DNA from: a bacterium
GTDB taxonomy: Bacteria; CAIWAD01
Reading direction: 5' to 3'
NCBI GenBank assembly: GCA_030685015.1
Contig: JAUXWS010000099.1
Span: forward strand, 1-62,166
Length of the DNA stretch: 62,166 bases
The notes under the pieces were generated by a model. It ran no database searches. It saw nothing but the letters and a program-made list of their open reading frames with translations, and had not been told where the DNA came from. Shown here piece by piece: positions 1 through 62,166 of the stretch. Each line of letters begins with the position of its first letter. The first letter of the stretch is position 1. A program made the position numbers and the translations under genes.

Positions 1-177
1 TTCACGGGACAGGGCGTCCAGGGACTCGCCGCGCAGCAGGCGCAGCACGACGTCCTTCTTGCGGTTGGCCGACCACCGGATGACTGCGGCGGGCGCTGCG
101 CCCGGCGCGCCTCCAGTCGCGCTACGCGCTCCTTCCGGCGCACCGGGCGCGGGTGGCGTGAACCTCTCGATGGGCAT
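1..177 (-). CDS. Transposase N-terminus (IS3 OrfA-like), cut by window edge
   Basis: An open minus-strand frame runs from an ATG at 177 off the left edge (59 codons visible). A purine-rich Shine-Dalgarno (GGAGAGGAGAG) lies just upstream of the ATG. After a Pro/Ala/Gly-rich leader the residues RKKDVVLRLLRGESLDALSR begin a helix-turn-helix like that of IS3-family OrfA proteins, which bind the element ends before transposition. The frame is too short to show the catalytic domain. The GC-rich, proline-rich leader is unusual. The family call rests on the HTH start only, so the exact IS family is uncertain. Confidence 0.6.
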   Translation of the reverse strand, partial: MPIERFTPPAPGAPEGARSATGGAPGAAPAAVIRWSANRKKDVVLRLLRGESLDALSRE

Positions 178-514
178 GCGGCTCTCCTCTCCTTGGACCA
201 TGAGATTTACCTCACTTTTGTGTCCAAGAAAACTGGGGGCGAGTCAAACTTTCCAGAGCGGGGACAAAACCCCGCTTCTTTCTTGCATCCCATGTCCTGG
301 GCGGGGCGGGAATCGAACAACCCGGACACTGCCTGACTGTGAATTTTGAACATCCCATCATGCCAATGAAAAAAAGAGCTCTTGTGTGTGGAATCATGCA
401 CAAGGCCTGAATTTTGCTTGATAAGCTTCGCTCAACCGTAATGACCACATCAACTGTTGCCCGCCTTGCCTGATTCCCGGGCAGGGCGGCTCAATCAAGC
501 CGGAGGAGAAATCC
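178..514. other. Gene-free stretch between transposase and protease gene
   Basis: No credible gene is seen. The first ~110 bp should hold the terminal sequence of the partial insertion element, but the other end lies outside the window, so the inverted repeat cannot be matched. The rest is AT-richer than its surroundings and presumably carries the promoter of the protease gene at 515; no convincing -35/-10 pair was found. Confidence 0.4.
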
Positions 515-3500
515 ATGATCTGCGCAGGCATCGTATCCAGGGTCCGTCGGGTTGTGCCGCTGCTCCTGCTGATGGCCAGCCTGCAACCGGCCCTGGCCCA
601 GGTCAGCGCCGGCGGCACACCGCCCAGTTTTCGTCACGCGCTGGCCGCTGTCGTGCCCACCGTCTCCCTGCCGGCGCCCGATGTGGGGCGTTTCCTGGCG
701 GAAGACGAGGCGGCCGACAAGACGACCACCCCCTGGCGCTTCGGCGCCCCCATTCCCGTGGAATTGGATCTGCAGAACGCTGGGGTCTGGGCCGCCTTGC
801 CCGACGGCGGCCGCGTCTGGCGCCTGCGCCTGGCCAGCCCTGGGGCCTACAGCCTCAACATCCAATACGATCGCTTCCACCTGCCTCCCGGAGCCGAGTT
901 CTTCCTCAGCAGCGACGACCAAAGTCAGGTCATCGGCGCCTTCACCGAGTACAACAGCTCCTGTTCGGTGGACGGCAGCTTCGCCACCCAGCCCCTGCCC
1001 GGCGATGCCGTGGTCCTTGAGTACTACGAGCCGGCCTGGGCCGCCTTCACGGGGGAGATCCGCCTCTCCAGCGTCGTCCACGCCTACCGCAATGTGTTCG
1101 GGCGGGTGGAGGCGGACCGTGGATATGGCGATTCCGGCAGCTGCAACAACAACGTCAATTGTCCGGAGGGCGCCCCCTGGCAGACGGAGAAGCGCGCCGT
1201 GGTGATGATCCTCACCTCGGGCGGTTCCGCCCTCTGTTCGGGCTCGCTCGTCAACAACACGGCCCAGGATCTGCGCCAATACTTCCTGACCGCCAACCAC
1301 TGCGGTGTGGGCACGGGCAGCAACATCTTCGTCTTCAACTACGAAAGCCCCGGTTGCGCCAACCAGAACGTGACCTACACCTCGGTCACAGGCTGCACCC
1401 TGCGGGCCACCAACACGGCCTCTGACTTCACGCTGGTCGAGTTGAACGAGAACATCCCCGCCAGCTACAACGCCCATTTCGCCGGCTGGTCCGCCATTGA
1501 TACTCCCTCCACCAGCAACGTGGGCATACACCACCCATCGGGCGACATCAAGAAGATCTCCTTTGACTCACAGGCCGCCATCAGCGACCGCTATCTGGGA
1601 ACTCAGGGAATCGCCAACAGCCATTGGAAGGTCGGGCAGTGGGAGGACGGCACGACCGAGGGCGGCAGCTCCGGCAGCCCCCTCTTCGACCAGAACCATC
1701 GCATCATCGGACAGCTGCACGGCGGCTACGCCAGTTGCTCCAGCATCACGTCGGACTGGTACGGCAAGTTCAGCATGAGCTGGAACTACGGCGGCAGCGC
1801 CTCCAGCCGCCTGATGGAGTGGCTGGACCCGCTCGGCCTCAATCCTGGCGTCCTGGACGGCGTCGACGACGCCCCGCCCACCGTGCCGCTGCTGGCCCTG
1901 GCCGGCGTCAGCGTGGTGGATGGCAACGACGGCGCCCTCGATCCGGGCGAGTCGCCGGTCATCATCATCACCCTGGCCAACAGCGGCGCCGCGGCCAGCG
2001 GGATCACGGCCGTGCTCAGCGAGAGCAGCCCCTATGTCACCGTCACGGACGCCAACGGCGCCTGGCCCGACATCCCCTTTGGCGGCAGCGCCGCCTCCAC
2101 CAATTCCTTCTCCGTCCAGGTGGACCCCGCCACCCCGGTGGGTCACGTGGTTTCCTTCAGTCTGGCGGTGAGCGCCAACGGCGGTTATGCCACCACCCTC
2201 GCGTTCAACCTGGCGAGCGGCCTCACCGCCGAGTCCTTCGAGACGGGGGACTTCAGCGCCTGGAACTGGACCCAGGGCGGCAATCTGCCCTGGACCGTGG
2301 TGAGCGACGTGACCTATCAGGGCACGCGGGCCGCCCGCAGCGGCGCCATCACGCACAACCAGACCTCCTCCATGACCCTCGCCCTGCAGGTGGCCTCGGC
2401 CAGCACCATCTCCTTCGCCTACCGGGTTTCCTCCGAAGCCAACTACGATTACTTGCGCTTCTACATCGACGGGGTGCAGCAGGCGCAGTGGTCCGGATCG
2501 CTGGATTGGACTGTCGCCAGCTACCCGGTCGCGGCCGGGGCACGCACCTTCACCTGGACCTACTCCAAGGACGGCTCGGTGAACACCGGCAGCGACTGTG
2601 CCTGGGTGGACGAGATCATTCTGCCTGCCCTGGGCCAGCCCCTCTATCCCGACATCGCCGTCACGCCGACCAGCATCACAAAGCAGTTGGCTCCCGGCCA
2701 GACTGGCTCGGAGACCGTGAGCATCGCCAACACGGGCCAGGCGGAATTGTCATGGTCGGCCGCCATCACGACCAGCAGCCTTCAGAGTGGGATCCCCACC
2801 CTGAAGCTGGCCAAAGGCGAGGAGGATCCGCGCGTTGGCACCTTCGACCGCGCCGCCGGCGGCCCGGACGCTTATGGTTACCGCTGGAAGGACAGCAACG
2901 AGGCGGGCGGTCCGGCCTATGCCTGGGTGGACATCAGCGGCACCGGCGTCAACGCCGGAACAGGCGACGATGCCATGCTGGGCCCCTTCGGCCTGGGCTT
3001 CGACTTCGACTACTATGGCACGACCTACACTGCGGTGAGGATCTGCACCAACGGCTTCCTCAGTTTCACCAGCACCAGCACAGCCTACACCAATCAGGGC
3101 ATCCCGCTCGCCGATGAACCCAACAACCTGATCGCCCCCTTCTGGGACGATATCAACGTGACCACGGCGGGCATGCTCAAGTACCGGGCCGATGCCGCCA
3201 ACCAGCGCTTCATCGTCTCCTGGCTAGCCGCCCCGCGCTACAACACCAGCGAGTACCAGACCTTCCAGGTCATCCTCCACGCCGACGGCCGCATTGTCTA
3301 CCAGTACCAGAGCATGAACGGCACCTTGAACAGCGCCACGGTGGGCATCGAGAACGCGGCTGGAACGGATGGCCTGCAGGTCGTCTTCAATGCGCCCTAC
3401 GTCACCAATGGATTGGCAGTGGAGTTGGCGGTCGAAGAGACTTGGCTGGGGGTGACCCCGCTCTCCGGCACAGTGGTGCCGGGCGGCAGCGGCAACCTGA

Positions 3501-4135
3501 CTCTTTCCTTCGATGCCAGTGCGCTGGAGGCGGGCACCTACGCCGGTCAGCTTTCCATCGCGAGCAACGACCCGGACGAGAATCCGGTCCTTGTGCCCGT
3601 GACCCTGATCGTGGGCGCGCCCGACAACGAGGCGCCGCACATCGTCCTGGACTGCCTGGAGGATACCTGGAGCGAAGAGCCGCGCCTCGTGACGGCGCTG
3701 ATCACCGACGCCAGCGGCGTGGCGACGGCTAACATGAGGTTCACCGTCAACGGCGGCGGCGAGCAAAGCGTGTCCCTCTCCCCCGCCGGACCCGATCACT
3801 GGAGCGGACAGCTGCCCGGAGTGGCGGCACCGGGAGTCGTCAGCTATCGGGTGAGCGCGGTGGATGCCAGTCCCAACGCCAACAGCGCCGAGACAGCAAC
3901 ATGCAGCTATCTCGTCCATGCCCTGGACGTGCCGCAACTCGTCATCTCCACCATGGCTGGGGGCCAGATCCAGCTTGACTGGTCCGCTGTGGACGGGGCC
4001 GCCTCCTACCACGTCTATGTCAGCATCGGCCAGGGCGAAGCCTGGAACCTGGTCCTCAGCACGGCCGCGACCAGCGCCCAGATTCCCGCGGCGGCAAACC
4101 AACTGCGCCTTTTCCAGGTGCGCGCCGTCAACTGA
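515..4135 (+). CDS. Secreted trypsin-fold serine protease with Ig-like/FN3 repeats
   Basis: A 1206-aa exported endopeptidase. Residues 1-29 form a signal peptide ending ALAQ. The S1 (lysyl-endopeptidase-like) domain spans about 190-450 with a complete triad: His262 in TANHCG, Asp304 in ASDFTL and Ser386 in GGSSGSPLF; several Cys residues suggest disulfides. Downstream are a CARDB-like segment, a MAM/jelly-roll-like segment (about 570-710), a second beta-sandwich with a nidogen-like FGLGFDFDYYGTTY stretch, an Ig-like domain and a C-terminal FN3-like domain. The ATG at 515 follows GGAGGAGAAATCC. Unlike its neighbours it has no NPFNP sorting tail, so how it passes the outer membrane is unclear. 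A rho-independent terminator follows. Confidence 0.85.
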   Translation: MICAGIVSRVRRVVPLLLLMASLQPALAQVSAGGTPPSFRHALAAVVPTVSLPAPDVGRFLAEDEAADKTTTPWRFGAPIPVELDLQNAGVWAALPDGGRVWRLRLASPGAYSLNIQYDRFHLPPGAEFFLSSDDQSQVIGAFTEYNSSCSVDGSFATQPLPGDAVVLEYYEPAWAAFTGEIRLSSVVHAYRNVFGRVEADRGYGDSGSCNNNVNCPEGAPWQTEKRAVVMILTSGGSALCSGSLVNNTAQDLRQYFLTANHCGVGTGSNIFVFNYESPGCANQNVTYTSVTGCTLRATNTASDFTLVELNENIPASYNAHFAGWSAIDTPSTSNVGIHHPSGDIKKISFDSQAAISDRYLGTQGIANSHWKVGQWEDGTTEGGSSGSPLFDQNHRIIGQLHGGYASCSSITSDWYGKFSMSWNYGGSASSRLMEWLDPLGLNPGVLDGVDDAPPTVPLLALAGVSVVDGNDGALDPGESPVIIITLANSGAAASGITAVLSESSPYVTVTDANGAWPDIPFGGSAASTNSFSVQVDPATPVGHVVSFSLAVSANGGYATTLAFNLASGLTAESFETGDFSAWNWTQGGNLPWTVVSDVTYQGTRAARSGAITHNQTSSMTLALQVASASTISFAYRVSSEANYDYLRFYIDGVQQAQWSGSLDWTVASYPVAAGARTFTWTYSKDGSVNTGSDCAWVDEIILPALGQPLYPDIAVTPTSITKQLAPGQTGSETVSIANTGQAELSWSAAITTSSLQSGIPTLKLAKGEEDPRVGTFDRAAGGPDAYGYRWKDSNEAGGPAYAWVDISGTGVNAGTGDDAMLGPFGLGFDFDYYGTTYTAVRICTNGFLSFTSTSTAYTNQGIPLADEPNNLIAPFWDDINVTTAGMLKYRADAANQRFIVSWLAAPRYNTSEYQTFQVILHADGRIVYQYQSMNGTLNSATVGIENAAGTDGLQVVFNAPYVTNGLAVELAVEETWLGVTPLSGTVVPGGSGNLTLSFDASALEAGTYAGQLSIASNDPDENPVLVPVTLIVGAPDNEAPHIVLDCLEDTWSEEPRLVTALITDASGVATANMRFTVNGGGEQSVSLSPAGPDHWSGQLPGVAAPGVVSYRVSAVDASPNANSAETATCSYLVHALDVPQLVISTMAGGQIQLDWSAVDGAASYHVYVSIGQGEAWNLVLSTAATSAQIPAAANQLRLFQVRAVN

Positions 4136-4158
4136 CACGTCGACCAGCAAGCTCAGCG

Positions 4159-4190
4159 GCGGCCCCCATCCGGGGGCCGCTTTGTTGTGT
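4159..4190 (+). terminator. Rho-independent terminator after the protease gene
   Basis: Nine-bp perfect GC stem (4159-4167 with 4172-4180), ATCC loop, followed by TTTGTTGTGT. It lies 24 bp after the protease stop codon. Confidence 0.8.
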
Positions 4191-4301
4191 CCCTTAGTGT
4201 TCAGCACGACGGAAATCGTACGAGCCAGCGGAGGTTGATTCCAATTAACTCTGAACTTTAACTATGTAATTATTCACTCTGTACAACTTCATAAAAGCTG
4301 A

Positions 4302-4331
4302 AATCCCCATGAAGATCGTGGCATGGGGATT
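4302..4331 (+). promoter_or_regulatory. Perfect inverted repeat upstream of the first tail protein
   Basis: AATCCCCATG pairs perfectly with CATGGGGATT across a 10-nt spacer, in an AT-rich gap 67 bp upstream of the ATG at 4398. It could be an operator or a leader hairpin; no T-tract argues for termination. Function is not known. Confidence 0.4.
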
Positions 4332-4397
4332 GCTTGTTTCGCTCGCAGCAAAATCGAATCGTGGTGATTTCAGCAGCATTCAGCGAGGAGGCTTCCC

Positions 4398-5438
4398 ATG
4401 AGGACTCTGCGTCTGTCCTTTGTCATCTCCCTGTGCGCCCTCCAATTGGTTGCCGCCAGCACGGCCCTGCGGGATCCCGGGGTACGGACGCCATCCTTTC
4501 CGGGGAGCCATGGCGCCCTGCGCGGCGCGCAGGATGTGCTGGTCATCCGTGACTTCCTGCCCTGGGGCGGGAATGTGGTGCCCGCCTTCGAGGCGGCGGG
4601 CGCCAACGTCACCGTGATCCCGACAACCCAGATCACCTCCACCAATCTGAACGACTACTGTGTCGTCTTCGTCACGGCAGGTACCCTGGAGGCCTTCAAC
4701 CCCACCGCCATCCGCTTGAACAACGCGGTGGGTCTGTTCAACAGTTATCTGGCCAACGGCGGACACCTGCTCTATGTGACCGGCACCTGGGGTGCGGCCA
4801 TGCAGCTCCCCGGCGGCGTGCAAACCGTGGAGGGGGGCGAAGACTTCAATGTCTTCACCGACGCCAACGCCTTGTCGGTGGGCATGCCCTTCCCGGAGTT
4901 CGAGGGGAGCCTGGCCAGCCACGACCTCCTGGTCGGCCTGCCCGACGAGGCCCTGGTCCACATCACCAATCTGGCCGGAGCGCCCACGGCGGCGGAGTAC
5001 GCGGTGGGCGGCGGCACCGCGCTGGCCATGACGCAGCCGCTGGAGTGCTACATCCCCTGGGGTGATTGCCATGGCAGCTACGTCCACATGACCACCCTGC
5101 TTGAGAACGCCATCGGCTACATGATGGAGGCCGGCAACTGCGTGGGCATTCCCGTGGCGGCCAACGATAAGCCCCTCGCCTTTGAATTGATGGGCAACCA
5201 TCCGAATCCCTTCAATCCGGTTACAACCATTTCCTTCAGCCTGGCGGAGACGGGGCCGGTCCGCCTCCTGATCCACGACTTGGCGGGCGCTCGGGTGGCC
5301 ACCCTGGCGGACGGCATGCTGGAGCGCGGCGCCCACAGCTTCACCTTCAACGGCAATGATCTTGGCAGCGGGCTCTACTTCTATCGCCTGGAGGCCGATG
5401 GCCAAGCGGGCAGTGGACGGATGCTCCTGGTCAAGTGA
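4398..5438 (+). CDS. Secreted protein with T9SS-like C-terminal sorting tail (paralogue 1)
   Basis: A 346-aa exported protein. The ATG at 4398 follows GAGGAGG. Residues 1-20 are a signal peptide. The body (about 45-240) contains VLVIRDFLPWGGN, a VTAGT motif and ALAMTQPLECYIPWG; this arrangement looks like an alpha/beta fold of the glutamine-amidotransferase/ThuA type, but no catalytic triad can be named. The last ~80 residues are a type A sorting tail: NHPNPFNPVTTISF, an Ig-like repeat, and a terminal GRMLLVK. In FCB bacteria such tails direct type IX secretion and are cleaved at the surface. The next gene is a paralogue. Function is unknown. Confidence 0.75.
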   Translation: MRTLRLSFVISLCALQLVAASTALRDPGVRTPSFPGSHGALRGAQDVLVIRDFLPWGGNVVPAFEAAGANVTVIPTTQITSTNLNDYCVVFVTAGTLEAFNPTAIRLNNAVGLFNSYLANGGHLLYVTGTWGAAMQLPGGVQTVEGGEDFNVFTDANALSVGMPFPEFEGSLASHDLLVGLPDEALVHITNLAGAPTAAEYAVGGGTALAMTQPLECYIPWGDCHGSYVHMTTLLENAIGYMMEAGNCVGIPVAANDKPLAFELMGNHPNPFNPVTTISFSLAETGPVRLLIHDLAGARVATLADGMLERGAHSFTFNGNDLGSGLYFYRLEADGQAGSGRMLLVK

Positions 5439-5711
5439 CGCTGCTGGATCGGGTGTCCTGCCGGAGACATGACCAGCGTGAATGTCGTGGGCAAGTGGAA
5501 CTTTGACAGAATCATGATTCAACGCATCGAATTGTTCAACATGACCATTCCAGATCACGTGTTATCCAGCAAACACATTGAATTGCAACAGGAGGCAAGA
5601 TCCAATTTCGAACTGATCATAAATCGGCATTGTTTTCCAATTGGCATGACCCTTGCCAACTTGACAATGCCCTGAACTAGACAACACCAACACAACCATT
5701 TGGAGGACTCG

Positions 5712-7061
5712 ATGAAGGCTCTTACCACAACCGTCGTGCTGCTTGCCCTCGGCCTCGGCCAGGTCACCTTTGCGGACACGGGTTCCCGCAACCAGAACGC
5801 CCAGGTTCCCTCCGTTCCTGGCACCTACGGCCCTCGCACGGGCGAGCCCGTCCTGCTCATTCGCGACTTCCTGCCCTGGGGCGGAGACATCGTTCCCTTC
5901 TTCACCGCGGCCGGCACGGTGGTGACGGTCATCACCAGCGACATGATCACCAGCGAAACCCTGTCCGACTACTGCATGGTGGCCGTCACGGCCGGCACCA
6001 CCGGTTACTACGACACGATCTACCAGGACAACGTCAACGCGGCGGTGGGCCTCTTCACGACCTACGTGCAGGGCGGCGGTGTCATGCTTTACCAGACGGG
6101 CACCTGGGGCGGCAGCATCAACATGCCGGGTGGTGTCAGCACGGTGCTGAACTATGACAACTACAACTACTTCACCGGGCCGCACTACCTGGCGACGGGC
6201 ATGCCCTACCCCATGTTCGACGGCAACTATGCCAGCCATGACGACCTGCTCAACCTGCCTGGCTCGGCCAACGTCATCGCCACGGGCACCTGGGGACAGG
6301 CCACCTGCGCCGAGTGGACCATCGGTTCCGGCGCCGTGCTGGCCATGACCCAGCCCACCGAGTGCTACATCCCGGGCGGCTACTGCTATGGCATCGCCCC
6401 CCACTTCAACCAGTTCCAAAGCAACTGCATCGAGTACGCCCGCTCCCTGGGCGACTGTGGTGACCCGCTGCCCGTGGATGCGCAGCTCTCCCCGACCGTG
6501 GCCGTCAACTGCCTGGGCGACCCGCACACCGTCACCGTGACCATCACCGACGACAACAACCAGGTTGTGGTTGGCCAGGACGTGGTGATCGATGTGGTGC
6601 TCGGTCCCAACAACGGCCTGAGCAGCGGCACCCTGACCACGGACAACTTCGGCCAGGCCTCCTTCACCTTCACCAGCTACGTGGCCGGCACCGACCTGCT
6701 CGTGGCCAGCTTCTACGACGCCGCGGGAGCGCAGCACCTCTCCAACACGGCGCGCAAGGTCTGGGAGGAGTGCAACGTCGACGCCAATGAGACGGCGCAG
6801 AGCTTCGTCCTCGGCCAGAACTACCCGAACCCCTTCAACCCAACCACGACCATCTCCTTCACCCTGCCCGAGACGGCCGTGGCGAAGCTGACGGTCCACA
6901 ACCTGGCCGGCGACGTGGTGGCAACGCTGGTGAACGGCATGACCGAGCGCGGCGAGCACCAAGTCACCTTCAACGCGGAGAACCTGAGCAGCGGTCTCTA
7001 CCTCTATCGCCTGGAGTCCATGGGCCAGGTGCAGAGTGGTCGCATGTTGCTGGTCAAGTAA
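5712..7061 (+). CDS. Secreted protein with T9SS-like tail and Ig insert (paralogue 2)
   Basis: A 449-aa exported protein starting at the ATG at 5712 behind TTTGGAGG; a TTG 12 bp upstream is less likely. A signal peptide is followed by the same domain as its upstream neighbour (VLLIRDFLPWGGD, VTAGTTG, AMTQPTECYIPGG). It then gains a bacterial Ig-like domain of ~95 residues (about 255-350, VTVTITDDNNQVV), absent from paralogue 1, before the tail NYPNPFNPTTTISF and terminal GRMLLVK. The pair looks like a tandem duplication followed by domain insertion. The 273-bp gap before it and the terminator after it suggest separate transcription. Function is unknown. Confidence 0.75.
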   Translation: MKALTTTVVLLALGLGQVTFADTGSRNQNAQVPSVPGTYGPRTGEPVLLIRDFLPWGGDIVPFFTAAGTVVTVITSDMITSETLSDYCMVAVTAGTTGYYDTIYQDNVNAAVGLFTTYVQGGGVMLYQTGTWGGSINMPGGVSTVLNYDNYNYFTGPHYLATGMPYPMFDGNYASHDDLLNLPGSANVIATGTWGQATCAEWTIGSGAVLAMTQPTECYIPGGYCYGIAPHFNQFQSNCIEYARSLGDCGDPLPVDAQLSPTVAVNCLGDPHTVTVTITDDNNQVVVGQDVVIDVVLGPNNGLSSGTLTTDNFGQASFTFTSYVAGTDLLVASFYDAAGAQHLSNTARKVWEECNVDANETAQSFVLGQNYPNPFNPTTTISFTLPETAVAKLTVHNLAGDVVATLVNGMTERGEHQVTFNAENLSSGLYLYRLESMGQVQSGRMLLVK

Positions 7062-7085
7062 GCTCCCCGACATCGTCCCGCAATG

Positions 7086-7111
7086 GAAGCCCCGGCCCCG
7101 GCCGGGGCTTC
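7086..7111 (+). terminator. Hairpin terminator after paralogue 2
   Basis: GAAGCCCCGG pairs with CCGGGGCTTC across a 6-nt loop, 25 bp after the stop codon and followed by TTCATGTCT. The stem is strong but the T-tract is short. Confidence 0.65.
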
Positions 7112-7150
7112 TTCATGTCTGGGCTGAGGCGGGAGTGTCTCACAAATTGT

Positions 7151-7175
7151 AAGCGGCCGCACAGGGCGGCCGCTT
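7151..7175 (-). terminator. Perfect 10-bp hairpin downstream of tRNA-Gln
   Basis: AAGCGGCCGC pairs with GCGGCCGCTT across a 5-nt loop, 6 nt beyond the tRNA 3' end on the minus strand. The flank on that strand is ACAATTTGTG rather than a clean T-run, so it may act as a processing or weak termination signal. It could also serve convergent transcription. Confidence 0.45.
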
Positions 7176-7180
7176 GATCA

Positions 7181-7251
7181 CTGGGCTGCAGGGACTCGAA
7201 CCCCAATTCACGGAACCAGAATCCGTTGTCCTGCCATTAGACGACAGCCCA
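7181..7251 (-). tRNA. tRNA-Gln (anticodon CTG)
   Basis: The minus strand folds into a complete 71-nt cloverleaf. The acceptor arms TGGGCTG and CAGCCCA pair fully, the anticodon stem ACGGA/TCCGT encloses the loop TTCTGGT giving anticodon CTG (codon CAG), and the T-arm carries GGTTCGAGTCC. The 3' CCA is not encoded, so it must be added after transcription. Confidence 0.93.
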
Positions 7252-7401
7252 ACAGGTACGAAGGCTGGTAATATAGACCGGTGCGCGACAAAGTCAAGAG
7301 CCGCCCGCCGGCGCCCCCCTCCCACACCCGACGCACAAGGCGGCGGCAGGGTCGAAACCCCGACGCCATGCTATCATGGAGTGGTCAAGCGGGATCATCA
7401 C

Positions 7402-8181
7402 ATGAGCTTCACCATCGGCACCGATTTCGACCGAGCCACCAACTGGCAGGCCCGCCTCGACCGCGAGCTGCCCTTTCTGCGGGCCTGGCTGCGTAGCTGG
7501 AATGCCCGCGAGGCCCTTGACATGGCATGCGGCAGCGGCCGCCATTGCCTCGGCCTGGCGGCCATGGGCTTCCGCATGACCGGCGTGGATCGCGATCCCG
7601 CCATGCTGGAGACGGCCCATGCCCTGGCGGCGCCAGCCAGGGCGGGAGACGATGGATGGCTGTCCCTGGCGCCGGGAGCCTGCCGCTTTCTCCTGGGCGA
7701 TCTGCTGGAGCCCCCGGACCTGGAGGCGCAGGACGGCGTGCTCTGCCTGGGCAACAGTCTGTGCCTTCTGGCCAGCCAGGAGGAGGCCGGTCGGGCGCTG
7801 GCCGCCTTCCGCGACCGCCTGGCGCGGCGCGGCGGGCTTCTCATCCACGTGCTCAACTACCAGCGCTTCCGCAACCCGGCCCAGGCCTTCTTTCCGCTCA
7901 AGACCGATTTCGTCGACGGCCGCCCCCTGCGCCACTTCCTCAAAATGATTGAAGTGAAGGACGCGGTGGCGCGCGTGCATCTGGTCCGGATCGAGGAGGA
8001 CGGCCCCGGGCGTTGGATCCGCCAGGTGAAGAGCGATCGCCTGCTCGCCCTTGATGCCGGCCCATTGCAGGAGCTGGTGTTGGCCGCTGGTTTCGGGGAA
8101 GTCCAGGTCTACGGCTCGCTCAAAGGCGAGCTCTATCACGCGGACAGCCACGATCTGGTGCTCTGCGCCCGGCGGATGTGA
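7402..8181 (+). CDS. Class I SAM-dependent methyltransferase
   Basis: A 259-aa cytoplasmic protein of the small Rossmann methyltransferase class. Motif I is ALDMACGSGRHCLGLAAMGF, followed by the acidic ribose-binding residue in VTGVD-like FRMTGVDRD; GVLCLGNSLCLL corresponds to the motif IV region. The ATG at 7402 is preceded by only a weak GGGA. The upstream in-frame extension would overlap the antisense tRNA gene and is rejected. Substrate is unknown; this type methylates small molecules or proteins. A perfect hairpin terminator overlaps its stop codon. Confidence 0.8.
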   Translation: MSFTIGTDFDRATNWQARLDRELPFLRAWLRSWNAREALDMACGSGRHCLGLAAMGFRMTGVDRDPAMLETAHALAAPARAGDDGWLSLAPGACRFLLGDLLEPPDLEAQDGVLCLGNSLCLLASQEEAGRALAAFRDRLARRGGLLIHVLNYQRFRNPAQAFFPLKTDFVDGRPLRHFLKMIEVKDAVARVHLVRIEEDGPGRWIRQVKSDRLLALDAGPLQELVLAAGFGEVQVYGSLKGELYHADSHDLVLCARRM

Positions 8182-8207
8182 ATCCGCCCCGTTGCCGGGG
8201 CGGATTC
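8180..8207 (+). terminator. Hairpin overlapping the methyltransferase stop codon
   Basis: A perfect 12-bp stem (GAATCCGCCCCG/CGGGGCGGATTC) with a TTGC loop begins inside the stop codon. It is followed by GAGACTTC, so there is no strong T-tract. Confidence 0.6.
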
Positions 8208-8325
8208 GAGACTTCGGGAAACTCGGCGGTACAGGTTCCCGAAGGGCAGTGGGCATGCCGCACCGCCGCCAGAAAAGGAGGGAGTTGACGGGCTGCAATT
8301 CAACCGATGAGCGGGCCTGCTTCCC

Positions 8326-9417
8326 ATGCTGATCCCTTTTTCCCCCTACTCGCCGGCGCTCCTGCCCTGGAATCGACGTCTGGCCGACGCCGCCAACAGC
8401 TCCTGCTCAACTCTCCCGGGTCCGCCTGACCTGGGCCGCATGCGCACCCTGCCGCTTCCTGTCCCCGCCGACCCCGGTTGCTGCCTGTCGGCGCCGGGTG
8501 GCGGTTGGTCCCTGGTGCAGGGGACGACCTTCGACCAGTGGGGGCCGGATGGCACGCACCAACGGCACGTCGAACTGGAAGCGGATAGCGCCCTCCACAA
8601 GGCGGACGAAGGGCACGGCTGGGGTCCCGGCCTGTGGCTGGCCGGCGGGCGCTGCGCCCTCGTCAATCCCCATGCCATCCAGGTCCTCGATCCGGATGGC
8701 GCCTTGCGCGTCCTGACCACCAGCCCGGACTCCTCCTTCCATGCCAGCGGTGGATTGGCCGCCTCCGCGGATGGCCGCCTCCTCGTCTTCTCCGGAGCCG
8801 GCGATCTGCAGGTCCACTTCCACCAGGACTTCCTGGCTCTGCGCCTCAGCTTCCGGCGGGACGGCATGCATGCGTCCTCCGGACCGCCCCTCCACCCGCC
8901 CACCCTCTACCGGGATGGTCGCATGGTGTTGCAGCACGAGCTGGGATGCCTCTGCTGCTCGGCCATGGGCGAAGTGGAGTGGTGGTTCCCCGGCGGGGAT
9001 CTGGCCCACCCGCCGGTGCTCAACCGTGACGAGGAGTGTGGCTTCCTGGACGCCTCCGGCCGCACCGTCTTCGTGGACCGCCAGGGCACGCCCCTGAGCG
9101 AGATGCTGGAGCCGCTCCTGCTGGCGGCACGGCCCCGCGGCGGCTGGATCGGCTTGGGCGAAGAGGCCCTCTACGCCCTGGATCGCAACTATGACCTGCT
9201 CTGGCGACTACCCTTGGCCAGCGCGGGCCTGCCGCCCGTGGTGGACGGACGTGGCTGGATCTGGGTGGTGGACGGGCAGATGGTCTTGCATCAGATCTCG
9301 CCCCAGGGCGTCATGCGTGGCCAATTGACTCTGCCGCGCCGCCCGGGGCTGCTTGCCCTGCCCGCCCGCGGTCTGCTGGCCCTCTCCCTTGGCAATCAGG
9401 TGTGGGTGGTCGGCTGA
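8326..9417 (+). CDS. Hypothetical beta-propeller-like protein
   Basis: A 363-aa protein without a recognised family. Repeated short beta-strand segments with DG turns (PDGTHQRHVEL, PDGALRVL, ADGRLLVFSG, GRTVFVDRQGTP, DGRGWIWVVDGQ) spaced about 40-50 residues apart resemble a PQQ/YWTD-type propeller. There is no signal peptide or membrane segment. The start is uncertain: ATG at 8326 lacks a good ribosome site, and an in-frame ATG at 8440 would begin just before the repeats. It stands alone between two terminators and an oppositely oriented gene. Function is unknown. Confidence 0.65.
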   Translation: MLIPFSPYSPALLPWNRRLADAANSSCSTLPGPPDLGRMRTLPLPVPADPGCCLSAPGGGWSLVQGTTFDQWGPDGTHQRHVELEADSALHKADEGHGWGPGLWLAGGRCALVNPHAIQVLDPDGALRVLTTSPDSSFHASGGLAASADGRLLVFSGAGDLQVHFHQDFLALRLSFRRDGMHASSGPPLHPPTLYRDGRMVLQHELGCLCCSAMGEVEWWFPGGDLAHPPVLNRDEECGFLDASGRTVFVDRQGTPLSEMLEPLLLAARPRGGWIGLGEEALYALDRNYDLLWRLPLASAGLPPVVDGRGWIWVVDGQMVLHQISPQGVMRGQLTLPRRPGLLALPARGLLALSLGNQVWVVG

Positions 9418-9435
9418 ACCGGCGCTTCCCGGCAC

Positions 9436-9714
9436 CTACTTGTCCAGGGCTTCCTCACCCTTGCGGAGCAGTTCCCCCGACTTCTCGACCGCTTGCTGGG
9501 CCGTCTTGCCGGCTCTGCGCACCAGACCTTCCACCTCTGGCGGCAGGTGGTGGTCCGTCAGGCGCATCCAAAGCAACAGCCCCGCCAGGGCCAGCGCCAA
9601 GATGAGGGCCAGCTTGAGCAGCCGTTTGGCCACCGCGTAAACCAGCAGCGCCGCCAAGCCCAGCAGGAGGGCGGTCAGCCAGGGGTGGCGGCCAATCATG
9701 GGCAACAGATCCAT
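9436..9714 (-). CDS. Small membrane protein
   Basis: A 92-aa protein starting at the ATG at 9714, which follows GGGGAGGATGCG; a further upstream start at 9750 has no such site. Two closely spaced hydrophobic helices (about residues 12-27 and 31-50) are followed by a charged amphipathic tail with possible coiled-coil character (VEGLVRRAGKTAQQAVEKSG). No family was recognised. It lies after the ribosomal operon terminator and so probably has its own promoter. Confidence 0.55.
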   Translation of the reverse strand: MDLLPMIGRHPWLTALLLGLAALLVYAVAKRLLKLALILALALAGLLLWMRLTDHHLPPEVEGLVRRAGKTAQQAVEKSGELLRKGEEALDK

Positions 9715-9755
9715 CGCATCCTCCCCATTCCGGTTGAAGTGCCGGACCACAGCAT

Positions 9756-9780
9756 GGAAAAAGGGGGCCGATCGGCCCCC
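9756..9780 (-). terminator. Strong terminator of the rpsF-rpsR-rplI operon
   Basis: On the minus strand GGGGGCCGATCGGCCCCC, a self-complementary 18-mer, is followed directly by TTTTTTCC. It starts 26 bp beyond the rplI stop codon. Confidence 0.88.
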
Positions 9781-9806
9781 TGGATGACGCTTGAATCAGG
9801 CGCGGA

Positions 9807-10379
9807 TTAAGCTTCCTCCGCTCCGTACCCGGTCTCCGCCTCTGCTTCGACGGCCGGTTGGGCGGCCGGAACCTCGCCCCGGGCCAAGGCTTCGGCGGCG
9901 GCCACTTCCGCCTCGATGGCGGCCCGCACATGGGCATCAGCGTCGGCGACGACCACGCCGGCGGAGGCCGTGATCTCGCCGTAGAGCTTGATGGGCACCT
10001 TGAACTCGCCCAGGGCCTTGATCGGCTGCTCCAGCTTGATGCGGCGGCGGTCGATCTCGATCCCCGCCTCGTGCAGCAGGTCGGCGATGGTCTGGGCCGT
10101 CACACTGCCATAGAGGCGACCCTGCTCGCCCGTCTTCATGTCCACACGATAGCTGTGGCCCTCGATGCGGGCCTTGAGCGCCAGGGCCCGGCCCCGCTCA
10201 CGCTCGGCGGCGCTCACCAACTGCAGCTTCTCCTCCTCGAATCGGCGCAGGGCGCCGGGAGTGGCCACATAGGCGAAACCCTGGGGCACCAGATAGTTGC
10301 GGGCATAGCCGGGCTTGACGTTGACCAGCTCGCCAATCTTGCCCAGGCTATCGATATCGGATCGCAGTATAACCTTCAT
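9807..10379 (-). CDS. rplI: Large ribosomal subunit protein bL9
   Basis: bL9 binds 23S rRNA at the base of the L1 stalk. The N-terminal domain is typical: MKVILRSDIDSLGKIGELVN, then VKPGYARNYLVPQGFA. The linker helix and the C-terminal domain (SVTAQTIADLL, IKALGEFKVPIKLY) are also present. At 190 residues it is longer than the usual ~148; the extra ~40 residues form an Ala/Glu-rich acidic tail. The start follows AAGGAGGTGGAGC. It is the last gene of the rpsF-rpsR-rplI operon and is followed by a strong terminator. Confidence 0.96.
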   Translation of the reverse strand: MKVILRSDIDSLGKIGELVNVKPGYARNYLVPQGFAYVATPGALRRFEEEKLQLVSAAERERGRALALKARIEGHSYRVDMKTGEQGRLYGSVTAQTIADLLHEAGIEIDRRRIKLEQPIKALGEFKVPIKLYGEITASAGVVVADADAHVRAAIEAEVAAAEALARGEVPAAQPAVEAEAETGYGAEEA

Positions 10380-10390
10380 GCTCCACCTCC

Positions 10391-10615
10391 TTAGGCCGGG
10401 TTGTCGGACACGAAGGGCAGCAAGGCCAGGATGCGCGCCCGCTTGATGGCCGTGGACAACATGCGCTGATGCTTGGCGCAGGTGCCCGACACCCGGCGGG
10501 GAATGATCTTGCCCCGCTCGGTCAGGAAACGGGAGACCCGCTTCTCGTCGCGATAGTCGACATACTTCACGCCCGCTTCACAGAAGCGGCAGATGCGCTT
10601 GCGCTGGTAGGCCAT
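10391..10615 (-). CDS. rpsR: Small ribosomal subunit protein bS18
   Basis: A 74-aa protein with the bS18 signature: [57 protein letters not shown]. It pairs with bS6 on the platform of the 30S subunit. The CxxC-CxKH cysteines mark the zinc-binding C+ form. It overlaps the end of rpsF by one base and precedes rplI by 11 bp, so the three are one transcription unit. Confidence 0.96.
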
Positions 10616-11079
10616 CAGTCTTCCCTCCGCTCCGGACGCCCGCCCTCGCGATACCCTTCGCGGCCACCCTCCCGGTAGCCTTCCCGGCCGCCGCCCTCAC
10701 GGGCGCCCGGACGCGTGGCGGCATTGCGGCGGTCCATCTCCTTGCGGTAGTGGTCCGTGGTGAGGGCCTTGTGGCGCATGTCGCGCTCATCCATGCGCAC
10801 GGCCAAGTGGCGGAAGACATCCTCGGACAAGGCGAACCAGCGCTTGAGCGGCGCCACCGCCTCGCCCGGCATCTTCACCTCGCTGTAGATGTAGTAGCCG
10901 TACTGGCGCTTCTCGACGGCGTAGGCAAGCCGCTTCTTGCCCATGCGTTCCACCTTCTCCACCGTGCCGCCATTCTTCTCGATGAACTCGGAGTACTTTC
11001 CCACCAGGGAATTGACCCGCTCATCGTCGAAGTTGGGCTCGGCAATGAAGGTGATCTCGTAGTTACGGAGTTCACTCAT
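10615..11079 (-). CDS. rpsF: Small ribosomal subunit protein bS6
   Basis: A 154-aa bS6. The ferredoxin-like fold is seen in [40 protein letters not shown] and [15 protein letters not shown]. After about residue 110 comes an arginine/glycine/glutamate-rich low-complexity tail with repeated GGREGYRE units, longer than in most homologues. First gene of the operon; ssb, often found between rpsF and rpsR, is absent here. The ATG follows AAGGAGATGCA. Confidence 0.95.
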
Positions 11080-11100
11080 TGCATCTCCTTGTGGACTAAG

Positions 11101-11123
11101 GCCATCCAGCCCATCTGGATGGC
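11101..11123 (-). promoter_or_regulatory. Hairpin in the rpsF leader
   Basis: On the minus strand GCCATCCAG and CTGGATGGC form a perfect 9-bp stem with loop ATGGG, 21 nt before the rpsF ATG. rpsF leaders in many bacteria bind the S6:S18 complex for feedback control. The known CCG-bulge of that motif is not obvious here, so assignment to it is only a suggestion. Confidence 0.4.
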
Positions 11124-11233
11124 AAGGATTCCACCTGCGTCAAGCAGGGGAAAAAGGAAGCAGTGAGTATAGCGGAGCAGGGGGGGAATCGCAAGGCGAT
11201 CACCCGGAAGTCTTCACGGGGCAGGCGCTTCCG

Positions 11234-12178
11234 TCAAGGTGACTGCCTGTAGGCGGATGGCGCCTCGAGCAAACGGTCAAGCAGAGCGGCATACATGGCG
11301 AACCAATGGTCCTCCCCTTCACGGCGCAGGAAGACCAGATTCTCCTCACTGTCCAGGCGCGCCCATTGGAAGGTGTGCCGCCCGCCGTCCGCCAGCGTCA
11401 GGTGGTGGCTTAGCACCGCGGGAGCCGCGCGCAGGGCTTCACGCTGGGCAGGGGTGGGCAGATCGGACAGGCGCAGGTTGGACAAGGCGGCCAGCAGGCC
11501 GGGCAGAGTGGTCTCCGAGCCGCGCGCCCCATGCCAGCCTTGGCCCCGCAAGGGCTGCCAGGACACACTCCAGGCCGTGTCGCCACGGGCGAAGGCCAGG
11601 CGGCCGTCCGACCGCTCCAGCTCGATGGCGACCACGCTGTCCGAGCTGGCGCGAAAGGCGAGCTTGTCCAGCCAGCGCCCCGGCAAGACTGAAAGTCGAC
11701 CGCCCACTTCACGGGTCAGGCGATAAATGGCCAGGTCCTCTTCCCGTCGGGCGAAGCTGCCCTGGTAGTCCTGGCTGGCCCTCCCCACCCGCGCCGCCAA
11801 GGCCAGGCGCTCCCCTTCCCAGATCTTGAGTCGGGTGGCGGCGGCATCGCCCAGGCCATAGCGGTCATCCGCCAGCAGATTGTCGTTGGCGTTGGCCAGG
11901 GCCGCCACATCCAGGTTGGCCAGGCTCGCCAGCATGGCTTGGACGGCGCGGTCGTCCGCCCGCCAGGCCTGATCCCCGCCCACCTGCCAGACCCCCTCGC
12001 GCCGCTCGAGCATGATCGAGTCCCGCCCCTGGGCAATCCACACCCGGCTGACGGCGGCCGTGTCCACCTCGCCCAACTGCGCGGGATAGTCCCGCCCTTC
12101 CGGAATCACCCTGGGCAGCAGGATGAGCAGGAGAAGGAGACCAAGCAGGCCCGTCAGGTAGAGGTTCTTGCGAGACAT
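11234..12178 (-). CDS. DUF4340 domain protein, membrane-anchored
   Basis: A 314-aa protein beginning at the ATG at 12178 behind GAGAGGTGCCC. An N-terminal membrane anchor (NLYLTGLLGLLLLLILLPRV) is followed by DUF4340-type repeats: VSRVWIAQGRDSIMLERREG, WQVGG, and a later DSVVAIELERSDGRLAFARG. Such proteins are commonly encoded beside GldG-like subunits of ABC transporters, as here: it lies 11 bp after the GldG-like gene and is the last of four co-directional genes. The role is unknown; an accessory periplasmic part of the transporter is likely. Confidence 0.75.
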   Translation of the reverse strand: MSRKNLYLTGLLGLLLLLILLPRVIPEGRDYPAQLGEVDTAAVSRVWIAQGRDSIMLERREGVWQVGGDQAWRADDRAVQAMLASLANLDVAALANANDNLLADDRYGLGDAAATRLKIWEGERLALAARVGRASQDYQGSFARREEDLAIYRLTREVGGRLSVLPGRWLDKLAFRASSDSVVAIELERSDGRLAFARGDTAWSVSWQPLRGQGWHGARGSETTLPGLLAALSNLRLSDLPTPAQREALRAAPAVLSHHLTLADGGRHTFQWARLDSEENLVFLRREGEDHWFAMYAALLDRLLEAPSAYRQSP

Positions 12179-12189
12179 GGGCACCTCTC

Positions 12190-13818
12190 TCAAAGGGACT
12201 GGGCGCGGCGGCGACGGGCCGACCAGCGCAGCAGACCGAAGCCGATCACGAGGCCCGGCAGACCCAGGATGTTCAACCACTTGATCCACTTCTTCGCCGC
12301 GGCGGACAACTCCTTGAGCGGACGGGCGGCCAGGCTTTTGCCCCGGATGGAGATGAGGCCCTCGTCCAGGCTGAGCCAATCCGTGATGTTCTGCGCCAGG
12401 GCAAGGTTGCCGGCCTGGGCGTAGCCGTCCACCAGGAAATCGCCGTCCCCCACCAGGGCGATGCGACTGTCCGCGGCTGTGGAAAGATGCGGTGGCCCAG
12501 GCGCTCCGCCCTCGCCCTCCGCCATGATCGCCGGCTTGCCGGCGAAAGCGCTGGCCAGGGGGCCCGCCACGGTGGCCGCCAGCACCTGGGGACCGGCGTG
12601 GAAGCGTTCGTCCACCACGGCGCGATCGATGCGCTCCAGTGGTGCCAGGTTGTAGGGGGGCGCCTGGATTTCACTCTGCGGCGTGCTGCGGGCGATCACC
12701 GTCACCTCGGCGCCCATGGCGCGGGCGGCGGCAAAGGCGTTGGTGTCCAGGGGCGAGGGGAAGAAGAGGGCGGCGGCCGCCAAGTCGCGGCTGATGGCGT
12801 GGTCGGCGGCGAAGTCCTTCACCTGGACGAACAGTGGGTAGCGCAGGGTCACGGCGAAGAGGGACATCAAGCCGCCGCCGCCCTGGCGCACCTGCACGTT
12901 GCCGCAACTGAGGTCGGCCAGCAGTGCTTCCTGCAGGCGGAGCCCGTAGTGGGCCAGCCAGGAAGCCAGACCCAGGTCCACCGGTCGCGCCTGCTGGGTC
13001 TGCAGGTCGGCCTCCACCTGGTCCAGGAAGAGCCCCAGCTTGCCGCCCCGCATGAGAAACTGGTCGAGGTGGTAGAGGGTGGCCGTGTCCACGGGCTGGC
13101 TTGGCTTGACCCACAGCAGGGTGCCGATCTCGGGCGGGATGCCCGCGACGGACGGCAGGTGGACGGGCCGCACCTGGTAATCCTTGCGCAGCATCTCGGC
13201 CAGCAGGCCCAGTCCGGATTCCGGCGGCAGGCCGGGGCGGCCCGGCGCGGCCAGGGGCGGCTCGCCGTGCCCCTGCAGGATGCCCAGAGTGGGCAGCTGG
13301 GTGGTCGTCAAGCGGCGCAGGGTGCCGGTGATCGTGTACTCCAGGCCGCCCACATCGGTGAGGACCGGAATCGTCTCCGTCCGGTCGCCGGCGAGGAAGG
13401 CCAGTCCCATGTGCACCATGCGCGAGGTGAAGGCGTCATTCTCCAGCACCTGGGCCTGCAAGGGCTGGATCCGATACCGGCGCGCCTGCTCCTCGAAAGC
13501 CTCCTTGTCCTTGGGGTCCACCATCTCCACGCTGAGACGGCCGTGGCTGAAGGCCTTGTAGTCGTCCAGCATGTCCCGCAGGTAGGTGCGGTTCTGGTTG
13601 AATTGCGGCCCCACATCCTCGCTGAAAAAGACTTTGACGGTGACCGGCTCCTCCAGCTCCGCCACCAGGCGGCGGCTGTAGGCGGAGAGGGTGTAGATGT
13701 CTCCGTCGGTCAGATCCAGGCGGCCGAAATGGATCAGGCCGGCCACATTGAGGGCGGCCAGGACAGCCAGCACCAGCCAGAGGTTGCCGCGCCGACGGCC
13801 CGTGAAAAAGGTCCTCAT
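12190..13818 (-). CDS. GldG-like ABC transporter auxiliary protein
   Basis: A 542-aa membrane protein of the GldG/ABC_transp_aux family. There is an N-terminal helix (LWLVLAVLAALNVAGLIHF), then the hallmark LDLTDGDIYTLSAYSRRLVA and PVTVKVFFSEDVGPQFNQNR, a periplasmic Rossmann-like domain with TLGILQGHGEPPL, and a C-terminal helix followed by a basic tail. It is encoded 3 bp after the GldF-like permease. In Flavobacterium GldA/F/G are needed for gliding and associated secretion; outside that phylum the substrate is unknown. Confidence 0.85.
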   Translation of the reverse strand: MRTFFTGRRRGNLWLVLAVLAALNVAGLIHFGRLDLTDGDIYTLSAYSRRLVAELEEPVTVKVFFSEDVGPQFNQNRTYLRDMLDDYKAFSHGRLSVEMVDPKDKEAFEEQARRYRIQPLQAQVLENDAFTSRMVHMGLAFLAGDRTETIPVLTDVGGLEYTITGTLRRLTTTQLPTLGILQGHGEPPLAAPGRPGLPPESGLGLLAEMLRKDYQVRPVHLPSVAGIPPEIGTLLWVKPSQPVDTATLYHLDQFLMRGGKLGLFLDQVEADLQTQQARPVDLGLASWLAHYGLRLQEALLADLSCGNVQVRQGGGGLMSLFAVTLRYPLFVQVKDFAADHAISRDLAAAALFFPSPLDTNAFAAARAMGAEVTVIARSTPQSEIQAPPYNLAPLERIDRAVVDERFHAGPQVLAATVAGPLASAFAGKPAIMAEGEGGAPGPPHLSTAADSRIALVGDGDFLVDGYAQAGNLALAQNITDWLSLDEGLISIRGKSLAARPLKELSAAAKKWIKWLNILGLPGLVIGFGLLRWSARRRRAQSL

Positions 13819-13821
13819 CGC

Positions 13822-14532
13822 TCAGTTCCCCCTGCGGCGGCCCAGGCTGAGCCCCGCCAGATACAAGGCCAGCGCGATCAGCGTGCCATAGTAGACCAGA
13901 TCGCGGCTGTCCACCACGCCCCGGATCATGCTGTGGTAGTGGGCGTCCACCGCCAGGTACTCGAACAGGCCCACCAGCCGGGCTGGAATGAAGAAGAGCA
14001 CTTTGTCCAGCAGGAAGAGGACGAGGATCATGGCGATGCCCAGGATGAAGCCCACGATCTGGTTGGGCGTGAGACTGGAGGCGAGCAGGCCGATGGCCGT
14101 GTAGGCCGCCCCCATCAGCAGCATGCCCAGATAGCCGGTGAGCACCATGCCCGTGTCCAGGTCGCCCAGGGCGGATACGGTCAGGGTCCAGGCCAGGGTG
14201 CCGGCGATGGTGACGGCCAGCAGGCTGAGCGCCGCCAGGAACTTCCCCAGCACGATCTCGTGGTCGCGCACCGGGTAGGTCACCAGCAGCTCCAGCGTGC
14301 CCGAGCGCCATTCCTCGCTGATGAGACGCATGGTGAGGGCCGGCACGAAAAAGATGAAGAGGAGGGGGATCAGCTCCAGCAGACCGCGGATTTCCGCCTG
14401 TCCTCCGATGAAGAAGCCGCTGAAGAAGAACCAACCGGCCAGCAGCAGGAAGACCGTGACAAAAAGATAGGCGACGGCGCTGTTGAAATAGGCCAGCACT
14501 TCCCGCCGCCAGATGGCGAGCACCGCGTTCAT
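13822..14532 (-). CDS. GldF-like ABC-2 permease
   Basis: A 236-aa permease with six predicted helices: AVAYLFVTVFLLLAGWFFFS near the N-terminus, then ELIPLLFIFFVPALTMRLIS, and further helices to residue ~225. SEEWRSGTLELLVTYPVRDH is the conserved ABC-2 cytoplasmic motif. The ATG at 14532 follows GGGAGGAGAGGC. It sits between the ATPase and the GldG-like gene and presumably forms the channel of that transporter. Confidence 0.85.
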   Translation of the reverse strand: MNAVLAIWRREVLAYFNSAVAYLFVTVFLLLAGWFFFSGFFIGGQAEIRGLLELIPLLFIFFVPALTMRLISEEWRSGTLELLVTYPVRDHEIVLGKFLAALSLLAVTIAGTLAWTLTVSALGDLDTGMVLTGYLGMLLMGAAYTAIGLLASSLTPNQIVGFILGIAMILVLFLLDKVLFFIPARLVGLFEYLAVDAHYHSMIRGVVDSRDLVYYGTLIALALYLAGLSLGRRRGN

Positions 14533-14590
14533 GCCTCTCCTCCCGTCTGGCCCGTCGACAGCCTGTGGGTCCGATGCCGCGTCATGCCAC

Positions 14591-15547
14591 TCATGCCGCC
14601 GCCTCCCGGGGCGCTTCGAGCGTGAGCTCGCGGAAGACGTCCTCCAGCGTGTTCTGTGAACGCGACAGTTCGAGCAGCACCCAGCCTTGTTCCACGGCCA
14701 GGCGGAAGAGCGGCTCGCGCAGATCCTCGCCGGCCGCCGGCGTCAGGGTGACGCGCAGGCCCTGGTCCGTGGCGCGGGCGTCCAGCTCCCCCAGGGGCAG
14801 CCGCTCGCGCAGCAGCCGCTCCACAGCCGCGGCCTCCCGGCCGCCGGTGGCCAGCTCGGCCGTCGTGCGCACGACGCCGGCCCGCTGGCGCAGCAGGTTC
14901 TCCGCCGTGTCGTCGGCCACGATGCGCCCGCGGTTGATGATGAGGACGCGGCTGCAGACCGCCTCCACCTCCTGCATGATGTGTGTGGAGAGGATCACGG
15001 TCTTGGCCCGGCCCAGCTCCTTGATGAGGTGGCGGATCTCGAGGATCTGGTTGGGGTCCAGCCCGGAGGTGGGCTCGTCCAGGATGAGCACCTCCGGGTC
15101 GTGGAGAATGGCCTGGGCCAGGCCGACCCTTTGGCGATAGCCCTTGGAGAGCTGGCCAATGAGCCGGTGGCGGTAGTCCCCCAATCCGCAGCGGCCCACG
15201 GCGCGTGTGATGGCGGCCGGTGCCCGGGAGGACGGCAGGCCGTGCAGGCGCGCGGCGAAGTCCAGATACTCGGCCACGCTCATGTCGTGGTAGAGGGGAT
15301 TGTGCTCGGCCAGGTAGCCGATCCGCCGGCGGACTTCAAGAGCCTGTTCAATCGTGTCCAGGCCGTCCACGCTGACCCGGCCGGAACTGGGCGGCATGTA
15401 GCAGGTGACCACCTTCATGGCCGTTGTCTTGCCGGCGCCGTTGGGTCCCAGCAGGCCGACGATCTCGCCCGACTCCACGGTCAGGCTCACGTCCCGCAAG
15501 GCCTCCACGGGACCGTAGTTCTTGCTGAGCTGCTCGATCCGGATCAT
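14591..15547 (-). CDS. GldA-like ABC transporter ATP-binding protein
   Basis: A 318-aa ATPase with Walker A LLGPNGAGKTTAMKVV, Q-loop region AEHNPLYHDMSVAEYL, signature LSKGYRQRVGLAQAI, Walker B VLILDEPTSGLDPNQI and switch His in VILSTHIM. The ~90-residue C-terminal extension matches the DrrA/GldA group. It is the first gene of the four-gene minus-strand unit with GldF-like, GldG-like and DUF4340 proteins. Start ATG 15547 behind AAGGAC. Confidence 0.9.
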   Translation of the reverse strand: MIRIEQLSKNYGPVEALRDVSLTVESGEIVGLLGPNGAGKTTAMKVVTCYMPPSSGRVSVDGLDTIEQALEVRRRIGYLAEHNPLYHDMSVAEYLDFAARLHGLPSSRAPAAITRAVGRCGLGDYRHRLIGQLSKGYRQRVGLAQAILHDPEVLILDEPTSGLDPNQILEIRHLIKELGRAKTVILSTHIMQEVEAVCSRVLIINRGRIVADDTAENLLRQRAGVVRTTAELATGGREAAAVERLLRERLPLGELDARATDQGLRVTLTPAAGEDLREPLFRLAVEQGWVLLELSRSQNTLEDVFRELTLEAPREAAA

Positions 15548-15807
15548 GTCCTTGTGCCTCTGCTTGTCTGCCGGGAATCAGCCATGTCCCGCCCTCCTTC
15601 CCACCTTGGGACTGTCCGCCTGGGTCAATGACAGGCCGATCCCCTGGCGCGACCGGCCGCTTTCGCTGGGCGGATGACGTGAAGAGCGGACGGTCAGGCC
15701 AAAGATAATTGGATTGGCCTTGGTCGCGAAAGGCGGGTCAACGCCGACGGCGGCGCCTGGGTTCCCGCCTGGTGGTCAAGCAAGGGTCGCCAGGGTGGCC
15801 CGGCTGT

Positions 15808-16293
15808 TCAAGCCCGAGCGACCCAGCGCGGCGCATCGTCCACCCGCTGCCGCAACAGCAGATTGAGCTGGGCCGCCCCATGCTGGACATGGCGCAGATT
15901 GTAGATGTGCAGTTCGAATCGGCTCATGCCGGGGCGCTGGTCGCAGAGACGGCCCGCCTCGCTCTCGGTCATGTCGGCCAACTCCGCGCGGCATCGGTCG
16001 CGGGCCGAGCCCAGCCAGTCAAGCAGGTCCTCTTGACGGGAGACCCGCGCTGGCAGGACGCCGGCGGGGTCAAGCTCCTCCAAGCCGAAGGGGGCAGGGG
16101 GCTGATAGCCCTCGCGGCTGGGAGCCAGATAGAAGTCCAGCCAGAAGACAGTGTGATGGGCCAGAACCCAGGGGGCGCTCCAGTCGCCGACCCGCCCCCA
16201 ATGCTCGACCGGGCAGGCACGAATGGCGTTGCCCAGCATGTCGATGGCGGCACCGAACTGCCGCCACAAGGCCTCCCTCGCCACCTCAATCAT
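15808..16293 (-). CDS. DinB-like four-helix protein
   Basis: A 161-aa DinB/DUF664-type protein. Conserved features are WSAPWVLAHHTVFWLDFYL (metal-ligand His in the second helix) and, near the C-terminus, LHIYNLRHVQHGAAQLN, giving the three-histidine metal site of the family. Many relatives are thiol-dependent transferases, but no substrate can be named. The start overlaps the end of the upstream kinase gene by 8 bp, so the two are probably co-transcribed. Confidence 0.75.
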   Translation of the reverse strand: MIEVAREALWRQFGAAIDMLGNAIRACPVEHWGRVGDWSAPWVLAHHTVFWLDFYLAPSREGYQPPAPFGLEELDPAGVLPARVSRQEDLLDWLGSARDRCRAELADMTESEAGRLCDQRPGMSRFELHIYNLRHVQHGAAQLNLLLRQRVDDAPRWVARA

Positions 16294-17023
16294 GGAAGAC
16301 TCCTCTCAGGTTTCGTTTGAGTCGCCGCCAGCCCTGCACCCAGGCGTTGCGCGCCTCGGCCAGGCGCCAGCCGGTGGTCCCGACCCCGGGCAACAAGGGC
16401 AGAATGGCCGGGGCGCAGTTGCGCAGAAGAACGAAGTCGTAGGCATCATCGGCGCACCAGCGGCGCAGTGGGCGCGGGGCCGGATCCAGCATCACAACAT
16501 CGTCCCTGTCCGTGGCCAGCCAGTTGGCCAGGTGGGGATCGCCGTGACGCAGGCCCACCTGATGCAGGCGGCGCAAGGTCTCCACCACCCTGCTCCAATG
16601 CCGCTCCTCCACAGGCTGGCCGGTCACAAATTCGTAAGCCAGCCAGGACTCCACCAACACGCCCCGCCTCCGTCCCTCCAGGAGCAGCAAGGGCCGCGGC
16701 GTGGCGATGCCCAGGGACAAGAGACGAAGACCCGCCGCGAAAGAGCGTCGCATTTCGCCGGCGGCAAGCAGGGAGGCCAGGCGGTTCCACCAGCGTCCGT
16801 CCCGCCACACAGGACGTTTCATCACCCAGGGGCCGGCCGCCAGGGTGGCCAGTGGCGCGGGTGGGCTGGCCAGCAGCAGGACGCGGCTGCGCCGATCGTC
16901 GCGCAGCGTCCGGGCCGGCGACCCGGTGGCGGCGCGCAGCTCCAGGGAGAGGGCCAGGGGGTCCGCCACCAGCGGCCGTGCCCAGGCCGCCAGAAGGACC
17001 CGCCAGCGCAGGGAGGCGCCCAT
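16286..17023 (-). CDS. Lipopolysaccharide core-type kinase
   Basis: A 245-aa protein kinase-fold enzyme like the Kdo/heptose kinases (WaaP/WaaY/KdkA). VMKRPVWRDGRWWNRL and ASLLAAGEMRR contain candidate ATP-lysine and C-helix parts, LLLLEGRRRGVLVESWL the hinge region, LRHGDPHLANWL the catalytic loop with Asp and Asn, and VVMLDPAPRP the metal-binding Asp (DP in place of DFG). The ATG at 17023 overlaps the stop of the subtilase gene (TGATG). It probably phosphorylates inner-core sugar at the cytoplasmic face of the inner membrane; a role on another small molecule is possible. Confidence 0.65.
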   Translation of the reverse strand: MGASLRWRVLLAAWARPLVADPLALSLELRAATGSPARTLRDDRRSRVLLLASPPAPLATLAAGPWVMKRPVWRDGRWWNRLASLLAAGEMRRSFAAGLRLLSLGIATPRPLLLLEGRRRGVLVESWLAYEFVTGQPVEERHWSRVVETLRRLHQVGLRHGDPHLANWLATDRDDVVMLDPAPRPLRRWCADDAYDFVLLRNCAPAILPLLPGVGTTGWRLAEARNAWVQGWRRLKRNLRGVFHD

Positions 17024-18654
17024 CAGGGGAGGTCGACCAGACCCTGGACGCGGAAGAATCCGCTGCCCTGATTGAGCTGGCTGGGGCCGCTCCAGCTGTT
17101 GCTTGTGGTCTGCCCCAGCAAGGTGAAGGGCCCCCAGGGATGGTCGGCCCGGTAGATGCGGTAGAGGGCATAGGCATCCTCGGGCCAACTGAGCTGGACC
17201 TGGTTGCCCACCACCGCGATGTTGACGGGACCCGGTTCGGGGAAGGCCTGGAGGGCGGCGGGCAGGTCGATGATGCCCCAGCCGTAGTCGTTGTCCGGCT
17301 GGGCGGCGCGATCCGCCGTGCTCATCAGCGCGGCCCGCACCTGGGCCGGTGTCCACAAGGGATGGGCTTCAAGCAGCAGCGCGGCGCACCCGGCGACGAG
17401 CGGGCAGGAGAGGCTGGTGCCGGCGAACCAGCGCAGGGAGCTGGGGTCCTCCCAGCCGGCCGCCGCCACATTCAGTCCCTGGGCAGACACTTCCGGCTTG
17501 ATGCGGCCGTCATAGGTGGGACCAGGGCTGCTGAACCAGGTGAGCTGCCCCAGCTCGTCCACGGCGCCCACGCTGATCACGCCGAAGGCGTCCGCCGGCG
17601 TGCCGATGTGGCCCCACTCATCGTTGCGCGCGTTGCCGGCGCTCACCACCACGGTCATGCCCAGACCCACCGCCGCGTCCACGGCCAGGGTGACCAGGGC
17701 CGTCTGTCCGTCCAGATCGGGCCAGGTGTACCAGTCGGTGTAACCCAGCGAGGCCGAGGCGACATCGGCCCCCAGGTTCTCGCCCCATTCCAGGGCCGCC
17801 AGGTAGTAGTCCTCCTCGACGGGGGTCTCGCTGGAGGTGTCCTCCGTTTTGGCCAGGAGGAAGTGGCAGTTGTAGGCGGGTCCATAGAGCTGACCGGGCC
17901 AATGGCCGCCCAGGGCCGTGGCCGTGGCCGTGCCGTGGCGGTGCTGGGACTCCGGGTCGCCCGGCTGGTTCTGTGTCTGGCCATCCTGGTTGATGAAATC
18001 CCATTCCGCCATGATGCGTCCGGCGCCGAAGGCCACATGGTCCTTGTAGTAGCCGGTGTCGATCATCAGCACGCGGATGTCCGCCCCGCTCAGCCCGGCT
18101 TCGTGGGCGGCGGGCACGCCGATCATCTCGAGCTGGTTGAAGGAGCCGCCGTACTCCAGCCGCGGGGCGGGCCCGGGCCGGGCTCCCACCGGCCGCGGCT
18201 CAGGCTTCCGGCGCCCCAGCGCCACGGGGCGGATCTCCCGCACGAAAGGCAGCTGGCGGATCTGGTCAAGCTGGTCCGGCGTGGCCTGGACCGACACGGC
18301 ATTGAACCAGCGGCTCTGGACCCGCACCCGGGCGCCGCTGGCCTGCAAGCTGCGCAGGTGGGAGCGGGAGATCTTGCGATCCGGTTCTGACAGGCGATTG
18401 CCGCGGCCGCGGACCTCGCGGCGCCAAGTGGCCCGCTCGTCGGCGGGCAGGACCTCGCGGTCGGCGGCAGGACCCCGCCCGGAGAGGAAGACCCACATCA
18501 CCTGCCGGTCCGCCCGGGGGGCGCGCTCAGGGAGGGCGCCCAGGCCCGGCCAGCCGGACGCGTCACCGCGCTCAGCGGCCAGGACCAGGCCGCTGGACGG
18601 GGCCAGCGCCAGGAGGAGCATCAAGGGAACGGAATGGCGGCTGATCGTGATCAT
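17023..18654 (-). CDS. Secreted subtilisin-family (S8) serine protease
   Basis: A 543-aa protease starting at ATG 18654 (GGGGAATCAC upstream). Residues 1-27 are a signal peptide; a propeptide-like region follows to about residue 160, including ARVRVQSRWFNAVSVQA typical of I9-type inhibitors. The catalytic triad is Asp199 (VLMIDTGYY), His240 (QHRHGTATA) and Ser414 (GTSLSCPLVAG), with the oxyanion Asn341 in VSAGN. The C-terminal ~75 residues form an FN3-like domain. No sorting tail is present. It heads a unit with the kinase and DinB-like genes, with no obvious functional link. Confidence 0.9.
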   Translation of the reverse strand: MITISRHSVPLMLLLALAPSSGLVLAAERGDASGWPGLGALPERAPRADRQVMWVFLSGRGPAADREVLPADERATWRREVRGRGNRLSEPDRKISRSHLRSLQASGARVRVQSRWFNAVSVQATPDQLDQIRQLPFVREIRPVALGRRKPEPRPVGARPGPAPRLEYGGSFNQLEMIGVPAAHEAGLSGADIRVLMIDTGYYKDHVAFGAGRIMAEWDFINQDGQTQNQPGDPESQHRHGTATATALGGHWPGQLYGPAYNCHFLLAKTEDTSSETPVEEDYYLAALEWGENLGADVASASLGYTDWYTWPDLDGQTALVTLAVDAAVGLGMTVVVSAGNARNDEWGHIGTPADAFGVISVGAVDELGQLTWFSSPGPTYDGRIKPEVSAQGLNVAAAGWEDPSSLRWFAGTSLSCPLVAGCAALLLEAHPLWTPAQVRAALMSTADRAAQPDNDYGWGIIDLPAALQAFPEPGPVNIAVVGNQVQLSWPEDAYALYRIYRADHPWGPFTLLGQTTSNSWSGPSQLNQGSGFFRVQGLVDLP

Positions 18655-18743
18655 GTGATTCCCCGGCTTTGGGCGCCCACCGCCGGTGGGCACCTTTCCC
18701 AAGTGGTAAGTTCGCATTCGAGGCATCAACAAGCAGCGGAGAA

Positions 18744-19298
18744 ATGATGAGCGGGCAGACGGACATCCTGGCCTTGTGGCCTGAGCTGGACTGGATCGAG
18801 AGCGACTCCCTGCGGGCCTCCACCGCCCGGGCCTGGGAATTCGCGCTGCAGCGCAGCCCCCTCACGGCGGAGGACCTGCAGACCATCCCCTTCACCCTTC
18901 TCCACCCCACCTCGGTCAGTTTCATGGCGCACAAGCGCTGCGTGGTGCACATCGCCCGGGAGGCCGCCCGGGCCATGCAGGCTTTCATGGGGGACCACCT
19001 GCCCATCGACCTCGACACCGTGGTGGCGGGCGCCATCCTGGCCGACGTGGGCAAACTGCTCGAGTACGAACCCGACCCCGCCGGCGGCAGCCGGCAGAGC
19101 GCCCGCGGCAAATACCTGCGCCATCCCTTCACCGGCGTGTCGCTCTGCATGGAAGCAGGCCTGCCCGACGCCGTGTCGCACATCGTGGCCACGCATGCCG
19201 GCGAGGGGAATCTGGTGGCGCGCACAACCGAGGCCTGGATCGTGCATCACGCCGACTTCATGAGCTATGAGCCGGTGGCCAAGCGCTTGCTGCTCTGA
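18744..19298 (+). CDS. HD-domain phosphohydrolase-like protein
   Basis: A 184-aa soluble protein. The HD core is seen as KRCVVHIAREAARAM, then VAGAILADVGKLLEYE in place of the usual HDIGK (the metal-binding His is changed to Ala-Asp), HPFTGVSLCMEAGLP and IVATHAGEG. Two adjacent ATGs (18744 and 18747) follow GCGGAGAA; the first is annotated. HD proteins hydrolyse nucleotides or phosphodiesters; loss of the first His of the doublet may affect activity. It is divergent from the subtilase gene. Confidence 0.65.
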   Translation: MMSGQTDILALWPELDWIESDSLRASTARAWEFALQRSPLTAEDLQTIPFTLLHPTSVSFMAHKRCVVHIAREAARAMQAFMGDHLPIDLDTVVAGAILADVGKLLEYEPDPAGGSRQSARGKYLRHPFTGVSLCMEAGLPDAVSHIVATHAGEGNLVARTTEAWIVHHADFMSYEPVAKRLLL

Positions 19299-19545
19299 GT
19301 GCGCCGTCGCGAAGGGCAAGGGGTGGTCGCTGGATTGGACGAACAGCCGCCGTCGCCGCCTCGGCAAGCCGGCACCGTCCAGTTTGTGGTCGGGGGGACG
19401 AGAAAAAACCACAAATGGTGCTGGAATCACGGGAACCTGACCCGATGACTTTCCGTTTGGTCGCGCGCTCCCCAGGACGCCCCTTCGAAGGGCGGGCGGG
19501 GGGAGGTGGGAGGGCGCGGCTCTACAGATAATTGAAGCGGGACCC
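19299..19545. other. Gene-free stretch before the palindromic element
   Basis: No coding or RNA feature was recognised. Together with the adjacent palindromic element it makes a 412-bp gap between the HD-domain gene and the haem lipoprotein gene, which converge here. Short G-rich runs around 19490-19515 are present. Confidence 0.4.
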
Positions 19546-19714
19546 CTAGCAGCCTGTCGGGCTTGGGCCTTGGATGGGATTCGCGCCCAAATCGAGGCCG
19601 GTTTTTCGGAATTTTCGCAGGGCATACTGGTGGTCTGTTCAAGAAAATTGCGGAAAATCCGGGCCGATTGGGGCGATGAAGACCGCCAAGTGGCCAAGTC
19701 CGACGGGCTGCTAG
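19546..19714. mobile_element. MITE-like palindromic element with CTAG ends
   Basis: A 169-bp imperfect palindrome. The left end CTAGCAGCCTGTCGGGCTTG matches the complement of the right end, CTAGCAGCCCGTCGGACTTG, with two mismatches in 20 bp. The similarity continues inward on both arms through the CGCCC-AATCG and GGAATTTTCGC regions to a short centre near 19630. It encodes nothing. The terminal CTAG may be a duplicated target. The right CTAG contains the TAG stop codon of the neighbouring lipoprotein gene. This is the structure of a miniature inverted-repeat element mobilised by a DDE transposase elsewhere; its family was not determined. Confidence 0.7.
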
Positions 19715-20082
19715 TTCTCCTCAGCCCCTTCTTCGATCCAATGGCGGATGATCAGGATCTGCGCCGCCGCCAGTTGTCCTCCCAGTGGCATGCGCTGGGC
19801 CGCGTCCGTGGCCGAGATGCGCTGCACCAGGCGGCTGGCCTCCGGATCCCCGGCCACCACCGCCGGACCGCTTGCCCCTCCCGCCATCACTCCGGCATGG
19901 GTCGAGAGGTCAAGCCCGCCATAGCCTCCCGCTCCGTGGCAAGCCACGCAATTGCCGGTCAGAATGGGGGAGACATCGGCCAGGAAGCTCGTGAAGGTGC
20001 CCGCCGGAGGATCGGCCTCCTCCCCCAGATCCGTGCAGCCGGCCAAGCCGGCCAGCGCCGCGAGGAGCACCAGACCCCTCAT
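19711..20082 (-). CDS. Haem-binding c-type cytochrome lipoprotein
   Basis: A 123-aa lipoprotein: signal peptide with lipobox LAGC (Cys16), then a single c-type haem motif CVACH in VSPILTGNCVACHGAGGYGG, like the PSCyt1/planctomycete-type cytochrome domain. MPLGG supplies a likely axial Met, and the C-terminal RHWIEEGAEEN matches the usual end of this family. The stop codon lies in the CTAG border of the palindromic element. Its start overlaps the stop of the YceI gene (ATGA), so the two are co-transcribed. It probably carries electrons in the periplasm. Confidence 0.82.
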   Translation of the reverse strand: MRGLVLLAALAGLAGCTDLGEEADPPAGTFTSFLADVSPILTGNCVACHGAGGYGGLDLSTHAGVMAGGASGPAVVAGDPEASRLVQRISATDAAQRMPLGGQLAAAQILIIRHWIEEGAEEN

Positions 20083-20693
20083 GGCGCCACCGCCCAGAGG
20101 TCCACGGTCACCTCCATCGTCTCGGCCACCTTCATGAAGAGGAACTGGGGACGTGGGATCTGATGGTCCGCCAGAGCCACGACGAAGCGGCAGAGCAGGT
20201 GCAGGACCTCTCCCTTGTGCCTGGCCGGCGTGCCGCTCCCCTCGGCATGCCAGGTCACATCCACCGGCACGGTGCGCGGCTTGGTGACGCCATGAAGCGC
20301 GAAATCCCCGCTTGCCGTCAACCGCGCCGTGGTCCCCGCCTTCAGGGGTGGCACCTGTCCGGTGAGGCTCTTCATCTCAAAGCGGGTCACCGGATGTTTG
20401 TCCGTATGCAAATGGTTTTCGCGCATGTGGGTGTTGCGCAGCGAGAGACCCGTGTCCAGCGTGGTGAGGTCGACCTCGAACCAGGCGGCGGCCCCCTCGC
20501 CCGGATTGCCCGGATCCACCGTCACCTGACCCTTGACCTGGCGCGTGCTGCCGTCAAAGGATTCGATCGTCGCCTCCGAATGGAACGAGACCTTGGTGTG
20601 GGCGGCACCGGGCCTCACCTGGAAGGTGCGGGGCGCCGCCGCCAGGCCGCCGGCCAGCAGCAGCAGTGTCAGGACACGCATCATGCCCTTCAT
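20079..20693 (-). CDS. YceI-family periplasmic protein
   Basis: A 204-aa exported protein. After a signal peptide (to about residue 20) come the YceI lipocalin-like features: HTKVSFHSEATIESFDGSTR, VDLTTLDTGLSLRNTHMREN, HPVTRFEMKSL and a C-terminal barrel strand set. YceI proteins bind isoprenoid lipids such as polyprenols. The gene lies 12 bp after the haem-barrel gene and overlaps the cytochrome lipoprotein gene, suggesting a joint role in periplasmic electron transfer or quinone handling; this is inference. Confidence 0.88.
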   Translation of the reverse strand: MKGMMRVLTLLLLAGGLAAAPRTFQVRPGAAHTKVSFHSEATIESFDGSTRQVKGQVTVDPGNPGEGAAAWFEVDLTTLDTGLSLRNTHMRENHLHTDKHPVTRFEMKSLTGQVPPLKAGTTARLTASGDFALHGVTKPRTVPVDVTWHAEGSGTPARHKGEVLHLLCRFVVALADHQIPRPQFLFMKVAETMEVTVDLWAVAP

Positions 20694-20705
20694 GGTTCGT
20701 CCTTT

Positions 20706-21803
20706 CTACATGAAAAGATGAAGCTGCAGTTCTCCCTGCAGCCATTCGTCCGCCTCCTCGAACTCCTCGTGCCGCAGGAGGGAAAGAGCCGGTTTGAGGC
20801 CGACCCCGGGCACGGGCATCCACTCCAGGCCGAGGCGGTGCCGCAGATCGATGCCGCGCTGGCGCTCCACATCCTCGTCGTGGAAATCATAGGCGTAGAG
20901 CAGGTCGAGGCCCGGGCGCAGCCGCCAGGCCAGCTCCTGCGAGAAGGCGATGCCGCTGATCCCATCGGCCGTGAAATGGTCGACCTGGCCTGTCCAGGTC
21001 AGGGGGCCGCGTGCGATGCCGGCCAGGAGCCCGGCCATCGTCCGCGATGGCGCCGGGGCGCGGTCCGAGACACGGGCGTTGGCCCCCAGGCTGAGGGCGC
21101 TGCCGCCGGCGCGTCCCTGCCACAAGGCGCGCAGGGTGAGGGCCTTGCCGCGATCGCCATCCATCAGGCCGGCGTTGTCGTTGCCCAGGGCCACGGACAG
21201 GCTGTAGTGGTCCGGATGGAATTCCAGCTCGACGCCGGTGTCGGCCTGGCCAGCTCCGTAGCCAAGGGCCCGGCGCACCGCCGTGTCGTGGTCGGCCCAT
21301 CGCCAACCATAGGTGGGCAGGAAGCGCCCGGCCTTGACGCTGCCGTGCCAGGGCAGCACCTGCAGCAAGGCATAGCCCTCCCCCTCGCCGCGCAGGCTCT
21401 TCTCCAGCACGACCTGGGCCCGGTCGTGGATGCGCAGACCCAGATAGAGGTCGCCTTGCATGAGGAAGAAGGTGCTGCGCTCGTGCTCGGCCAGGCTGGT
21501 GGCGGGATCGCCGGACTGGGATTCGACCAGGGCCATGCCCCGCAGGTCCAGTCCGATCTCCACCCGCTCGGAGAGGCGCGGACTCAGGCGCTCCAGCTCC
21601 TCCATGGCCAGCCCTTTGGCGGCCAACTCCGTGCCCGTGAAAAACTGGCTGCCGAAGGTGGTCCGCATGCCCCCGCCACCCGGATTGTGGTGGCAGAGAT
21701 GGCAGGACTGGGCGTATTGGGCCGAGTAGCGCGGCAGGGCCGTGGCCCGGCCGCTCAGGAGGCAAGCGATCAACAGCACCAGGCCGCCCACGTGTCGGGT
21801 CAT
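20706..21803 (-). CDS. Outer-membrane beta-barrel with one CxxCH haem motif
   Basis: A 365-aa exported protein starting at ATG 21803 behind GGGAGGGATCCGAC. After the signal peptide the mature N-terminus carries SCHLCHHNPGGGGMRTTFG, one c-type haem attachment site. The remainder is a series of alternating amphipathic strands (VEIGLDLRGMALVES, FFLMQGDLYLGLRIHDRAQV, HDTAVRRALGYG) ending in an aromatic strand, GELQLHLFM, as in outer-membrane barrels. It heads the unit with the YceI and cytochrome lipoprotein genes. A barrel with a covalent haem suggests electron transfer across or at the outer membrane, but no partner such as a multihaem cytochrome is seen nearby. Confidence 0.72.
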   Translation of the reverse strand: MTRHVGGLVLLIACLLSGRATALPRYSAQYAQSCHLCHHNPGGGGMRTTFGSQFFTGTELAAKGLAMEELERLSPRLSERVEIGLDLRGMALVESQSGDPATSLAEHERSTFFLMQGDLYLGLRIHDRAQVVLEKSLRGEGEGYALLQVLPWHGSVKAGRFLPTYGWRWADHDTAVRRALGYGAGQADTGVELEFHPDHYSLSVALGNDNAGLMDGDRGKALTLRALWQGRAGGSALSLGANARVSDRAPAPSRTMAGLLAGIARGPLTWTGQVDHFTADGISGIAFSQELAWRLRPGLDLLYAYDFHDEDVERQRGIDLRHRLGLEWMPVPGVGLKPALSLLRHEEFEEADEWLQGELQLHLFM

Positions 21804-21885
21804 GTCGGATCCCTCCCATGCAATGAAGTTCAGGGGAACGATAAGAAGTTCGGCTCGGCTAATCCTTAACAGGAAAGAGTAAACA

Positions 21886-21913
21886 AAGGCCCCGCTCCTG
21901 GGAACGGGGCCTT
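21886..21913 (-). terminator. Terminator after the porin gene
   Basis: On the minus strand AAGGCCCCG and CGGGGCCTT form a 9-bp stem with a 10-nt loop, followed by TGTTTACTC, about 20 bp after the porin stop codon. It separates the wtp-porin unit from the haem-barrel unit. Confidence 0.75.
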
Positions 21914-21933
21914 GCCCATCGGATACGGATGGA

Positions 21934-23031
21934 TCAGAAGGAGAAGATGAAGGAGGTCTGGAAGCGGGTGGCCTCGCCGTCCTCGGCGCCCACTCCCACG
22001 TATTCGGTGGTGAGCAGGGCCACTTCATTGGCCCAGGTGAGGGCCTTGCCAAGCTTCCAGAAAGCGTTGACGCTGAGGGCCGTGTTCAACTGGCGGGCCG
22101 GGGCGACCAGCGGATAGTCGGTGGATTCCTCGTCCGGATCATCCACGCCGTACACCACGTGGAAATCCAGGGTTGGCGACGCGGCGAATCCAAAGTCGAC
22201 CCAATAACCCACGCCCTCGGCCGCGGCCTGGCCGATGCAGCCCAGGTAGGGGGCCATGTTCTCACCGCTCCAGTACTCGCCCTTGACCGACAGCTTCGAG
22301 GTGAGCGGGAGACTGAACTCGACATTGATCGATTGGGTCTCGGACTCGGGCGTGACGGTGTCGTCCAGGGTCGCCATGTGGCCGGAGAAGCCCAGGGAGC
22401 TTGGCTTGTCGGTGAGCAGCTTGAAGTCGTAAGCCAGGCGATACTGGATGTTGGGCGTCCCCTTGCGCTCGCCGCCCAGGGTGCGCGCCAGCGCCACCTG
22501 CGTCTTCAGGCCGCCCCAGCCCTTGCTCACGCGGAACTGCGGCCGACGGTACCCGATGTTGCCCGCCCACCATTGCACGGCGTAGTTGACCGTGCGTGGG
22601 AAGAGGGGGGAGATCAGGTCGCTGGTCTGGCCGGCCAACACTTCGAGCCCCAGGTCCGGCCAGACGGCCGTGACGTAGGCCTGGCGCATCATGGGATTGG
22701 CCTTGTTCTCGTCACCCCCGCCGTAGAAGTCCACTTCCACCACCGCGCCGGTCTTGATGCCGTCCTCCTCGGGGCCGGCGAACTTGAGGCCCAGGCGTGT
22801 CTGGTTGGCGGTGAGAAAGATCTCATCCTCGGTGTCGTTGGCCGGATCGGGCGCGGGCACCCACTTGAAAAAGTTGCCGGTGTCGACCGGGTCCGTGTCG
22901 AAGGCGAGATCGCCTTTGACAAAACCATAGAGCGTGACGGGCAGGGAGGTGCCGATCGTCTGCGCCCCCGCGCCCAGTGACAGGACGGAGAGCATCGTGG
23001 CACCAATAACCATGCGGTTCCAGGAATTCAC
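21934..23031 (-). CDS. Outer-membrane porin linked to tungstate uptake genes
   Basis: A 365-aa porin. The start is a GTG at 23031, chosen because AAGGAGG lies 5 nt upstream; the next ATG (23013) is too far from it. After a signal peptide ending GAGAQ come porin strands: LPVTLYGFVKGDLAFDTD, ANQTRLGLKFAGPEEDG, KTGAVVEVDFYGGGDEN, ending TRFQTSFIFSF with a terminal Phe. It resembles DcaP/phosphate-selective-type trimeric porins. The gene begins only 23 bp after the MobB-like gene of the wtp unit and is closed by a terminator, so oxyanion passage across the outer membrane is a plausible role. Confidence 0.82.
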   Translation of the reverse strand: MNSWNRMVIGATMLSVLSLGAGAQTIGTSLPVTLYGFVKGDLAFDTDPVDTGNFFKWVPAPDPANDTEDEIFLTANQTRLGLKFAGPEEDGIKTGAVVEVDFYGGGDENKANPMMRQAYVTAVWPDLGLEVLAGQTSDLISPLFPRTVNYAVQWWAGNIGYRRPQFRVSKGWGGLKTQVALARTLGGERKGTPNIQYRLAYDFKLLTDKPSSLGFSGHMATLDDTVTPESETQSINVEFSLPLTSKLSVKGEYWSGENMAPYLGCIGQAAAEGVGYWVDFGFAASPTLDFHVVYGVDDPDEESTDYPLVAPARQLNTALSVNAFWKLGKALTWANEVALLTTEYVGVGAEDGEATRFQTSFIFSF

Positions 23032-23054
23032 AGAATCCTCCTTGCTTGATTGTT

Positions 23055-23675
23055 TCAGGCTGTGGCGGTCGTCAGGATGGAGAAGAACAGGGTATGGCTC
23101 TCTGCGGCCGGGGAGGGCGCCTGCTCCCAATGGCCCTGGTGGAAGCGAATCCGTGAGGGGTCCGGATCGTGTCGCTGGCCGTCACTGAGGACCAGCCGGT
23201 CGGCCAGGGGGAGCACGGCACGGGCCGTCTCCTTGATCTGGGCGCATGTCGTGTGATGGATCATGAGAAAGAGGCCGGGCTTGAGGGCAAGGCGCAGGCT
23301 GTTGGACTCGCAGACGATGGGAAGGCCGGGGTCGACCACCTGCCGCAGGGCGTCGATTCCCTCCGCCAAGGCCTCTCGCCGGACCTTCAGCCACCAGACG
23401 CCCCGCGCCCCGGCCGCCAGCATGCGCCGAGTGTCCTTGTCACTTCCGGGCAGAACTTCCTTGGCCAGTTCGAAGGGCGCCGCAAGGGCGCCGCAGACGC
23501 CGCAGCCCACGCCTCCGCGCGGGCAGCAGCCCTCCTCGTCGCGGATGACCGTGACCTTCAGTCCCAGGATCGGCCCCTGCTCCGACAGGCGGCGGATGAG
23601 GGCGCAGGCGAAGCTGGTCTTGCCGGCGTTGCGGCCGGTGGCGCCCAGCAGCAGCATGGCGGGCCAATCCGTCAT
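23055..23675 (-). CDS. MobB-like P-loop protein with cysteine cluster
   Basis: A 206-aa P-loop NTPase starting at ATG 23675, overlapping the wtpC stop. The N-terminus MLLLGATGRNAGKTSFACAL resembles MobB, the GTP-binding adapter of molybdopterin guanine dinucleotide synthesis. Unlike ordinary MobB it carries a cysteine cluster, EEGCCPRGGVGCGVCGAL (about residues 45-62), that could bind metal or an Fe-S cluster. A later SNSLRLALKPGLFLMIHH is consistent with a GTPase core. Its place between wtpC and the porin supports a role in Mo/W cofactor work, but the precise function is not established. Confidence 0.65.
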   Translation of the reverse strand: MTDWPAMLLLGATGRNAGKTSFACALIRRLSEQGPILGLKVTVIRDEEGCCPRGGVGCGVCGALAAPFELAKEVLPGSDKDTRRMLAAGARGVWWLKVRREALAEGIDALRQVVDPGLPIVCESNSLRLALKPGLFLMIHHTTCAQIKETARAVLPLADRLVLSDGQRHDPDPSRIRFHQGHWEQAPSPAAESHTLFFSILTTATA

Positions 23676-24739
23676 GATCCTTCTCCGATGAAGCGGCCGG
23701 CCGTGCTGCTGAGCGAGGTCCACACCTCCCGCCCCGCGGCCAGCCCCAACTGGCGGACGAGTCCTTCGTCGAGCAGGGCGTGGATGGCGATGCCGATGTC
23801 GATCTCCACCTCCACTCCGCCACGGGCGGGCACCAGGTCGCGGACGCGGCCGGGGTAGAGATTGGGCAGCTCGGCCCGGGGCCGTTCCACCGCCAGGTAG
23901 ACATCCTCGCCCCGGAACATGAGACAGCCCCGCCCCCCCTCGTCCTCGGTCATGACGGAGAAGGTGAGACCCTCCACGTGGAAGCGGCCCATGGTCATGC
24001 CATCCTCGTCGCAGCTTTCCAGCCGACCGCGGAGGACGTTGCGGATGCCCGTGAAGCGGGCCACGAAGCGGCTGCGGGGATGGCGGAAGACTTCGGCGGG
24101 CGGCCCCGCCTGGACGATGCGGCCGTCCTCGAGCACGGCCACGCGCGTGGCCAGCGCCAGGGCCTCCTCGAAGTCGTGGGTGACGTGCAGGATGGTGTGG
24201 CCCGACCGGTGCAGATTTCGCAAGAGGGAACGCAAGCCGCTCCGCGCGTCGCAATCGAGGGAGGCGAGGGGTTCGTCCAGCAGCAGGTAGCGGGGATGGC
24301 GCGCCAGGGCCCGCGCCAGCGCCACACGTTGCGCCTCTCCTCCGGACAGCGTGGCCGGGCGGCGCCCCATCAGGTCCGCGATGCCCGTCACGGTAGCCAG
24401 CCCGCCCAGGATCTCCTCCCGCGCGGCGTGTCCCAGGCCCCGTCCGGCAAGGGAATAGGCCACGTTCTGGCGCACGGTCATATGGGGAAAGAGGGCTTGG
24501 TCCTGGTAGACCAGCGCCATGGACCGACTCTGGATCGGCTCCATCGTGATGTCCCGCCCATCCAGCCGGATGCAGCCGCCCGCGGGCCGGTGCAGGCCGG
24601 CCAGCGTCTCCAGGAGCACGGTCTTGCCCGTGCCGGAGGCTCCCAGCAGCACGAGGTACTCGCCTTCGTGCAGGTCGAGGTCGATGCCGCGCAGGGCAAA
24701 GCCGCCCAGGCGGATGTCCAATTGCTCAAGGCGCAACAC
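23672..24739 (-). CDS. wtpC: Tungstate/molybdate ABC transporter ATPase
   Basis: A 355-aa ATPase: Walker A VLLGASGTGKTVLLETL, Q-loop VYQDQALFPHMTVRQN, signature LSGGEAQRVALARAL, Walker B YLLLDEPLASLDCDA and switch His ILHVTHDFEEA. The C-terminal ~110 residues form a TOBE-like domain (GRVRDLVPARGGVEVEIDIG), as in ModC/WtpC, often the site of feedback by the oxyanion. It overlaps wtpB upstream by 14 bp and the MobB-like gene downstream by 4 bp. Confidence 0.9.
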   Translation of the reverse strand: MLRLEQLDIRLGGFALRGIDLDLHEGEYLVLLGASGTGKTVLLETLAGLHRPAGGCIRLDGRDITMEPIQSRSMALVYQDQALFPHMTVRQNVAYSLAGRGLGHAAREEILGGLATVTGIADLMGRRPATLSGGEAQRVALARALARHPRYLLLDEPLASLDCDARSGLRSLLRNLHRSGHTILHVTHDFEEALALATRVAVLEDGRIVQAGPPAEVFRHPRSRFVARFTGIRNVLRGRLESCDEDGMTMGRFHVEGLTFSVMTEDEGGRGCLMFRGEDVYLAVERPRAELPNLYPGRVRDLVPARGGVEVEIDIGIAIHALLDEGLVRQLGLAAGREVWTSLSSTAGRFIGEGS

Positions 24740-25514
24740 GGCGGGAGTCTCCAGCCAGGGCCTTCAGCGCGACAAAAAGCGCGAGGCAGACCAGGATGAA
24801 CAGGGCCGTGACGGGCAGGGCGTGGGCCAGGCCGAAGGTGCTGAAGCGTTCGTAGATCATCACCGGCGCGACGGTGGGATGGTAGGCCATGATGATGACG
24901 GCGCCAAACTCGCTCATGCCGCGCGCCCACATCAGCACCAGACCGGTCAGGATGGAGCGGCGGGCCAGGGGCATCGACACCGTGAGGAAGACGCGCAGGG
25001 GCGAGGCACCCAAATTGAGGGCGGCCTTCTCCAGACGCTCCGGCACCTCCTGGAATCCCGTGCGGGCGGCGTTGACCAGGAAGGGCAGGCTGACGAAGGC
25101 CATGGCCGCCATGATGCCGGCCGGCGTGGAGACGAAGGAGATGCCCAGCTTCCCCGCCAGCGTTCCCGCCGGGGTATGGCGCGCCAGCACGCCGAGCAGG
25201 GCGATGCCCGCCGCCGAATGGGGGATGATGATGGGCAGGTCGATGACGCCCATCACCAGGCCGCGCAGGGGAAATCGGCGGCGCGCCAGCAGCCAGGCCA
25301 GGGGAATGGCGGGGAGGGCGCAACAGAGGGTGGCGGCCATGGAGGTCCACAAGGTGAGCCCGATGCTGGCCCGCACCTCGGGATCGGCCGCGGCCAGGAC
25401 CAGGCTGTGCTGGCCGCTACGCAGGAAGACGCCCACCAGCGGGGCCAGGATGAAGAGGAGGACGATGCCGCCCAGCGCGCTGAAGGCGAGTTGCAGTCCG
25501 TCGAGGCGTTTCAT
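24726..25514 (-). CDS. wtpB: Tungstate/molybdate ABC transporter permease
   Basis: A 262-aa inner-membrane permease starting at ATG 25514, overlapping the wtpA stop by 4 bp. About six helices are visible, beginning LGGIVLLFILAPLVGVFL. The cytoplasmic EAA-type motif is EKAALNLGASPLRVFLTVSM, which contacts the ATPase. MWARGMSEFGAVIIMAYHP near the fifth helix is characteristic of ModB/WtpB permeases. It moves the oxyanion delivered by WtpA into the cytoplasm. Confidence 0.9.
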   Translation of the reverse strand: MKRLDGLQLAFSALGGIVLLFILAPLVGVFLRSGQHSLVLAAADPEVRASIGLTLWTSMAATLCCALPAIPLAWLLARRRFPLRGLVMGVIDLPIIIPHSAAGIALLGVLARHTPAGTLAGKLGISFVSTPAGIMAAMAFVSLPFLVNAARTGFQEVPERLEKAALNLGASPLRVFLTVSMPLARRSILTGLVLMWARGMSEFGAVIIMAYHPTVAPVMIYERFSTFGLAHALPVTALFILVCLALFVALKALAGDSRRVAP

Positions 25515-26479
25515 GGCGTCGCCTCGCGGTTCAGCGCCGGCCGGGCATAGGGCCGCAAGACGGCGGGCAGGGCCTCCCAGCAATCCGTGGGGGCCGGCGC
25601 CACGCCCGGCTGCCCCAGCCGCGCCAGGATGGCGCCGCCCTGCTCCTTCTCCAGCAGGAAGCGGACAAAGGCCAGGGCCGCCGTGGGATTGGGGCTGCTC
25701 GTGGGAATGGTCACGCCGTAAACCATGGACTCGCCATGGAGGCGCGTCGTCTCGCCCGGGCGCTTCCCCGCCACGTCCGCCCAGACCCGCCGGTAGGACT
25801 CGTCGAGGGCGGGGTCCCCCAGGTTGATCGCCGCCGGCAGCGCCACCATGTCCAGCCCGTGCTGGACCGCCACCGAGCGGTAGATGAAGAGGCAGTCGAT
25901 CTCGCCCATTTCCAGGAGGGCGAGGAGGTCCACCTCCTTGGGACGCATGTGCCGGTGATGCAGGGCGAGGAGGGAATCGGCCATGCCCGGCCGGCCGGCC
26001 TCGAGGCCGGCCAGCCGGATGGCATGCACGGTGCGGTAGCCGCAGGGATCGCTGTCGGGGTCGGAGCGCCCGAAGACCAACTCGCCGCTCAGCATGCGAT
26101 CGAAGACATTGTCCGCCGTCACGCGCCTGGATTGGACCCTTCCCTTGCCCATCGCCACCACCAGTTCATTGGAGGCGAAGCGCAGGTTCCAGGAGGCATG
26201 GCCGGGGATGAGCAGCTCATCAATCACCCGGTAGTCGGCCGAGGCCATCACATCGCAGGCACGGCCCAGTTCGCTGATCTTGCGTGCGCAGACGCGGCTG
26301 CCGTCCGCCTCGCGGCGGATCTCCAGCCCGGGGTGGAGGCGGTTGAACTCGCGACCCAGCTCGGCCATGGGCACGGCCAGGCTGCCGGCATGGAAGATCA
26401 CCAGCGTGCCGACAGGCTCCCGACCGAAGACAAGGCCATGGAACAAGGCCAGGAGCAGGATCGCCGTGCCGCGCCTCAT
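25511..26479 (-). CDS. wtpA: Tungstate/molybdate-binding periplasmic protein
   Basis: A 322-aa exported solute-binding protein starting at ATG 26479; residues 1-19 are a signal peptide. The WtpA-type ligand motif LVIFHAGSLAVPMAELGREF is at the mature N-terminus, with later DVMASADYRVIDELL and GRSDPDSDPCGYRTVHA, both typical of WtpA rather than ModA. WtpA proteins bind tungstate or molybdate in an octahedral site. It is the first gene of wtpABC-mobB-like-porin. The 226-bp gap upstream presumably holds its promoter. Tungsten preference cannot be read from sequence alone. Confidence 0.88.
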   Translation of the reverse strand: MRRGTAILLLALFHGLVFGREPVGTLVIFHAGSLAVPMAELGREFNRLHPGLEIRREADGSRVCARKISELGRACDVMASADYRVIDELLIPGHASWNLRFASNELVVAMGKGRVQSRRVTADNVFDRMLSGELVFGRSDPDSDPCGYRTVHAIRLAGLEAGRPGMADSLLALHHRHMRPKEVDLLALLEMGEIDCLFIYRSVAVQHGLDMVALPAAINLGDPALDESYRRVWADVAGKRPGETTRLHGESMVYGVTIPTSSPNPTAALAFVRFLLEKEQGGAILARLGQPGVAPAPTDCWEALPAVLRPYARPALNREATP

Positions 26480-26661
26480 GCCCGTGGCGCCCGTGGATCG
26501 ATTCTCGCGAGAGGACGGATGATGAATTGTCCACAATGACCAGGGCAAGGCGCAGCCGTGCCGGCGTTGCGGGGCTACGCCAAGGGGATGCAACGCAGCC
26601 ATGGGCGGTGCGGGCACTTCCCGAAGGGTTCGCGATACGCGGCATGGATCTTGGAAGCGAC

Positions 26662-26683
26662 CAGCATCCGCGAACAGCATCCG
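26662..26683 (-). promoter_or_regulatory. 9-bp direct repeat upstream of wtpA
   Basis: CAGCATCCG occurs twice with a 13-bp centre-to-centre distance, in the gap between the cytochrome stop and wtpA. It could be a regulator site for the metal-uptake unit or part of a leader RNA. No known ModE or riboswitch consensus was recognised. Confidence 0.25.
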
Positions 26684-26705
26684 GCAGATCACGGGAACTG
26701 GTCCA

Positions 26706-27224
26706 TTAGTCCGACCCGAGCGTGATCGCCGCCGAGAGGATCTCCTCGCTGTCGGTGCGGGTGATGGTCGAACCCGAGCTGTGGATCATGTGGTCGATCA
26801 GGCCATGGCGCTGGTAGGGCGACATGGCCAGGAACTCCTTGATGACAACGTCGTCATGGCAGCCCAGGCAGCGCTGCATGACCAGGGCCGCATGCAGGCG
26901 CTCCCATTGGGGGCGGCTGATCCCGACATCGGGATGCTGGTTCATCTGGGCGATGACCTGATCAACCTCCTCCCCGCTGAGTTGCTTGCCGCCATAGCGC
27001 CGCTCGGAGTGGCAGCGCGTGCAGGTTTCATCAAGCGGGTCGAATGGATCGGGCAGGCCCGCCACCTGCGCGGCGATGTCCACATGGGTGCTGCGCTCGA
27101 TCTTGGCCACCAGCCGGTGGGTATCGACGCCCACCCGTAGTTGGAAGATCATGCCGATGCTGAGCACAACGACCATGAACACCAGGATCGCCCGCGAGTA
27201 GTCGCTTCGTCTACGTTCTTGCAT
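26706..27224 (-). CDS. Membrane-anchored dihaem cytochrome c
   Basis: A 172-aa protein with an N-terminal uncleaved helix (AILVFMVVVLSIGMIF) and two c-type haem sites, CTRCH and CLGCH, about 50 residues apart, on the periplasmic side. It lies 12 bp after the NrfD-type gene and is the last gene of the formate dehydrogenase unit. It most likely passes electrons from the NrfD/iron-sulfur module to periplasmic acceptors or haem reductases. Such a subunit replaces the b-type FdnI cytochrome of the E. coli enzyme. Confidence 0.82.
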   Translation of the reverse strand: MQERRRSDYSRAILVFMVVVLSIGMIFQLRVGVDTHRLVAKIERSTHVDIAAQVAGLPDPFDPLDETCTRCHSERRYGGKQLSGEEVDQVIAQMNQHPDVGISRPQWERLHAALVMQRCLGCHDDVVIKEFLAMSPYQRHGLIDHMIHSSGSTITRTDSEEILSAAITLGSD

Positions 27225-27236
27225 GTCTCCTCCCCT

Positions 27237-28508
27237 TCAACTGGTTGCAGGGTCGGCGTGCCCGTGGATCGGCAGATACATCGAGATCACGCGGTAGGCC
27301 AGGATGCCCAGGGAGATCAGCCCCAGGGTGATGAGAATCTCCGCCCAATAGGGGTGGTACACCGAGCCGTCCGGATCGATCATCCCCACCACCGTCACAT
27401 TGATGCGGTTCCAGAGCAACCCGATCACGACCAGCGCGGCCGACGTGAGCAGGCCGCCACGTTTCTCGCGCACATCGCGCGAGAGGAAGAGGGCGAAGGG
27501 CAGCACGACCCCCACCAGCAGCTCGCCCCACCAGGACCAGGACTGCCAGCTGATCGCCAGGGCGTCGTAGACCGCCCCGCGCAGCACGAGGTCGACGATC
27601 TTGACCAGCAAGTAGGTGCCCAGCAGCCAGGGCATGGCCCGTGCGAACGAGGTCAGCGGCCGAATGTCCAGTTTGTGCCCCAGGCCCTTCTCGCTGGCGA
27701 AACACTCGACGATCACCATCGCCGGCGCCACCATGATCGCGGACAGGAGGAAGAGCACGGGCAGCATGGGTGAGTACCAGAGCGCATGCAGCCGGTGCGG
27801 CACCAAGGTGAAGAGAGTTCCCAGCGAAGACTGGTGCATGGTGGAGAACATCACGCCGGCCATGATCATCAGCAGGGGCATCTGGATGCTGCGTGAACTC
27901 AACTTGAGGCGGAAGAGCAGCTCCCAGCCCATCAGGATGGCCAGCATGACGACGGCCCAGACGACGGAGTCGGTCATGGCGAAGGTGAACAAGGTCAGGA
28001 TGAACACGATGAACCATGGGGCCAGCCGTTTCCAGTGCTCATGCAGGGCGGACAGTCGGAAACGCTCGAAAACGGGGGGCAGGAATTCCAGCAAGAGGAC
28101 GCTGGTGTAGAGCATGACGCACCAGGCGACCTCGAACATGGGGGAGCTGTGGTTCCAGTTGAAGATGGCGCGCCAGAGATTCCAGGGCCGCCCCAGGTCG
28201 ACGATCAATCCAAAGATGAAGATGAGATAACCCAGAAAGGCCGTTGCGATGGCGGGCCGGGTCAGGGAGTGGAATCGCGTCAATCCGAAGAGGTGAACCG
28301 AGCCGGCCACGACGAAGCCCCCGGCGGCCAGGGCGATGCCGGCCAGCACGTCCACGCCGATCCACAGGCCCCAGGGATAGGAATCGCTCAGGTTGGTGAC
28401 AGCGCCCAGCCCCATCACAAAGCGGTAGCCGATGAGAAGCAGGCCCACGGCGGCGAGGATGTAGAGCGCAAGCAGCCCGGGACTGGTGCGCTTGAGGAAA
28501 TCGATCAT
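27237..28508 (-). CDS. NrfD/HybB-type membrane subunit
   Basis: A 423-aa polytopic protein of the NrfD/PsrC family with about ten helices, beginning LLALYILAAVGLLLIGYRFV. SYPWGLWIGVDVLAGIALAA and LGRPWNLWRAIFNWNHSSPM are conserved family motifs near the quinone site, and ARAMPWLLGTYLLVKIVDLV is typical of the HybB branch. It exchanges electrons between the periplasmic iron-sulfur protein and the quinone pool and binds no haem itself. Its ATG overlaps the iron-sulfur gene stop (ATGA). Confidence 0.92.
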   Translation of the reverse strand: MIDFLKRTSPGLLALYILAAVGLLLIGYRFVMGLGAVTNLSDSYPWGLWIGVDVLAGIALAAGGFVVAGSVHLFGLTRFHSLTRPAIATAFLGYLIFIFGLIVDLGRPWNLWRAIFNWNHSSPMFEVAWCVMLYTSVLLLEFLPPVFERFRLSALHEHWKRLAPWFIVFILTLFTFAMTDSVVWAVVMLAILMGWELLFRLKLSSRSIQMPLLMIMAGVMFSTMHQSSLGTLFTLVPHRLHALWYSPMLPVLFLLSAIMVAPAMVIVECFASEKGLGHKLDIRPLTSFARAMPWLLGTYLLVKIVDLVLRGAVYDALAISWQSWSWWGELLVGVVLPFALFLSRDVREKRGGLLTSAALVVIGLLWNRINVTVVGMIDPDGSVYHPYWAEILITLGLISLGILAYRVISMYLPIHGHADPATS

Positions 28509-29329
28509 TGCCCTGTTCCTCCCTGCTCTGGATCCTTCGTGTGTCCCAAATCCTCCTCCTGGGCGGCCAGCTGCTGCCGGCGGTTGACGATCCAGGACAC
28601 GGCGCCCAGACCCAGGCCCAATCCAGTCAGGACATAGGGGATGGTGGCCATGGCCGGCTTGGAATAGGCCGAGTAAGGCTCAGTGGACAGGCCCTTGACA
28701 TGACCCAGTTGTTCCTGAGGCACGTCGGAGATGTGGAAGACACAGGTGCCACCCACTTCCGTCTCGCCGTAGACGTGGTGCACATAGTTGCGCGGGTTGC
28801 TTTCAATGCGCCGGTGGGCCTCCTCCAGCATGTGCCCGCGCTCCCCGAAGACGATGGCGTCGGTGGGGCAGACCTTGGAACAGGCCGGTTCCTGACCCTC
28901 GGCCACCCGGTCCGCGCAGAGCGTGCACTTGGTGATTTTGGTCAGCACCCTGTCCCACTCGAAGCGCGGCACGTCGAAGGGGCAAGCCAGCTGGCAGTAG
29001 CGGCAGCCCAGGCAGAGCGAGGCGTCGTAGGTGACCGGTCCCTCCTCGGATTTCTTGAGGGCATGGACCGGACACGCGGTGGCGCAGGCCGGCATCATGC
29101 AGTGCATGCACTGCCGCTTGCCGAAGACCCAGTCGAAGCGGCCGCGCCGTTTCGTCTCGTTGTAGGTGATGAGCGTCCAGGTGGAAGCCGAGAGGTCGCC
29201 CGGATTCTGGTAGCCCTTGCCGGCGAAAAAGGTGGTGGACTCGCTGGGCAACTCGTTCCAGCTCTTGCAGGCGATCTGGCAGGCCCGGCAACCCACACAG
29301 CGGGTGGAATCGATCAGCATCGCCTTCAT
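28505..29329 (-). CDS. Four-cluster iron-sulfur subunit (FdnH/HybA-like)
   Basis: A 274-aa protein with four [4Fe-4S] cysteine sets: CVGCRACQIAC, CMHCMMPACATACP, CLGCRYCQLACP and CTLCADR...CSKVCP. A C-terminal helix (IPYVLTGLGLGLGAVSWIV) anchors it to the membrane, as in FdnH and HybA. No signal peptide is present, so it is probably exported with the Tat-dependent catalytic subunit. It overlaps both neighbours by 4 bp. It links the molybdo/tungstopterin site to the NrfD subunit. Confidence 0.92.
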   Translation of the reverse strand: MKAMLIDSTRCVGCRACQIACKSWNELPSESTTFFAGKGYQNPGDLSASTWTLITYNETKRRGRFDWVFGKRQCMHCMMPACATACPVHALKKSEEGPVTYDASLCLGCRYCQLACPFDVPRFEWDRVLTKITKCTLCADRVAEGQEPACSKVCPTDAIVFGERGHMLEEAHRRIESNPRNYVHHVYGETEVGGTCVFHISDVPQEQLGHVKGLSTEPYSAYSKPAMATIPYVLTGLGLGLGAVSWIVNRRQQLAAQEEDLGHTKDPEQGGTGQ

Positions 29330-32300
29330 GCCACACCTCCCGAGACCTTGCGCACATCGCAGAGGAAGGCCTTGTACTCCGGGATCATGGTGTTGGCGTC
29401 GCCCACATGCGAGGTGAGCACATTGGCGCTGTCACCCTTGGCGATGCCCTCCCAGCCGAAGTGCCAGACCACCCCCACCTCGTGCATCATCCTGCCGTCC
29501 ACCCGGAAGGGCTGGAAACGGTTGGTGACGAGGGCGTAAGCCTCCATGGCGCCCCGCGCCGTCATGATCTGCACGCGGTCGCCGTTCTTGATGCCACGCA
29601 GGTCGGCCAGGGCCGTGCTCATCTCCACGAAGACATCAGGCACCAGCTCCGTCAGCCAGGACAGGTTGCGCGTCATCGCCCCCGCCTGCCAGTGCTCGCT
29701 GACGCGGTAGGTGGTTCCAATGATGGGATAATGCTCGTGCTCGCCCACCGGGTTGAGCTCGGGCCTGACCTGGGACCAGAGCTTGATCGCCGGATTCACC
29801 TGCACGCTGGACATCAGGTTGCGCTGCGGACTCTCGAGCGGTTCGTAGGCCTCGGGCAGCGGTCCGTCGTTGAGCGTGGCGGCCCACAGGGCGGCGTGCC
29901 CGTCCGGCCGCATGATGAAAGGATGCTTCTCCCCCGGCGGCCAGGGGCCGTCCGGCACGTCCCCCTCCCATTTCTTGTCGGCGGCGTTCCAACGGATGAC
30001 CCAGTTACGCGCATTCCAGGGCTGGCCCGCGGGATCCACCGAGGCGCGGTTGTAGAGAATGCGCCGGTTGACGGGCCAGGACCACGCCCAGTTCGGGTAG
30101 AGACCGATGCCGTTGGGTGCGTCCGTGCCGTCCCGCCGCGCCATTTTGTTGTCCTTGGGTTCCGGCCCCGTGTAGCTGTTGCAGTAGAGCCAGTTGCCCG
30201 ACGCGGTGGATCCGTCCGCCTGCAGCAGGGCGAAGCCGGGAACCTGGCTCCCCTTCTTGTGGGTCTTGGGCGTGCCCTTGTCGTCCAGGGTTGTGTCGCG
30301 GGTGAAGTAACCGTTGATCTCGCGCGCGACCCGGTGCACGTCCGGCTCGATATGGTGGTCCGGCACGTCGGGCGTGCCGTAGTCCCAGTTCATCCTGGTG
30401 ATCGCCTCGGGCAGAGCCCCGCCTTCGGCATAGAGGGCGCGCAGCTTCTTGTGGAGCGAGTCGAGGATCCACAGGTCGGAGGCGGACACACCCACCGGAT
30501 CCACCGCCTTGTAGCGCCACTGGGCCCAGCGGCCGCTGTTGATGATGCTGCCCTCCTTCTCGATGGACGAGCAGGCGGGCAGCAGGAAGACCTCGGTCTG
30601 GATCGAGGCGGGATTCGTCCCGGGCCGCTGCCAGAAGGTGGAGGTCTCCGTCTGCCAGAGGTCCACGGCCACCATCCACTCCAGTTTCTCGAGGGCGGCG
30701 CGCTCCTTCAAGGAATTGGGGCCGCCCACCGCCGGGTTCTGGCCCAGCAGGACGAGACCCTTGATCCTCCCCTCGTACATGGCCTCGAAGAGGGAGATGT
30801 GCGAGTGGTCCTCGCTCCGCTTGGGCAGGTAGTCGTAACAGAAGTCGTTGGCCGGCGTGGCGTGGTCCCCGTACCAGGCCTTGAGCATGGAGATGACGTA
30901 CTTGGGCCGGTTGCCCCACCAGTTGGCTGACTTGGGATCCACCGTCTTGGGCGTGTTGGCCTCCAGGTAGGCGTCCAACCCCTGGTTCGCCACGACCGGC
31001 GTGGGGTTGTAGCCAGGCAGGATGTGGAAGAGCAGGCCGAAGTCCGTTGATCCCTGCACGTTGGACTCGCCGCGCAGAGCGTTGACGCCGCCCCCCGCCA
31101 GCCCCACGTTGCCCAGCAGCAGCTGGAGGATGGCATAGGTGCGGATGTTCTGCGTACCGTTGGTGTGCTGGGTGGTGCCCATGGCGTAGAGCCAGGTGCC
31201 CACCCGGTCCGGCGCCCAGGTGGAGGTGTAGTTGCGGCAGATCTTGATGTAGTCCTCCCGCGGCGCACCGGTGATGGAGCAGACCGTGTCCACGTTGTAG
31301 CGGGAGAAGTGGCGCTTCATCAGCTGGAAGACGCAGCGGGGGTGCTGGAGGGTCATGTCGCGCAAGGGCATGCCATCTGGCCCCGTCTCATACTGCCAGG
31401 TGGACTTGTCGTAGCTGCGCTTGGCCTCGTCGTAGCCGCTGAACAGGCCGTCGTGGAAACCCACGTCCTTGTGGATGATGAAGGAGGCGTTGGTGTAGTT
31501 GAGCACGTACTCCCGCTGGATGTAGCCATTCTCGAGGGCGTAGTTGATCATGCCGTTGACGAAGGCGATGTCCGTGCCGCTGCGGAACTGGCAGTAATGG
31601 TCGGCGAAGGAGGAGGTGCGCGTGTAACGCGGGTCGGCGTTGAGGATGATGGCGCCGCGATCCTTGGCCCTGCTCAGCCATTTGGCGGCGATGGGGTGGT
31701 TCTCCACCACGTTCGATCCCATCACCATCGCCACGTCGGCGTGGATCATGTCGATCCAGTGGCTGGTCATGGCTCCGCGTCCATAGGTGGCCGCCAGACT
31801 GGCGACCGTGGAGCTGTGTCATATGCGGGCCTGGTGTTCCAGCCAGACCACCCCCAGGGATCTCGCGAGCTTCGAATACAGGTAGCATTCCTCGTTGTCC
31901 AGGGCGGCGCCGCCCAGACAGGCAAGGCCCTCCGTGCGGTTGACCAGCTTGTCCCCGTCCTTGGCGACGAAGGTGGCGTCGCGCGTGGTCTTGATGCGCT
32001 TGGCGATCTCCGTCAGCGCCCAATCCCAGGATTTCTCCTCCCACTTGGCGCTGCCCGGGGCGCGGTAGCGCACCTTCTGCAGCCGGCGATCGTTCTTCGC
32101 CACCTGGAAGAGGGACATGCCCTTGGAGCAGAGGGCCCCTTCGTTGATGGGATGGTCCGGATCGCCCTCGATGCTGATCAGCTTGCCTTCGCGGGTGGAG
32201 ACGATCAGGCCGCAGCCGACCCCGCAATAGGGGCAGATGGTGGTGCTCTCCTTGGTCTCCGCCGTTTTGAAGCGCTTGCGTCGTTTGGCTTGGGCCGGCT

Positions 32301-32382
32301 TGGCCAGGCCCAGCACGCCCACTGCCGTGCCGAAGACGCCCGCGCCGGCCGCGCCCAGGAAACTGCGACGAGTGAGATTCAT
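29326..32382 (-). CDS. fdnG: Formate dehydrogenase catalytic subunit, selenoprotein
   Basis: A single 1018-aa selenoprotein that includes an in-frame TGA at 31819-31821 read as Sec188, in the motif EHQARI-U-HSSTVASLA followed by TYGRGAMTSHW. This matches FdnG, where Sec is the ligand of Mo or W. The N-terminus has a Tat signal (LTRRSFLGAAGAGVFG), then the [4Fe-4S] set CPYCGVGCGLIV...CSKG. The C-terminal region (RDGTDAPNG to VWHFGWEG) is the cofactor-binding domain. Length equals that of E. coli FdnG. A SECIS-like hairpin follows the TGA. The ATG at 32382 overlaps the fdhE stop and follows GGAGAG. It oxidises formate to CO2 in the periplasm. Without Sec decoding it would appear as two fragments. 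Confidence 0.93.
31789..31821 (-). promoter_or_regulatory. Bacterial SECIS element with Sec TGA codon
   Basis: From the TGA (31821-31819) eleven nt lead to a 7-bp stem, GGTCGCC with GGCGGCC (one G-T pair), closing the loop AGTCT. Position, stem and the GU-containing loop match the fdhF/fdnG-type bSECIS recognised by SelB. Confidence 0.8.
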
Positions 32383-33290
32383 CGGCCTCTCTCCGGATTG
32401 GGTGACATGTGATGGTCTTCGATCTGGGCCGCCGCGAGGGGCGACGGCCGATGCGGCCGCTGCGACACGAGCGGGGATTCCCGCATCAGGTCGTGCTGGA
32501 CGGCCGCCAGGTCCAGCTCCGTCGAACCGAGCAGGAGCGCATCCCAGGGGAGGCTGCCCAGCTCCTCCTCGCTGCGGAACTCCTTCACGTAGCGCTTGCA
32601 GTCCCGGCAACCCTGGAGGCGCCAATTCTCCTCGCCTTCCAGGTGGATGTGCCGCAGGCGGCTCTGGTCGCTGCATCCGCAGAAAGCACATTGCAGGCGG
32701 GGGTGGCGCCAGGCCGTGCCGCAGTGCAGGCACCAGAGATGCCGGCGGCCCTCGGCCTTGGTGTCGATCATGGAAAGGGCCGGCCAGTGTCCGCACACCG
32801 GGCAACTGCCGCCGGTCCAGGAGTTTAGTCCCGCCTGTCCCACCGCTCGCCAGGCGAACCAGGCACGGAAGGGGCGGGCCAGCCAAATGGCATGGAAGAC
32901 GGCGAGGTCCTCGGCCAGTCCGGCGAACTGGAAGGCCGCCATCAGCTCATGGCCGCGGTCGCCAAGCACCTTGTCGAGGTGACCCGCGGCGTCCTCCTCG
33001 ACGTAGGCGCGAATCCGGGCCAGATCCTCCGCCCGCTGCGGGAGAGCCTCTTCCAGCAAGCCGCCCAAGAGGTGCGCGGCCAGGACCGCCACCGCCGGCC
33101 GGGGACGGGGCGCGTCGGTCAGCAGACACCGTCCCTGCCGCAGATGGGCCGCCCCCTCCTCCAACCAAGAGTCGGCTTTCCCGCCATAGGGTTCCGCCTC
33201 GTCAATCGCCCGGCAGTAGTCGTCAAGACGACTCTGCAACACTTCCAGGAGCTTCACCTGCGCCGGCAGATCGGTCGGTGAATGGTTCAT
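32379..33290 (-). CDS. fdhE: Formate dehydrogenase accessory protein FdhE
   Basis: A 303-aa cytoplasmic protein needed for maturation of respiratory formate dehydrogenases. It has the rubredoxin-like C-terminal region with four CxxC pairs: CPVCGHWPA, CLHCGTAW, CAFCG and CRDCKRYVKEF. The ATG at 33290 follows AGGAGCGGCCCC; a 10-residue longer start is possible. Length agrees with E. coli FdhE (309). It precedes and overlaps fdnG (ATGA). The unusual position in front of the structural genes ties its expression to the enzyme. Confidence 0.92.
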   Translation of the reverse strand: MNHSPTDLPAQVKLLEVLQSRLDDYCRAIDEAEPYGGKADSWLEEGAAHLRQGRCLLTDAPRPRPAVAVLAAHLLGGLLEEALPQRAEDLARIRAYVEEDAAGHLDKVLGDRGHELMAAFQFAGLAEDLAVFHAIWLARPFRAWFAWRAVGQAGLNSWTGGSCPVCGHWPALSMIDTKAEGRRHLWCLHCGTAWRHPRLQCAFCGCSDQSRLRHIHLEGEENWRLQGCRDCKRYVKEFRSEEELGSLPWDALLLGSTELDLAAVQHDLMRESPLVSQRPHRPSPLAAAQIEDHHMSPNPERGR

Positions 33291-33701
33291 GGGGCCGCTC
33301 CTCGCATGGAAATCGAACAAGGTTCACGACATGGCCGTCGCGGGCACCAGGGGTGCCCGACTGATCAAATTCTTCCGAACAACACTCGCCAGCCCTGTCC
33401 TCCAGCAAGGCCTGGAGGCTGTCACCTGTGAAACTGATAACAAAAATAAGGGCATGCAAGAAAAATGTGAGGTCCGTGGAAGGAATCTATCTTCACGTTC
33501 ATGTCAATAATGCCGGACAATTTCTTGTTCTTCAGCATTTCTGAACCTGTTAAGACGTTGCGTCCTTAATAGATTCAATTATAGGGTCGATTGATTTTCG
33601 TATCTGGATCCCGTTGATCATCTGGCTGTTGAGGCTGATTGAATTCAAAATCGACTGCCGCCAGTCCGATCGTGAATTGGAGTTTGTCCGGCGGACTGGA
33701 T
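33291..33701. other. Long leader/promoter region of the formate dehydrogenase unit
   Basis: No gene is seen in 411 bp between moaA and fdhE. The half next to moaA is AT-rich and on the minus strand contains TATAAT (33583-33578), but no good -35 is spaced with it. Two hairpins follow in the transcript direction: CCTCCAG/CTGGAGG (33399-33418) and CGGGCACC/GGTGCCCG (33341-33359). A transcript from this area would have a leader of ~280 nt. No molybdenum-cofactor riboswitch consensus was confirmed. Confidence 0.4.
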
Positions 33702-34646
33702 TCAGCCGCCGATGCGGACCATGGGTTGGCCGATGTGGGAGGGACGGGATTGGGGTTTCCAGGCCAGGACCTGGCGCAGGACCGCGGGCCAGTCCCCGTC
33801 CGCCAGTCCGCGCAGGCAAATTCCCTCTTCCCGCATCAGGCAGGCCCGCAACACGCCGGCGGCGGAGAGCCGCAGTCGGGAGCAGGCGGCACAGAAGGGT
33901 CTCGTTTCGGAGGCGATGAAGCCCAATCGGCCGCCATCGGCTGTGCGATACTCCAGGGCGGTGGCGTCGGCCGGAGCACGCCGGCGCCTCAGCCGGAAGC
34001 CCTCGCGCCGCAGCAGGGAAAGGGTTTCCGCCGCCGACACGAAGTAGCGGCGGTTGGTTGCCTGGTCCGGCCCGATGCGCATCAGTTCCAGGAAGCGCAC
34101 GGCGACGCCGCGCTCCTCGGCGAAACGGACGAGGGCGGGCGCCTCGTGGTCGTTGAGGCCGCGGAAGAGGACGACGTTGAGCTTGGTCTCCAGGCCCAGG
34201 GCGATGGCTTGGTCCAAGGTGCGCAGGACCAGGGCGTGGTCCGGCGAACCGGAGATCCGGGCGAAGGTGGCGGCGTCCAGGCTGTCCAGGCTGAGATTGA
34301 GGTTGCCCAATCCGGCGGCCTGCAGCTCGGGCAGGAGGGGCGCCAGGAGGACGCCGTTGCTGGTGATGCCCAGCCGGCGCAGCGGGAGCCGGCCCAACCG
34401 CGCCACGATCTCCCGCAATTCCGGCCGCAAGGTGGGCTCGCCCCCGGTCAGGCGCACCTGGTCGATGCCCAGGGCCGCCAGGCGCGCCACGATCCCCTCC
34501 AGCTCATCGGGAGGGAGCCAGGCGAAGGGCGGCGCGACAGGCAGGTCCTCCTTCATGCAATGGAAGCAACGGAGGTTGCAGCTCTCGGTGAGGGAGACGC
34601 GCAGTTTGCGCAGACGCCGTCCGTGGGAGTCCACCAGCCGGTTCAT
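33702..34646 (-). CDS. moaA: GTP 3',8-cyclase MoaA
   Basis: A 314-aa radical SAM enzyme catalysing the first step of molybdopterin synthesis, GTP to 3',8-cyclo-GTP. The radical SAM cluster motif is ESCNLRCFHC; a second cluster is supplied by CAACSRLRLSAAGVLRACL. The sequence includes RLTGGEPTLRPEL and the required C-terminal Gly-Gly (VRIGG). The ATG at 34646 overlaps the moeA stop. Metal cofactor is needed by the neighbouring formate dehydrogenase. Confidence 0.95.
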   Translation of the reverse strand: MNRLVDSHGRRLRKLRVSLTESCNLRCFHCMKEDLPVAPPFAWLPPDELEGIVARLAALGIDQVRLTGGEPTLRPELREIVARLGRLPLRRLGITSNGVLLAPLLPELQAAGLGNLNLSLDSLDAATFARISGSPDHALVLRTLDQAIALGLETKLNVVLFRGLNDHEAPALVRFAEERGVAVRFLELMRIGPDQATNRRYFVSAAETLSLLRREGFRLRRRRAPADATALEYRTADGGRLGFIASETRPFCAACSRLRLSAAGVLRACLMREEGICLRGLADGDWPAVLRQVLAWKPQSRPSHIGQPMVRIGG

Positions 34647-35866
34647 GACGCGCTCCACGGCCGGAAGGGAACCAGCTCGCCCGCCTCCCAACGCCCTCCC
34701 TCCTCCTCCAGGCAGAGAAAGCCCCGGCTGGCAGCCAGGGTGGACAGGTCGCCCGAACCGCCCCCGGGCAGGGGGTGCGCCAGCGATGGTCCGTCCGCTG
34801 ATGAATCCAGCGTGGCCGCCAGGAAGAGCGCCAGGGGCCGGCCCCAGGGCAGGGTGTCCGCCAGCCGGACCGTGGCGACCCGATCGGGACGACCCTCCTT
34901 GAGCCGAAGCAAGGGCAGCAGATAGCGGTGCAGGCCGATCACGGCCGTGACCGGGTTGCCGGGCAGGGCCGTCACCAGTTGTCCATCGGGACCCAGGGCC
35001 GCCAGCAGGGGCCGTCCCGGTCGTTGGCGCACGCCGTGGAAGAGGATGCGGCAGCCCAACTCCGCCAGGAGTCCGGGCACATGGTCGCAGCGCCCCATGG
35101 AGACGCCGCCGCTCAGGACCAGGACCTCATGTCTCGCCAGCAGGTCCCTGATGGTGCCGCCCAGCCGGTCGCGCTCGTCACCGCAGCGTCCGCTCCAGGC
35201 GGGGAGATGGCCGTCCAGTTGCAGGCCGGCGCACAGGGCCGTGACGTTTGAGACGCGGATCTGGTGCGGGGCCGGCTGCTCGCCCACATCCACCAGTTCA
35301 CTGCCCGTGGCCAGCACGGCGATGCGCGGCCGTCGCCTCACCCAAAGCGAGGCGGCGCCCACCGAGGCGGCCACCGCCAGGGCCGGTCCGTGCAGGAAGG
35401 CGCCGGGGCCCAGGAGCAGGGCGCCGGCCTGGGCGTCGCTGCCGGCGGTGTGGATGTTCTGCCCCGGCCGCGGCCGCGCTCCCGCCCGCAACCGGATGCC
35501 GTCTGCCACCTGCTCCAGCTCCTCCACCGGGATGACCGTGTCCGCACCCGACGGCAGCACGGCGCCCGTCATCACCTCGATCGCATCGCCGCGATCGCCC
35601 AGTGTGAGGGGCGGGTCGCCGGCGGCCTGGATGCCGGCCGCGTGGAAAACACAGTCTCCCTTGTCCAGGGAGACGCCCATGATGGCGATGCCGTCCATGG
35701 CCACGCGATGAAAAGGGGGAAAACTGCGGTCGGCGCGCAGGTCCTGGGCCAGGATCCGTCCCGCCGCATGCTCCAGCGCGACCTCTTCCACGCCCCAGTC
35801 CAGCGGCAGCTCCGCCAGGCGTTGCCAGGCTTGGGCCATGGGGATGGGGGCGTCGCGCAAAGTCAT
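34643..35866 (-). CDS. moeA: Molybdopterin molybdenumtransferase MoeA
   Basis: A 407-aa enzyme that inserts molybdate (or tungstate) into adenylated molybdopterin. Characteristic parts are FPPFHRVAMDGIAI, EVMTGAVLPSGADTVIPVEE, RPRIAVLATGSELVD, VLSGGVSMGRCDHV and TALPGNPVTAVIG. The start at ATG 35866 gives the usual N-terminus; a start at 35953 would add 29 unconserved residues. It overlaps moaA and probably forms a two-gene unit supplying cofactor to the downstream formate dehydrogenase. Confidence 0.95.
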   Translation of the reverse strand: MTLRDAPIPMAQAWQRLAELPLDWGVEEVALEHAAGRILAQDLRADRSFPPFHRVAMDGIAIMGVSLDKGDCVFHAAGIQAAGDPPLTLGDRGDAIEVMTGAVLPSGADTVIPVEELEQVADGIRLRAGARPRPGQNIHTAGSDAQAGALLLGPGAFLHGPALAVAASVGAASLWVRRRPRIAVLATGSELVDVGEQPAPHQIRVSNVTALCAGLQLDGHLPAWSGRCGDERDRLGGTIRDLLARHEVLVLSGGVSMGRCDHVPGLLAELGCRILFHGVRQRPGRPLLAALGPDGQLVTALPGNPVTAVIGLHRYLLPLLRLKEGRPDRVATVRLADTLPWGRPLALFLAATLDSSADGPSLAHPLPGGGSGDLSTLAASRGFLCLEEEGGRWEAGELVPFRPWSAS

Positions 35867-36129
35867 CCGGTCTCGCCTGCTTGGGTGCCTGGCCAGGAGT
35901 CTTTCGACCTGGTCGCTGCGGATGATAGTGCTTGCTGACTGGATGGGGAACACCGGGTTGGTCGGACCACCGCGTCGATTGGCCGGCCGTCCTCAGCCTT
36001 GTGCGCAGCCGGCATGGCATCCCCAACGGATCGCAGCGCCAGCCGACGCCGGATCGGGGGCAGCCCCCTCTCCCCGCGAAGGTCAAGTTGCCCTGGCCCG
36101 GCGCTGGACCTGTGGAGGCCTCCGCCCGA

Positions 36130-37800
36130 TCAGGCCAAAGGGGCGCCCGCTTCCATCCAGGCGCTCCGCTCCTCGTCGCTGAGCAGGTAGCGCTCCTGCC
36201 AGCGTTCCGGACTGTGCCGGCTGATCGCCGCCACCAGCCGGCTCCGTGTGGCGGGACTCATGGCCATGCCCAGAAGCCGCTGCACCAGGGCGCGGCTGAA
36301 GTCTCCGGCCTGGCCCAGGGCGAGCAGGCCCATCTCCCGCCGGTCGGGCGCACCCAGCCACTCCTCCACCTGCGCCTGCACGGCGGCGTGGCCGCCCAGC
36401 CAGTCGAGCAGGGCCGCGCCGGCGGGACTGTCCGGCCGGGCGGCGCCTTCGGCGAACAACTCAAGAGCCAGCTGCGGTCCGGGAACGGGCCGTCCGTCCG
36501 CAGGCAGGGCGGCCAGGAGCGAGATGAGGCGCGTCCGGGCCTCCCCCGCCGCGCCCTGGCGCAGCAGGTCAAGGGCGGCGGCGCCGTTCAGCTCGCCACG
36601 CGCCAGCAGGCGGGAGCGCGCTTCGTCACCCCAGCGCGGATCGGCGGCCAGGGCGCTGAGCACGTCCCGCATGTCACCGTCCAGGCCGGCGAAGGGATCC
36701 TCCGGCAGCGCGGCGCGGGCGGGATCCTGAAAGGCCGCCGCCAGCAGGCGCCGACGCGTGGCCGGGTCCAGGTGGCGCCGCCAGGCCGCCGCCTCGGGGG
36801 GAGGGAGCAGGTCCTCATGGAATACGCCGGCCTGCAGCAGGGGCAGGGCGGCGGTGGCGGGGATTTCCTCCGCCGGCACTTGCAGCAGCCAACGCCGTTC
36901 CCCCGTCCCCTTCCACCAGCGCAACACCCGCTCGCGCCGCCCCTCGGCCGGCAACTGGAGCGGATCCAGCAGCCAGTCGGCATGGTCCCGCACCACCCGT
37001 GCGACAAGGGACTCCTCCCCCTTGGGCGGCACTCCGGCCAACAGCAGGGCCGCCTCGCGCGGATGCTTGAGCGGACCGGCCAACAGGCGTCGCGCCGCCC
37101 GTCCGGCCAGGGGGGCGATGGCCAGCGCCGCCAGCAGGAGCGTGCGGGGCAGGGGGAAGGTCTCCTCCTCCAACAGCTGCTGCTTGAGCCTGACGCTGGT
37201 GGTGGGTCCGAAGACCTGACGGATCCGCTCCGGTTCGCGGGCCACGGCCCGCATCACCCACTGCAGGCCCTCCGGCGAGAGGCCGCGCCCTTCGTCCAGG
37301 GCCAGCACCTGCTCCAGATTCGGCCTGAAGTTGAAGACGGTGTCCACGCCGTTCAGGCGGCCGCCTCCGCCGGCGGCCCGCTTCAGCCCATACTCCAGGA
37401 TCTGTCCGGGATTGGCCTGCCAGGGGCTGCGCAGGCGCACCTGCACTTCACGTCCCAGGGGGCGGAAATCGGCCACCCAGGCCACGGCGTCCGGTTGGAT
37501 GCGCCGCACCAGGCCGAAGGAACGACGCTCGGGCTCCACGACCGGCCTGGCACCTTCCCTCCCCCGCGGCCCGGGACGCCTGTTGTCCGCCCCGCCTTCG
37601 CCAAGCGGCGGGGCTTCCTCCGCCGCAACCGGCTCCCCGTCAATTCCGATCCCGGCCGGCTCCTCCCCCTCCTCCCCGGGCGCGGCATCGCCGCCGGCAT
37701 CCTGCGGCGTGTCGTCGCCGGCCAACAGGGCTTCTGTTTGGGCGGAATCGGGCAGGGCCTCACCCTCCGGGAGGGGGTCCAGGATCGGCTCGTCAGACAT
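36130..37800 (-). CDS. Hypothetical protein with acidic N-terminal region
   Basis: A 556-aa protein starting at ATG 37800 behind GAGGATGCC. The first ~115 residues are acidic and low in complexity (Asp/Glu/Gly/Pro). From about residue 120 an alpha-helical region begins (RRIQPDAVAWVADFRPLGRE), with RWWKGTGERRWLLQ and many Leu/Ala-rich helices rather like HEAT or other solenoid repeats. There is no signal peptide, membrane helix or recognised catalytic motif. Flanking gaps suggest a single-gene unit. Function is unknown. Confidence 0.65.
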   Translation of the reverse strand: MSDEPILDPLPEGEALPDSAQTEALLAGDDTPQDAGGDAAPGEEGEEPAGIGIDGEPVAAEEAPPLGEGGADNRRPGPRGREGARPVVEPERRSFGLVRRIQPDAVAWVADFRPLGREVQVRLRSPWQANPGQILEYGLKRAAGGGGRLNGVDTVFNFRPNLEQVLALDEGRGLSPEGLQWVMRAVAREPERIRQVFGPTTSVRLKQQLLEEETFPLPRTLLLAALAIAPLAGRAARRLLAGPLKHPREAALLLAGVPPKGEESLVARVVRDHADWLLDPLQLPAEGRRERVLRWWKGTGERRWLLQVPAEEIPATAALPLLQAGVFHEDLLPPPEAAAWRRHLDPATRRRLLAAAFQDPARAALPEDPFAGLDGDMRDVLSALAADPRWGDEARSRLLARGELNGAAALDLLRQGAAGEARTRLISLLAALPADGRPVPGPQLALELFAEGAARPDSPAGAALLDWLGGHAAVQAQVEEWLGAPDRREMGLLALGQAGDFSRALVQRLLGMAMSPATRSRLVAAISRHSPERWQERYLLSDEERSAWMEAGAPLA

Positions 37801-37963
37801 GGCATCCTCGCGTTGCTGGGCCTCGTGTGGGATCAATATGGCAAGTGGCCTCCTTCCCCCTGCCAGGGGGAAGGCCGGGATGGGGGTTCGCCTCAAGACC
37901 CTCTTTTTGGCCTCGTCGCGCGTCACCACGTTGGGTCTTGCGGCGCAAGCGCCGCGCCACCTT

Positions 37964-37995
37964 GCCACCTTTCGTCTCGTGAGAAGAAAGGTGGC
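37964..37995. repeat. Hairpin palindrome A
   Basis: GCCACCTTTC pairs with GAAAGGTGGC (10 bp); the 12-nt loop contains an inner TCTC/GAGA stem. It is followed by GCCAAAGAAGC. Same pyrimidine/purine style as palindrome B 340 bp away. Confidence 0.55.
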
Positions 37996-38335
37996 GCCAA
38001 AGAAGCGCTCTCCAAGACACTCAGGGCCTAACTAGGCGGCCTCACGGCCACCGTCGAACAGAGGGCCCTATCACCTGATGCGAGTGCCATGGCACTTGGT
38101 TCAGCCTTCGGCTTCACCATCAAACGGTCCAAACGTCCTAGGCGAAGCGACCTCTCGCAGTCTGATTCCCTGATTTCGGCCTCGTCGCGCGTCGCGACTG
38201 ACCGCCGCAGCGAAGCGAAGGCGGGAAGTATGCGCGCGCAGAGGCCGAAGAGATGGAGACCAGGAGGTGCCGATACGCGCGACCCCGCGCGTGTCACATA
38301 CACCGCCGGGCAGGGTCTGCCAGCCTTTTCTTTGC

Positions 38336-38365
38336 CCCGCTTTCTTTTCGAGAAAAGAAAGCGGG
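38336..38365. repeat. Hairpin palindrome B
   Basis: CCCGCTTTCTTTTC is followed after GA by its perfect complement GAAAAGAAAGCGGG (14 bp). It is preceded by CTTTTCTTTGC. A smaller perfect hairpin, CCGCGCTTCAGCGCGG, lies at 38371-38386. Confidence 0.6.
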
Positions 38366-38491
38366 AATCACCGCGCTTCAGCGCGGACAGGCCCGCCCCG
38401 CCGCTGCATTGCTACTTTCCCCTCCGACGCCACCGGGTCCCCCGGCGCGGCGGCCAGGCCAGGCGACCACTTGCGGAAGGCGGCGAGCCAC

Positions 38492-39805
38492 ATGGACCTT
38501 TCCCTCATCCAGCGCGCCGGCTGCGTCGGCATGGGCGGCGCCGGATTCCCCGCCCACGTCAAGCTGCAGGCCCGGGTCGACACCCTGCTCATCAACGCCG
38601 CCGAGTGCGAACCCCTGCTGCGCAAGGACAACATGGTCATGCAGCACTTCGCCGAGGGCGTGGCCCAGGGCACGCGCCTGGCGGCGGAGGCCACCGGCGC
38701 CGGGCGGGTCATCGTGGGGATCAAGGGCAAGAACAAGGCCTCGATCGAGGCCATGCGCGCCACCAGCCTGGGTCCGGCCGGCAGCGGCCTTTACGAGCTG
38801 GGCATCCTGGGGGATTTCTACCCCGCCGGCGACGAGGTGACCCTCGTCTACGAGCTGACCGGCCGCGTCGTCCCCCCCGCCGGCCTGCCCCTCGATGTGG
38901 GCGTGGTGGTGCTCAACAACGAGACGGCCCTCACCCTCCACGAGGCGGCCCAGGGCCGGCCCGTCACCCACTCCTTCCTCACCGTCTCCGGCGAGGTGCG
39001 CCGGCCCATGACCGTGCGCGCCCCGGTGGGCACGCCCTTCCGCGACCTGATCGAGGCGGCGGGCGGCACGCGGCTGAAGGACTGGGTCATCCTCGACGGC
39101 GGACCGATGATGGGCCGCATCGTGGAGGATCCGTCCACGCCGGTGGTGAAGACGACCAGCGGCGTCATCGTCCTGCCCCGCGACCATCCCTATGTGGGGC
39201 AGGAGCTGCGCAGCCGCGAGGCCAAGTACCGCATCGGAAAGTCCGTGTGCGACCAGTGCAGCCTCTGCACCCAGCTCTGCCCGCGCTACCTGCTGGGCCA
39301 CCCGCTGGAGCCTCACCAGGCCATGCGCCAGCAGTTCGTGGTGGACTTCCCCGCCCACAGCCGCTGGGGCCAGATCTGCTGCGAGTGCGGCATCTGCACG
39401 CTTTTCGCCTGTCCGGAGGGTCTCTTCCCCCGCGAGGCCTGCCAGGACTCCAAGCGCAGCCTGGCCGCCCTGGGCGAGCGCTTCAACGGCCCCAAGACCG
39501 TCACGCCGCACCCCATGTACGAGCACCGGCGCCTCCCCACCAAGAAGCTGCTCGCCCGCCTGGGCCTGACGCGCTTCGAGCACGACGCGCCCTGGACGGA
39601 CTGGCCCGGCTCGGCCAGCCCGCTGCGCCTGCTCATGCGCCAGCACATCGGCGTCCCGGCCGAAACCCTCGTGCGCGAGGGCGACACGGTGGCCGCCGGC
39701 CAGCTGGTGGCGGCGCCGCCCGAAGGCAAGTTGGGCGCCCCCGTCCACACGCCCCGCGCCGGCCGCGTGGCCAGCGTCACCCAAGCGGAGATCGTCGTCC
39801 AATGA
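38492..39805 (+). CDS. pduS: PduS-like flavin/Fe-S electron-transfer protein (RnfC-like)
   Basis: A 437-aa protein of the PduS/RnfC group. The N-terminal RnfC domain has GCVGMGGAGFPAHVK, the NADH/FMN-binding glycine motif, and INAAECEPLLRKDN. Two [4Fe-4S] motifs follow: CDQCSLCTQLCP (from residue 253) and CCECGICTLFACP (from residue 296). A C-terminal biotinyl-like sandwich hybrid is present. PduS reduces cobalamin or passes electrons across a microcompartment shell. ATG 38492 is preceded by GGAAGG. It overlaps the shell gene that follows. No diol dehydratase or aldehyde dehydrogenase gene lies beside it, so the encapsulated pathway is unknown. Confidence 0.86.
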   Translation: MDLSLIQRAGCVGMGGAGFPAHVKLQARVDTLLINAAECEPLLRKDNMVMQHFAEGVAQGTRLAAEATGAGRVIVGIKGKNKASIEAMRATSLGPAGSGLYELGILGDFYPAGDEVTLVYELTGRVVPPAGLPLDVGVVVLNNETALTLHEAAQGRPVTHSFLTVSGEVRRPMTVRAPVGTPFRDLIEAAGGTRLKDWVILDGGPMMGRIVEDPSTPVVKTTSGVIVLPRDHPYVGQELRSREAKYRIGKSVCDQCSLCTQLCPRYLLGHPLEPHQAMRQQFVVDFPAHSRWGQICCECGICTLFACPEGLFPREACQDSKRSLAALGERFNGPKTVTPHPMYEHRRLPTKKLLARLGLTRFEHDAPWTDWPGSASPLRLLMRQHIGVPAETLVREGDTVAAGQLVAAPPEGKLGAPVHTPRAGRVASVTQAEIVVQ

Positions 39806-40389
39806 TGCGCAACCAGCCCAGCCAGTTCACGCCGGAGCGCCCCACCAGCGCCGTGGGCATCATCGAGTTCAGCAGCATCGCGCGCGGCATCGAGGCGGCC
39901 GATCACATGCTGAAGACGGCGGAGATCCGCCTGCTTGTGTCACGGACCATCTGCCCGGGCAAGCACATGAGCCTGATCGCCGGCGACACGGCGGCGGTGC
40001 GCAGCGCCATCGACGCCGCCGAGGTGCTGGGCGAGCGGGAGGTGGTGGACACCTTCGTCATTCCCAACCTCCATCCCGACGTCATCCCGGCGGTGGAGGG
40101 CACCGTCATGTACGGCGCCATGGAGGCGCTGGGCATCATCGAGAGCTTCTCGGTGGCCAGCCTGATCGAGGCCGCCGACCAGGCCGCCAAGACAGCCCAG
40201 GTCAAGCTGCTGGAGATCCGTCTGGCCATGGCCATCGGCGGCAAGGCCTTCGTCACGCTGACTGGGGAGGTGGCGGCGGTGCGCGCCGCGGTGGAGGCGG
40301 GCGCGGCCAAAGTGAGCGCCAAGGGCCTGCTCGTGAACAAGGTGGTGATCGCCAATCCGCGGCCGGAAGTGATGCGCGACCTGATTTGA
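39802..40389 (+). CDS. pduT: PduT-like tandem BMC-domain shell protein
   Basis: A 195-aa microcompartment shell protein with two BMC folds: AVGIIEFSSIARGIEAADHM (from about residue 17) and ALGIIESFSVASLIEAADQA (from about residue 111). Such proteins form pseudohexameric trimers. TICPGKH (Cys51) matches the pore cysteine that binds a [4Fe-4S] cluster in PduT, which pairs functionally with PduS. The start overlaps the PduS stop (ATGATG). Its C-terminal 37 codons recur in altered form downstream as a remnant. Confidence 0.9.
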   Translation: MMRNQPSQFTPERPTSAVGIIEFSSIARGIEAADHMLKTAEIRLLVSRTICPGKHMSLIAGDTAAVRSAIDAAEVLGEREVVDTFVIPNLHPDVIPAVEGTVMYGAMEALGIIESFSVASLIEAADQAAKTAQVKLLEIRLAMAIGGKAFVTLTGEVAAVRAAVEAGAAKVSAKGLLVNKVVIANPRPEVMRDLI

Positions 40390-40410
40390 TCCATGCCCGG
40401 TTTGATTCGC

Positions 40411-40446
40411 CAATCCGCCCACGGAGGTGATGCGGGACCTGATCTG
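40411..40446 (+). pseudogene. Fragment of a BMC gene 3' end (13 codons)
   Basis: The frame reads ANPPTEVMRDLI-stop, nearly identical to the end of the PduT-like protein (ANPRPEVMRDLI) but with differing codons and one or two altered residues. It begins just 22 bp after the pduT stop. It is read as the last trace of a second shell gene. Confidence 0.55.
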
Positions 40447-40520
40447 ATTTATTGAGTTTTTCCCCATCCGCACCAACGGATGACCACGGTGCGACCTCGT
40501 GCAGTGAGTTGGAGTGCATC

Positions 40521-40940
40521 ATGGCCCTCTCCCACAGCGACTTGCGGAAGGCGTTGGAGCTTCTGGACCAGTACCAAAAGGCAGTGGCCCAAGCCGGACC
40601 CGACACGGATCCCATCTTATTGGAAGCGGCCCGAGCCGGCGTGGTGCAGCATTTCGAGATCGCGTACGAATCCAGTTGGAAGCTCATCCAGCGCTGGCTG
40701 CAAGAGAACGGCAAGCGGGAACAGGCGGAAACACCCCGTTCCCGCGCGGACTTGTTCCGGGAAGCTGCCCGTTCGGGATTGATTGACAACCCCTTGCAGT
40801 GGATCGACTACGCCAAGGCGCGCAATCTCACGTCGCACACCTACGATAAGCGGGACGCCCAGGTGGCCTTCGATCTTGCCGAGCCGTTTGTGAAGGACGC
40901 CACGCGCCTGTTGGATAACCTGGCCGCCCGTCATGATTGA
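40521..40940 (+). CDS. HEPN-family protein (HI0074-like), toxin of a TA pair
   Basis: A 139-aa alpha-helical protein of the HI0074 nucleotidyltransferase-substrate-binding family. The HEPN RNase-type motif Rx4H is intact as Arg101-His106 in KARNLTSHTYD. GVVQHFEIAYESSWKLIQRW is the typical first helices. ATG 40521 follows GGAGTGCATC. It overlaps the MNT gene by 8 bp. HEPN/MNT pairs act as toxin-antitoxins in which the MNT partner silences the HEPN RNase, often by AMPylation. Confidence 0.85.
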   Translation: MALSHSDLRKALELLDQYQKAVAQAGPDTDPILLEAARAGVVQHFEIAYESSWKLIQRWLQENGKREQAETPRSRADLFREAARSGLIDNPLQWIDYAKARNLTSHTYDKRDAQVAFDLAEPFVKDATRLLDNLAARHD

Positions 40941-41232
40941 CCTGCCCATTGAGCAGCTTGAGGAGGTGCGCCGCATCCTCAAATTTGTCGTGCCCGGGTA
41001 CAAGGCCCTGGTGTTCGGGTCGCGGGTTAGCGGCAAGGCGGAGCGCTTCTCAGACTTGGATCTGGTGGTCGTGGGGCCGGAACGGCTTGACTTCCGCCTC
41101 CTGGAACGCCTGCGCAACACCTTCTCCATCAGCGACCTGCCCATCACCGTGGACGTGTCGGACTGGCACCGACTCTCCCCAGAGTTTCGCTCCCTGGTCG
41201 AGGCTCAATGCGAGGAGTTGCCGTTGGACTGA
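40933..41232 (+). CDS. MNT-type nucleotidyltransferase antitoxin
   Basis: A 99-aa minimal nucleotidyltransferase (HI0073-like). The active-site motif is FGSRVSGKAERFSDLDLVVV with Gly29-Ser30 and metal-binding Asp41/Asp43; a third acidic residue lies in ITVDVSDW. It overlaps the HEPN gene. It is expected to nucleotidylate and neutralise the HEPN protein. A BMC gene remnant begins right at its stop codon. Confidence 0.87.
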   Translation: MIDLPIEQLEEVRRILKFVVPGYKALVFGSRVSGKAERFSDLDLVVVGPERLDFRLLERLRNTFSISDLPITVDVSDWHRLSPEFRSLVEAQCEELPLD

Positions 41233-41233
41233 G

Positions 41234-41342
41234 GTGCGCGCCGCGGTGGAGGCGGGGGCGGCCAAGGTCTCGGCCAAGGGCCTGCTCGTGAACAAAGTGG
41301 TGATCGCCAATCCGCGGCCGGAAGTGATGCGCGACCTGATCT
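41234..41342 (+). pseudogene. BMC shell-gene remnant (37 codons of a C-terminus)
   Basis: The frame reads EVRAAVEAGAAKVSAKGLLV then NKVVIANPRPEVMRDLI, identical in protein to the end of the PduT-like gene. The DNA differs at several silent sites (for example AAAGTGAGCGCC versus AAGGTCTCGGCC in the same six residues). It therefore comes from a diverged paralogue rather than a recent copy. The stop is lost (ATCTGG). Everything upstream of it has been replaced by the TA pair. Confidence 0.7.
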
Positions 41343-41442
41343 GGGATTTCTGTTGGCTGGATGTCCTTTGTTGTTGTGGATGTAGATTGCAGTGTGACAC
41401 AATTCACATCGGTTACAAGCAAGCCGGCCATGGGGTGGGACC

Positions 41443-44259
41443 ATGACACGATCGACCTGGCCTTATCCTGGCTCCCGCTGGTGGAAGATTGATCTCCATA
41501 CGCACACTCCAGCCTCACTGGACACCGCCGCCTGGCAGGCCGCTGTTGGAACAACAAATGAAATCACTCCGGAGAAGTGGCTGATTCGCTGGATGTTGGC
41601 AGGGCTCGATGCTGTCGCAATCACTGATCACAACACAGGCGCTTGGATCGACCCGCTGAAGTCAGCCTACTCCGCGATGAAAGCGTCGGCCGACGCAGGA
41701 TCGCCGCCCGACGGCTTCCGCGAGCTGACGCTCTTTCCCGGTGTCGAGATCAGCGTGCAGGGTGGCTGGCACCTGCTGGCGATCTTCGGTCCCGAAGCGA
41801 CGACGGAGACGGTCACGCGCCTGCTGGGTCTTGTGGACTATGGCGGACAGTCCGGGGACAGCGATGGCGTGACTCGCACCGGAGCAGCGGAAGTCGTGCG
41901 TGCCGTGCACGAGGCCCGTGGGCTGGCAATTCCCGCCCATGCGGATCAGGGCAAGGGGCTTCTGCAATGCGAGCCTGGCACTCGCAGCTCACGGCTCGAT
42001 CCTAACACGATCCGCGCCGTACTCGCCGAGAGTGACCTGCTGGCAATGGAGTGGGTCGATCCCGATCTACAAGCGCCGGCGTTATACGATGAGGGAGGTC
42101 ATCGACACGCCCGTGTGCTGGGCAGTGACAGCCACAGCTTCCAGGGCAGCGCCGTGCCAGGCTCGCGCTTCACCTGGTTCAAGGCGGGAGCGCTCACGCT
42201 CGAAGGGCTGCGCCTTGCCCTGTTGGACGGCGATGGCGTGTCGGTTCGGCGCAGCGACGAGGAGCGCTTCGAAGCCTACCGCACACCGGGCCACTTCCTC
42301 AAGCGGCTGGAGATCCACGAGGCACGCGTGATGGGCCGTGGAGCCGCACAGGTGCTCGACTTCTCGCCCTACTGCAACGCGCTCATCGGCGGTCGCGGCA
42401 CGGGCAAGTCGACAGTGGTGCATGCGCTGAGGCTGGCGCTCCATCGGGATGGCGAAGTGCTCGATGGCCTGAGCGAGGAGTCCTCGCCCCATCGCGACTT
42501 CCGGCGCTTCAAGCAGACCGCGCAGGGACGCAGTGGCGAGGGCGCGCTGCGCGATGATACCGAGATTCGGCTGGTCTACTCCCGCGATGGCCTCGATCAC
42601 CGTCTGACCTACATGGCCGCCGATCACTCGGTGCGGATCGAAGACTTCGACGAAGCCACTGGCGACTGGCGCCTCGCGGGCAGTCAAGCCTTTGCCGCCG
42701 GCCGCTTTCCGGTGCGTCTGTTCTCGCAGGGGCAGATCGCCGCCATGGCCAGCGACGGCCGCCAGGCCCTGCTGACCGTGATCGACGAGGCTGAACCCAA
42801 GCTGCCCGCGCTCAAGCAGGGCTTCGAGGAGGCCAAGCGCAGCTACCTGGCCCTGCGCGCTCAGCAGCGGGAGCTGCAGGGGCGCCTGGCCGAAACGCCC
42901 GAACTCGAGCGCCGGCGGGACGAGCTGCAGCGCAAGCTGGCCGCTTTCGAACAGTCCCATCATGCCGAAGTGCTGATGGCCTTCCAGCAAGCCCAGCGCC
43001 AAGGGCGGGAGATCGAGGGTCTGCTGGAAGCCCTGAGCGATTATGCCCGGAGAATCGACGGACTCGATCAGGCACTGCTGCTGGATGACTGGCCGGAGGG
43101 CGTCTTCGATGCCACGACCGACGCGGACGCCTTGGCCTGGCGCGGCGAGGCGCAGGGTTCCCTCGACGAGACCAGACGCACGCTCCAGAGAGCGCGCGAA
43201 ACGCTCCGCACCGCGATCGTAAATTTGCAACGCGACGAGCGCCTCGAAGCCTGGCGCGCCAGAGCGGGGGCCGCGGGCCAGGCCTATGAGGCCTTGAAGA
43301 TGGCCTTGGCCGCTCAAGGCGTGGAAGACCCACAGGAATTCGGCCGGCTGGTGCAGGAACGCCAGCAGCTGGATGTGCAGCACAGGCAGTTCCAGGATCT
43401 AGAGCAGCGCCTCGAAGACCTGCGTAAGAAAATGGAAACTCAATGGACCCTGGTTCTTGACCGACGCGCGCAGATTTCTACCCAGCGCGAGGCCTTTCTC
43501 TCGACGAAGCTCGCGGCTAACGAATTTGTCCGCATGGAAGTTGTTCGATTCGGTTACGATGAGCGCATGCTTGAGAAGAGCCTGCGCGACCTGCTCGACG
43601 CATCGTCGCACTTCGCTTCCGACATCTGGAACGGGCAGGCAGGAAGGTCCGGTGCCGGACTGGTCTCCATACTCGCGCAAGGCACCGACCGTGATGCAGC
43701 GCTCGCCGACATCAAGCAGCGCTTGATTGGAGTCGATGCTGGCTTCGGCGGCCACTTCCACAATCATCTGCAAAAGAAGCTGAGCAGCCAGCCAGAATTC
43801 GCAGATCGGATCCAATGCTGGTTTCCCGAAGACGACCTGAAGATCGAGTACAGTCGGGGTGGGGGCGCTGGGTTTTCGCCCATCGGACAAGGCTCGGCCG
43901 GCCAGCGCGCGGCGGCTCTGCTGGCCTTTCTGCTGTCCTTTGGCGTGGAGCCGCTGATCCTGGACCAGCCCGAAGACGACCTCGACAATCAGATGATCTA
44001 CGATCTCGTCGTGAGACAGATTCGCGAGAACAAGCTCAGGCGCCAGCTGCTGACTGTCACGCACAATCCCAACATCGTGGTCAACGGCGATGCGGAACTC
44101 GTGCTCGCCTTCGAGTACAGCCGCGGACAGTGCCTTGTCAGGCGGGACCACTCGGGCTCGCTTCAGAACACCTCTGTGCGGAAGACAGTCTGCGATGTGA
44201 TGGAAGGCGGACATGAGGCCTTCGCCCGACGCTGGGCGAGACTGGGACGGGAGATATGA
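41443..44259 (+). CDS. TrlF-like PHP-domain ATPase (putative defence protein)
   Basis: A 938-aa protein with an N-terminal PHP phosphoesterase: DLHTHTP (His19, His21), ITDHNTG, FPGVEIS, a HADQGKG stretch and GSDSH, the complete metal set. It is joined to an SMC/RecF-like ATPase: Walker A GGRGTGKST (316-324), a long coiled coil (about 440-700, ELQGRLAETPELERRRDELQ), and the ABC-type Walker B ILDQPEDDLDNQ near residue 841, followed by a His switch in TVTHNPN. This is the TrlF arrangement. ATG 41443 follows GGGGTGGGA. The downstream gene starts 1 bp after its stop, so they form a pair. Relatives occur in defence islands; the target nucleic acid is unknown. Confidence 0.82.
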   Translation: MTRSTWPYPGSRWWKIDLHTHTPASLDTAAWQAAVGTTNEITPEKWLIRWMLAGLDAVAITDHNTGAWIDPLKSAYSAMKASADAGSPPDGFRELTLFPGVEISVQGGWHLLAIFGPEATTETVTRLLGLVDYGGQSGDSDGVTRTGAAEVVRAVHEARGLAIPAHADQGKGLLQCEPGTRSSRLDPNTIRAVLAESDLLAMEWVDPDLQAPALYDEGGHRHARVLGSDSHSFQGSAVPGSRFTWFKAGALTLEGLRLALLDGDGVSVRRSDEERFEAYRTPGHFLKRLEIHEARVMGRGAAQVLDFSPYCNALIGGRGTGKSTVVHALRLALHRDGEVLDGLSEESSPHRDFRRFKQTAQGRSGEGALRDDTEIRLVYSRDGLDHRLTYMAADHSVRIEDFDEATGDWRLAGSQAFAAGRFPVRLFSQGQIAAMASDGRQALLTVIDEAEPKLPALKQGFEEAKRSYLALRAQQRELQGRLAETPELERRRDELQRKLAAFEQSHHAEVLMAFQQAQRQGREIEGLLEALSDYARRIDGLDQALLLDDWPEGVFDATTDADALAWRGEAQGSLDETRRTLQRARETLRTAIVNLQRDERLEAWRARAGAAGQAYEALKMALAAQGVEDPQEFGRLVQERQQLDVQHRQFQDLEQRLEDLRKKMETQWTLVLDRRAQISTQREAFLSTKLAANEFVRMEVVRFGYDERMLEKSLRDLLDASSHFASDIWNGQAGRSGAGLVSILAQGTDRDAALADIKQRLIGVDAGFGGHFHNHLQKKLSSQPEFADRIQCWFPEDDLKIEYSRGGGAGFSPIGQGSAGQRAAALLAFLLSFGVEPLILDQPEDDLDNQMIYDLVVRQIRENKLRRQLLTVTHNPNIVVNGDAELVLAFEYSRGQCLVRRDHSGSLQNTSVRKTVCDVMEGGHEAFARRWARLGREI

Positions 44260-44260
44260 C

Positions 44261-45535
44261 ATGCGTCTGACAAAATCCGAGCTGCTCGAGAAGGTCCGTC
44301 TCGGCGAAGACTCGTACTTCGAGCTGAAAGAGGTGCGGTTTGCCGGCTCGAGGATCACGGGGCCCGACCAGAAGCCGCTGGCTGACGAACTCGCCGCCTT
44401 CGCGAATCTCCAAGGGGGCGTGCTCCTGCTGGGCGCGGACGACAAGACCCGGGAAGTCGTGGGCATTCCGCTGGACAAGCTCGACGCGGTCGAAGACTTG
44501 CTTCGTCAGGCGTGCCACGATTCCATCACGCCCCCCCTCAATGCGCTGATCGAGCGCACGACGCTGCCCGACAGCGCCGGTCGGGATCAACCTGTGATCG
44601 TGGTCGAGATTCTCCGCAGCCTGTTCGTCCACCAGAGCCCCTCTGGCTACCTGTGGCGGGCGGGCAGCAGCAAGCGGCCGATCCCTCCTGACAATTTGGC
44701 CAGTCTGTTCCAGCAACGCAGTCAGACCCGGCTCATCCGCTTCGACGAGCAAGTGGTGGCCGGCGCGAGTCTCGAAGAGCTGGAGCCATCGCTCTGCGAT
44801 CGCTTCGCCAGTGACCTTTCCCGGGACGAGCGCCCCGATCTGCTGAGAAAGCTGGCCATGGCGCGGGAAGACGATGACGGCGTGCTCAGGCCGACCGTGG
44901 CGGGCCTGCTGATGGGCAGCCGGGATTCCATCCGGCACCTGCCGAACGCGTTCATCCAAGCCGTCGCCTATCGTGGAACGAGCGTCGCCCAAGCGGGCTC
45001 CGCCTACCAGCTGGACGCGCGCGACATCACCGGCCCCTTGGACGAGCAGATTTTCGCCACCTGCGGGTTCGTGGACAAGAACATGAGCATAGGGGCGGTC
45101 AAGCGGAACGGGGGGCGGGAGGATCGACCCCAGTTCGATGCGCTGGCCGTCTTCGAAGCCGTGACCAATGCCGTCGCCCATCGGGATTATTCGATGGCGG
45201 GCAGCAAGATCCGACTGCGCCTGTTCGCGGACCGGCTGGAGATCTACTCCCCAGGTGCAATCCCCAACACGATGACGGTCGACAGTCTCCCCTATCGACA
45301 GGCGGCCCGCAATGAGGCACTGACCTCCTTGTTGGCCCGGTGTCCGGTGAGACCGCTCGGCGCTGGCGCCACCCAACCGCGCTCGCATATCATGGACAAG
45401 CGCGGCGAAGGAGTGCCGATTCTCTTGGCACGCAGCCAGGAGCTCTCAGGCCGCCGACCTGAATACCGAATGATCGACGATAGCGAGCTGCTATTGACGA
45501 TTTTTGGTACTCCCACTGAGGATCCGCATACCTGA
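44261..45535 (+). CDS. AlbA_2/Schlafen-type ATP-binding protein
   Basis: A 424-aa protein beginning at ATG 44261 behind GGGAGATATGAC. The N-terminal AlbA_2 (Schlafen) domain includes EDSYFELKEVRFAGSRITG, ADELAAFANLQGGVLLLGAD and the following DD, i.e. the acidic residues of the family. The C-terminal part is a GHKL-type ATPase-like domain (FEAVTNAVAHRDYSMAG, HATPase_c_4; IYSPGAIPN). Such proteins are often encoded in defence loci or as putative transcriptional regulators. Its coupling to the TrlF-like gene suggests a joint two-gene system; this is inference. Confidence 0.8.
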   Translation: MRLTKSELLEKVRLGEDSYFELKEVRFAGSRITGPDQKPLADELAAFANLQGGVLLLGADDKTREVVGIPLDKLDAVEDLLRQACHDSITPPLNALIERTTLPDSAGRDQPVIVVEILRSLFVHQSPSGYLWRAGSSKRPIPPDNLASLFQQRSQTRLIRFDEQVVAGASLEELEPSLCDRFASDLSRDERPDLLRKLAMAREDDDGVLRPTVAGLLMGSRDSIRHLPNAFIQAVAYRGTSVAQAGSAYQLDARDITGPLDEQIFATCGFVDKNMSIGAVKRNGGREDRPQFDALAVFEAVTNAVAHRDYSMAGSKIRLRLFADRLEIYSPGAIPNTMTVDSLPYRQAARNEALTSLLARCPVRPLGAGATQPRSHIMDKRGEGVPILLARSQELSGRRPEYRMIDDSELLLTIFGTPTEDPHT

Positions 45536-45551
45536 TCATTTGCTCCCGTCC

Positions 45552-46703
45552 TCAGGCGGGTGTGATGGCCAACCTCTCCCGCAGCAGATCGGCGTAGGCG
45601 CGCGGCTCGGCGGGCAGGCCGAAGAGGCCCAGACCGCGCACCAGATGCTCCAGCTCGCCCTGCGCCGCCTGGGGATCCTCCCCCTCGCGCAGCACCAGCT
45701 CAAGCTCCACGTAGGTGCCCAGCCCGGCCACCGTGTCCAGGTGCAGGCGTGTGCGACCCAGGAGGACCACTTCGCGACCCTTGCGCACCAGCACGTCCAG
45801 CCCGTGCTCGCGGACGAGGCGCTCGTGCAGGGCGTCGGGATCGCCCACTTGCTCCAGCTCATAGGCGGAGAGGCGCGGCCCCCCCTCGTCGGCCCGCGTG
45901 TAGCGGATCAGCTCGGCGTGGTTGTGGGCCTGGCCGTCGGGCAGGTGGCGCGTCTCGCGGCGCAGCTTGAGCCGCTCCCCGCCGCCCACGGCGTAGAACT
46001 GGTCGTCTTGGCTGAGGCGGCCGTGCAGCTTGCCGCCCAGGGTCCCGGCGCGCCGCTTGATCTCGTCCAGGGCGCGGTGGGGGAACTTCAGCTCCAGGTT
46101 GCGCCCGCACTGCGGGGCGCTGGACAGATCCAGGGTGGGGGTGTCCATGGGGGCACTCCTCGTCGTTGGCCTTTTGCCTTTGTCGCCACGTGGCGGGAGG
46201 GCGGGCGCCTCCCGCTCCCCGCCATCCGGTCCCCGCCGCTCCTCCGTGTCGCCGCGCCGCGCCCGCTCGGCGGCGGCCACGGCCAAGCGGTCGCAGCGCT
46301 CGTTGTCGGCGTGGCCGGCGTGGCCCCGCACCCAGCGCCACTGGATGTCGTGCAGACCCGCCTGCTCCCAGAGGGCGCGCCACAGGTCCTCGTTCTTCAC
46401 CGGGCCGCCCGTCGAGGTGCGCCAGCCCTTGCGCATCCAGCCGTGGATCCAGCTGGTGATGCCGTTCCGAAGGTACTGGCTGTCGGTGGTCAATTCCACG
46501 CGGCTGGGTTCTTCCAGGTCCTCGAGCGCGCGCAGGGCGGCCATCATCTCCATGCGGTTGTTGGTGGTGGCCGTCTCGCCGCCGGACAGCTCGCGCAGGC
46601 CCCGCGGGCCACGGATGAGGGCGGCCCAGCCCCCCGGCCCGGGGTTGCCCTGGCAGGCGCCATCGGTGACGATGACGACGGCGGGACGCTCAGCGGCGCT
46701 CAT
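45552..46703 (-). CDS. rnhA: RNase HI fused to a CYTH domain
   Basis: A 383-aa fusion. Residues 1-150 are a complete RNase HI that cuts RNA in RNA:DNA hybrids, with catalytic Asp14, Glu52, Asp74 and Asp133 (TDGACQGNPG, NNRMEMMAAL, TDSQYL, HADNERCD). A charged linker of ~35 residues follows. Residues 190-383 are a CYTH domain (NLELKFP, LKLRRETRHLPDG, VELELVL), the tunnel fold of adenylyl cyclase IV and triphosphatases. An internal ATG at 46148 (Met186) has its own AGGAG 7 nt upstream, so a separate CYTH protein may also be made. The start overlaps the rlmI-like gene by 14 bp. It is the last gene of the long minus-strand run. Confidence 0.85.
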   Translation of the reverse strand: MSAAERPAVVIVTDGACQGNPGPGGWAALIRGPRGLRELSGGETATTNNRMEMMAALRALEDLEEPSRVELTTDSQYLRNGITSWIHGWMRKGWRTSTGGPVKNEDLWRALWEQAGLHDIQWRWVRGHAGHADNERCDRLAVAAAERARRGDTEERRGPDGGEREAPALPPRGDKGKRPTTRSAPMDTPTLDLSSAPQCGRNLELKFPHRALDEIKRRAGTLGGKLHGRLSQDDQFYAVGGGERLKLRRETRHLPDGQAHNHAELIRYTRADEGGPRLSAYELEQVGDPDALHERLVREHGLDVLVRKGREVVLLGRTRLHLDTVAGLGTYVELELVLREGEDPQAAQGELEHLVRGLGLFGLPAEPRAYADLLRERLAITPA

Positions 46704-47928
46704 GCTCGACCTGCAGGAGGAATCCCTTGAGGTAGCCCGTCTCCGGCACCTGGGGCAGTTGGGGGTGGTCCTGGCCCTGTCCCAGCTGGGCCAGGATGCG
46801 CAGGCGGCAGGCGGCGCGTCGGGCGGCCAGGCGCAGCACCTCGCGGAAGGCGTCCACCCCCAGATGGTGGCTGCAGGAGCAGGTGGCGAGGAAGCCGCCC
46901 TCCTCCACCAGGGCCATCGCCTGGCGGTTGAGATCGATGTAGCCCTGGCGGCCCTCGGCGTAGTGGCGCTTCGATTTGACGAAGGCGGGCGGGTCGGCGA
47001 TGACCAGCCGGTAGCGGCGTCCGCCGCGTTGCAGCTCGCGCAGGCCCTCCAGGACCGGGGCGTTGATGCGCTCGCCGGGCAGGGCGTCCAGGCCGTTCAA
47101 GGCCAGGTTGCGTGTCACGCGCTCGAGGGCGGCCTCGCTGCGGTCCAGGAAGTCCACGCGCGCGGCCCCGGCCCGCGCCGCCTGCAGGCCCCAGCCCCCG
47201 TGGTAGCAGCAGAGGTCGAGCACGGCGCCGCCCCGCCCCAATGCGGCGGCCCGGCTCCAGTTCTCCACCTGGTCGAGGAAGAGGCCGCCCTTCTGCACGG
47301 CGCGGAAATCCAGCTCCAGGCGCAGGCCATCCACCTCCACCGTCTGCCGCGCCTCCTCGCCCAGTTGGTCGGCGGAGCGCCTGTCCCAACCGTCCGCCAC
47401 GGGCCGACACCAGTGGCGCTCGCGGGGCAGGCCCTCCAGTTCGCGGAAGGCGGAGGAGCCGTCGAAGATGAGGGCGCGCAGCGGCAGGAGCCTGCGCAGC
47501 GCGGCGGCCAGCTCCTCCCGCCGGGACTCCATGCCCTGGGTGAGGCACTGCGCCACCAGCACGGCGCCATCGCCCTCGCCGTAGCGGTCCACGATGAGGC
47601 CGGGCAGGTCGTCGGATTCGGCGTGGACCAGGCGGCAGGTGGCGCGGTCCAGGTGGGCGCGGCGGGCGATGGCCCGGGCCAGGCCTCCCTCGAACCAGTC
47701 CGTCCCGCCCGGCACGCCGCCGTCGCGGGTGAGGAGGCGCACGGCGATGAGGCTGCCCCGGCTCCAGAAACCCATCCCCAGTTCGCGGCCGCGATGGTCG
47801 GCCACGCGCACCAGCGCCCCCGCCGCCAGGCCGGCGGGGAGGGGGGCCAGCTCGTTGGAGAAGACCCAGGGGTGGCCGCCGCGCAGGCGGCGGTCCATGT
47901 CGCGCTTCAGCGCCAGGATGGGAGGCAT
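46690..47928 (-). CDS. rlmI: RlmI-like 23S rRNA cytosine-C5 methyltransferase
   Basis: A 412-aa enzyme. A PUA-like N-terminus (LKRDMDRRLRGGHPWVFSNE) binds RNA. A class I methyltransferase domain follows with VLDLCCYHGGWGLQAARAGA (motif I), VDFLDRSEAAL and VIADPPAFVKSKRH (motif IV, catalytic region), and CSCSHHLG carrying Cys residues for m5C chemistry. Relatives methylate C1962 of 23S rRNA; other COG1092 members act on nearby sites. ATG 47928 lies 5 bp after the upstream gene. Confidence 0.85.
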   Translation of the reverse strand: MPPILALKRDMDRRLRGGHPWVFSNELAPLPAGLAAGALVRVADHRGRELGMGFWSRGSLIAVRLLTRDGGVPGGTDWFEGGLARAIARRAHLDRATCRLVHAESDDLPGLIVDRYGEGDGAVLVAQCLTQGMESRREELAAALRRLLPLRALIFDGSSAFRELEGLPRERHWCRPVADGWDRRSADQLGEEARQTVEVDGLRLELDFRAVQKGGLFLDQVENWSRAAALGRGGAVLDLCCYHGGWGLQAARAGAARVDFLDRSEAALERVTRNLALNGLDALPGERINAPVLEGLRELQRGGRRYRLVIADPPAFVKSKRHYAEGRQGYIDLNRQAMALVEEGGFLATCSCSHHLGVDAFREVLRLAARRAACRLRILAQLGQGQDHPQLPQVPETGYLKGFLLQVEHERR

Positions 47929-47933
47929 GCCGC

Positions 47934-50267
47934 TCACTTGAGGTAGATCAGGCGGCGCGTGTCCACCGCCCCCTCCGATTCCAGGCGCGCCAGATAGATG
48001 CCGCTGGCCAGGGGGCCCGGACGGAAGACGGCGCGATGCTCCCCGGCGCGGCGGAAGGGCTCGTCGACGAGGACGGCCACCCGCTGTCCCGCCAGGTTGT
48101 AGACCTCCAGGCGCAGGGCGCCACTGCGCCGCAAGCGGAAGGGGATGACCGTCTCCGGGTTGAAGGGGTTGGGATGGATGCGCCCCAGCTCGGCGGCCTT
48201 GACGGCCGGACCGTCCCAGGGGTCGTTCGCCACCCCGCCGCCGGCCGGATCGACGCGCACGCTGTCGATCGCCCAGCCGGTGCCAAAACTGCCCTGGTAG
48301 TTGAAGGCGAGCTGGATCTCCCCCGCCTCGCCGGCCGGGGCCAGGCTGGCGGAAACGCGGCTCCAGTTGGGATGCCGGCCGCCGCAGGAGGGGTCCAGGG
48401 TGGAGTCGCCCAGGGCCAGCATCTCCTCCATGGCCAGCACCTGCTGCCAATCCTCGGCCACGCCGCCCGTGCGACGGCGGGCCAGCACCTGGCTGAGCAG
48501 GTCGAATCCGCTGTTGCCCATGCAGGAGGAGAAGGAGAGGAGCGCCCCCTCGTCGAAGCGCAGCCAGGGCGTGACGAGGGTGTCGTTCTGCGAGGCGCTC
48601 TCCTGGGCGTCGGAATTGATGAAGAGGAAGGAGCCGCTGCGCAGATCGTCGGGATCGAAAAAGGCGTTGCCCGGCTGGTAGCAGAAGGAGGCGCTGGCGC
48701 CCTGGGCGCTGCTGGTCCAGCCCAGGGAGCCGGCCGGGTGGCTTTCCTGCCAGCATTCAAGCCCGGCGAAGGTGGCGTCGAAGTCGGCCAGGAAGGGCAC
48801 TTGGAAATCGCAGCTCTCCGCTTCGATGAGCGCCTCGATGAGCAGCGTGCCGGCGGGCAGGGCATGCCAGTCGTTCTCGAGCGGCGTCCAGCTCCAGGAG
48901 TGGAGCAGGCTGTCGGGCGGCGGACCGCCGGGGGGGTGGCTCTCCAGCAGCGGCGCCGGCGCCGCCGTGGCATGGGAGGGCAGGGAGTAGTCCAGCAGCA
49001 GCCAGGCCTGGCTGCCCTGGGACACCCCCTCCACCGGATTGGCGAAGCGGCCCGCCACGGGGCCGGGACAAGTGCCGTCCACCACGAGGCGCAGGCTGTC
49101 GGCCAGCTGCACCCAGCGGTTGTCCTCGCGGGCGGGGCGGCCCTGGGCATCCTGCACCAGGCGCAGCAGCAGCTCCCCGCCCCCGCGCGCCTCCAGCCGG
49201 ACACCCGCCACCACGGCGCTGATCAGGTTGTGCTCGCTGCGCAGGCGGCCCAGGGGCACGCGCTGGGCCAGGACGGTGCCGGGCACCAGCGGGGCGCCCG
49301 GGCGCCAAGCCTGGTCCGCCCGGCCGCTGGCGCCCATCCAGTGCAGCTCCGGGTCGATGCGGGTGGGCAGGCTCTGCCCGCCCTCGTTGCCTGCGCCGTC
49401 GCGGGCGACGAGGCGCAGGTCCAGCATCGTCTCGCCCGCCTCGACCAGGGCGGCGGGCCGGAGCAGGGCGCCCCACTCCTCCCAGGCGGGGTCGGCCGCC
49501 CAGGGGCCCAGCCGGGCCAGGCCCCGCGACCACGTGCCATCCTGGCTTTCCACCCACACGCTGTCCACGCCGCTCTCGTCGCGCAGGCGCACGCGCAGCG
49601 GAAGATCCCCCAGCTGCAGGTTCCAGGCGGGCTCCGCCGCCGCCCGCAGGAGGGGCGGCTGCTGATCGCCCTCGGCCCAGCGTCCCAGGGCGCGCAGGGA
49701 GAGATCGCGGTCCAGGACCTGGAAGGCGTCGCCCAGCGCGGGCACGCGGATCCAGGAGCGGTTGCCGGCGTGGCAGTCGTCGTCGGCCGTGATCCAGGGC
49801 GGGCGGGCGGGGTTGTGGCTGGTGATCTCCATGCGCAGGCGCTCGCCGCCTTCCAGCGTGACGCTGCGGCGCAGCAGGATCTCCTCCGGCAGGCCGTGGC
49901 CATGGAGCACGAGGGTGGTGTCCAACAGCGCCGCATCGAAGCCGTCGCGCAGGGTGAGGCGCACCGTGTCGGCGTTGGCCGCCGGGCCGATGGAGCCCAT
50001 CAGCAGCCCGTCCACCACGAAGCGGCGGGGAATCTCCACTTCGCTGCGGTAGGTGGCCTGGTTGCCGGGCAGGGCCGGCCAGTGCCAGGCCGGCAGGCCG
50101 TCGTCGCCCAGCTGCGCCAGGCTGTCCAGCGAGGAGTGCAAGGGAGTGCGCGCCGGTCCGGAGGAAGGCCCCGGCCAGGGCGAGGCGCAGGCATCGAGCG
50201 CGCCGCCCGCCGCCAGGGCGGTCCGGATCAGCAGCAGCGCCGCTCCCGCGGCGGTGATGGCGGCCAT
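47934..50267 (-). CDS. Large secreted protein with T9SS-like sorting tail
   Basis: A 777-aa exported protein starting at ATG 50267; residues 1-20 are a signal peptide (ITAAGAALLLIRTALAAGG). The body is beta-rich without a recognised family. Several acidic stretches (PWITADDDCHAGNRSW, SFCYQPGNAFFDPDD) and FNYQGSFGTGWAIDSVRVDP look like jelly-roll or MAM-type sandwich strands. The last ~80 residues are the sorting tail: GRIHPNPFNPETVIPFRLRR, LEVYNLAGQRVAVL, ending RRLIYLK. It sits between nadD (5 bp) and the rlmI-like gene in a house-keeping run, which is unusual for a surface protein. Confidence 0.75.
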   Translation of the reverse strand: MAAITAAGAALLLIRTALAAGGALDACASPWPGPSSGPARTPLHSSLDSLAQLGDDGLPAWHWPALPGNQATYRSEVEIPRRFVVDGLLMGSIGPAANADTVRLTLRDGFDAALLDTTLVLHGHGLPEEILLRRSVTLEGGERLRMEITSHNPARPPWITADDDCHAGNRSWIRVPALGDAFQVLDRDLSLRALGRWAEGDQQPPLLRAAAEPAWNLQLGDLPLRVRLRDESGVDSVWVESQDGTWSRGLARLGPWAADPAWEEWGALLRPAALVEAGETMLDLRLVARDGAGNEGGQSLPTRIDPELHWMGASGRADQAWRPGAPLVPGTVLAQRVPLGRLRSEHNLISAVVAGVRLEARGGGELLLRLVQDAQGRPAREDNRWVQLADSLRLVVDGTCPGPVAGRFANPVEGVSQGSQAWLLLDYSLPSHATAAPAPLLESHPPGGPPPDSLLHSWSWTPLENDWHALPAGTLLIEALIEAESCDFQVPFLADFDATFAGLECWQESHPAGSLGWTSSAQGASASFCYQPGNAFFDPDDLRSGSFLFINSDAQESASQNDTLVTPWLRFDEGALLSFSSCMGNSGFDLLSQVLARRRTGGVAEDWQQVLAMEEMLALGDSTLDPSCGGRHPNWSRVSASLAPAGEAGEIQLAFNYQGSFGTGWAIDSVRVDPAGGGVANDPWDGPAVKAAELGRIHPNPFNPETVIPFRLRRSGALRLEVYNLAGQRVAVLVDEPFRRAGEHRAVFRPGPLASGIYLARLESEGAVDTRRLIYLK

Positions 50268-50272
50268 GCATC

Positions 50273-50830
50273 TCACCGGTAAAGGCGCTCCTTCTTCACA
50301 TAGTCCCAGACCCCCGGCGGCAGCAGGTGCCGGCACCGCAGTCCGTGGGCGATGCGCTCCCGCAGCCAGGCGGCGGACAGCTCCATCCCCGGCCAAAGCA
50401 GCAGACGGTGTGGCACCGCGTCGGGCGGGGCGCTCCAGGACGGACGGTTGACCACCAACAGGCAGGCCAGGGCGAGGATGCGCTCCCAGCGATGCCAGTG
50501 ACGGAACTGCGCCAGCTGGTCGCCGCCCACCAGCAGGAAGATCCCGTCCGACTCCGCGGCCAGCTCCTCCAGCGTGTCCACCGTGTAGCTGGGACCGGGC
50601 CGCCCGCCCTCCCGCTCGTCCACTTCGAAACCGGTTCCCGCCACGGCAATCCGCAGCATGGCCACGCGGTGCTCGAAGGAGGCCCCCGCTTCGCCGCGCA
50701 GCGGATTGCGTCGGGCCGGCACCAGCAGGAGGCGGCTGGCGCCGGTCTCCTCGCGCGCGAACTCGGCCAGGGCAAGGTGCCCGACGTGGACCGGGTCGAA
50801 GGTGCCGCCGTAGACGATGCAGCCGGGCAC
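50273..50830 (-). CDS. nadD: Nicotinate-nucleotide adenylyltransferase
   Basis: A 185-aa enzyme of NAD synthesis joining ATP and nicotinate mononucleotide. The nucleotidyltransferase motifs are GGTFDPVHVGHLALAEFA and PGPSYTVDTLEEL, with LLVGGDQLAQFRHW; the second signature ISSTxxR is replaced by LSAAWLRERI near the C-terminus. Length is normal for the family. It follows bamD by 8 bp. Confidence 0.92.
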   Translation of the reverse strand: MPGCIVYGGTFDPVHVGHLALAEFAREETGASRLLLVPARRNPLRGEAGASFEHRVAMLRIAVAGTGFEVDEREGGRPGPSYTVDTLEELAAESDGIFLLVGGDQLAQFRHWHRWERILALACLLVVNRPSWSAPPDAVPHRLLLWPGMELSAAWLRERIAHGLRCRHLLPPGVWDYVKKERLYR

Positions 50831-50838
50831 GGGATTTC

Positions 50839-51588
50839 CTAGTTGAGACCGGCCAGCAGACGGCGCACCTCGGCCACCCGCGCCCCGTCGGGCCAGGTCA
50901 GCAGGTACTCCTCCAGGCTGGCGCGGGAGTCGGCCGTCCGCTTCATCTTGACCTGACAGACCGCCTTGAGGTAGAGGGCCGTCTCCATGATGGCGGCCTG
51001 GTCGTACCAGGTCTCCAGGATGTCATCCAGGTAGATGAGCGCCGCCGGCCAGTACTCCATCTTCACATAGAGCTCGGCCGCCTTCAGGTCCTTGGTGGCC
51101 AGCTTGAGCCGGCAGGCGGAGATGCGCTCCTCCGCCAGGGGACGGTGCGGGCTGTCCGCGTAGTCGTCCAGCAGGGTCTGGTAGGCGTCGATGGCGCGCA
51201 GGGTGTAGGTCTGGTCCAGGGCGTAGCCCGGCGACAACTCGTACCAGCAGTCCGCCGTGCGGAGGCGGGCGTCGTCCACCAGGGGACTGGTGGGATAGCG
51301 GCGGATCAGCTCCTCGTAGAGGTCGGCCGCCAGCAGGTGCTCGCGCAGGCGGTACTGGCACTCCGCCTCCATGTAGCGGATGGAGTCCATCAGGCTGCTG
51401 CCCGCGTAGTCCAGGCTCATTTTGGAGAAGCGGTCGAGGGCGTCGGCATGGCGCCCCCGCTCGAATTGCCGCATGGCGCGCGCCATGGCCTGGTTCACGG
51501 GAATCAACTCCCGCGGCTTCTGGCTGCAGGCGGAGAGCAGCAGGATGCCAAGGAAGAGGAGAACGAGTTGGCGCGGCGCGCGAATCAT
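50839..51588 (-). CDS. bamD: BamD-like outer-membrane assembly lipoprotein
   Basis: A 249-aa lipoprotein starting at ATG 51588. The lipobox is LLLSAC, cleaved at the Cys near residue 20. Tetratricopeptide repeats follow: NQAMARAMRQFERGRHADAL, CQYRLREHLLAADLYEELIR, RAIDAYQTLLDDYADSPHRP and later ones, five in all, as in BamD/YfiO, which helps BamA fold beta-barrels. An alternative start at 51615 adds 9 residues. It is encoded in the dense run with lnt and OM genes. Confidence 0.85.
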   Translation of the reverse strand: MIRAPRQLVLLFLGILLLSACSQKPRELIPVNQAMARAMRQFERGRHADALDRFSKMSLDYAGSSLMDSIRYMEAECQYRLREHLLAADLYEELIRRYPTSPLVDDARLRTADCWYELSPGYALDQTYTLRAIDAYQTLLDDYADSPHRPLAEERISACRLKLATKDLKAAELYVKMEYWPAALIYLDDILETWYDQAAIMETALYLKAVCQVKMKRTADSRASLEEYLLTWPDGARVAEVRRLLAGLN

Positions 51589-51598
51589 GCGAGTCCCT

Positions 51599-51865
51599 TC
51601 ACGATGACCTGCCATGGAAGAGCAGGAGCAGCAAAGCGATGGTGCCCACCACCATCAGCAGGGCGGGCCAGGCGGCTGTTTCCGGCACGGCGGTCAGAGT
51701 GTCCACGGCCGCCAGCAGGCTGTCCCCTCCCAGGGGCGGAAGGGGCGAAGCGAGCAGGTCCGGGCTTTGGCTCTCCGCCGCGGCATGCGACAGGCCCAAT
51801 CCGCTGACGACCAAGGTAGCAATCCGGCCCAGGCGGCCGGGACCGGGCCGGCCACCCGGCCGCAT
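51599..51865 (-). CDS. Small secreted/membrane protein
   Basis: An 88-aa protein whose ATG at 51865 overlaps the upstream stop (ATGA). It has a hydrophobic N-terminal helix after a GR-rich start (IATLVVSGLGLSHAAAE, possible signal peptide), a Pro-rich middle and a C-terminal helix (ALLMVVGTIALLLLLF) ending in a short basic tail. No family was recognised. It is translationally coupled to the barrel gene before it and followed by bamD, hence possibly part of the envelope. Confidence 0.5.
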   Translation of the reverse strand: MRPGGRPGPGRLGRIATLVVSGLGLSHAAAESQSPDLLASPLPPLGGDSLLAAVDTLTAVPETAAWPALLMVVGTIALLLLLFHGRSS

Positions 51866-52890
51866 CACAGGCTCCAGCCCAGGCTGGCCATCGCCAGGCG
51901 GCCCTTGGCGTCGAGGGGATCCTGGACCAGTCCCAGGTCCAGACGCAAGATGCCCCAGGGCAGGCGGCCGCGCCATCCCGCCCCGGCGGAGGGGGCGGGG
52001 CGTCCGTTGCTCCACGAACTGGTCTCGGGCCAATGGATTCCTCCCCGCAGTTGAAGTCCTCCGCGCAGCTGCAGCTCCGATCCCAGGTGCAGCTCCTGGG
52101 AACCCGCCAGACCGCCCTCCTGCGTCACGTTGCGCACATCCAGCGCCATCATGAGCGTGGTGCCGCGCACCTCGCCGGCGCGGCCGAAGGGGTGCCAGGC
52201 GATCCCCACGTTGATGGTGCCGTCGCCGATCTGATCCAGGGGCCGCCTCAGCTCAAGGGCTCCGGCGGGAAAGTAGGCGGCGTGCCCGCCCACATCCATG
52301 CGGCGGTTGGCGCGGACCAGAACGCCGTAGGCCACGCCCAGGCGCCGCCGCCGGGTCTCTTCGTCGAAGCAGGCGATGGCGGCCAGTCCCAGCCGCACGC
52401 GGTGGTCCAAGGCCAGGCCCAGGGCGAGGGCGGGGGCCAGCTCGGCGCTGGGGGGGCGCGCCGTCTCCCCCGGCGCGGGCAGGGCGGCCGTGCCGGCCGG
52501 ATGCCACTCCACGGGGTGGAGGGCCAGGGCGAGGCGGCGGCCACGCCAGGCCACGCGGCGCACGGTGCTAAGGGCGGGCAGGATCTCCGCCCAGTCCCAG
52601 TCCCCTTCGCTCTGGACGGGTCGGAAGGCGGGGGCGGCCAGGGCTTCCAGGTCCAGGTCGAAGCCGCCACGACGGGTGAGGGCGGCCAAGCCGGCCGGGT
52701 TGTAGAGGGCGGCCTCCGCCGCTCCCGTCGACGCGGCGAAACAGCCGCCCATGCCGCGCACCCGCACCCCGCCGCTCAATCCGCCCAGCCAGCCCACCTC
52801 CCCGGCGGCGGGTCGGGGGGCCGCCAGCGCAAGCAACAGGGCGCCCAAGGAGAGCCAGGTCCGGGCGCGCCGTCCACCGGGCCGGCTCAT
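51865..52890 (-). CDS. PorV/UPF0164-like outer-membrane barrel protein
   Basis: A 341-aa exported protein. A signal peptide is followed by GVRVRGMGGCFAASTGAAEA and LYNPAGLAAL, the motif found at the mature start of FadL/PorV/UPF0164-type barrels. Alternating strands follow (RLALALHPVEWHP, RLGVAYGVLVRANRR, TTLMMALDVRNVTQEGG), ending LAMASLGWSL. In type IX secretion PorV shuttles cargo from the translocon; that role is possible here given the sorting-tail proteins in the window but is not shown. It overlaps lnt upstream and the small gene downstream. Confidence 0.65.
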   Translation of the reverse strand: MSRPGGRRARTWLSLGALLLALAAPRPAAGEVGWLGGLSGGVRVRGMGGCFAASTGAAEAALYNPAGLAALTRRGGFDLDLEALAAPAFRPVQSEGDWDWAEILPALSTVRRVAWRGRRLALALHPVEWHPAGTAALPAPGETARPPSAELAPALALGLALDHRVRLGLAAIACFDEETRRRRLGVAYGVLVRANRRMDVGGHAAYFPAGALELRRPLDQIGDGTINVGIAWHPFGRAGEVRGTTLMMALDVRNVTQEGGLAGSQELHLGSELQLRGGLQLRGGIHWPETSSWSNGRPAPSAGAGWRGRLPWGILRLDLGLVQDPLDAKGRLAMASLGWSL

Positions 52891-54425
52891 CCTCGTCTCC
52901 GGCGCCCCTGGACGACGGCCATGAGCGTGCCCCAGGTGAGCAGCAATAGACAGAGGCGCGGCAGGAGATCGCCCGCCCAGGTATAAAAGGTCTCGCCAGT
53001 GCGTAGCGGCACTTGCAGGGACAGTGTCCCGGCCACTCCCTTGGGCAGGACCTGGCTGACGCGACCATCCGGCGCCACGGCGCCACTGTAGCCGTTGTTG
53101 CCGGCCCGCACCAGCCAGCGACCCGTCTCCACGGCACGCAGGCGGGCCACGGCCAGGTGCTGGTCCAGCTCCCGGCTGGTGCCGAACCAGGCGTCATTGG
53201 TCTGGTTGGTGAGCAGCTCCGCCCCGCTCTTCACCATGTCCCGCGCCAGGGTGGCGAAGTTCCCCTCGAAACAGATGCTCCAGCCAAAGCGCAGGGTGTC
53301 GCCCGCCGCCAGGGGCAGGCGGCCCGCCGTGCGGCGCTTCCCGGGGGCGAATTCCGCCTGGCCCATGTTGATGCGTCCCAGGGCCGGGATCCAGCGCTGG
53401 CCGGGCACGCGCTCGCCGAAGGGGACGAGCTGCACCTTGTGGTAGGCCTCCCCGAGGCCGGCGGCCGTGACCAGGAAGCTGCCGTTGTAGGGTCTCTCTT
53501 CCCCCATGCCGTCCACTTCCTCGTCGCTGGCGCCGGCCAGCAGCGCCGTGCCGTGCTGCCGGCAGAAGTCCGCCAGTTGGGCGACCAGGCGCGGCCGGTG
53601 GCGCAGGCGGGTGGGAATGGCCGTCTCGGGCCAGATGACGAGGTCCGGGCGGGCGCCGGCGGCCAGGCCTTCGCGGGTCAGCTCCACGTGGCGCTCCACC
53701 GTGGCCGTCCACGGATTGCTCCATTTGGCCACGGGATCGATGTCCGCCTGCACCAGCAGCACCTCCACCACCCGCCCTGTGTCCCGCGTGTCGCCGCGAC
53801 CCAGCCAGCCCAGGAGCGGGATGGCCAGCAGCCAGAGGGCCGCCCCGATCCAGAGCGGCCTCCGCCGCCCGATGGGCCGCCATAGGCGCAGCAGGAGAAC
53901 GGCGCCCAGCAGCAGGGCAAGGGTCATGGCATGCATCCCGCCCAGGGCGGCGAGGGGCCGCAGGAGGGGGTTGTCCACCTGGGTGGCTCCCAGCAGGGCC
54001 CAGGGAAAGCCCATCTCGGTGCCTTCCACCAGCCAGTCCAGGCTGACCACGAGAGGTGGAAGCAGCCACAGGGCGACGGGACCAAGGCGGCGGCGCAGCC
54101 AGGCATGCCCGGCGCCGGCCAGACCCCAGAGAAAGGCCAGCCACGTCACGGCGCCGGCGGCGCTGAGGGCCGCCAGCAGCGGTGGTGGATCGCTGTTCAG
54201 CCCGATCCACGAGACGACGACGAGATGATAGGCGAGGCCGGCGAGAAAGGCGGCGCCGAAGGCCCGGCCCCGATCCAGCTCCCGTAGAAGCAGGGCCAGC
54301 GCGGGAAAGGCAAGGGGCCAGAGGGGGGAGGGCGGAAAGGAGAAGCCCGCCAGCAGGCCGGCCAGGAGGGGAACCCCGGCGCGCCGGAGGAAAGGTCCGC
54401 CCTTCGGGACGTGGTCGCCGCTCAT
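52887..54425 (-). CDS. lnt: Apolipoprotein N-acyltransferase
   Basis: A 512-aa inner-membrane enzyme that adds the third acyl chain to lipoproteins. About six N-terminal helices precede a nitrilase-type domain with the catalytic triad Glu (VIWPETAIPTRLR), Lys (EAYHKVQLVPFGERVP) and Cys (ICFEGNFATLARDM), followed by NDAWFGTSRELDQH. A C-terminal helix closes the protein. Length matches the E. coli enzyme (512). It overlaps ruvX and the barrel gene by 4 bp. Several lipoproteins in the window are expected substrates. Confidence 0.95.
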   Translation of the reverse strand: MSGDHVPKGGPFLRRAGVPLLAGLLAGFSFPPSPLWPLAFPALALLLRELDRGRAFGAAFLAGLAYHLVVVSWIGLNSDPPPLLAALSAAGAVTWLAFLWGLAGAGHAWLRRRLGPVALWLLPPLVVSLDWLVEGTEMGFPWALLGATQVDNPLLRPLAALGGMHAMTLALLLGAVLLLRLWRPIGRRRPLWIGAALWLLAIPLLGWLGRGDTRDTGRVVEVLLVQADIDPVAKWSNPWTATVERHVELTREGLAAGARPDLVIWPETAIPTRLRHRPRLVAQLADFCRQHGTALLAGASDEEVDGMGEERPYNGSFLVTAAGLGEAYHKVQLVPFGERVPGQRWIPALGRINMGQAEFAPGKRRTAGRLPLAAGDTLRFGWSICFEGNFATLARDMVKSGAELLTNQTNDAWFGTSRELDQHLAVARLRAVETGRWLVRAGNNGYSGAVAPDGRVSQVLPKGVAGTLSLQVPLRTGETFYTWAGDLLPRLCLLLLTWGTLMAVVQGRRRRG

Positions 54426-54892
54426 GGACGATCCCCTCCGCCGTCCTCCGCCGCTTGTCCGGCGTGATGATCCAGGTAATCCTGCAGCAACACCGCCGCG
54501 GCGCCGCGGTCCCGCTCCCCCTCCCGTCGCCGGCGCCGGACTTGGACGGGGGTGGCGGCGCCCCGCCGCCCGGAGGCCTGGCGCATCAGCTCATCCGCCC
54601 GCAGACTGCTGCCGCCTTCGTCCCACAGCACCACTTCGAGCCCCAGGCCGCGCAGCACCTCGGCGAAATGCAGGATGGCCCCATCCAGGGTGCCGGGCTC
54701 GCCGCGGCTGCGCAGCGGCCTCCCCAGCACCACGCGCCGCACCCCATGCTCGGCGGCCAGGACCCGCAGGCGCTCCACCAGGCCGGCACGGGCGTCCAGC
54801 GTGAGCAGGGGCCGCGCCAGCTGCCCGGATTCGTCGCTGAGGGCGACCCCCACCCGCACCGTGCCGTAGTCCAGGCCCAGCACCCGGCTCAT
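54422..54892 (-). CDS. ruvX: YqgF/RuvX-family putative Holliday junction resolvase
   Basis: A 156-aa RNase H-fold protein. The first strand is VLGLDYGTVRVGVALSDESG with the metal-binding Asp; LGRPLRSRGEPG and the acidic end of ELMRQASGRRG match the family. The usual DERLT is here VVLWDEGGSS, so the Arg-Leu pair is changed. Members of the family take part in 16S rRNA 5' processing or junction resolution. The start at 54892 overlaps the preceding gene (ATGA). Confidence 0.85.
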   Translation of the reverse strand: MSRVLGLDYGTVRVGVALSDESGQLARPLLTLDARAGLVERLRVLAAEHGVRRVVLGRPLRSRGEPGTLDGAILHFAEVLRGLGLEVVLWDEGGSSLRADELMRQASGRRGAATPVQVRRRRREGERDRGAAAVLLQDYLDHHAGQAAEDGGGDRP

Positions 54893-55503
54893 GGGCCGTC
54901 CTCCGGACTGTCCCAGAGGCTGTCGCCCGGGCTGTCCGCCTCCGGCAGGAATCGCAAGCGTTCCATCCAACCCTCGTAGGCGGCCAGTGCCGCCTGGTCC
55001 TCCGGCGCCTGCTGCCAGGAGAAGCCGTAGCACCAGGACCCCACGAGATAGGCGCGGACATCGAAGAGCAGAACCAGGGTGGAATCGAAATCGGGGAATG
55101 GCCGCACCACCTGGCGCAGCCCCAGCCCGGTGGCGTTGACCGCCGTCACGGGGAAGGGGTCGCCGCGGTCCAGCAGTTCGACCTGTTCGCCCAGGTCGAT
55201 CTCCTCCTCGAGGAACTCCTCCAGGGAAAGGCCCAGGGCCCGCCGCCGCACCACCAGCCGGGGGTCGTCGGGCTCGTCGCTGCGCAGGAAGTAGAGGGTG
55301 CCCTCTCCATTGGGACGCAGCCCCCCCGAGAGGATGAACTCCGGCCCCAGGGGCAGGTGAAAGCCCATGGGCCAGTCATTGCTTCGCTCTTCTTTGCGTG
55401 TGCAGCCGCCCGTCAGCAAGGCCGCCAGGAGCAGGCCCGCCGCGGACAGGACAGCGATCCGGAAGCGGAGCTTGATGGAAGGATCCGGCACGGGACACCT
55501 CAT
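54889..55503 (-). CDS. Hypothetical lipoprotein
   Basis: A 204-aa lipoprotein with lipobox LLTGGC after a 33-residue signal. The mature part is beta/alpha mixed with FHLPLGPEFILSGGLRPNGE, DDPRLVVRRRALGLSLEEFL and EEIDLGEQVELLDRGDPFPV. No family was recognised. It overlaps ruvX by 4 bp and stands first in the minus-strand run; the strong terminator just upstream separates it from the AT-rich island. Confidence 0.6.
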   Translation of the reverse strand: MRCPVPDPSIKLRFRIAVLSAAGLLLAALLTGGCTRKEERSNDWPMGFHLPLGPEFILSGGLRPNGEGTLYFLRSDEPDDPRLVVRRRALGLSLEEFLEEEIDLGEQVELLDRGDPFPVTAVNATGLGLRQVVRPFPDFDSTLVLLFDVRAYLVGSWCYGFSWQQAPEDQAALAAYEGWMERLRFLPEADSPGDSLWDSPEDGP

Positions 55504-55508
55504 GAAAA

Positions 55509-55535
55509 GGCCGGCATCCCGGATGCCGGCCCTGG
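55509..55535 (-). terminator. Terminator closing the AT-rich gene pair
   Basis: On the minus strand GGCCGGCATC and GATGCCGGCC form a perfect 10-bp stem with loop CGG, followed by TTTTCATG. It lies about 65 bp after the stop of the gene at 55598. Confidence 0.8.
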
Positions 55536-55597
55536 AAATCGGCTCATGCCCGGCTGCTAGAACAGCGTGCGAAAGTAGCGAACCATGTGAATCACAT

Positions 55598-56629
55598 CTA
55601 TTGCCTTAAACCAGATTCTTGTACCATATATACGACAATTATAATTCTTTCTCCGACTCTACAAGGCTTAATATTATAACTAGAATCGCCTGCATAACCA
55701 TAATAATCGCCAGGGCTGATGCCTCCAGATGCATCTAAATCAATCCATGCCTCACAATAATAGTCTACTCCACTATTAAGACCAGACAAATCGAAACGTG
55801 TTGATTGAAACTCTTCTCTGCACATTGAAGAAGAAATTATTGTTCCATCTATTCCCGACATATACGGCTTAGCGCGAACCACCGCGCCACTAAGATCTAT
55901 GTTTTCATCAGAAACAACAACTCCTTCAATAGATTTGATCGCAAAGGTTTTTGAAACTGCAATGTTACACTCGCTTGCTATATCAAAGTTATTGGCAACC
56001 AAAGAGATAAATCCTGTAGTTGCGTTAGAAGGGCAAGCGAATCTATAAATACCGCCTGAAATGTTTTCATAGACCAGATTTGTAACGATATCAATATCGA
56101 ATCTTGGATCGAAATCGCCATTTGTCGCAGATACCGCGAGAGACCAGACATTTAAATAAAACTCACCATTTACGGCATATGATTCATCCAAGCCATCCAA
56201 TGGATTTGAAACTACGCTCATAGTAAGATCGAAGTCGACCGACTCCACCTCTATCGTTACACTGAACTCCCTAATCATTCCTCCATCATTGAGACGACAA
56301 GGAATTGAGTAGGTTCCAGGAACGAGACATGTAACATCAATGTGATTTGAGTTACGTACGGATACAGCGCCAACAAGTGCGCTCGGTAGGTTATAGGTGC
56401 TAAGTTGCAGATTCGTCTGTCGGTCATCATTATATGAGATGAAGACAGATCCGTTCTGTCCAACACTGAATTTGGCTGGCGCTTTCGTGATCGCATTTAC
56501 TTCTGCAAGGCGGTTCGAATGCAATTCAGGACCTAAAATAGGGCCAAAAATGCTATCGTCCTTCTCACATGATAGCAACACTACCGTGCCTGCGAGAGCA
56601 GTCATCAAATGCAAGACCTTCGTCTTCAT
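55598..56629 (-). CDS. Hypothetical lipoprotein of an AT-rich island
   Basis: A 343-aa lipoprotein: lipobox VVLLSC at residues 16-21, then CEKDDSIFGPIL, a start typical of Bacteroidota lipoproteins. The rest is beta-rich with Ig-like stretches (VRNSNHIDVTCLVPGTYSIP, IEGVVVSDENIDLSGAVVRA). The codons are strikingly AT-rich compared with neighbours (many ATA, AGA and TTA), pointing to recent acquisition. ATG 56629 follows AGGAGCCACTC. It forms a unit with the barrel gene 9 bp upstream. Function is unknown. Confidence 0.65.
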   Translation of the reverse strand: MKTKVLHLMTALAGTVVLLSCEKDDSIFGPILGPELHSNRLAEVNAITKAPAKFSVGQNGSVFISYNDDRQTNLQLSTYNLPSALVGAVSVRNSNHIDVTCLVPGTYSIPCRLNDGGMIREFSVTIEVESVDFDLTMSVVSNPLDGLDESYAVNGEFYLNVWSLAVSATNGDFDPRFDIDIVTNLVYENISGGIYRFACPSNATTGFISLVANNFDIASECNIAVSKTFAIKSIEGVVVSDENIDLSGAVVRAKPYMSGIDGTIISSSMCREEFQSTRFDLSGLNSGVDYYCEAWIDLDASGGISPGDYYGYAGDSSYNIKPCRVGERIIIVVYMVQESGLRQ

Positions 56630-56638
56630 GAGTGGCTC

Positions 56639-57430
56639 CTAAAGCAAAGAATTAAACTCTTTAACAATGCCTATGCTGAAGGCAATGCTGTTTGTTATGG
56701 GGCCCTCGTGGACAATCTTAGCGCCGCTCCCTTTGACACCCATAATTCTACCCAATCCCACATCAATGCGTGGAGTAATCGCCACAGTTTCTCCAATATC
56801 AAATAGATAGCCCAAGCCAAAGTTGAAGCTAACACCACTTCTAACTTTTTCAAAAGACTGCGGTTCGTCAAATTGCTTGTTAGGCGTTACAATTATTCCA
56901 TCCCTACTTACTCGATAAACATCTCGAACCGAAGATGTATAATCATAAACGATTGTAGACACGCTTGCGCCCAAGTCAACGTACAAATTCTCGTGACGCA
57001 TGAAGTCGTACGGAAAGATCCAAGACGATAATCTGAAAACTAATCCAACATCATGCTGACGAGTATATCCAGTATGTTTGACTTGTCTGGTCCATCCTAG
57101 TTGATCGGGATCTAAATCATTGACATCTAAAATCTCTCCATCGTCTTCTGCCGTACTTTGATAAACATATTTAATGAACACATCAAAGTTCTTCTCTCTC
57201 CCGCTAAACCTATGACCAAACAACAAGTTGGCGTTGATTGAATTTGAGAAATCACCTAAAAATGGAAAAACACCACTATTATAACCAAAGTGATCGAAGT
57301 TATTGTCTTTGAATATCTCGCTGTTAAAGCGATGCGCTCCGCCAATGCCAATCTCAAAGATATCCATGGGCTTCTCCACAGCAAAAGCACTAGTCGTGCA
57401 GAGCGCCACTGCGATCCACCGCTTAAGCAT
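56639..57430 (-). CDS. Hypothetical outer-membrane beta-barrel of the AT-rich island
   Basis: A 263-aa exported protein; ATG 57430 follows GGAGGGTCT. After a signal peptide ending SAFAV come barrel strands: IFEIGIGGAHRFNSEIF, INANLLFGHRFSGREKNF, HDVGLVFRLSSWIFPY, VSFNFGLGYLFDIGETVAIT, ending SIAFSIGIVKEFNSLL. It resembles small OmpA/OmpW-like or PorT-like barrels without a family match. It shares the low G+C of its partner lipoprotein gene; together they look like a surface pair of foreign origin. Confidence 0.65.
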   Translation of the reverse strand: MLKRWIAVALCTTSAFAVEKPMDIFEIGIGGAHRFNSEIFKDNNFDHFGYNSGVFPFLGDFSNSINANLLFGHRFSGREKNFDVFIKYVYQSTAEDDGEILDVNDLDPDQLGWTRQVKHTGYTRQHDVGLVFRLSSWIFPYDFMRHENLYVDLGASVSTIVYDYTSSVRDVYRVSRDGIIVTPNKQFDEPQSFEKVRSGVSFNFGLGYLFDIGETVAITPRIDVGLGRIMGVKGSGAKIVHEGPITNSIAFSIGIVKEFNSLL

Positions 57431-57712
57431 AGACCCTCCGTATTGGAACAACGCTTCCGTAGGTCAAGCCCACGGTGACTCAACTCGTCATGAGGCAGTA
57501 GGACCCGCAAAGATCACACCAGTTCAGCCCGATGCGTTGAGTACAAAGTGGCGAGAGAATTGGGCAAATGCAATGCACTCTTTATTCCATTTTCCTTACC
57601 GATATTGTCATTCGCAAAGCACGCGAATCATAAATACGAATACTTATTGAGTTGTTCTGTGCGCCACACAAGGTGTAAGAGTCTCCTCCGCTTTGGGTTG
57701 TTCTCCAAACAT

Positions 57713-58333
57713 TCACTCAGCGACCAAGCTGCTGAGCCGTTCAAGCTCCAGGAGAAGGGCCGCTTCGAAGGAGGGGGCGCCGGCCCAGGACAGCGTGTCG
57801 CCACGGGCAAGGGCCATGGCGTCGTCCACGGTCCGGCAGCGGGCCAGGCAGCTGTCAAAGCGCTGCGAGTAGAAGAAAACCTGGGCGAGGAGGATCTGCG
57901 CATCGCGCCAGTCCACCGTCGTCTCGCGGCTGAAGCGCCAGGTGGGATCGGCCTGCAGGGCGCCGCGGCCCCGACTGATGATGGTCTCGACGGCGCCGCC
58001 CGCGTCGCGCAGGGCGAAAAGCTCGCCCATGCGGGAGTCGATCCAGCCGGCGTCGCCGATCAGGCTGCTCTGGAAGGCCTGGCGGGCCCCAGCCGGATCC
58101 AGCAGGCGCAAACGGCTCCAGCCCAGCCCGCCATAACTCTCGGGCAGCGCCACATCCTCCAGGGCCAGGTCCTGGAAGAGCTGGGCGGCCTGCTCGAACT
58201 GGCGCAGACGGTAGAGGCGCCAGGCGTTGGCCAGGCTGTCATGCCCGTCCCCATCCTCCCCTCCGGTGATGCCGCAGGAAAGGACCGCCACCGCCGGCAA
58301 CACCGGCAGAAGCCACCTCAGCCCAGCTTTCAT
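57713..58333 (-). CDS. TPR-like lipoprotein
   Basis: A 206-aa lipoprotein starting at ATG 58333. The lipobox is VAVLSC (about residue 20). The mature protein shows TPR-like helix pairs: LANAWRLYRLRQFEQAAQLF, LGWSRLRLLDPAGARQAFQ, DAQILLAQVFFYSQRFDSCL. No specific family was recognised. It lies 46 bp after the large sorting-tail gene and may be co-transcribed. Normal high G+C resumes here, marking the edge of the AT-rich island. Confidence 0.65.
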   Translation of the reverse strand: MKAGLRWLLPVLPAVAVLSCGITGGEDGDGHDSLANAWRLYRLRQFEQAAQLFQDLALEDVALPESYGGLGWSRLRLLDPAGARQAFQSSLIGDAGWIDSRMGELFALRDAGGAVETIISRGRGALQADPTWRFSRETTVDWRDAQILLAQVFFYSQRFDSCLARCRTVDDAMALARGDTLSWAGAPSFEAALLLELERLSSLVAE

Positions 58334-58379
58334 GCCGACCATCCTGTCTTCAACTGCCTCCGCCCCGGCGTCTTCGTCA

Positions 58380-61300
58380 TCATCGTACCAGCATCAGCTT
58401 CTGCACGGCCTGGCGCTCCCCTTGCCGCAGTCGGGCGAAGTAGACGCCGCTGGCCGCGGGCAGGCCGTCCCCGTCCAGGCCATCCCAGCGCACGGAGTGG
58501 GCGCCCGCCTCAAGGGAAGCGCTCCACAGGGTGCGCACCCGCCGCCCGGCCAGGTCCACGATCTCCAGACGCGCCGGGCCGCTGCGGTCCGTCTCCAGCC
58601 GCAGCAGGGTGGCCGGATTGAAGGGATTGGGCACGGCCGGCGCCAGGCTGAGGCCCGCCGGACGCAGGGCCACCCCGTCGCCCGCCGGACGCAGGCGATC
58701 CCCCGGCTGGACCTCGGCGGCCCGACCCTCGGCCGGCAGCGCTTCCCACCCCGCCGACCCCAGCCGTTCCAGCCCATCCGCCGCCGTCGCCCGTGCCCGT
58801 CCTTCCAAGGGGCCAATCAGAGTCCAGCGCCGCTCCGCCGTCCCGCTCTCCTCGCGGATCGCCCAGCCGCCGTTGCTCAGGCCGGAACACCAGTGGAGGG
58901 CCATTCGGCCGTCCGGGGAAGGCAGCTGATCGCCGGGGCCGCCCAGCACGCCGCCGCCCAGCACCAGCGAGTCCACCCCCAGGTTGCCCGCCACCTGGGG
59001 GAAGCCGGGCAGATCGCGCCCCTCGATGCGCCATGTCTCCACCCCCTGGGGCATGGGCAGGTCGGCGCGGAAGAGGCGGACGATAGGATTGGCCACCACC
59101 AGCTCCGCCAGGGCCAGGCTATGGCCGTCGCCCACGCGCCGGGCGGTCACGCTGCGCAAGGCCTCGTTGCTCATCACCACCAGGTCGAGCTGGCGCGCCT
59201 CGCCCGGATTGGCCAGGACGGCGCTTTCGAGCAAGGGGGGCCGGTTCTCCAACATGGTCAGGGTGATCCACTCCAGATCGGTGTTCTGGGCCATGTCCTG
59301 GGCCAGGGCCCCGATCCGCACTGTGCCGGTGGTGAGGGAGTCCGTGTGGATGAGGGCGCGGTCGAGCTGGGGCAACCAGACGGTGCGCACGGGGGAGTCG
59401 GGCGGATCGATGAAGGTCCAGACGATGCGGTCGCCCGGATCCGGATCATAGACCCAGTTGGTCAGGTTGCGCAGGGTGTCGGTCTGGCCAGCGATGACGA
59501 AGCGGGGGGCGAAGGCGCTGACAATGGGCGGGTTGCCTTCCGTCACATGGACGACCAGTCCGCCCGAGGCCGAGCGCTGGTCGGGATCGGTCACGGTGAG
59601 GGCGAGGGTCTCCGTGCCGGAGTTGAAACCGCTCGTGAGGAAGACCTTGCGGTCGGAGGGGCGGATGGTGCCCTGCACCAGGTTGCCCGGCGCCAGGGTC
59701 CAGCTCAACTGCGCGGGGGTGTGGTCGTAGTCGTAGACGAAGCGGTCGAGGACGATGGAGGAGTCCACCGCGTCCACCCGCATCCACACCTCGTCCAGTG
59801 GAAAAATGACAGGGCGCCCCGAGGGATCGATCACGGCCAGGCTGCCCGCGTCCTCCCCCCAGTGGCCCTGGGGGTCCGTCGCCCGGTACCAGGACACATC
59901 GATGGCGCCCGGCGTGAGCGGCGCCGTGTACACCACGCGTCGCGTCTCCGGCCGGACAACGGTGTGGAAGAGGCCGGAATTGGTCACCGTCCAGGTCATC
60001 AGTTCGTCCGGCGTGTCCATGTCCCAGACATGCCGGTCCAGGTCCAGGCTGTCGCGCGCTCCCGGCATGAAGATCAGGTCCGGCAGCAGGGCCACCAACG
60101 GATTGCCCCCCTGCAGGGCCACCACCAGGAAGGTGTCCACGTCGGTGTTGCCGTCCGGGTCGCGCGCCAGGGCGCGCAGGCGCTCCACGCCGGCGAAGAC
60201 GCCGGGGGCCGAGAAAGTGGCGATGTGGGTAAGGGGATGGATGGTGACCTGGATGTTGTTGTTGTCGAGGATGCTCAGCTGCAGCTCACTGTCCGGGTTG
60301 TCCTCGTCGGAGACAAAGTCGTTCAGGTTGACCGTGACACTGCCACCCGACGCGACCAGGATCTCGCCCAGCGGCTGCCAGAGCGGGGGATGGCTGGCCA
60401 CCTGCAGGTGGAGGGGGTCCTCGTCCCACAGGCCGCCCAGGTCCGTCACGCGCAGAGAGGCGTCCACGAAGCTCCAGAGGGGAGCCCCGGGCTGGACCTC
60501 CAGGGTGAGGGTGTGCTGGACGGGATGGATGCGCATGGCGATGAGGGTCGTATCCCCCGTCACCTGCCAGTATAGGTCGGCGTAGACGTTGTCGATGTCC
60601 GTGGTGATCGCCTCCAGGTTCACGACCAGCGGTTGGCCGGGATGGACCTGGATGAGCGCCGGCAGATCGAGGACGGGCGGGTCGTTGACGGGCGTGACAT
60701 GGACGATGAGGGGGGAACTGTCCATCATGCCGCCGGGATCGGTGACGCGCACGGTCAGCGTGTCCCAGCCGAACCAGTCGGGCGGGGCGCTGAAGTGGCC
60801 GCGCCGCAGCGCCGGGTCGATCACCAGGCTGACGATGTGGTCCCCCGGCACCACGCTCCAGACGAGGTCGCTCACGGGGTCGTCCAGGTCCGTCACCCAG
60901 TCGTCAAAATCCAGCCAGGTCTCGCCGTCCTCCGGCCAGGTCACAAATGGATTCCCCTGTGCCATCTCGTCGTGGATGACCGGAGGATCCCCGCGGAACA
61001 CGCGCAGGGTGTCCGTGGCGGTCAGGTTGAGGGCGTGGGCGGTGACGGCCAGGTCCACGCTGCGCCCGGGTCCCGTGGCGCAGAATTTCAGCCAGTAGGC
61101 GCCCGCCTGGCGGAGGGAGTCCACCGTGCAGGTGGTGTTGGGACCCAGGGGCGACCAGCTGTACCAGACCGAATCCGCCGGCAGCCCTTCGATCTGCTCC
61201 ATGTAGTCGACCAGGTTGATGCTGTCGCAGGGGGCGGTGGACGTCAGGTAGACATCGGGCAGCGGACCGAAATTCATGCCCACCACATTGAAATGGATCC

Positions 61301-61838
61301 CATACTCCCGGTAGAAGGGATTCTCGATGGCCGACTGGCCTGCCCAGAAAAAGGTGTTGCGGAAGTTGTTGTTGTCGTGGTCGAAGCGCAGGGTGAACTG
61401 GGCCGGCTGCAGGAAGCGCAGGCGGAAGAAGCAGGCCGTGCCGTTTGCCACGTAGGCCGGGCGCGGGTTGCCCGTGCCCGTCTGGTAGCACCAGTCCAGC
61501 TGGTGGTGGGGCAAGGGGTTGTTGGGGAAGCGCAGGTCGTGGTTGTCGGCGAAGAGGACGATGCCCGGGAAAAGGACGTTGTCGCGGAAGAGCCCGGTGG
61601 AGGACTGGTTGTAGGGCACCGGGACGGCGATGCTCTCATTGATCGTCAGAAAGCACTGGAAGCCCGAGATGGCCGTGCCGTTGGTGTTGAGGCGGACACT
61701 GACCTCGAAGGTCTCACCCACGCGCACGGTGACACTGTCCCGGCCGACGGCGTCGGTCAGGGACAGCGTCTCGTACAAGGCGCCAGCCGGACCGGCCGCC
61801 ACCAGCCATGCGACCAAGAAGTTTATCCAACGGTGCAT
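58380..61838 (-). CDS. Large secreted repeat protein with T9SS-like sorting tail
   Basis: An 1152-aa exported protein starting at ATG 61838 (Met9 of the longest frame). After a signal peptide (about 1-21) a cohesin-like domain begins, VTVRVGETFEVSVRLNTNG, AISGFQCFLTINESI. A long series of cadherin/Ig-like repeats follows, each with an SSPLIVHVTPVNDPPV- or LTVTDPDQRSASGGLVVHV-like strand plus DP-rich loops with calcium-binding character. The last ~75 residues are the sorting tail AVPNPFNPATLLRLETDRSG, LEIVDLAGRRVRTLW, ending KLMLVR. It is the largest sorting-tail protein here; an adhesin or matrix role is likely but not shown. Confidence 0.78.
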   Translation of the reverse strand: MHRWINFLVAWLVAAGPAGALYETLSLTDAVGRDSVTVRVGETFEVSVRLNTNGTAISGFQCFLTINESIAVPVPYNQSSTGLFRDNVLFPGIVLFADNHDLRFPNNPLPHHQLDWCYQTGTGNPRPAYVANGTACFFRLRFLQPAQFTLRFDHDNNNFRNTFFWAGQSAIENPFYREYGIHFNVVGMNFGPLPDVYLTSTAPCDSINLVDYMEQIEGLPADSVWYSWSPLGPNTTCTVDSLRQAGAYWLKFCATGPGRSVDLAVTAHALNLTATDTLRVFRGDPPVIHDEMAQGNPFVTWPEDGETWLDFDDWVTDLDDPVSDLVWSVVPGDHIVSLVIDPALRRGHFSAPPDWFGWDTLTVRVTDPGGMMDSSPLIVHVTPVNDPPVLDLPALIQVHPGQPLVVNLEAITTDIDNVYADLYWQVTGDTTLIAMRIHPVQHTLTLEVQPGAPLWSFVDASLRVTDLGGLWDEDPLHLQVASHPPLWQPLGEILVASGGSVTVNLNDFVSDEDNPDSELQLSILDNNNIQVTIHPLTHIATFSAPGVFAGVERLRALARDPDGNTDVDTFLVVALQGGNPLVALLPDLIFMPGARDSLDLDRHVWDMDTPDELMTWTVTNSGLFHTVVRPETRRVVYTAPLTPGAIDVSWYRATDPQGHWGEDAGSLAVIDPSGRPVIFPLDEVWMRVDAVDSSIVLDRFVYDYDHTPAQLSWTLAPGNLVQGTIRPSDRKVFLTSGFNSGTETLALTVTDPDQRSASGGLVVHVTEGNPPIVSAFAPRFVIAGQTDTLRNLTNWVYDPDPGDRIVWTFIDPPDSPVRTVWLPQLDRALIHTDSLTTGTVRIGALAQDMAQNTDLEWITLTMLENRPPLLESAVLANPGEARQLDLVVMSNEALRSVTARRVGDGHSLALAELVVANPIVRLFRADLPMPQGVETWRIEGRDLPGFPQVAGNLGVDSLVLGGGVLGGPGDQLPSPDGRMALHWCSGLSNGGWAIREESGTAERRWTLIGPLEGRARATAADGLERLGSAGWEALPAEGRAAEVQPGDRLRPAGDGVALRPAGLSLAPAVPNPFNPATLLRLETDRSGPARLEIVDLAGRRVRTLWSASLEAGAHSVRWDGLDGDGLPAASGVYFARLRQGERQAVQKLMLVR

Positions 61839-62027
61839 GTGGTCGGACGCGGCAAGCTCCATGCCAAGGCGCCGCTGCGTTCAAGCCACCACACAGAAGC
61901 TTGTTAGTGGTTGATCATCAATGGGCATTCTCGCGCTCAGAGCTCTTCGTCCGTCTAATCTTCGTTGCGCCAGCCCATCACGGCTTCACTCTAGGCAAGC
62001 ATTGCCCAGAGGGATGAACAAAGGGAG

Positions 62028-62166
62028 CACCAGGGCAACACCAGGGCAACACCAGGGCAACACCAGGGCAACACCAGGGGAGCACCAGGGGAGCACCAGG
62101 GCAACACCAGGGCAACACCAGGGCAACACCAGGGCAACACCAGGGGAGCACCAGGGGAGCACCAGG
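62028..62166. repeat. 11-bp tandem repeat with 66-bp higher-order unit
   Basis: CACCAGGGCAA is repeated four times, then CACCAGGGGAG twice; this six-unit block is repeated exactly (62028-62093, 62094-62159), and the next begins at the window end. The unit is 11 bp, not a multiple of 3, so it is not a simple coding repeat. The full length is unknown because the array is cut off. Confidence 0.9.

Follow-up and report, generated by a model that had tools for sequence, protein, structure and literature searches.

The pduS-pduT pair and the genes behind it

In the window, the whole 62,166-nucleotide stretch of DNA analyzed here, a pduS-like and a pduT-like gene are followed by two further copies of the pduT 3' end and by four genes, up to a conserved border gene on the opposite strand. 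Five genomes were available from the phylum, namely G000, the genome of the window, and G001 to G004; G001 and G002 belong to the same genus as G000, and G003 belongs to the same family. The features are as follows.

38492..39805, plus strand: pduS-like gene, an RnfC/PduS-type flavin and 4Fe-4S protein (Complex1_51K, SLBB, RnfC_N, and Fer4_17 domains)
39802..40389, plus strand: pduT-like BMC-T shell gene, intact (PF00936 twice)
40278..40388, plus strand: main pduT 3' end, taken as native and used as the reference for the copies; its after-stop sequence is common to G002
40407..40448, plus strand: copy 2, partial, 13 codons, noncoding and decayed (42 nt, 86% identity, 58-nt period)
40521..40940, plus strand: HEPN toxin-like gene (HI0074 subfamily, HepT-like), RX4HXY intact
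40933..41232, plus strand: MNT nucleotidyltransferase gene (MntA-like antitoxin), GSX10DXD intact
41233..41343, plus strand: copy 3, a 111-nt copy of the pduT 3' end, stop lost (93% identity)
41443..44259, plus strand: gene for a TrlF-family ATPase (Ppl-like anti-phage protein; NF045780, 589.6 bits, cutoff 350; PADLOC Ppl)
44213..45535, plus strand: gene for a Schlafen AlbA_2/HATPase_c_4 protein (domain profiles), overlapping the trlF end
45552..46703, minus strand: RNase H-CYTH fusion gene, which bounds the insertion site on the right and is conserved in G001 and G002

Domain and family profiles confirmed the identities that the first-pass annotation had given to the PduS- and PduT-like genes, both of which are intact. 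The pduS-like product scores 248.3 bits against the rnfC subfamily model (cutoff, 245.95). The PduT-like product contains two BMC domains, the only ones in the window, and a cysteine in the motif ICPGK (read by eye), a pore cysteine for an Fe-S cluster being a trait of PduT. Since its score of 131 bits is below the PduT equivalog cutoff (TIGR02526, 250.3 bits), we name the gene PduT-like. Identity of pduT to its counterparts is 94% in G002, 89% in G001, and 78% in G003.

The insert behind pduT spans 5.2 kb and carries toxin-antitoxin, TrlF/Ppl-like, and Schlafen-AlbA genes, with a GC content of 0.61 to 0.64 versus 0.71 to 0.73 in the flanks. A toxin-antitoxin pair does occupy the gap between the copies, as had been proposed, and consists of a HEPN and an MNT gene with both motifs intact, the HEPN motif RX4-6H(XY) reading RNLTSHTY and the MNT motif GSX9-10DXD reading GSRVSGKAERFSDLD. 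In gene order, overlap, and RX4HXY and GSX10DXD motifs, the pair resembles the type VII HEPN/MNT system HepT/MntA, but it belongs to the HI0074 subfamily (70.3 versus a cutoff of 55.8) and remains under the curated NCBIfam HepT and MntA equivalog cutoffs of 60 bits each (27.6 and 29.4 bits). The TrlF-family gene misses the Ppl equivalog cutoff of 1000 with a score of 471.6 and is present only in G000 among the five genomes. Presumably, both the toxin-antitoxin pair and the TrlF gene act in phage defense and are unconnected with the compartment. The HepT-like toxin had no match on viral contigs, and plasmid matches were found only at <60% identity.

Copies of the pduT 3' end and the same site in relatives

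Self-alignment located the two extra 3' ends at the positions assigned to them earlier (E-values of 9e-43 for the main end versus copy 3 and 5e-8 for copy 2 versus copy 3). Over 36 codons, copy 3 and pduT are distinguished by 8 nucleotide changes, which fall in 6 codons; all eight are silent, including a serine change from AGC to TCG, and the same 36 residues are encoded, while the stop codon has changed from TGA to TGG. When eight changes were placed at random, all were silent in only 5 of 200,000 trials, so that copy 3 descends from another functional, translated pduT. Four codon choices are common to copy 3 and the pduT of the window, against G002 and G001, and these point to a close relative as its source. 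Thus, the first-pass annotation rightly described a copy with the same protein sequence and silent DNA differences, and rightly traced it to a diverged gene under selection instead of a recent duplication; its choice of a paralogue as that gene gives way to a pduT allele of a relative as the likelier origin. Copy 3 was probably imported from such a relative along with the defense cargo. As the sole upstream start in its frame falls inside MntA, copy 3 is most likely untranslated, and it is most likely the scar of an imported pduT allele.

The after-stop sequence common with G002 sits behind the main pduT copy, and the sequence 3' of copy 3 resembles neither the window's nor the G002 after-stop sequence. 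From this arrangement in two genomes, we infer that the main copy is native and copy 3 imported. A diversity-generating retroelement was considered as well and rejected, since the copy differences are not adenine-specific and the island genes include no reverse transcriptase. Away from this locus, a DNA search of the five genomes for further gene-end copies gave only weak matches.

The same place in the relatives bears directly on the first reading of the locus, in which at least three tandem shell genes were once present and have been reduced to their ends. Three gene ends in one orientation, one of them silently diverged, are what such an array could leave behind. However, the search for an intact BMC array returned one pduS-pduT pair at this place in each of the three nearest relatives (G001, G002, and G003). 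In G001, the RNase H-CYTH gene lies about 50 bp behind pduT, so that the site is empty; a decayed second copy sought there scored no better than shuffled sequence (1,545 of 2,000 shuffles reached the score). In G003, the contig ends 270 bp after pduT. No shell-gene remains lie between the copies or elsewhere at the locus beyond the two BMC domains of pduT itself; copy 2 belongs to an out-of-gene 58-nt tandem common to G002; and copy 3 and the pduT of the window resemble each other more than either resembles G001, a closeness that does not suit an old paralogue. We therefore find a reduced tandem array scarcely credible.

The window and G002 align continuously through pduS, pduT, the after-stop spacer, and copy 2 (1,962 columns, 86.8%). 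In G002, the pduT 3' end occurs three times in an exact 58-nt tandem, with which copy 2 aligns position for position; behind this tandem follow a diverged HEPN/MNT pair, GTGATGTCCGACCTGATC, a CreD gene, and the RNase H-CYTH gene. The stretch GTGATGTCCGACCTGATC behind MntA is identical to the pduT end at 16 of 18 positions, and none of the 361 other stretches of the contig matches so well. An assembly artifact, in which pduT and the toxin-antitoxin pair of one strain were joined to the pduT end and TrlF island of another, would account for a copy 3 that looks like another strain's allele, in a genome of 105 contigs. Yet in G002, which was assembled independently, the tandem is likewise followed by the pair and then by a remnant of the gene end, and no long repeat spans the join at the MntA stop; we consider such an artifact very unlikely.

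It is also conceivable that the repeats of the gene end have a function of their own, for example as a hairpin setting the 3' end or the stability of the pduS-pduT messenger. In G002, where the copies are exact, the spacer folds with the beginning of the copy behind it (L035:9833-9872) into a strong 40-nt hairpin (z = -3.7), matched in stability by 0 of 200 shuffles. The corresponding stretch of the window, however, is not stable (z = +0.46), G001 shows nothing of the kind, no Rfam family or other Rfam element was found, and other pduT loci are without the repeat, which makes this explanation highly improbable. At pduT loci of other phyla, searched up to 8 kb downstream, there were no comparable 3' copies, two of the loci having weak short matches.

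The MntA proteins at the site are 69.7% identical between the window and G002 and about 40% identical to paralogues, and they thus look orthologous. The HepT proteins are 45% identical between the two genomes and 43.5% identical to a paralogue, and two other orthologous HepT pairs are at 64% to 65%, so that HepT at this site would have been either exchanged or subject to faster evolution. Across the five genomes, HepT/MntA-type toxins were matched only in G000 and G002, and PF08780 had no match in G001, G003, and G004. Two other pairs in G000 and G002 are without comparable repeats, and we dismissed flanking repeats as a habit of such toxin-antitoxin pairs.

A second HEPN/MNT pair, without flanking repeats, occupies a conserved place beside an M20-peptidase-like gene in G000 (L097:4230-4960, contig C19) and G002 (L099:6050-7100, contig C70). 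On contig C206 of G002 (L100:6678-7199), the reading frame of a HepT-like gene continues into the rear portion of an MntA-like protein; the GSX10DXD part is missing, and the whole reads as an internally deleted toxin-antitoxin pair. Its intact counterpart is on contig C41 of G000 (L098, near 7484), both lying behind a conserved MutL-like gene (of the MutS/glutamate-mutase-associated type, by eye).

Probable insertion and recombination behind an intact shell gene

Taken together, we consider it probable that an insertion hotspot lies behind pduT and that recombination there relies on the homology supplied by the pduT 3' end. This reading draws on the empty site in G001, the other content of the site in G002, the lower GC content of the insert, the silent differences of copy 3, the 18-nt remnant in G002, a TrlF gene without a match in the four relatives, and the lack of copies at other pduT loci. 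The first-pass annotation had offered the shell-gene end as an insertion site as its alternative, and it is this alternative that the empty and differently filled sites support.

We propose the following order of events, which is drawn from two genomes. First, as both genomes show, the pduT 3' end was duplicated in 58-nt tandem in the common ancestor of the window lineage and G002; this tandem has decayed in the window and stands as three exact copies in G002. Second, a HEPN/MNT pair, whose position behind the tandem is seen in both genomes, would have settled there, with an MntA that is apparently orthologous and a HepT that diverged further or was swapped; given HepT at 45% identity, the pair may have arrived twice. 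Third, a piece of the pduT end would already have been located 3' of the pair in the ancestor, with the short remnant of 18 nt left in G002. Finally, the window lineage may have acquired, by recombination at this point, DNA from a close relative whose own pduT end was joined to TrlF and Schlafen-AlbA genes; the donor gene end would have stayed as the scar now seen as copy 3, and pduT itself remained intact. No donor molecule or donor genome was found, the copy-3 stretch being absent from the plasmids and phages searched, and pduT relatives were not found on viral contigs.

A site-specific integrative element that uses the pduT 3' end for attachment, with its integrase lost or acting in trans, would likewise produce a second gene end. 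Such an element would bring a replacement gene end and leave the displaced host end at its far side. Consistent with this, the copy extends up to the second stop-codon base, the pduT gene is complete, and only silent differences are seen; a direct repeat of the target-gene end (111 nt) together with a whole pduT is what gene restoration expects. There is a precedent in prophage e14 or phage 21 at icd of Escherichia coli, which integrate at the 3' end of a protein gene and restore it. There, too, the target gene is kept whole, and on the far side of the foreign DNA is a second 3' end whose differences are mostly silent. In the window, however, domain and family profiles detected no integrase or recombinase among the four island genes, the 111-nt repeat flanks the toxin-antitoxin part only and not the TrlF part, and two of the three copies form a plain 58-nt tandem, a further difference from e14 or phage 21 at icd. 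Moreover, the native after-stop sequence stays behind the main copy and not the distal one, which is the opposite of simple displacement. A tRNA attachment site was not found either, the sole tRNA of the window being at position 7180, and literature searches returned nothing usable on the e14/icd precedent or on toxin-antitoxin pairs with duplicated flanks. On balance, we regard an integrative element as unlikely.

The hotspot that we favor could also be extended, with small cassettes of cargo and a pduT end moving between species of the genus and the pduT 3' end serving as a reusable landing pad. This we hold to be rather doubtful; if true, it would amount to cassette-like exchange by recombination that involves neither a dedicated integrase nor a dedicated attachment site.

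Defense-gene insertion hotspots are found between conserved flanking genes. Similarly, the site described here has conserved borders (pduT and the RNase H-CYTH gene), one empty site, and differing contents in two others; it differs in that the 3' end of the border gene is repeated and one copy appears to be an imported allele. The feature is real and its cause probably of an ordinary kind, a site prone to insertion and recombination behind a shell gene that is itself intact: defense-type genes gather behind one such gene, apparently via recombination in its 3' end.

A predicted dispersed sugar phosphate-type compartment

The first-pass annotation called the microcompartment locus eroded and stated that no enzymes of a known compartment were present. 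The latter is true of the locus, where no compartment enzyme adjoins pduS-pduT in the window, but not of the genome. In Riflebacteria and Proteiniclasticum, pduS-pduT homologues are grouped with hexamer, pentamer, and AldDH genes. G000 possesses a full shell set, with two BMC-H genes, both on contig C21, four BMC-P genes (two on C95, one on C74, and one on C36), and the BMC-T gene of the window (C99). A DeoC-type aldolase gene (PF01791; equivalog, 272.7 bits) lies beside the C74 BMC-P gene. The genes for PduL and an acylating, acetylating-type AldDH (nearest model TIGR02518, 599.6 bits, just below the cutoff of 620.1) are adjacent on C41, as they also are in G001 to G003. DeoC and RpiB (PF02502) were found in G000 to G003, with RpiB not adjoining shell genes as far as seen. 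Read by eye, DeoC has an N-terminal extension, SGDIVDRIVKEVLEQR, and AldDH a C-terminal tail, SDEEIDRIVKEFKG, and both look like encapsulation peptides.

No contig contains both a BMC-H and a BMC-P gene, and the parts stand at six separate places, namely C21, C36, C41, C74, C95, and the window (L038, L103, L109, L102, and L101 for the first five). Most of these genes are at some distance from the ends of their contigs. Exceptions are the genes on C74 and, to a lesser degree, the gene on C36; these lie close to contig ends and may adjoin one another in G000. The shell genes, DeoC, AldDH, and PduL were also found in G001, G002, and G003, again spread over separate contigs in each genome. Shell and enzyme genes thus survive, scattered and conserved in three relatives. 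Judged by gene content, the compartment is not lost; its machinery is dispersed over the genome. This corrects the false trail of a decaying organelle.

Two neighbors of shell genes were also noted. A phosphopentomutase (DeoB) gene (L101:9055-10242, C95) is about 1 kb from the two BMC-P genes and could feed deoxyribose 5-phosphate to DeoC. On C21 (L038:8031-10732), the two BMC-H genes lie behind a gene for a product with a uridine-kinase-like portion, which might point to a link with nucleoside breakdown.

The closest comparison is the sugar phosphate utilization (SPU) microcompartment (PMC4207490, PMC8217296). Like it, G000 encodes DeoC, RpiB, an acylating AldDH, PduL, PduS, and shell genes, but it has these parts at six places and no main locus. 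As predicted from its genes, the compartment is of the SPU type by its parts and not by locus definition, because no contig holds both hexamer and pentamer genes. This scattered yet conserved compartment is the most interesting by-product of our analysis: a survey that accepts only loci combining hexamer and pentamer genes would miss it, and a little-sampled phylum appears to encode a whole sugar phosphate-type microcompartment without a main locus.
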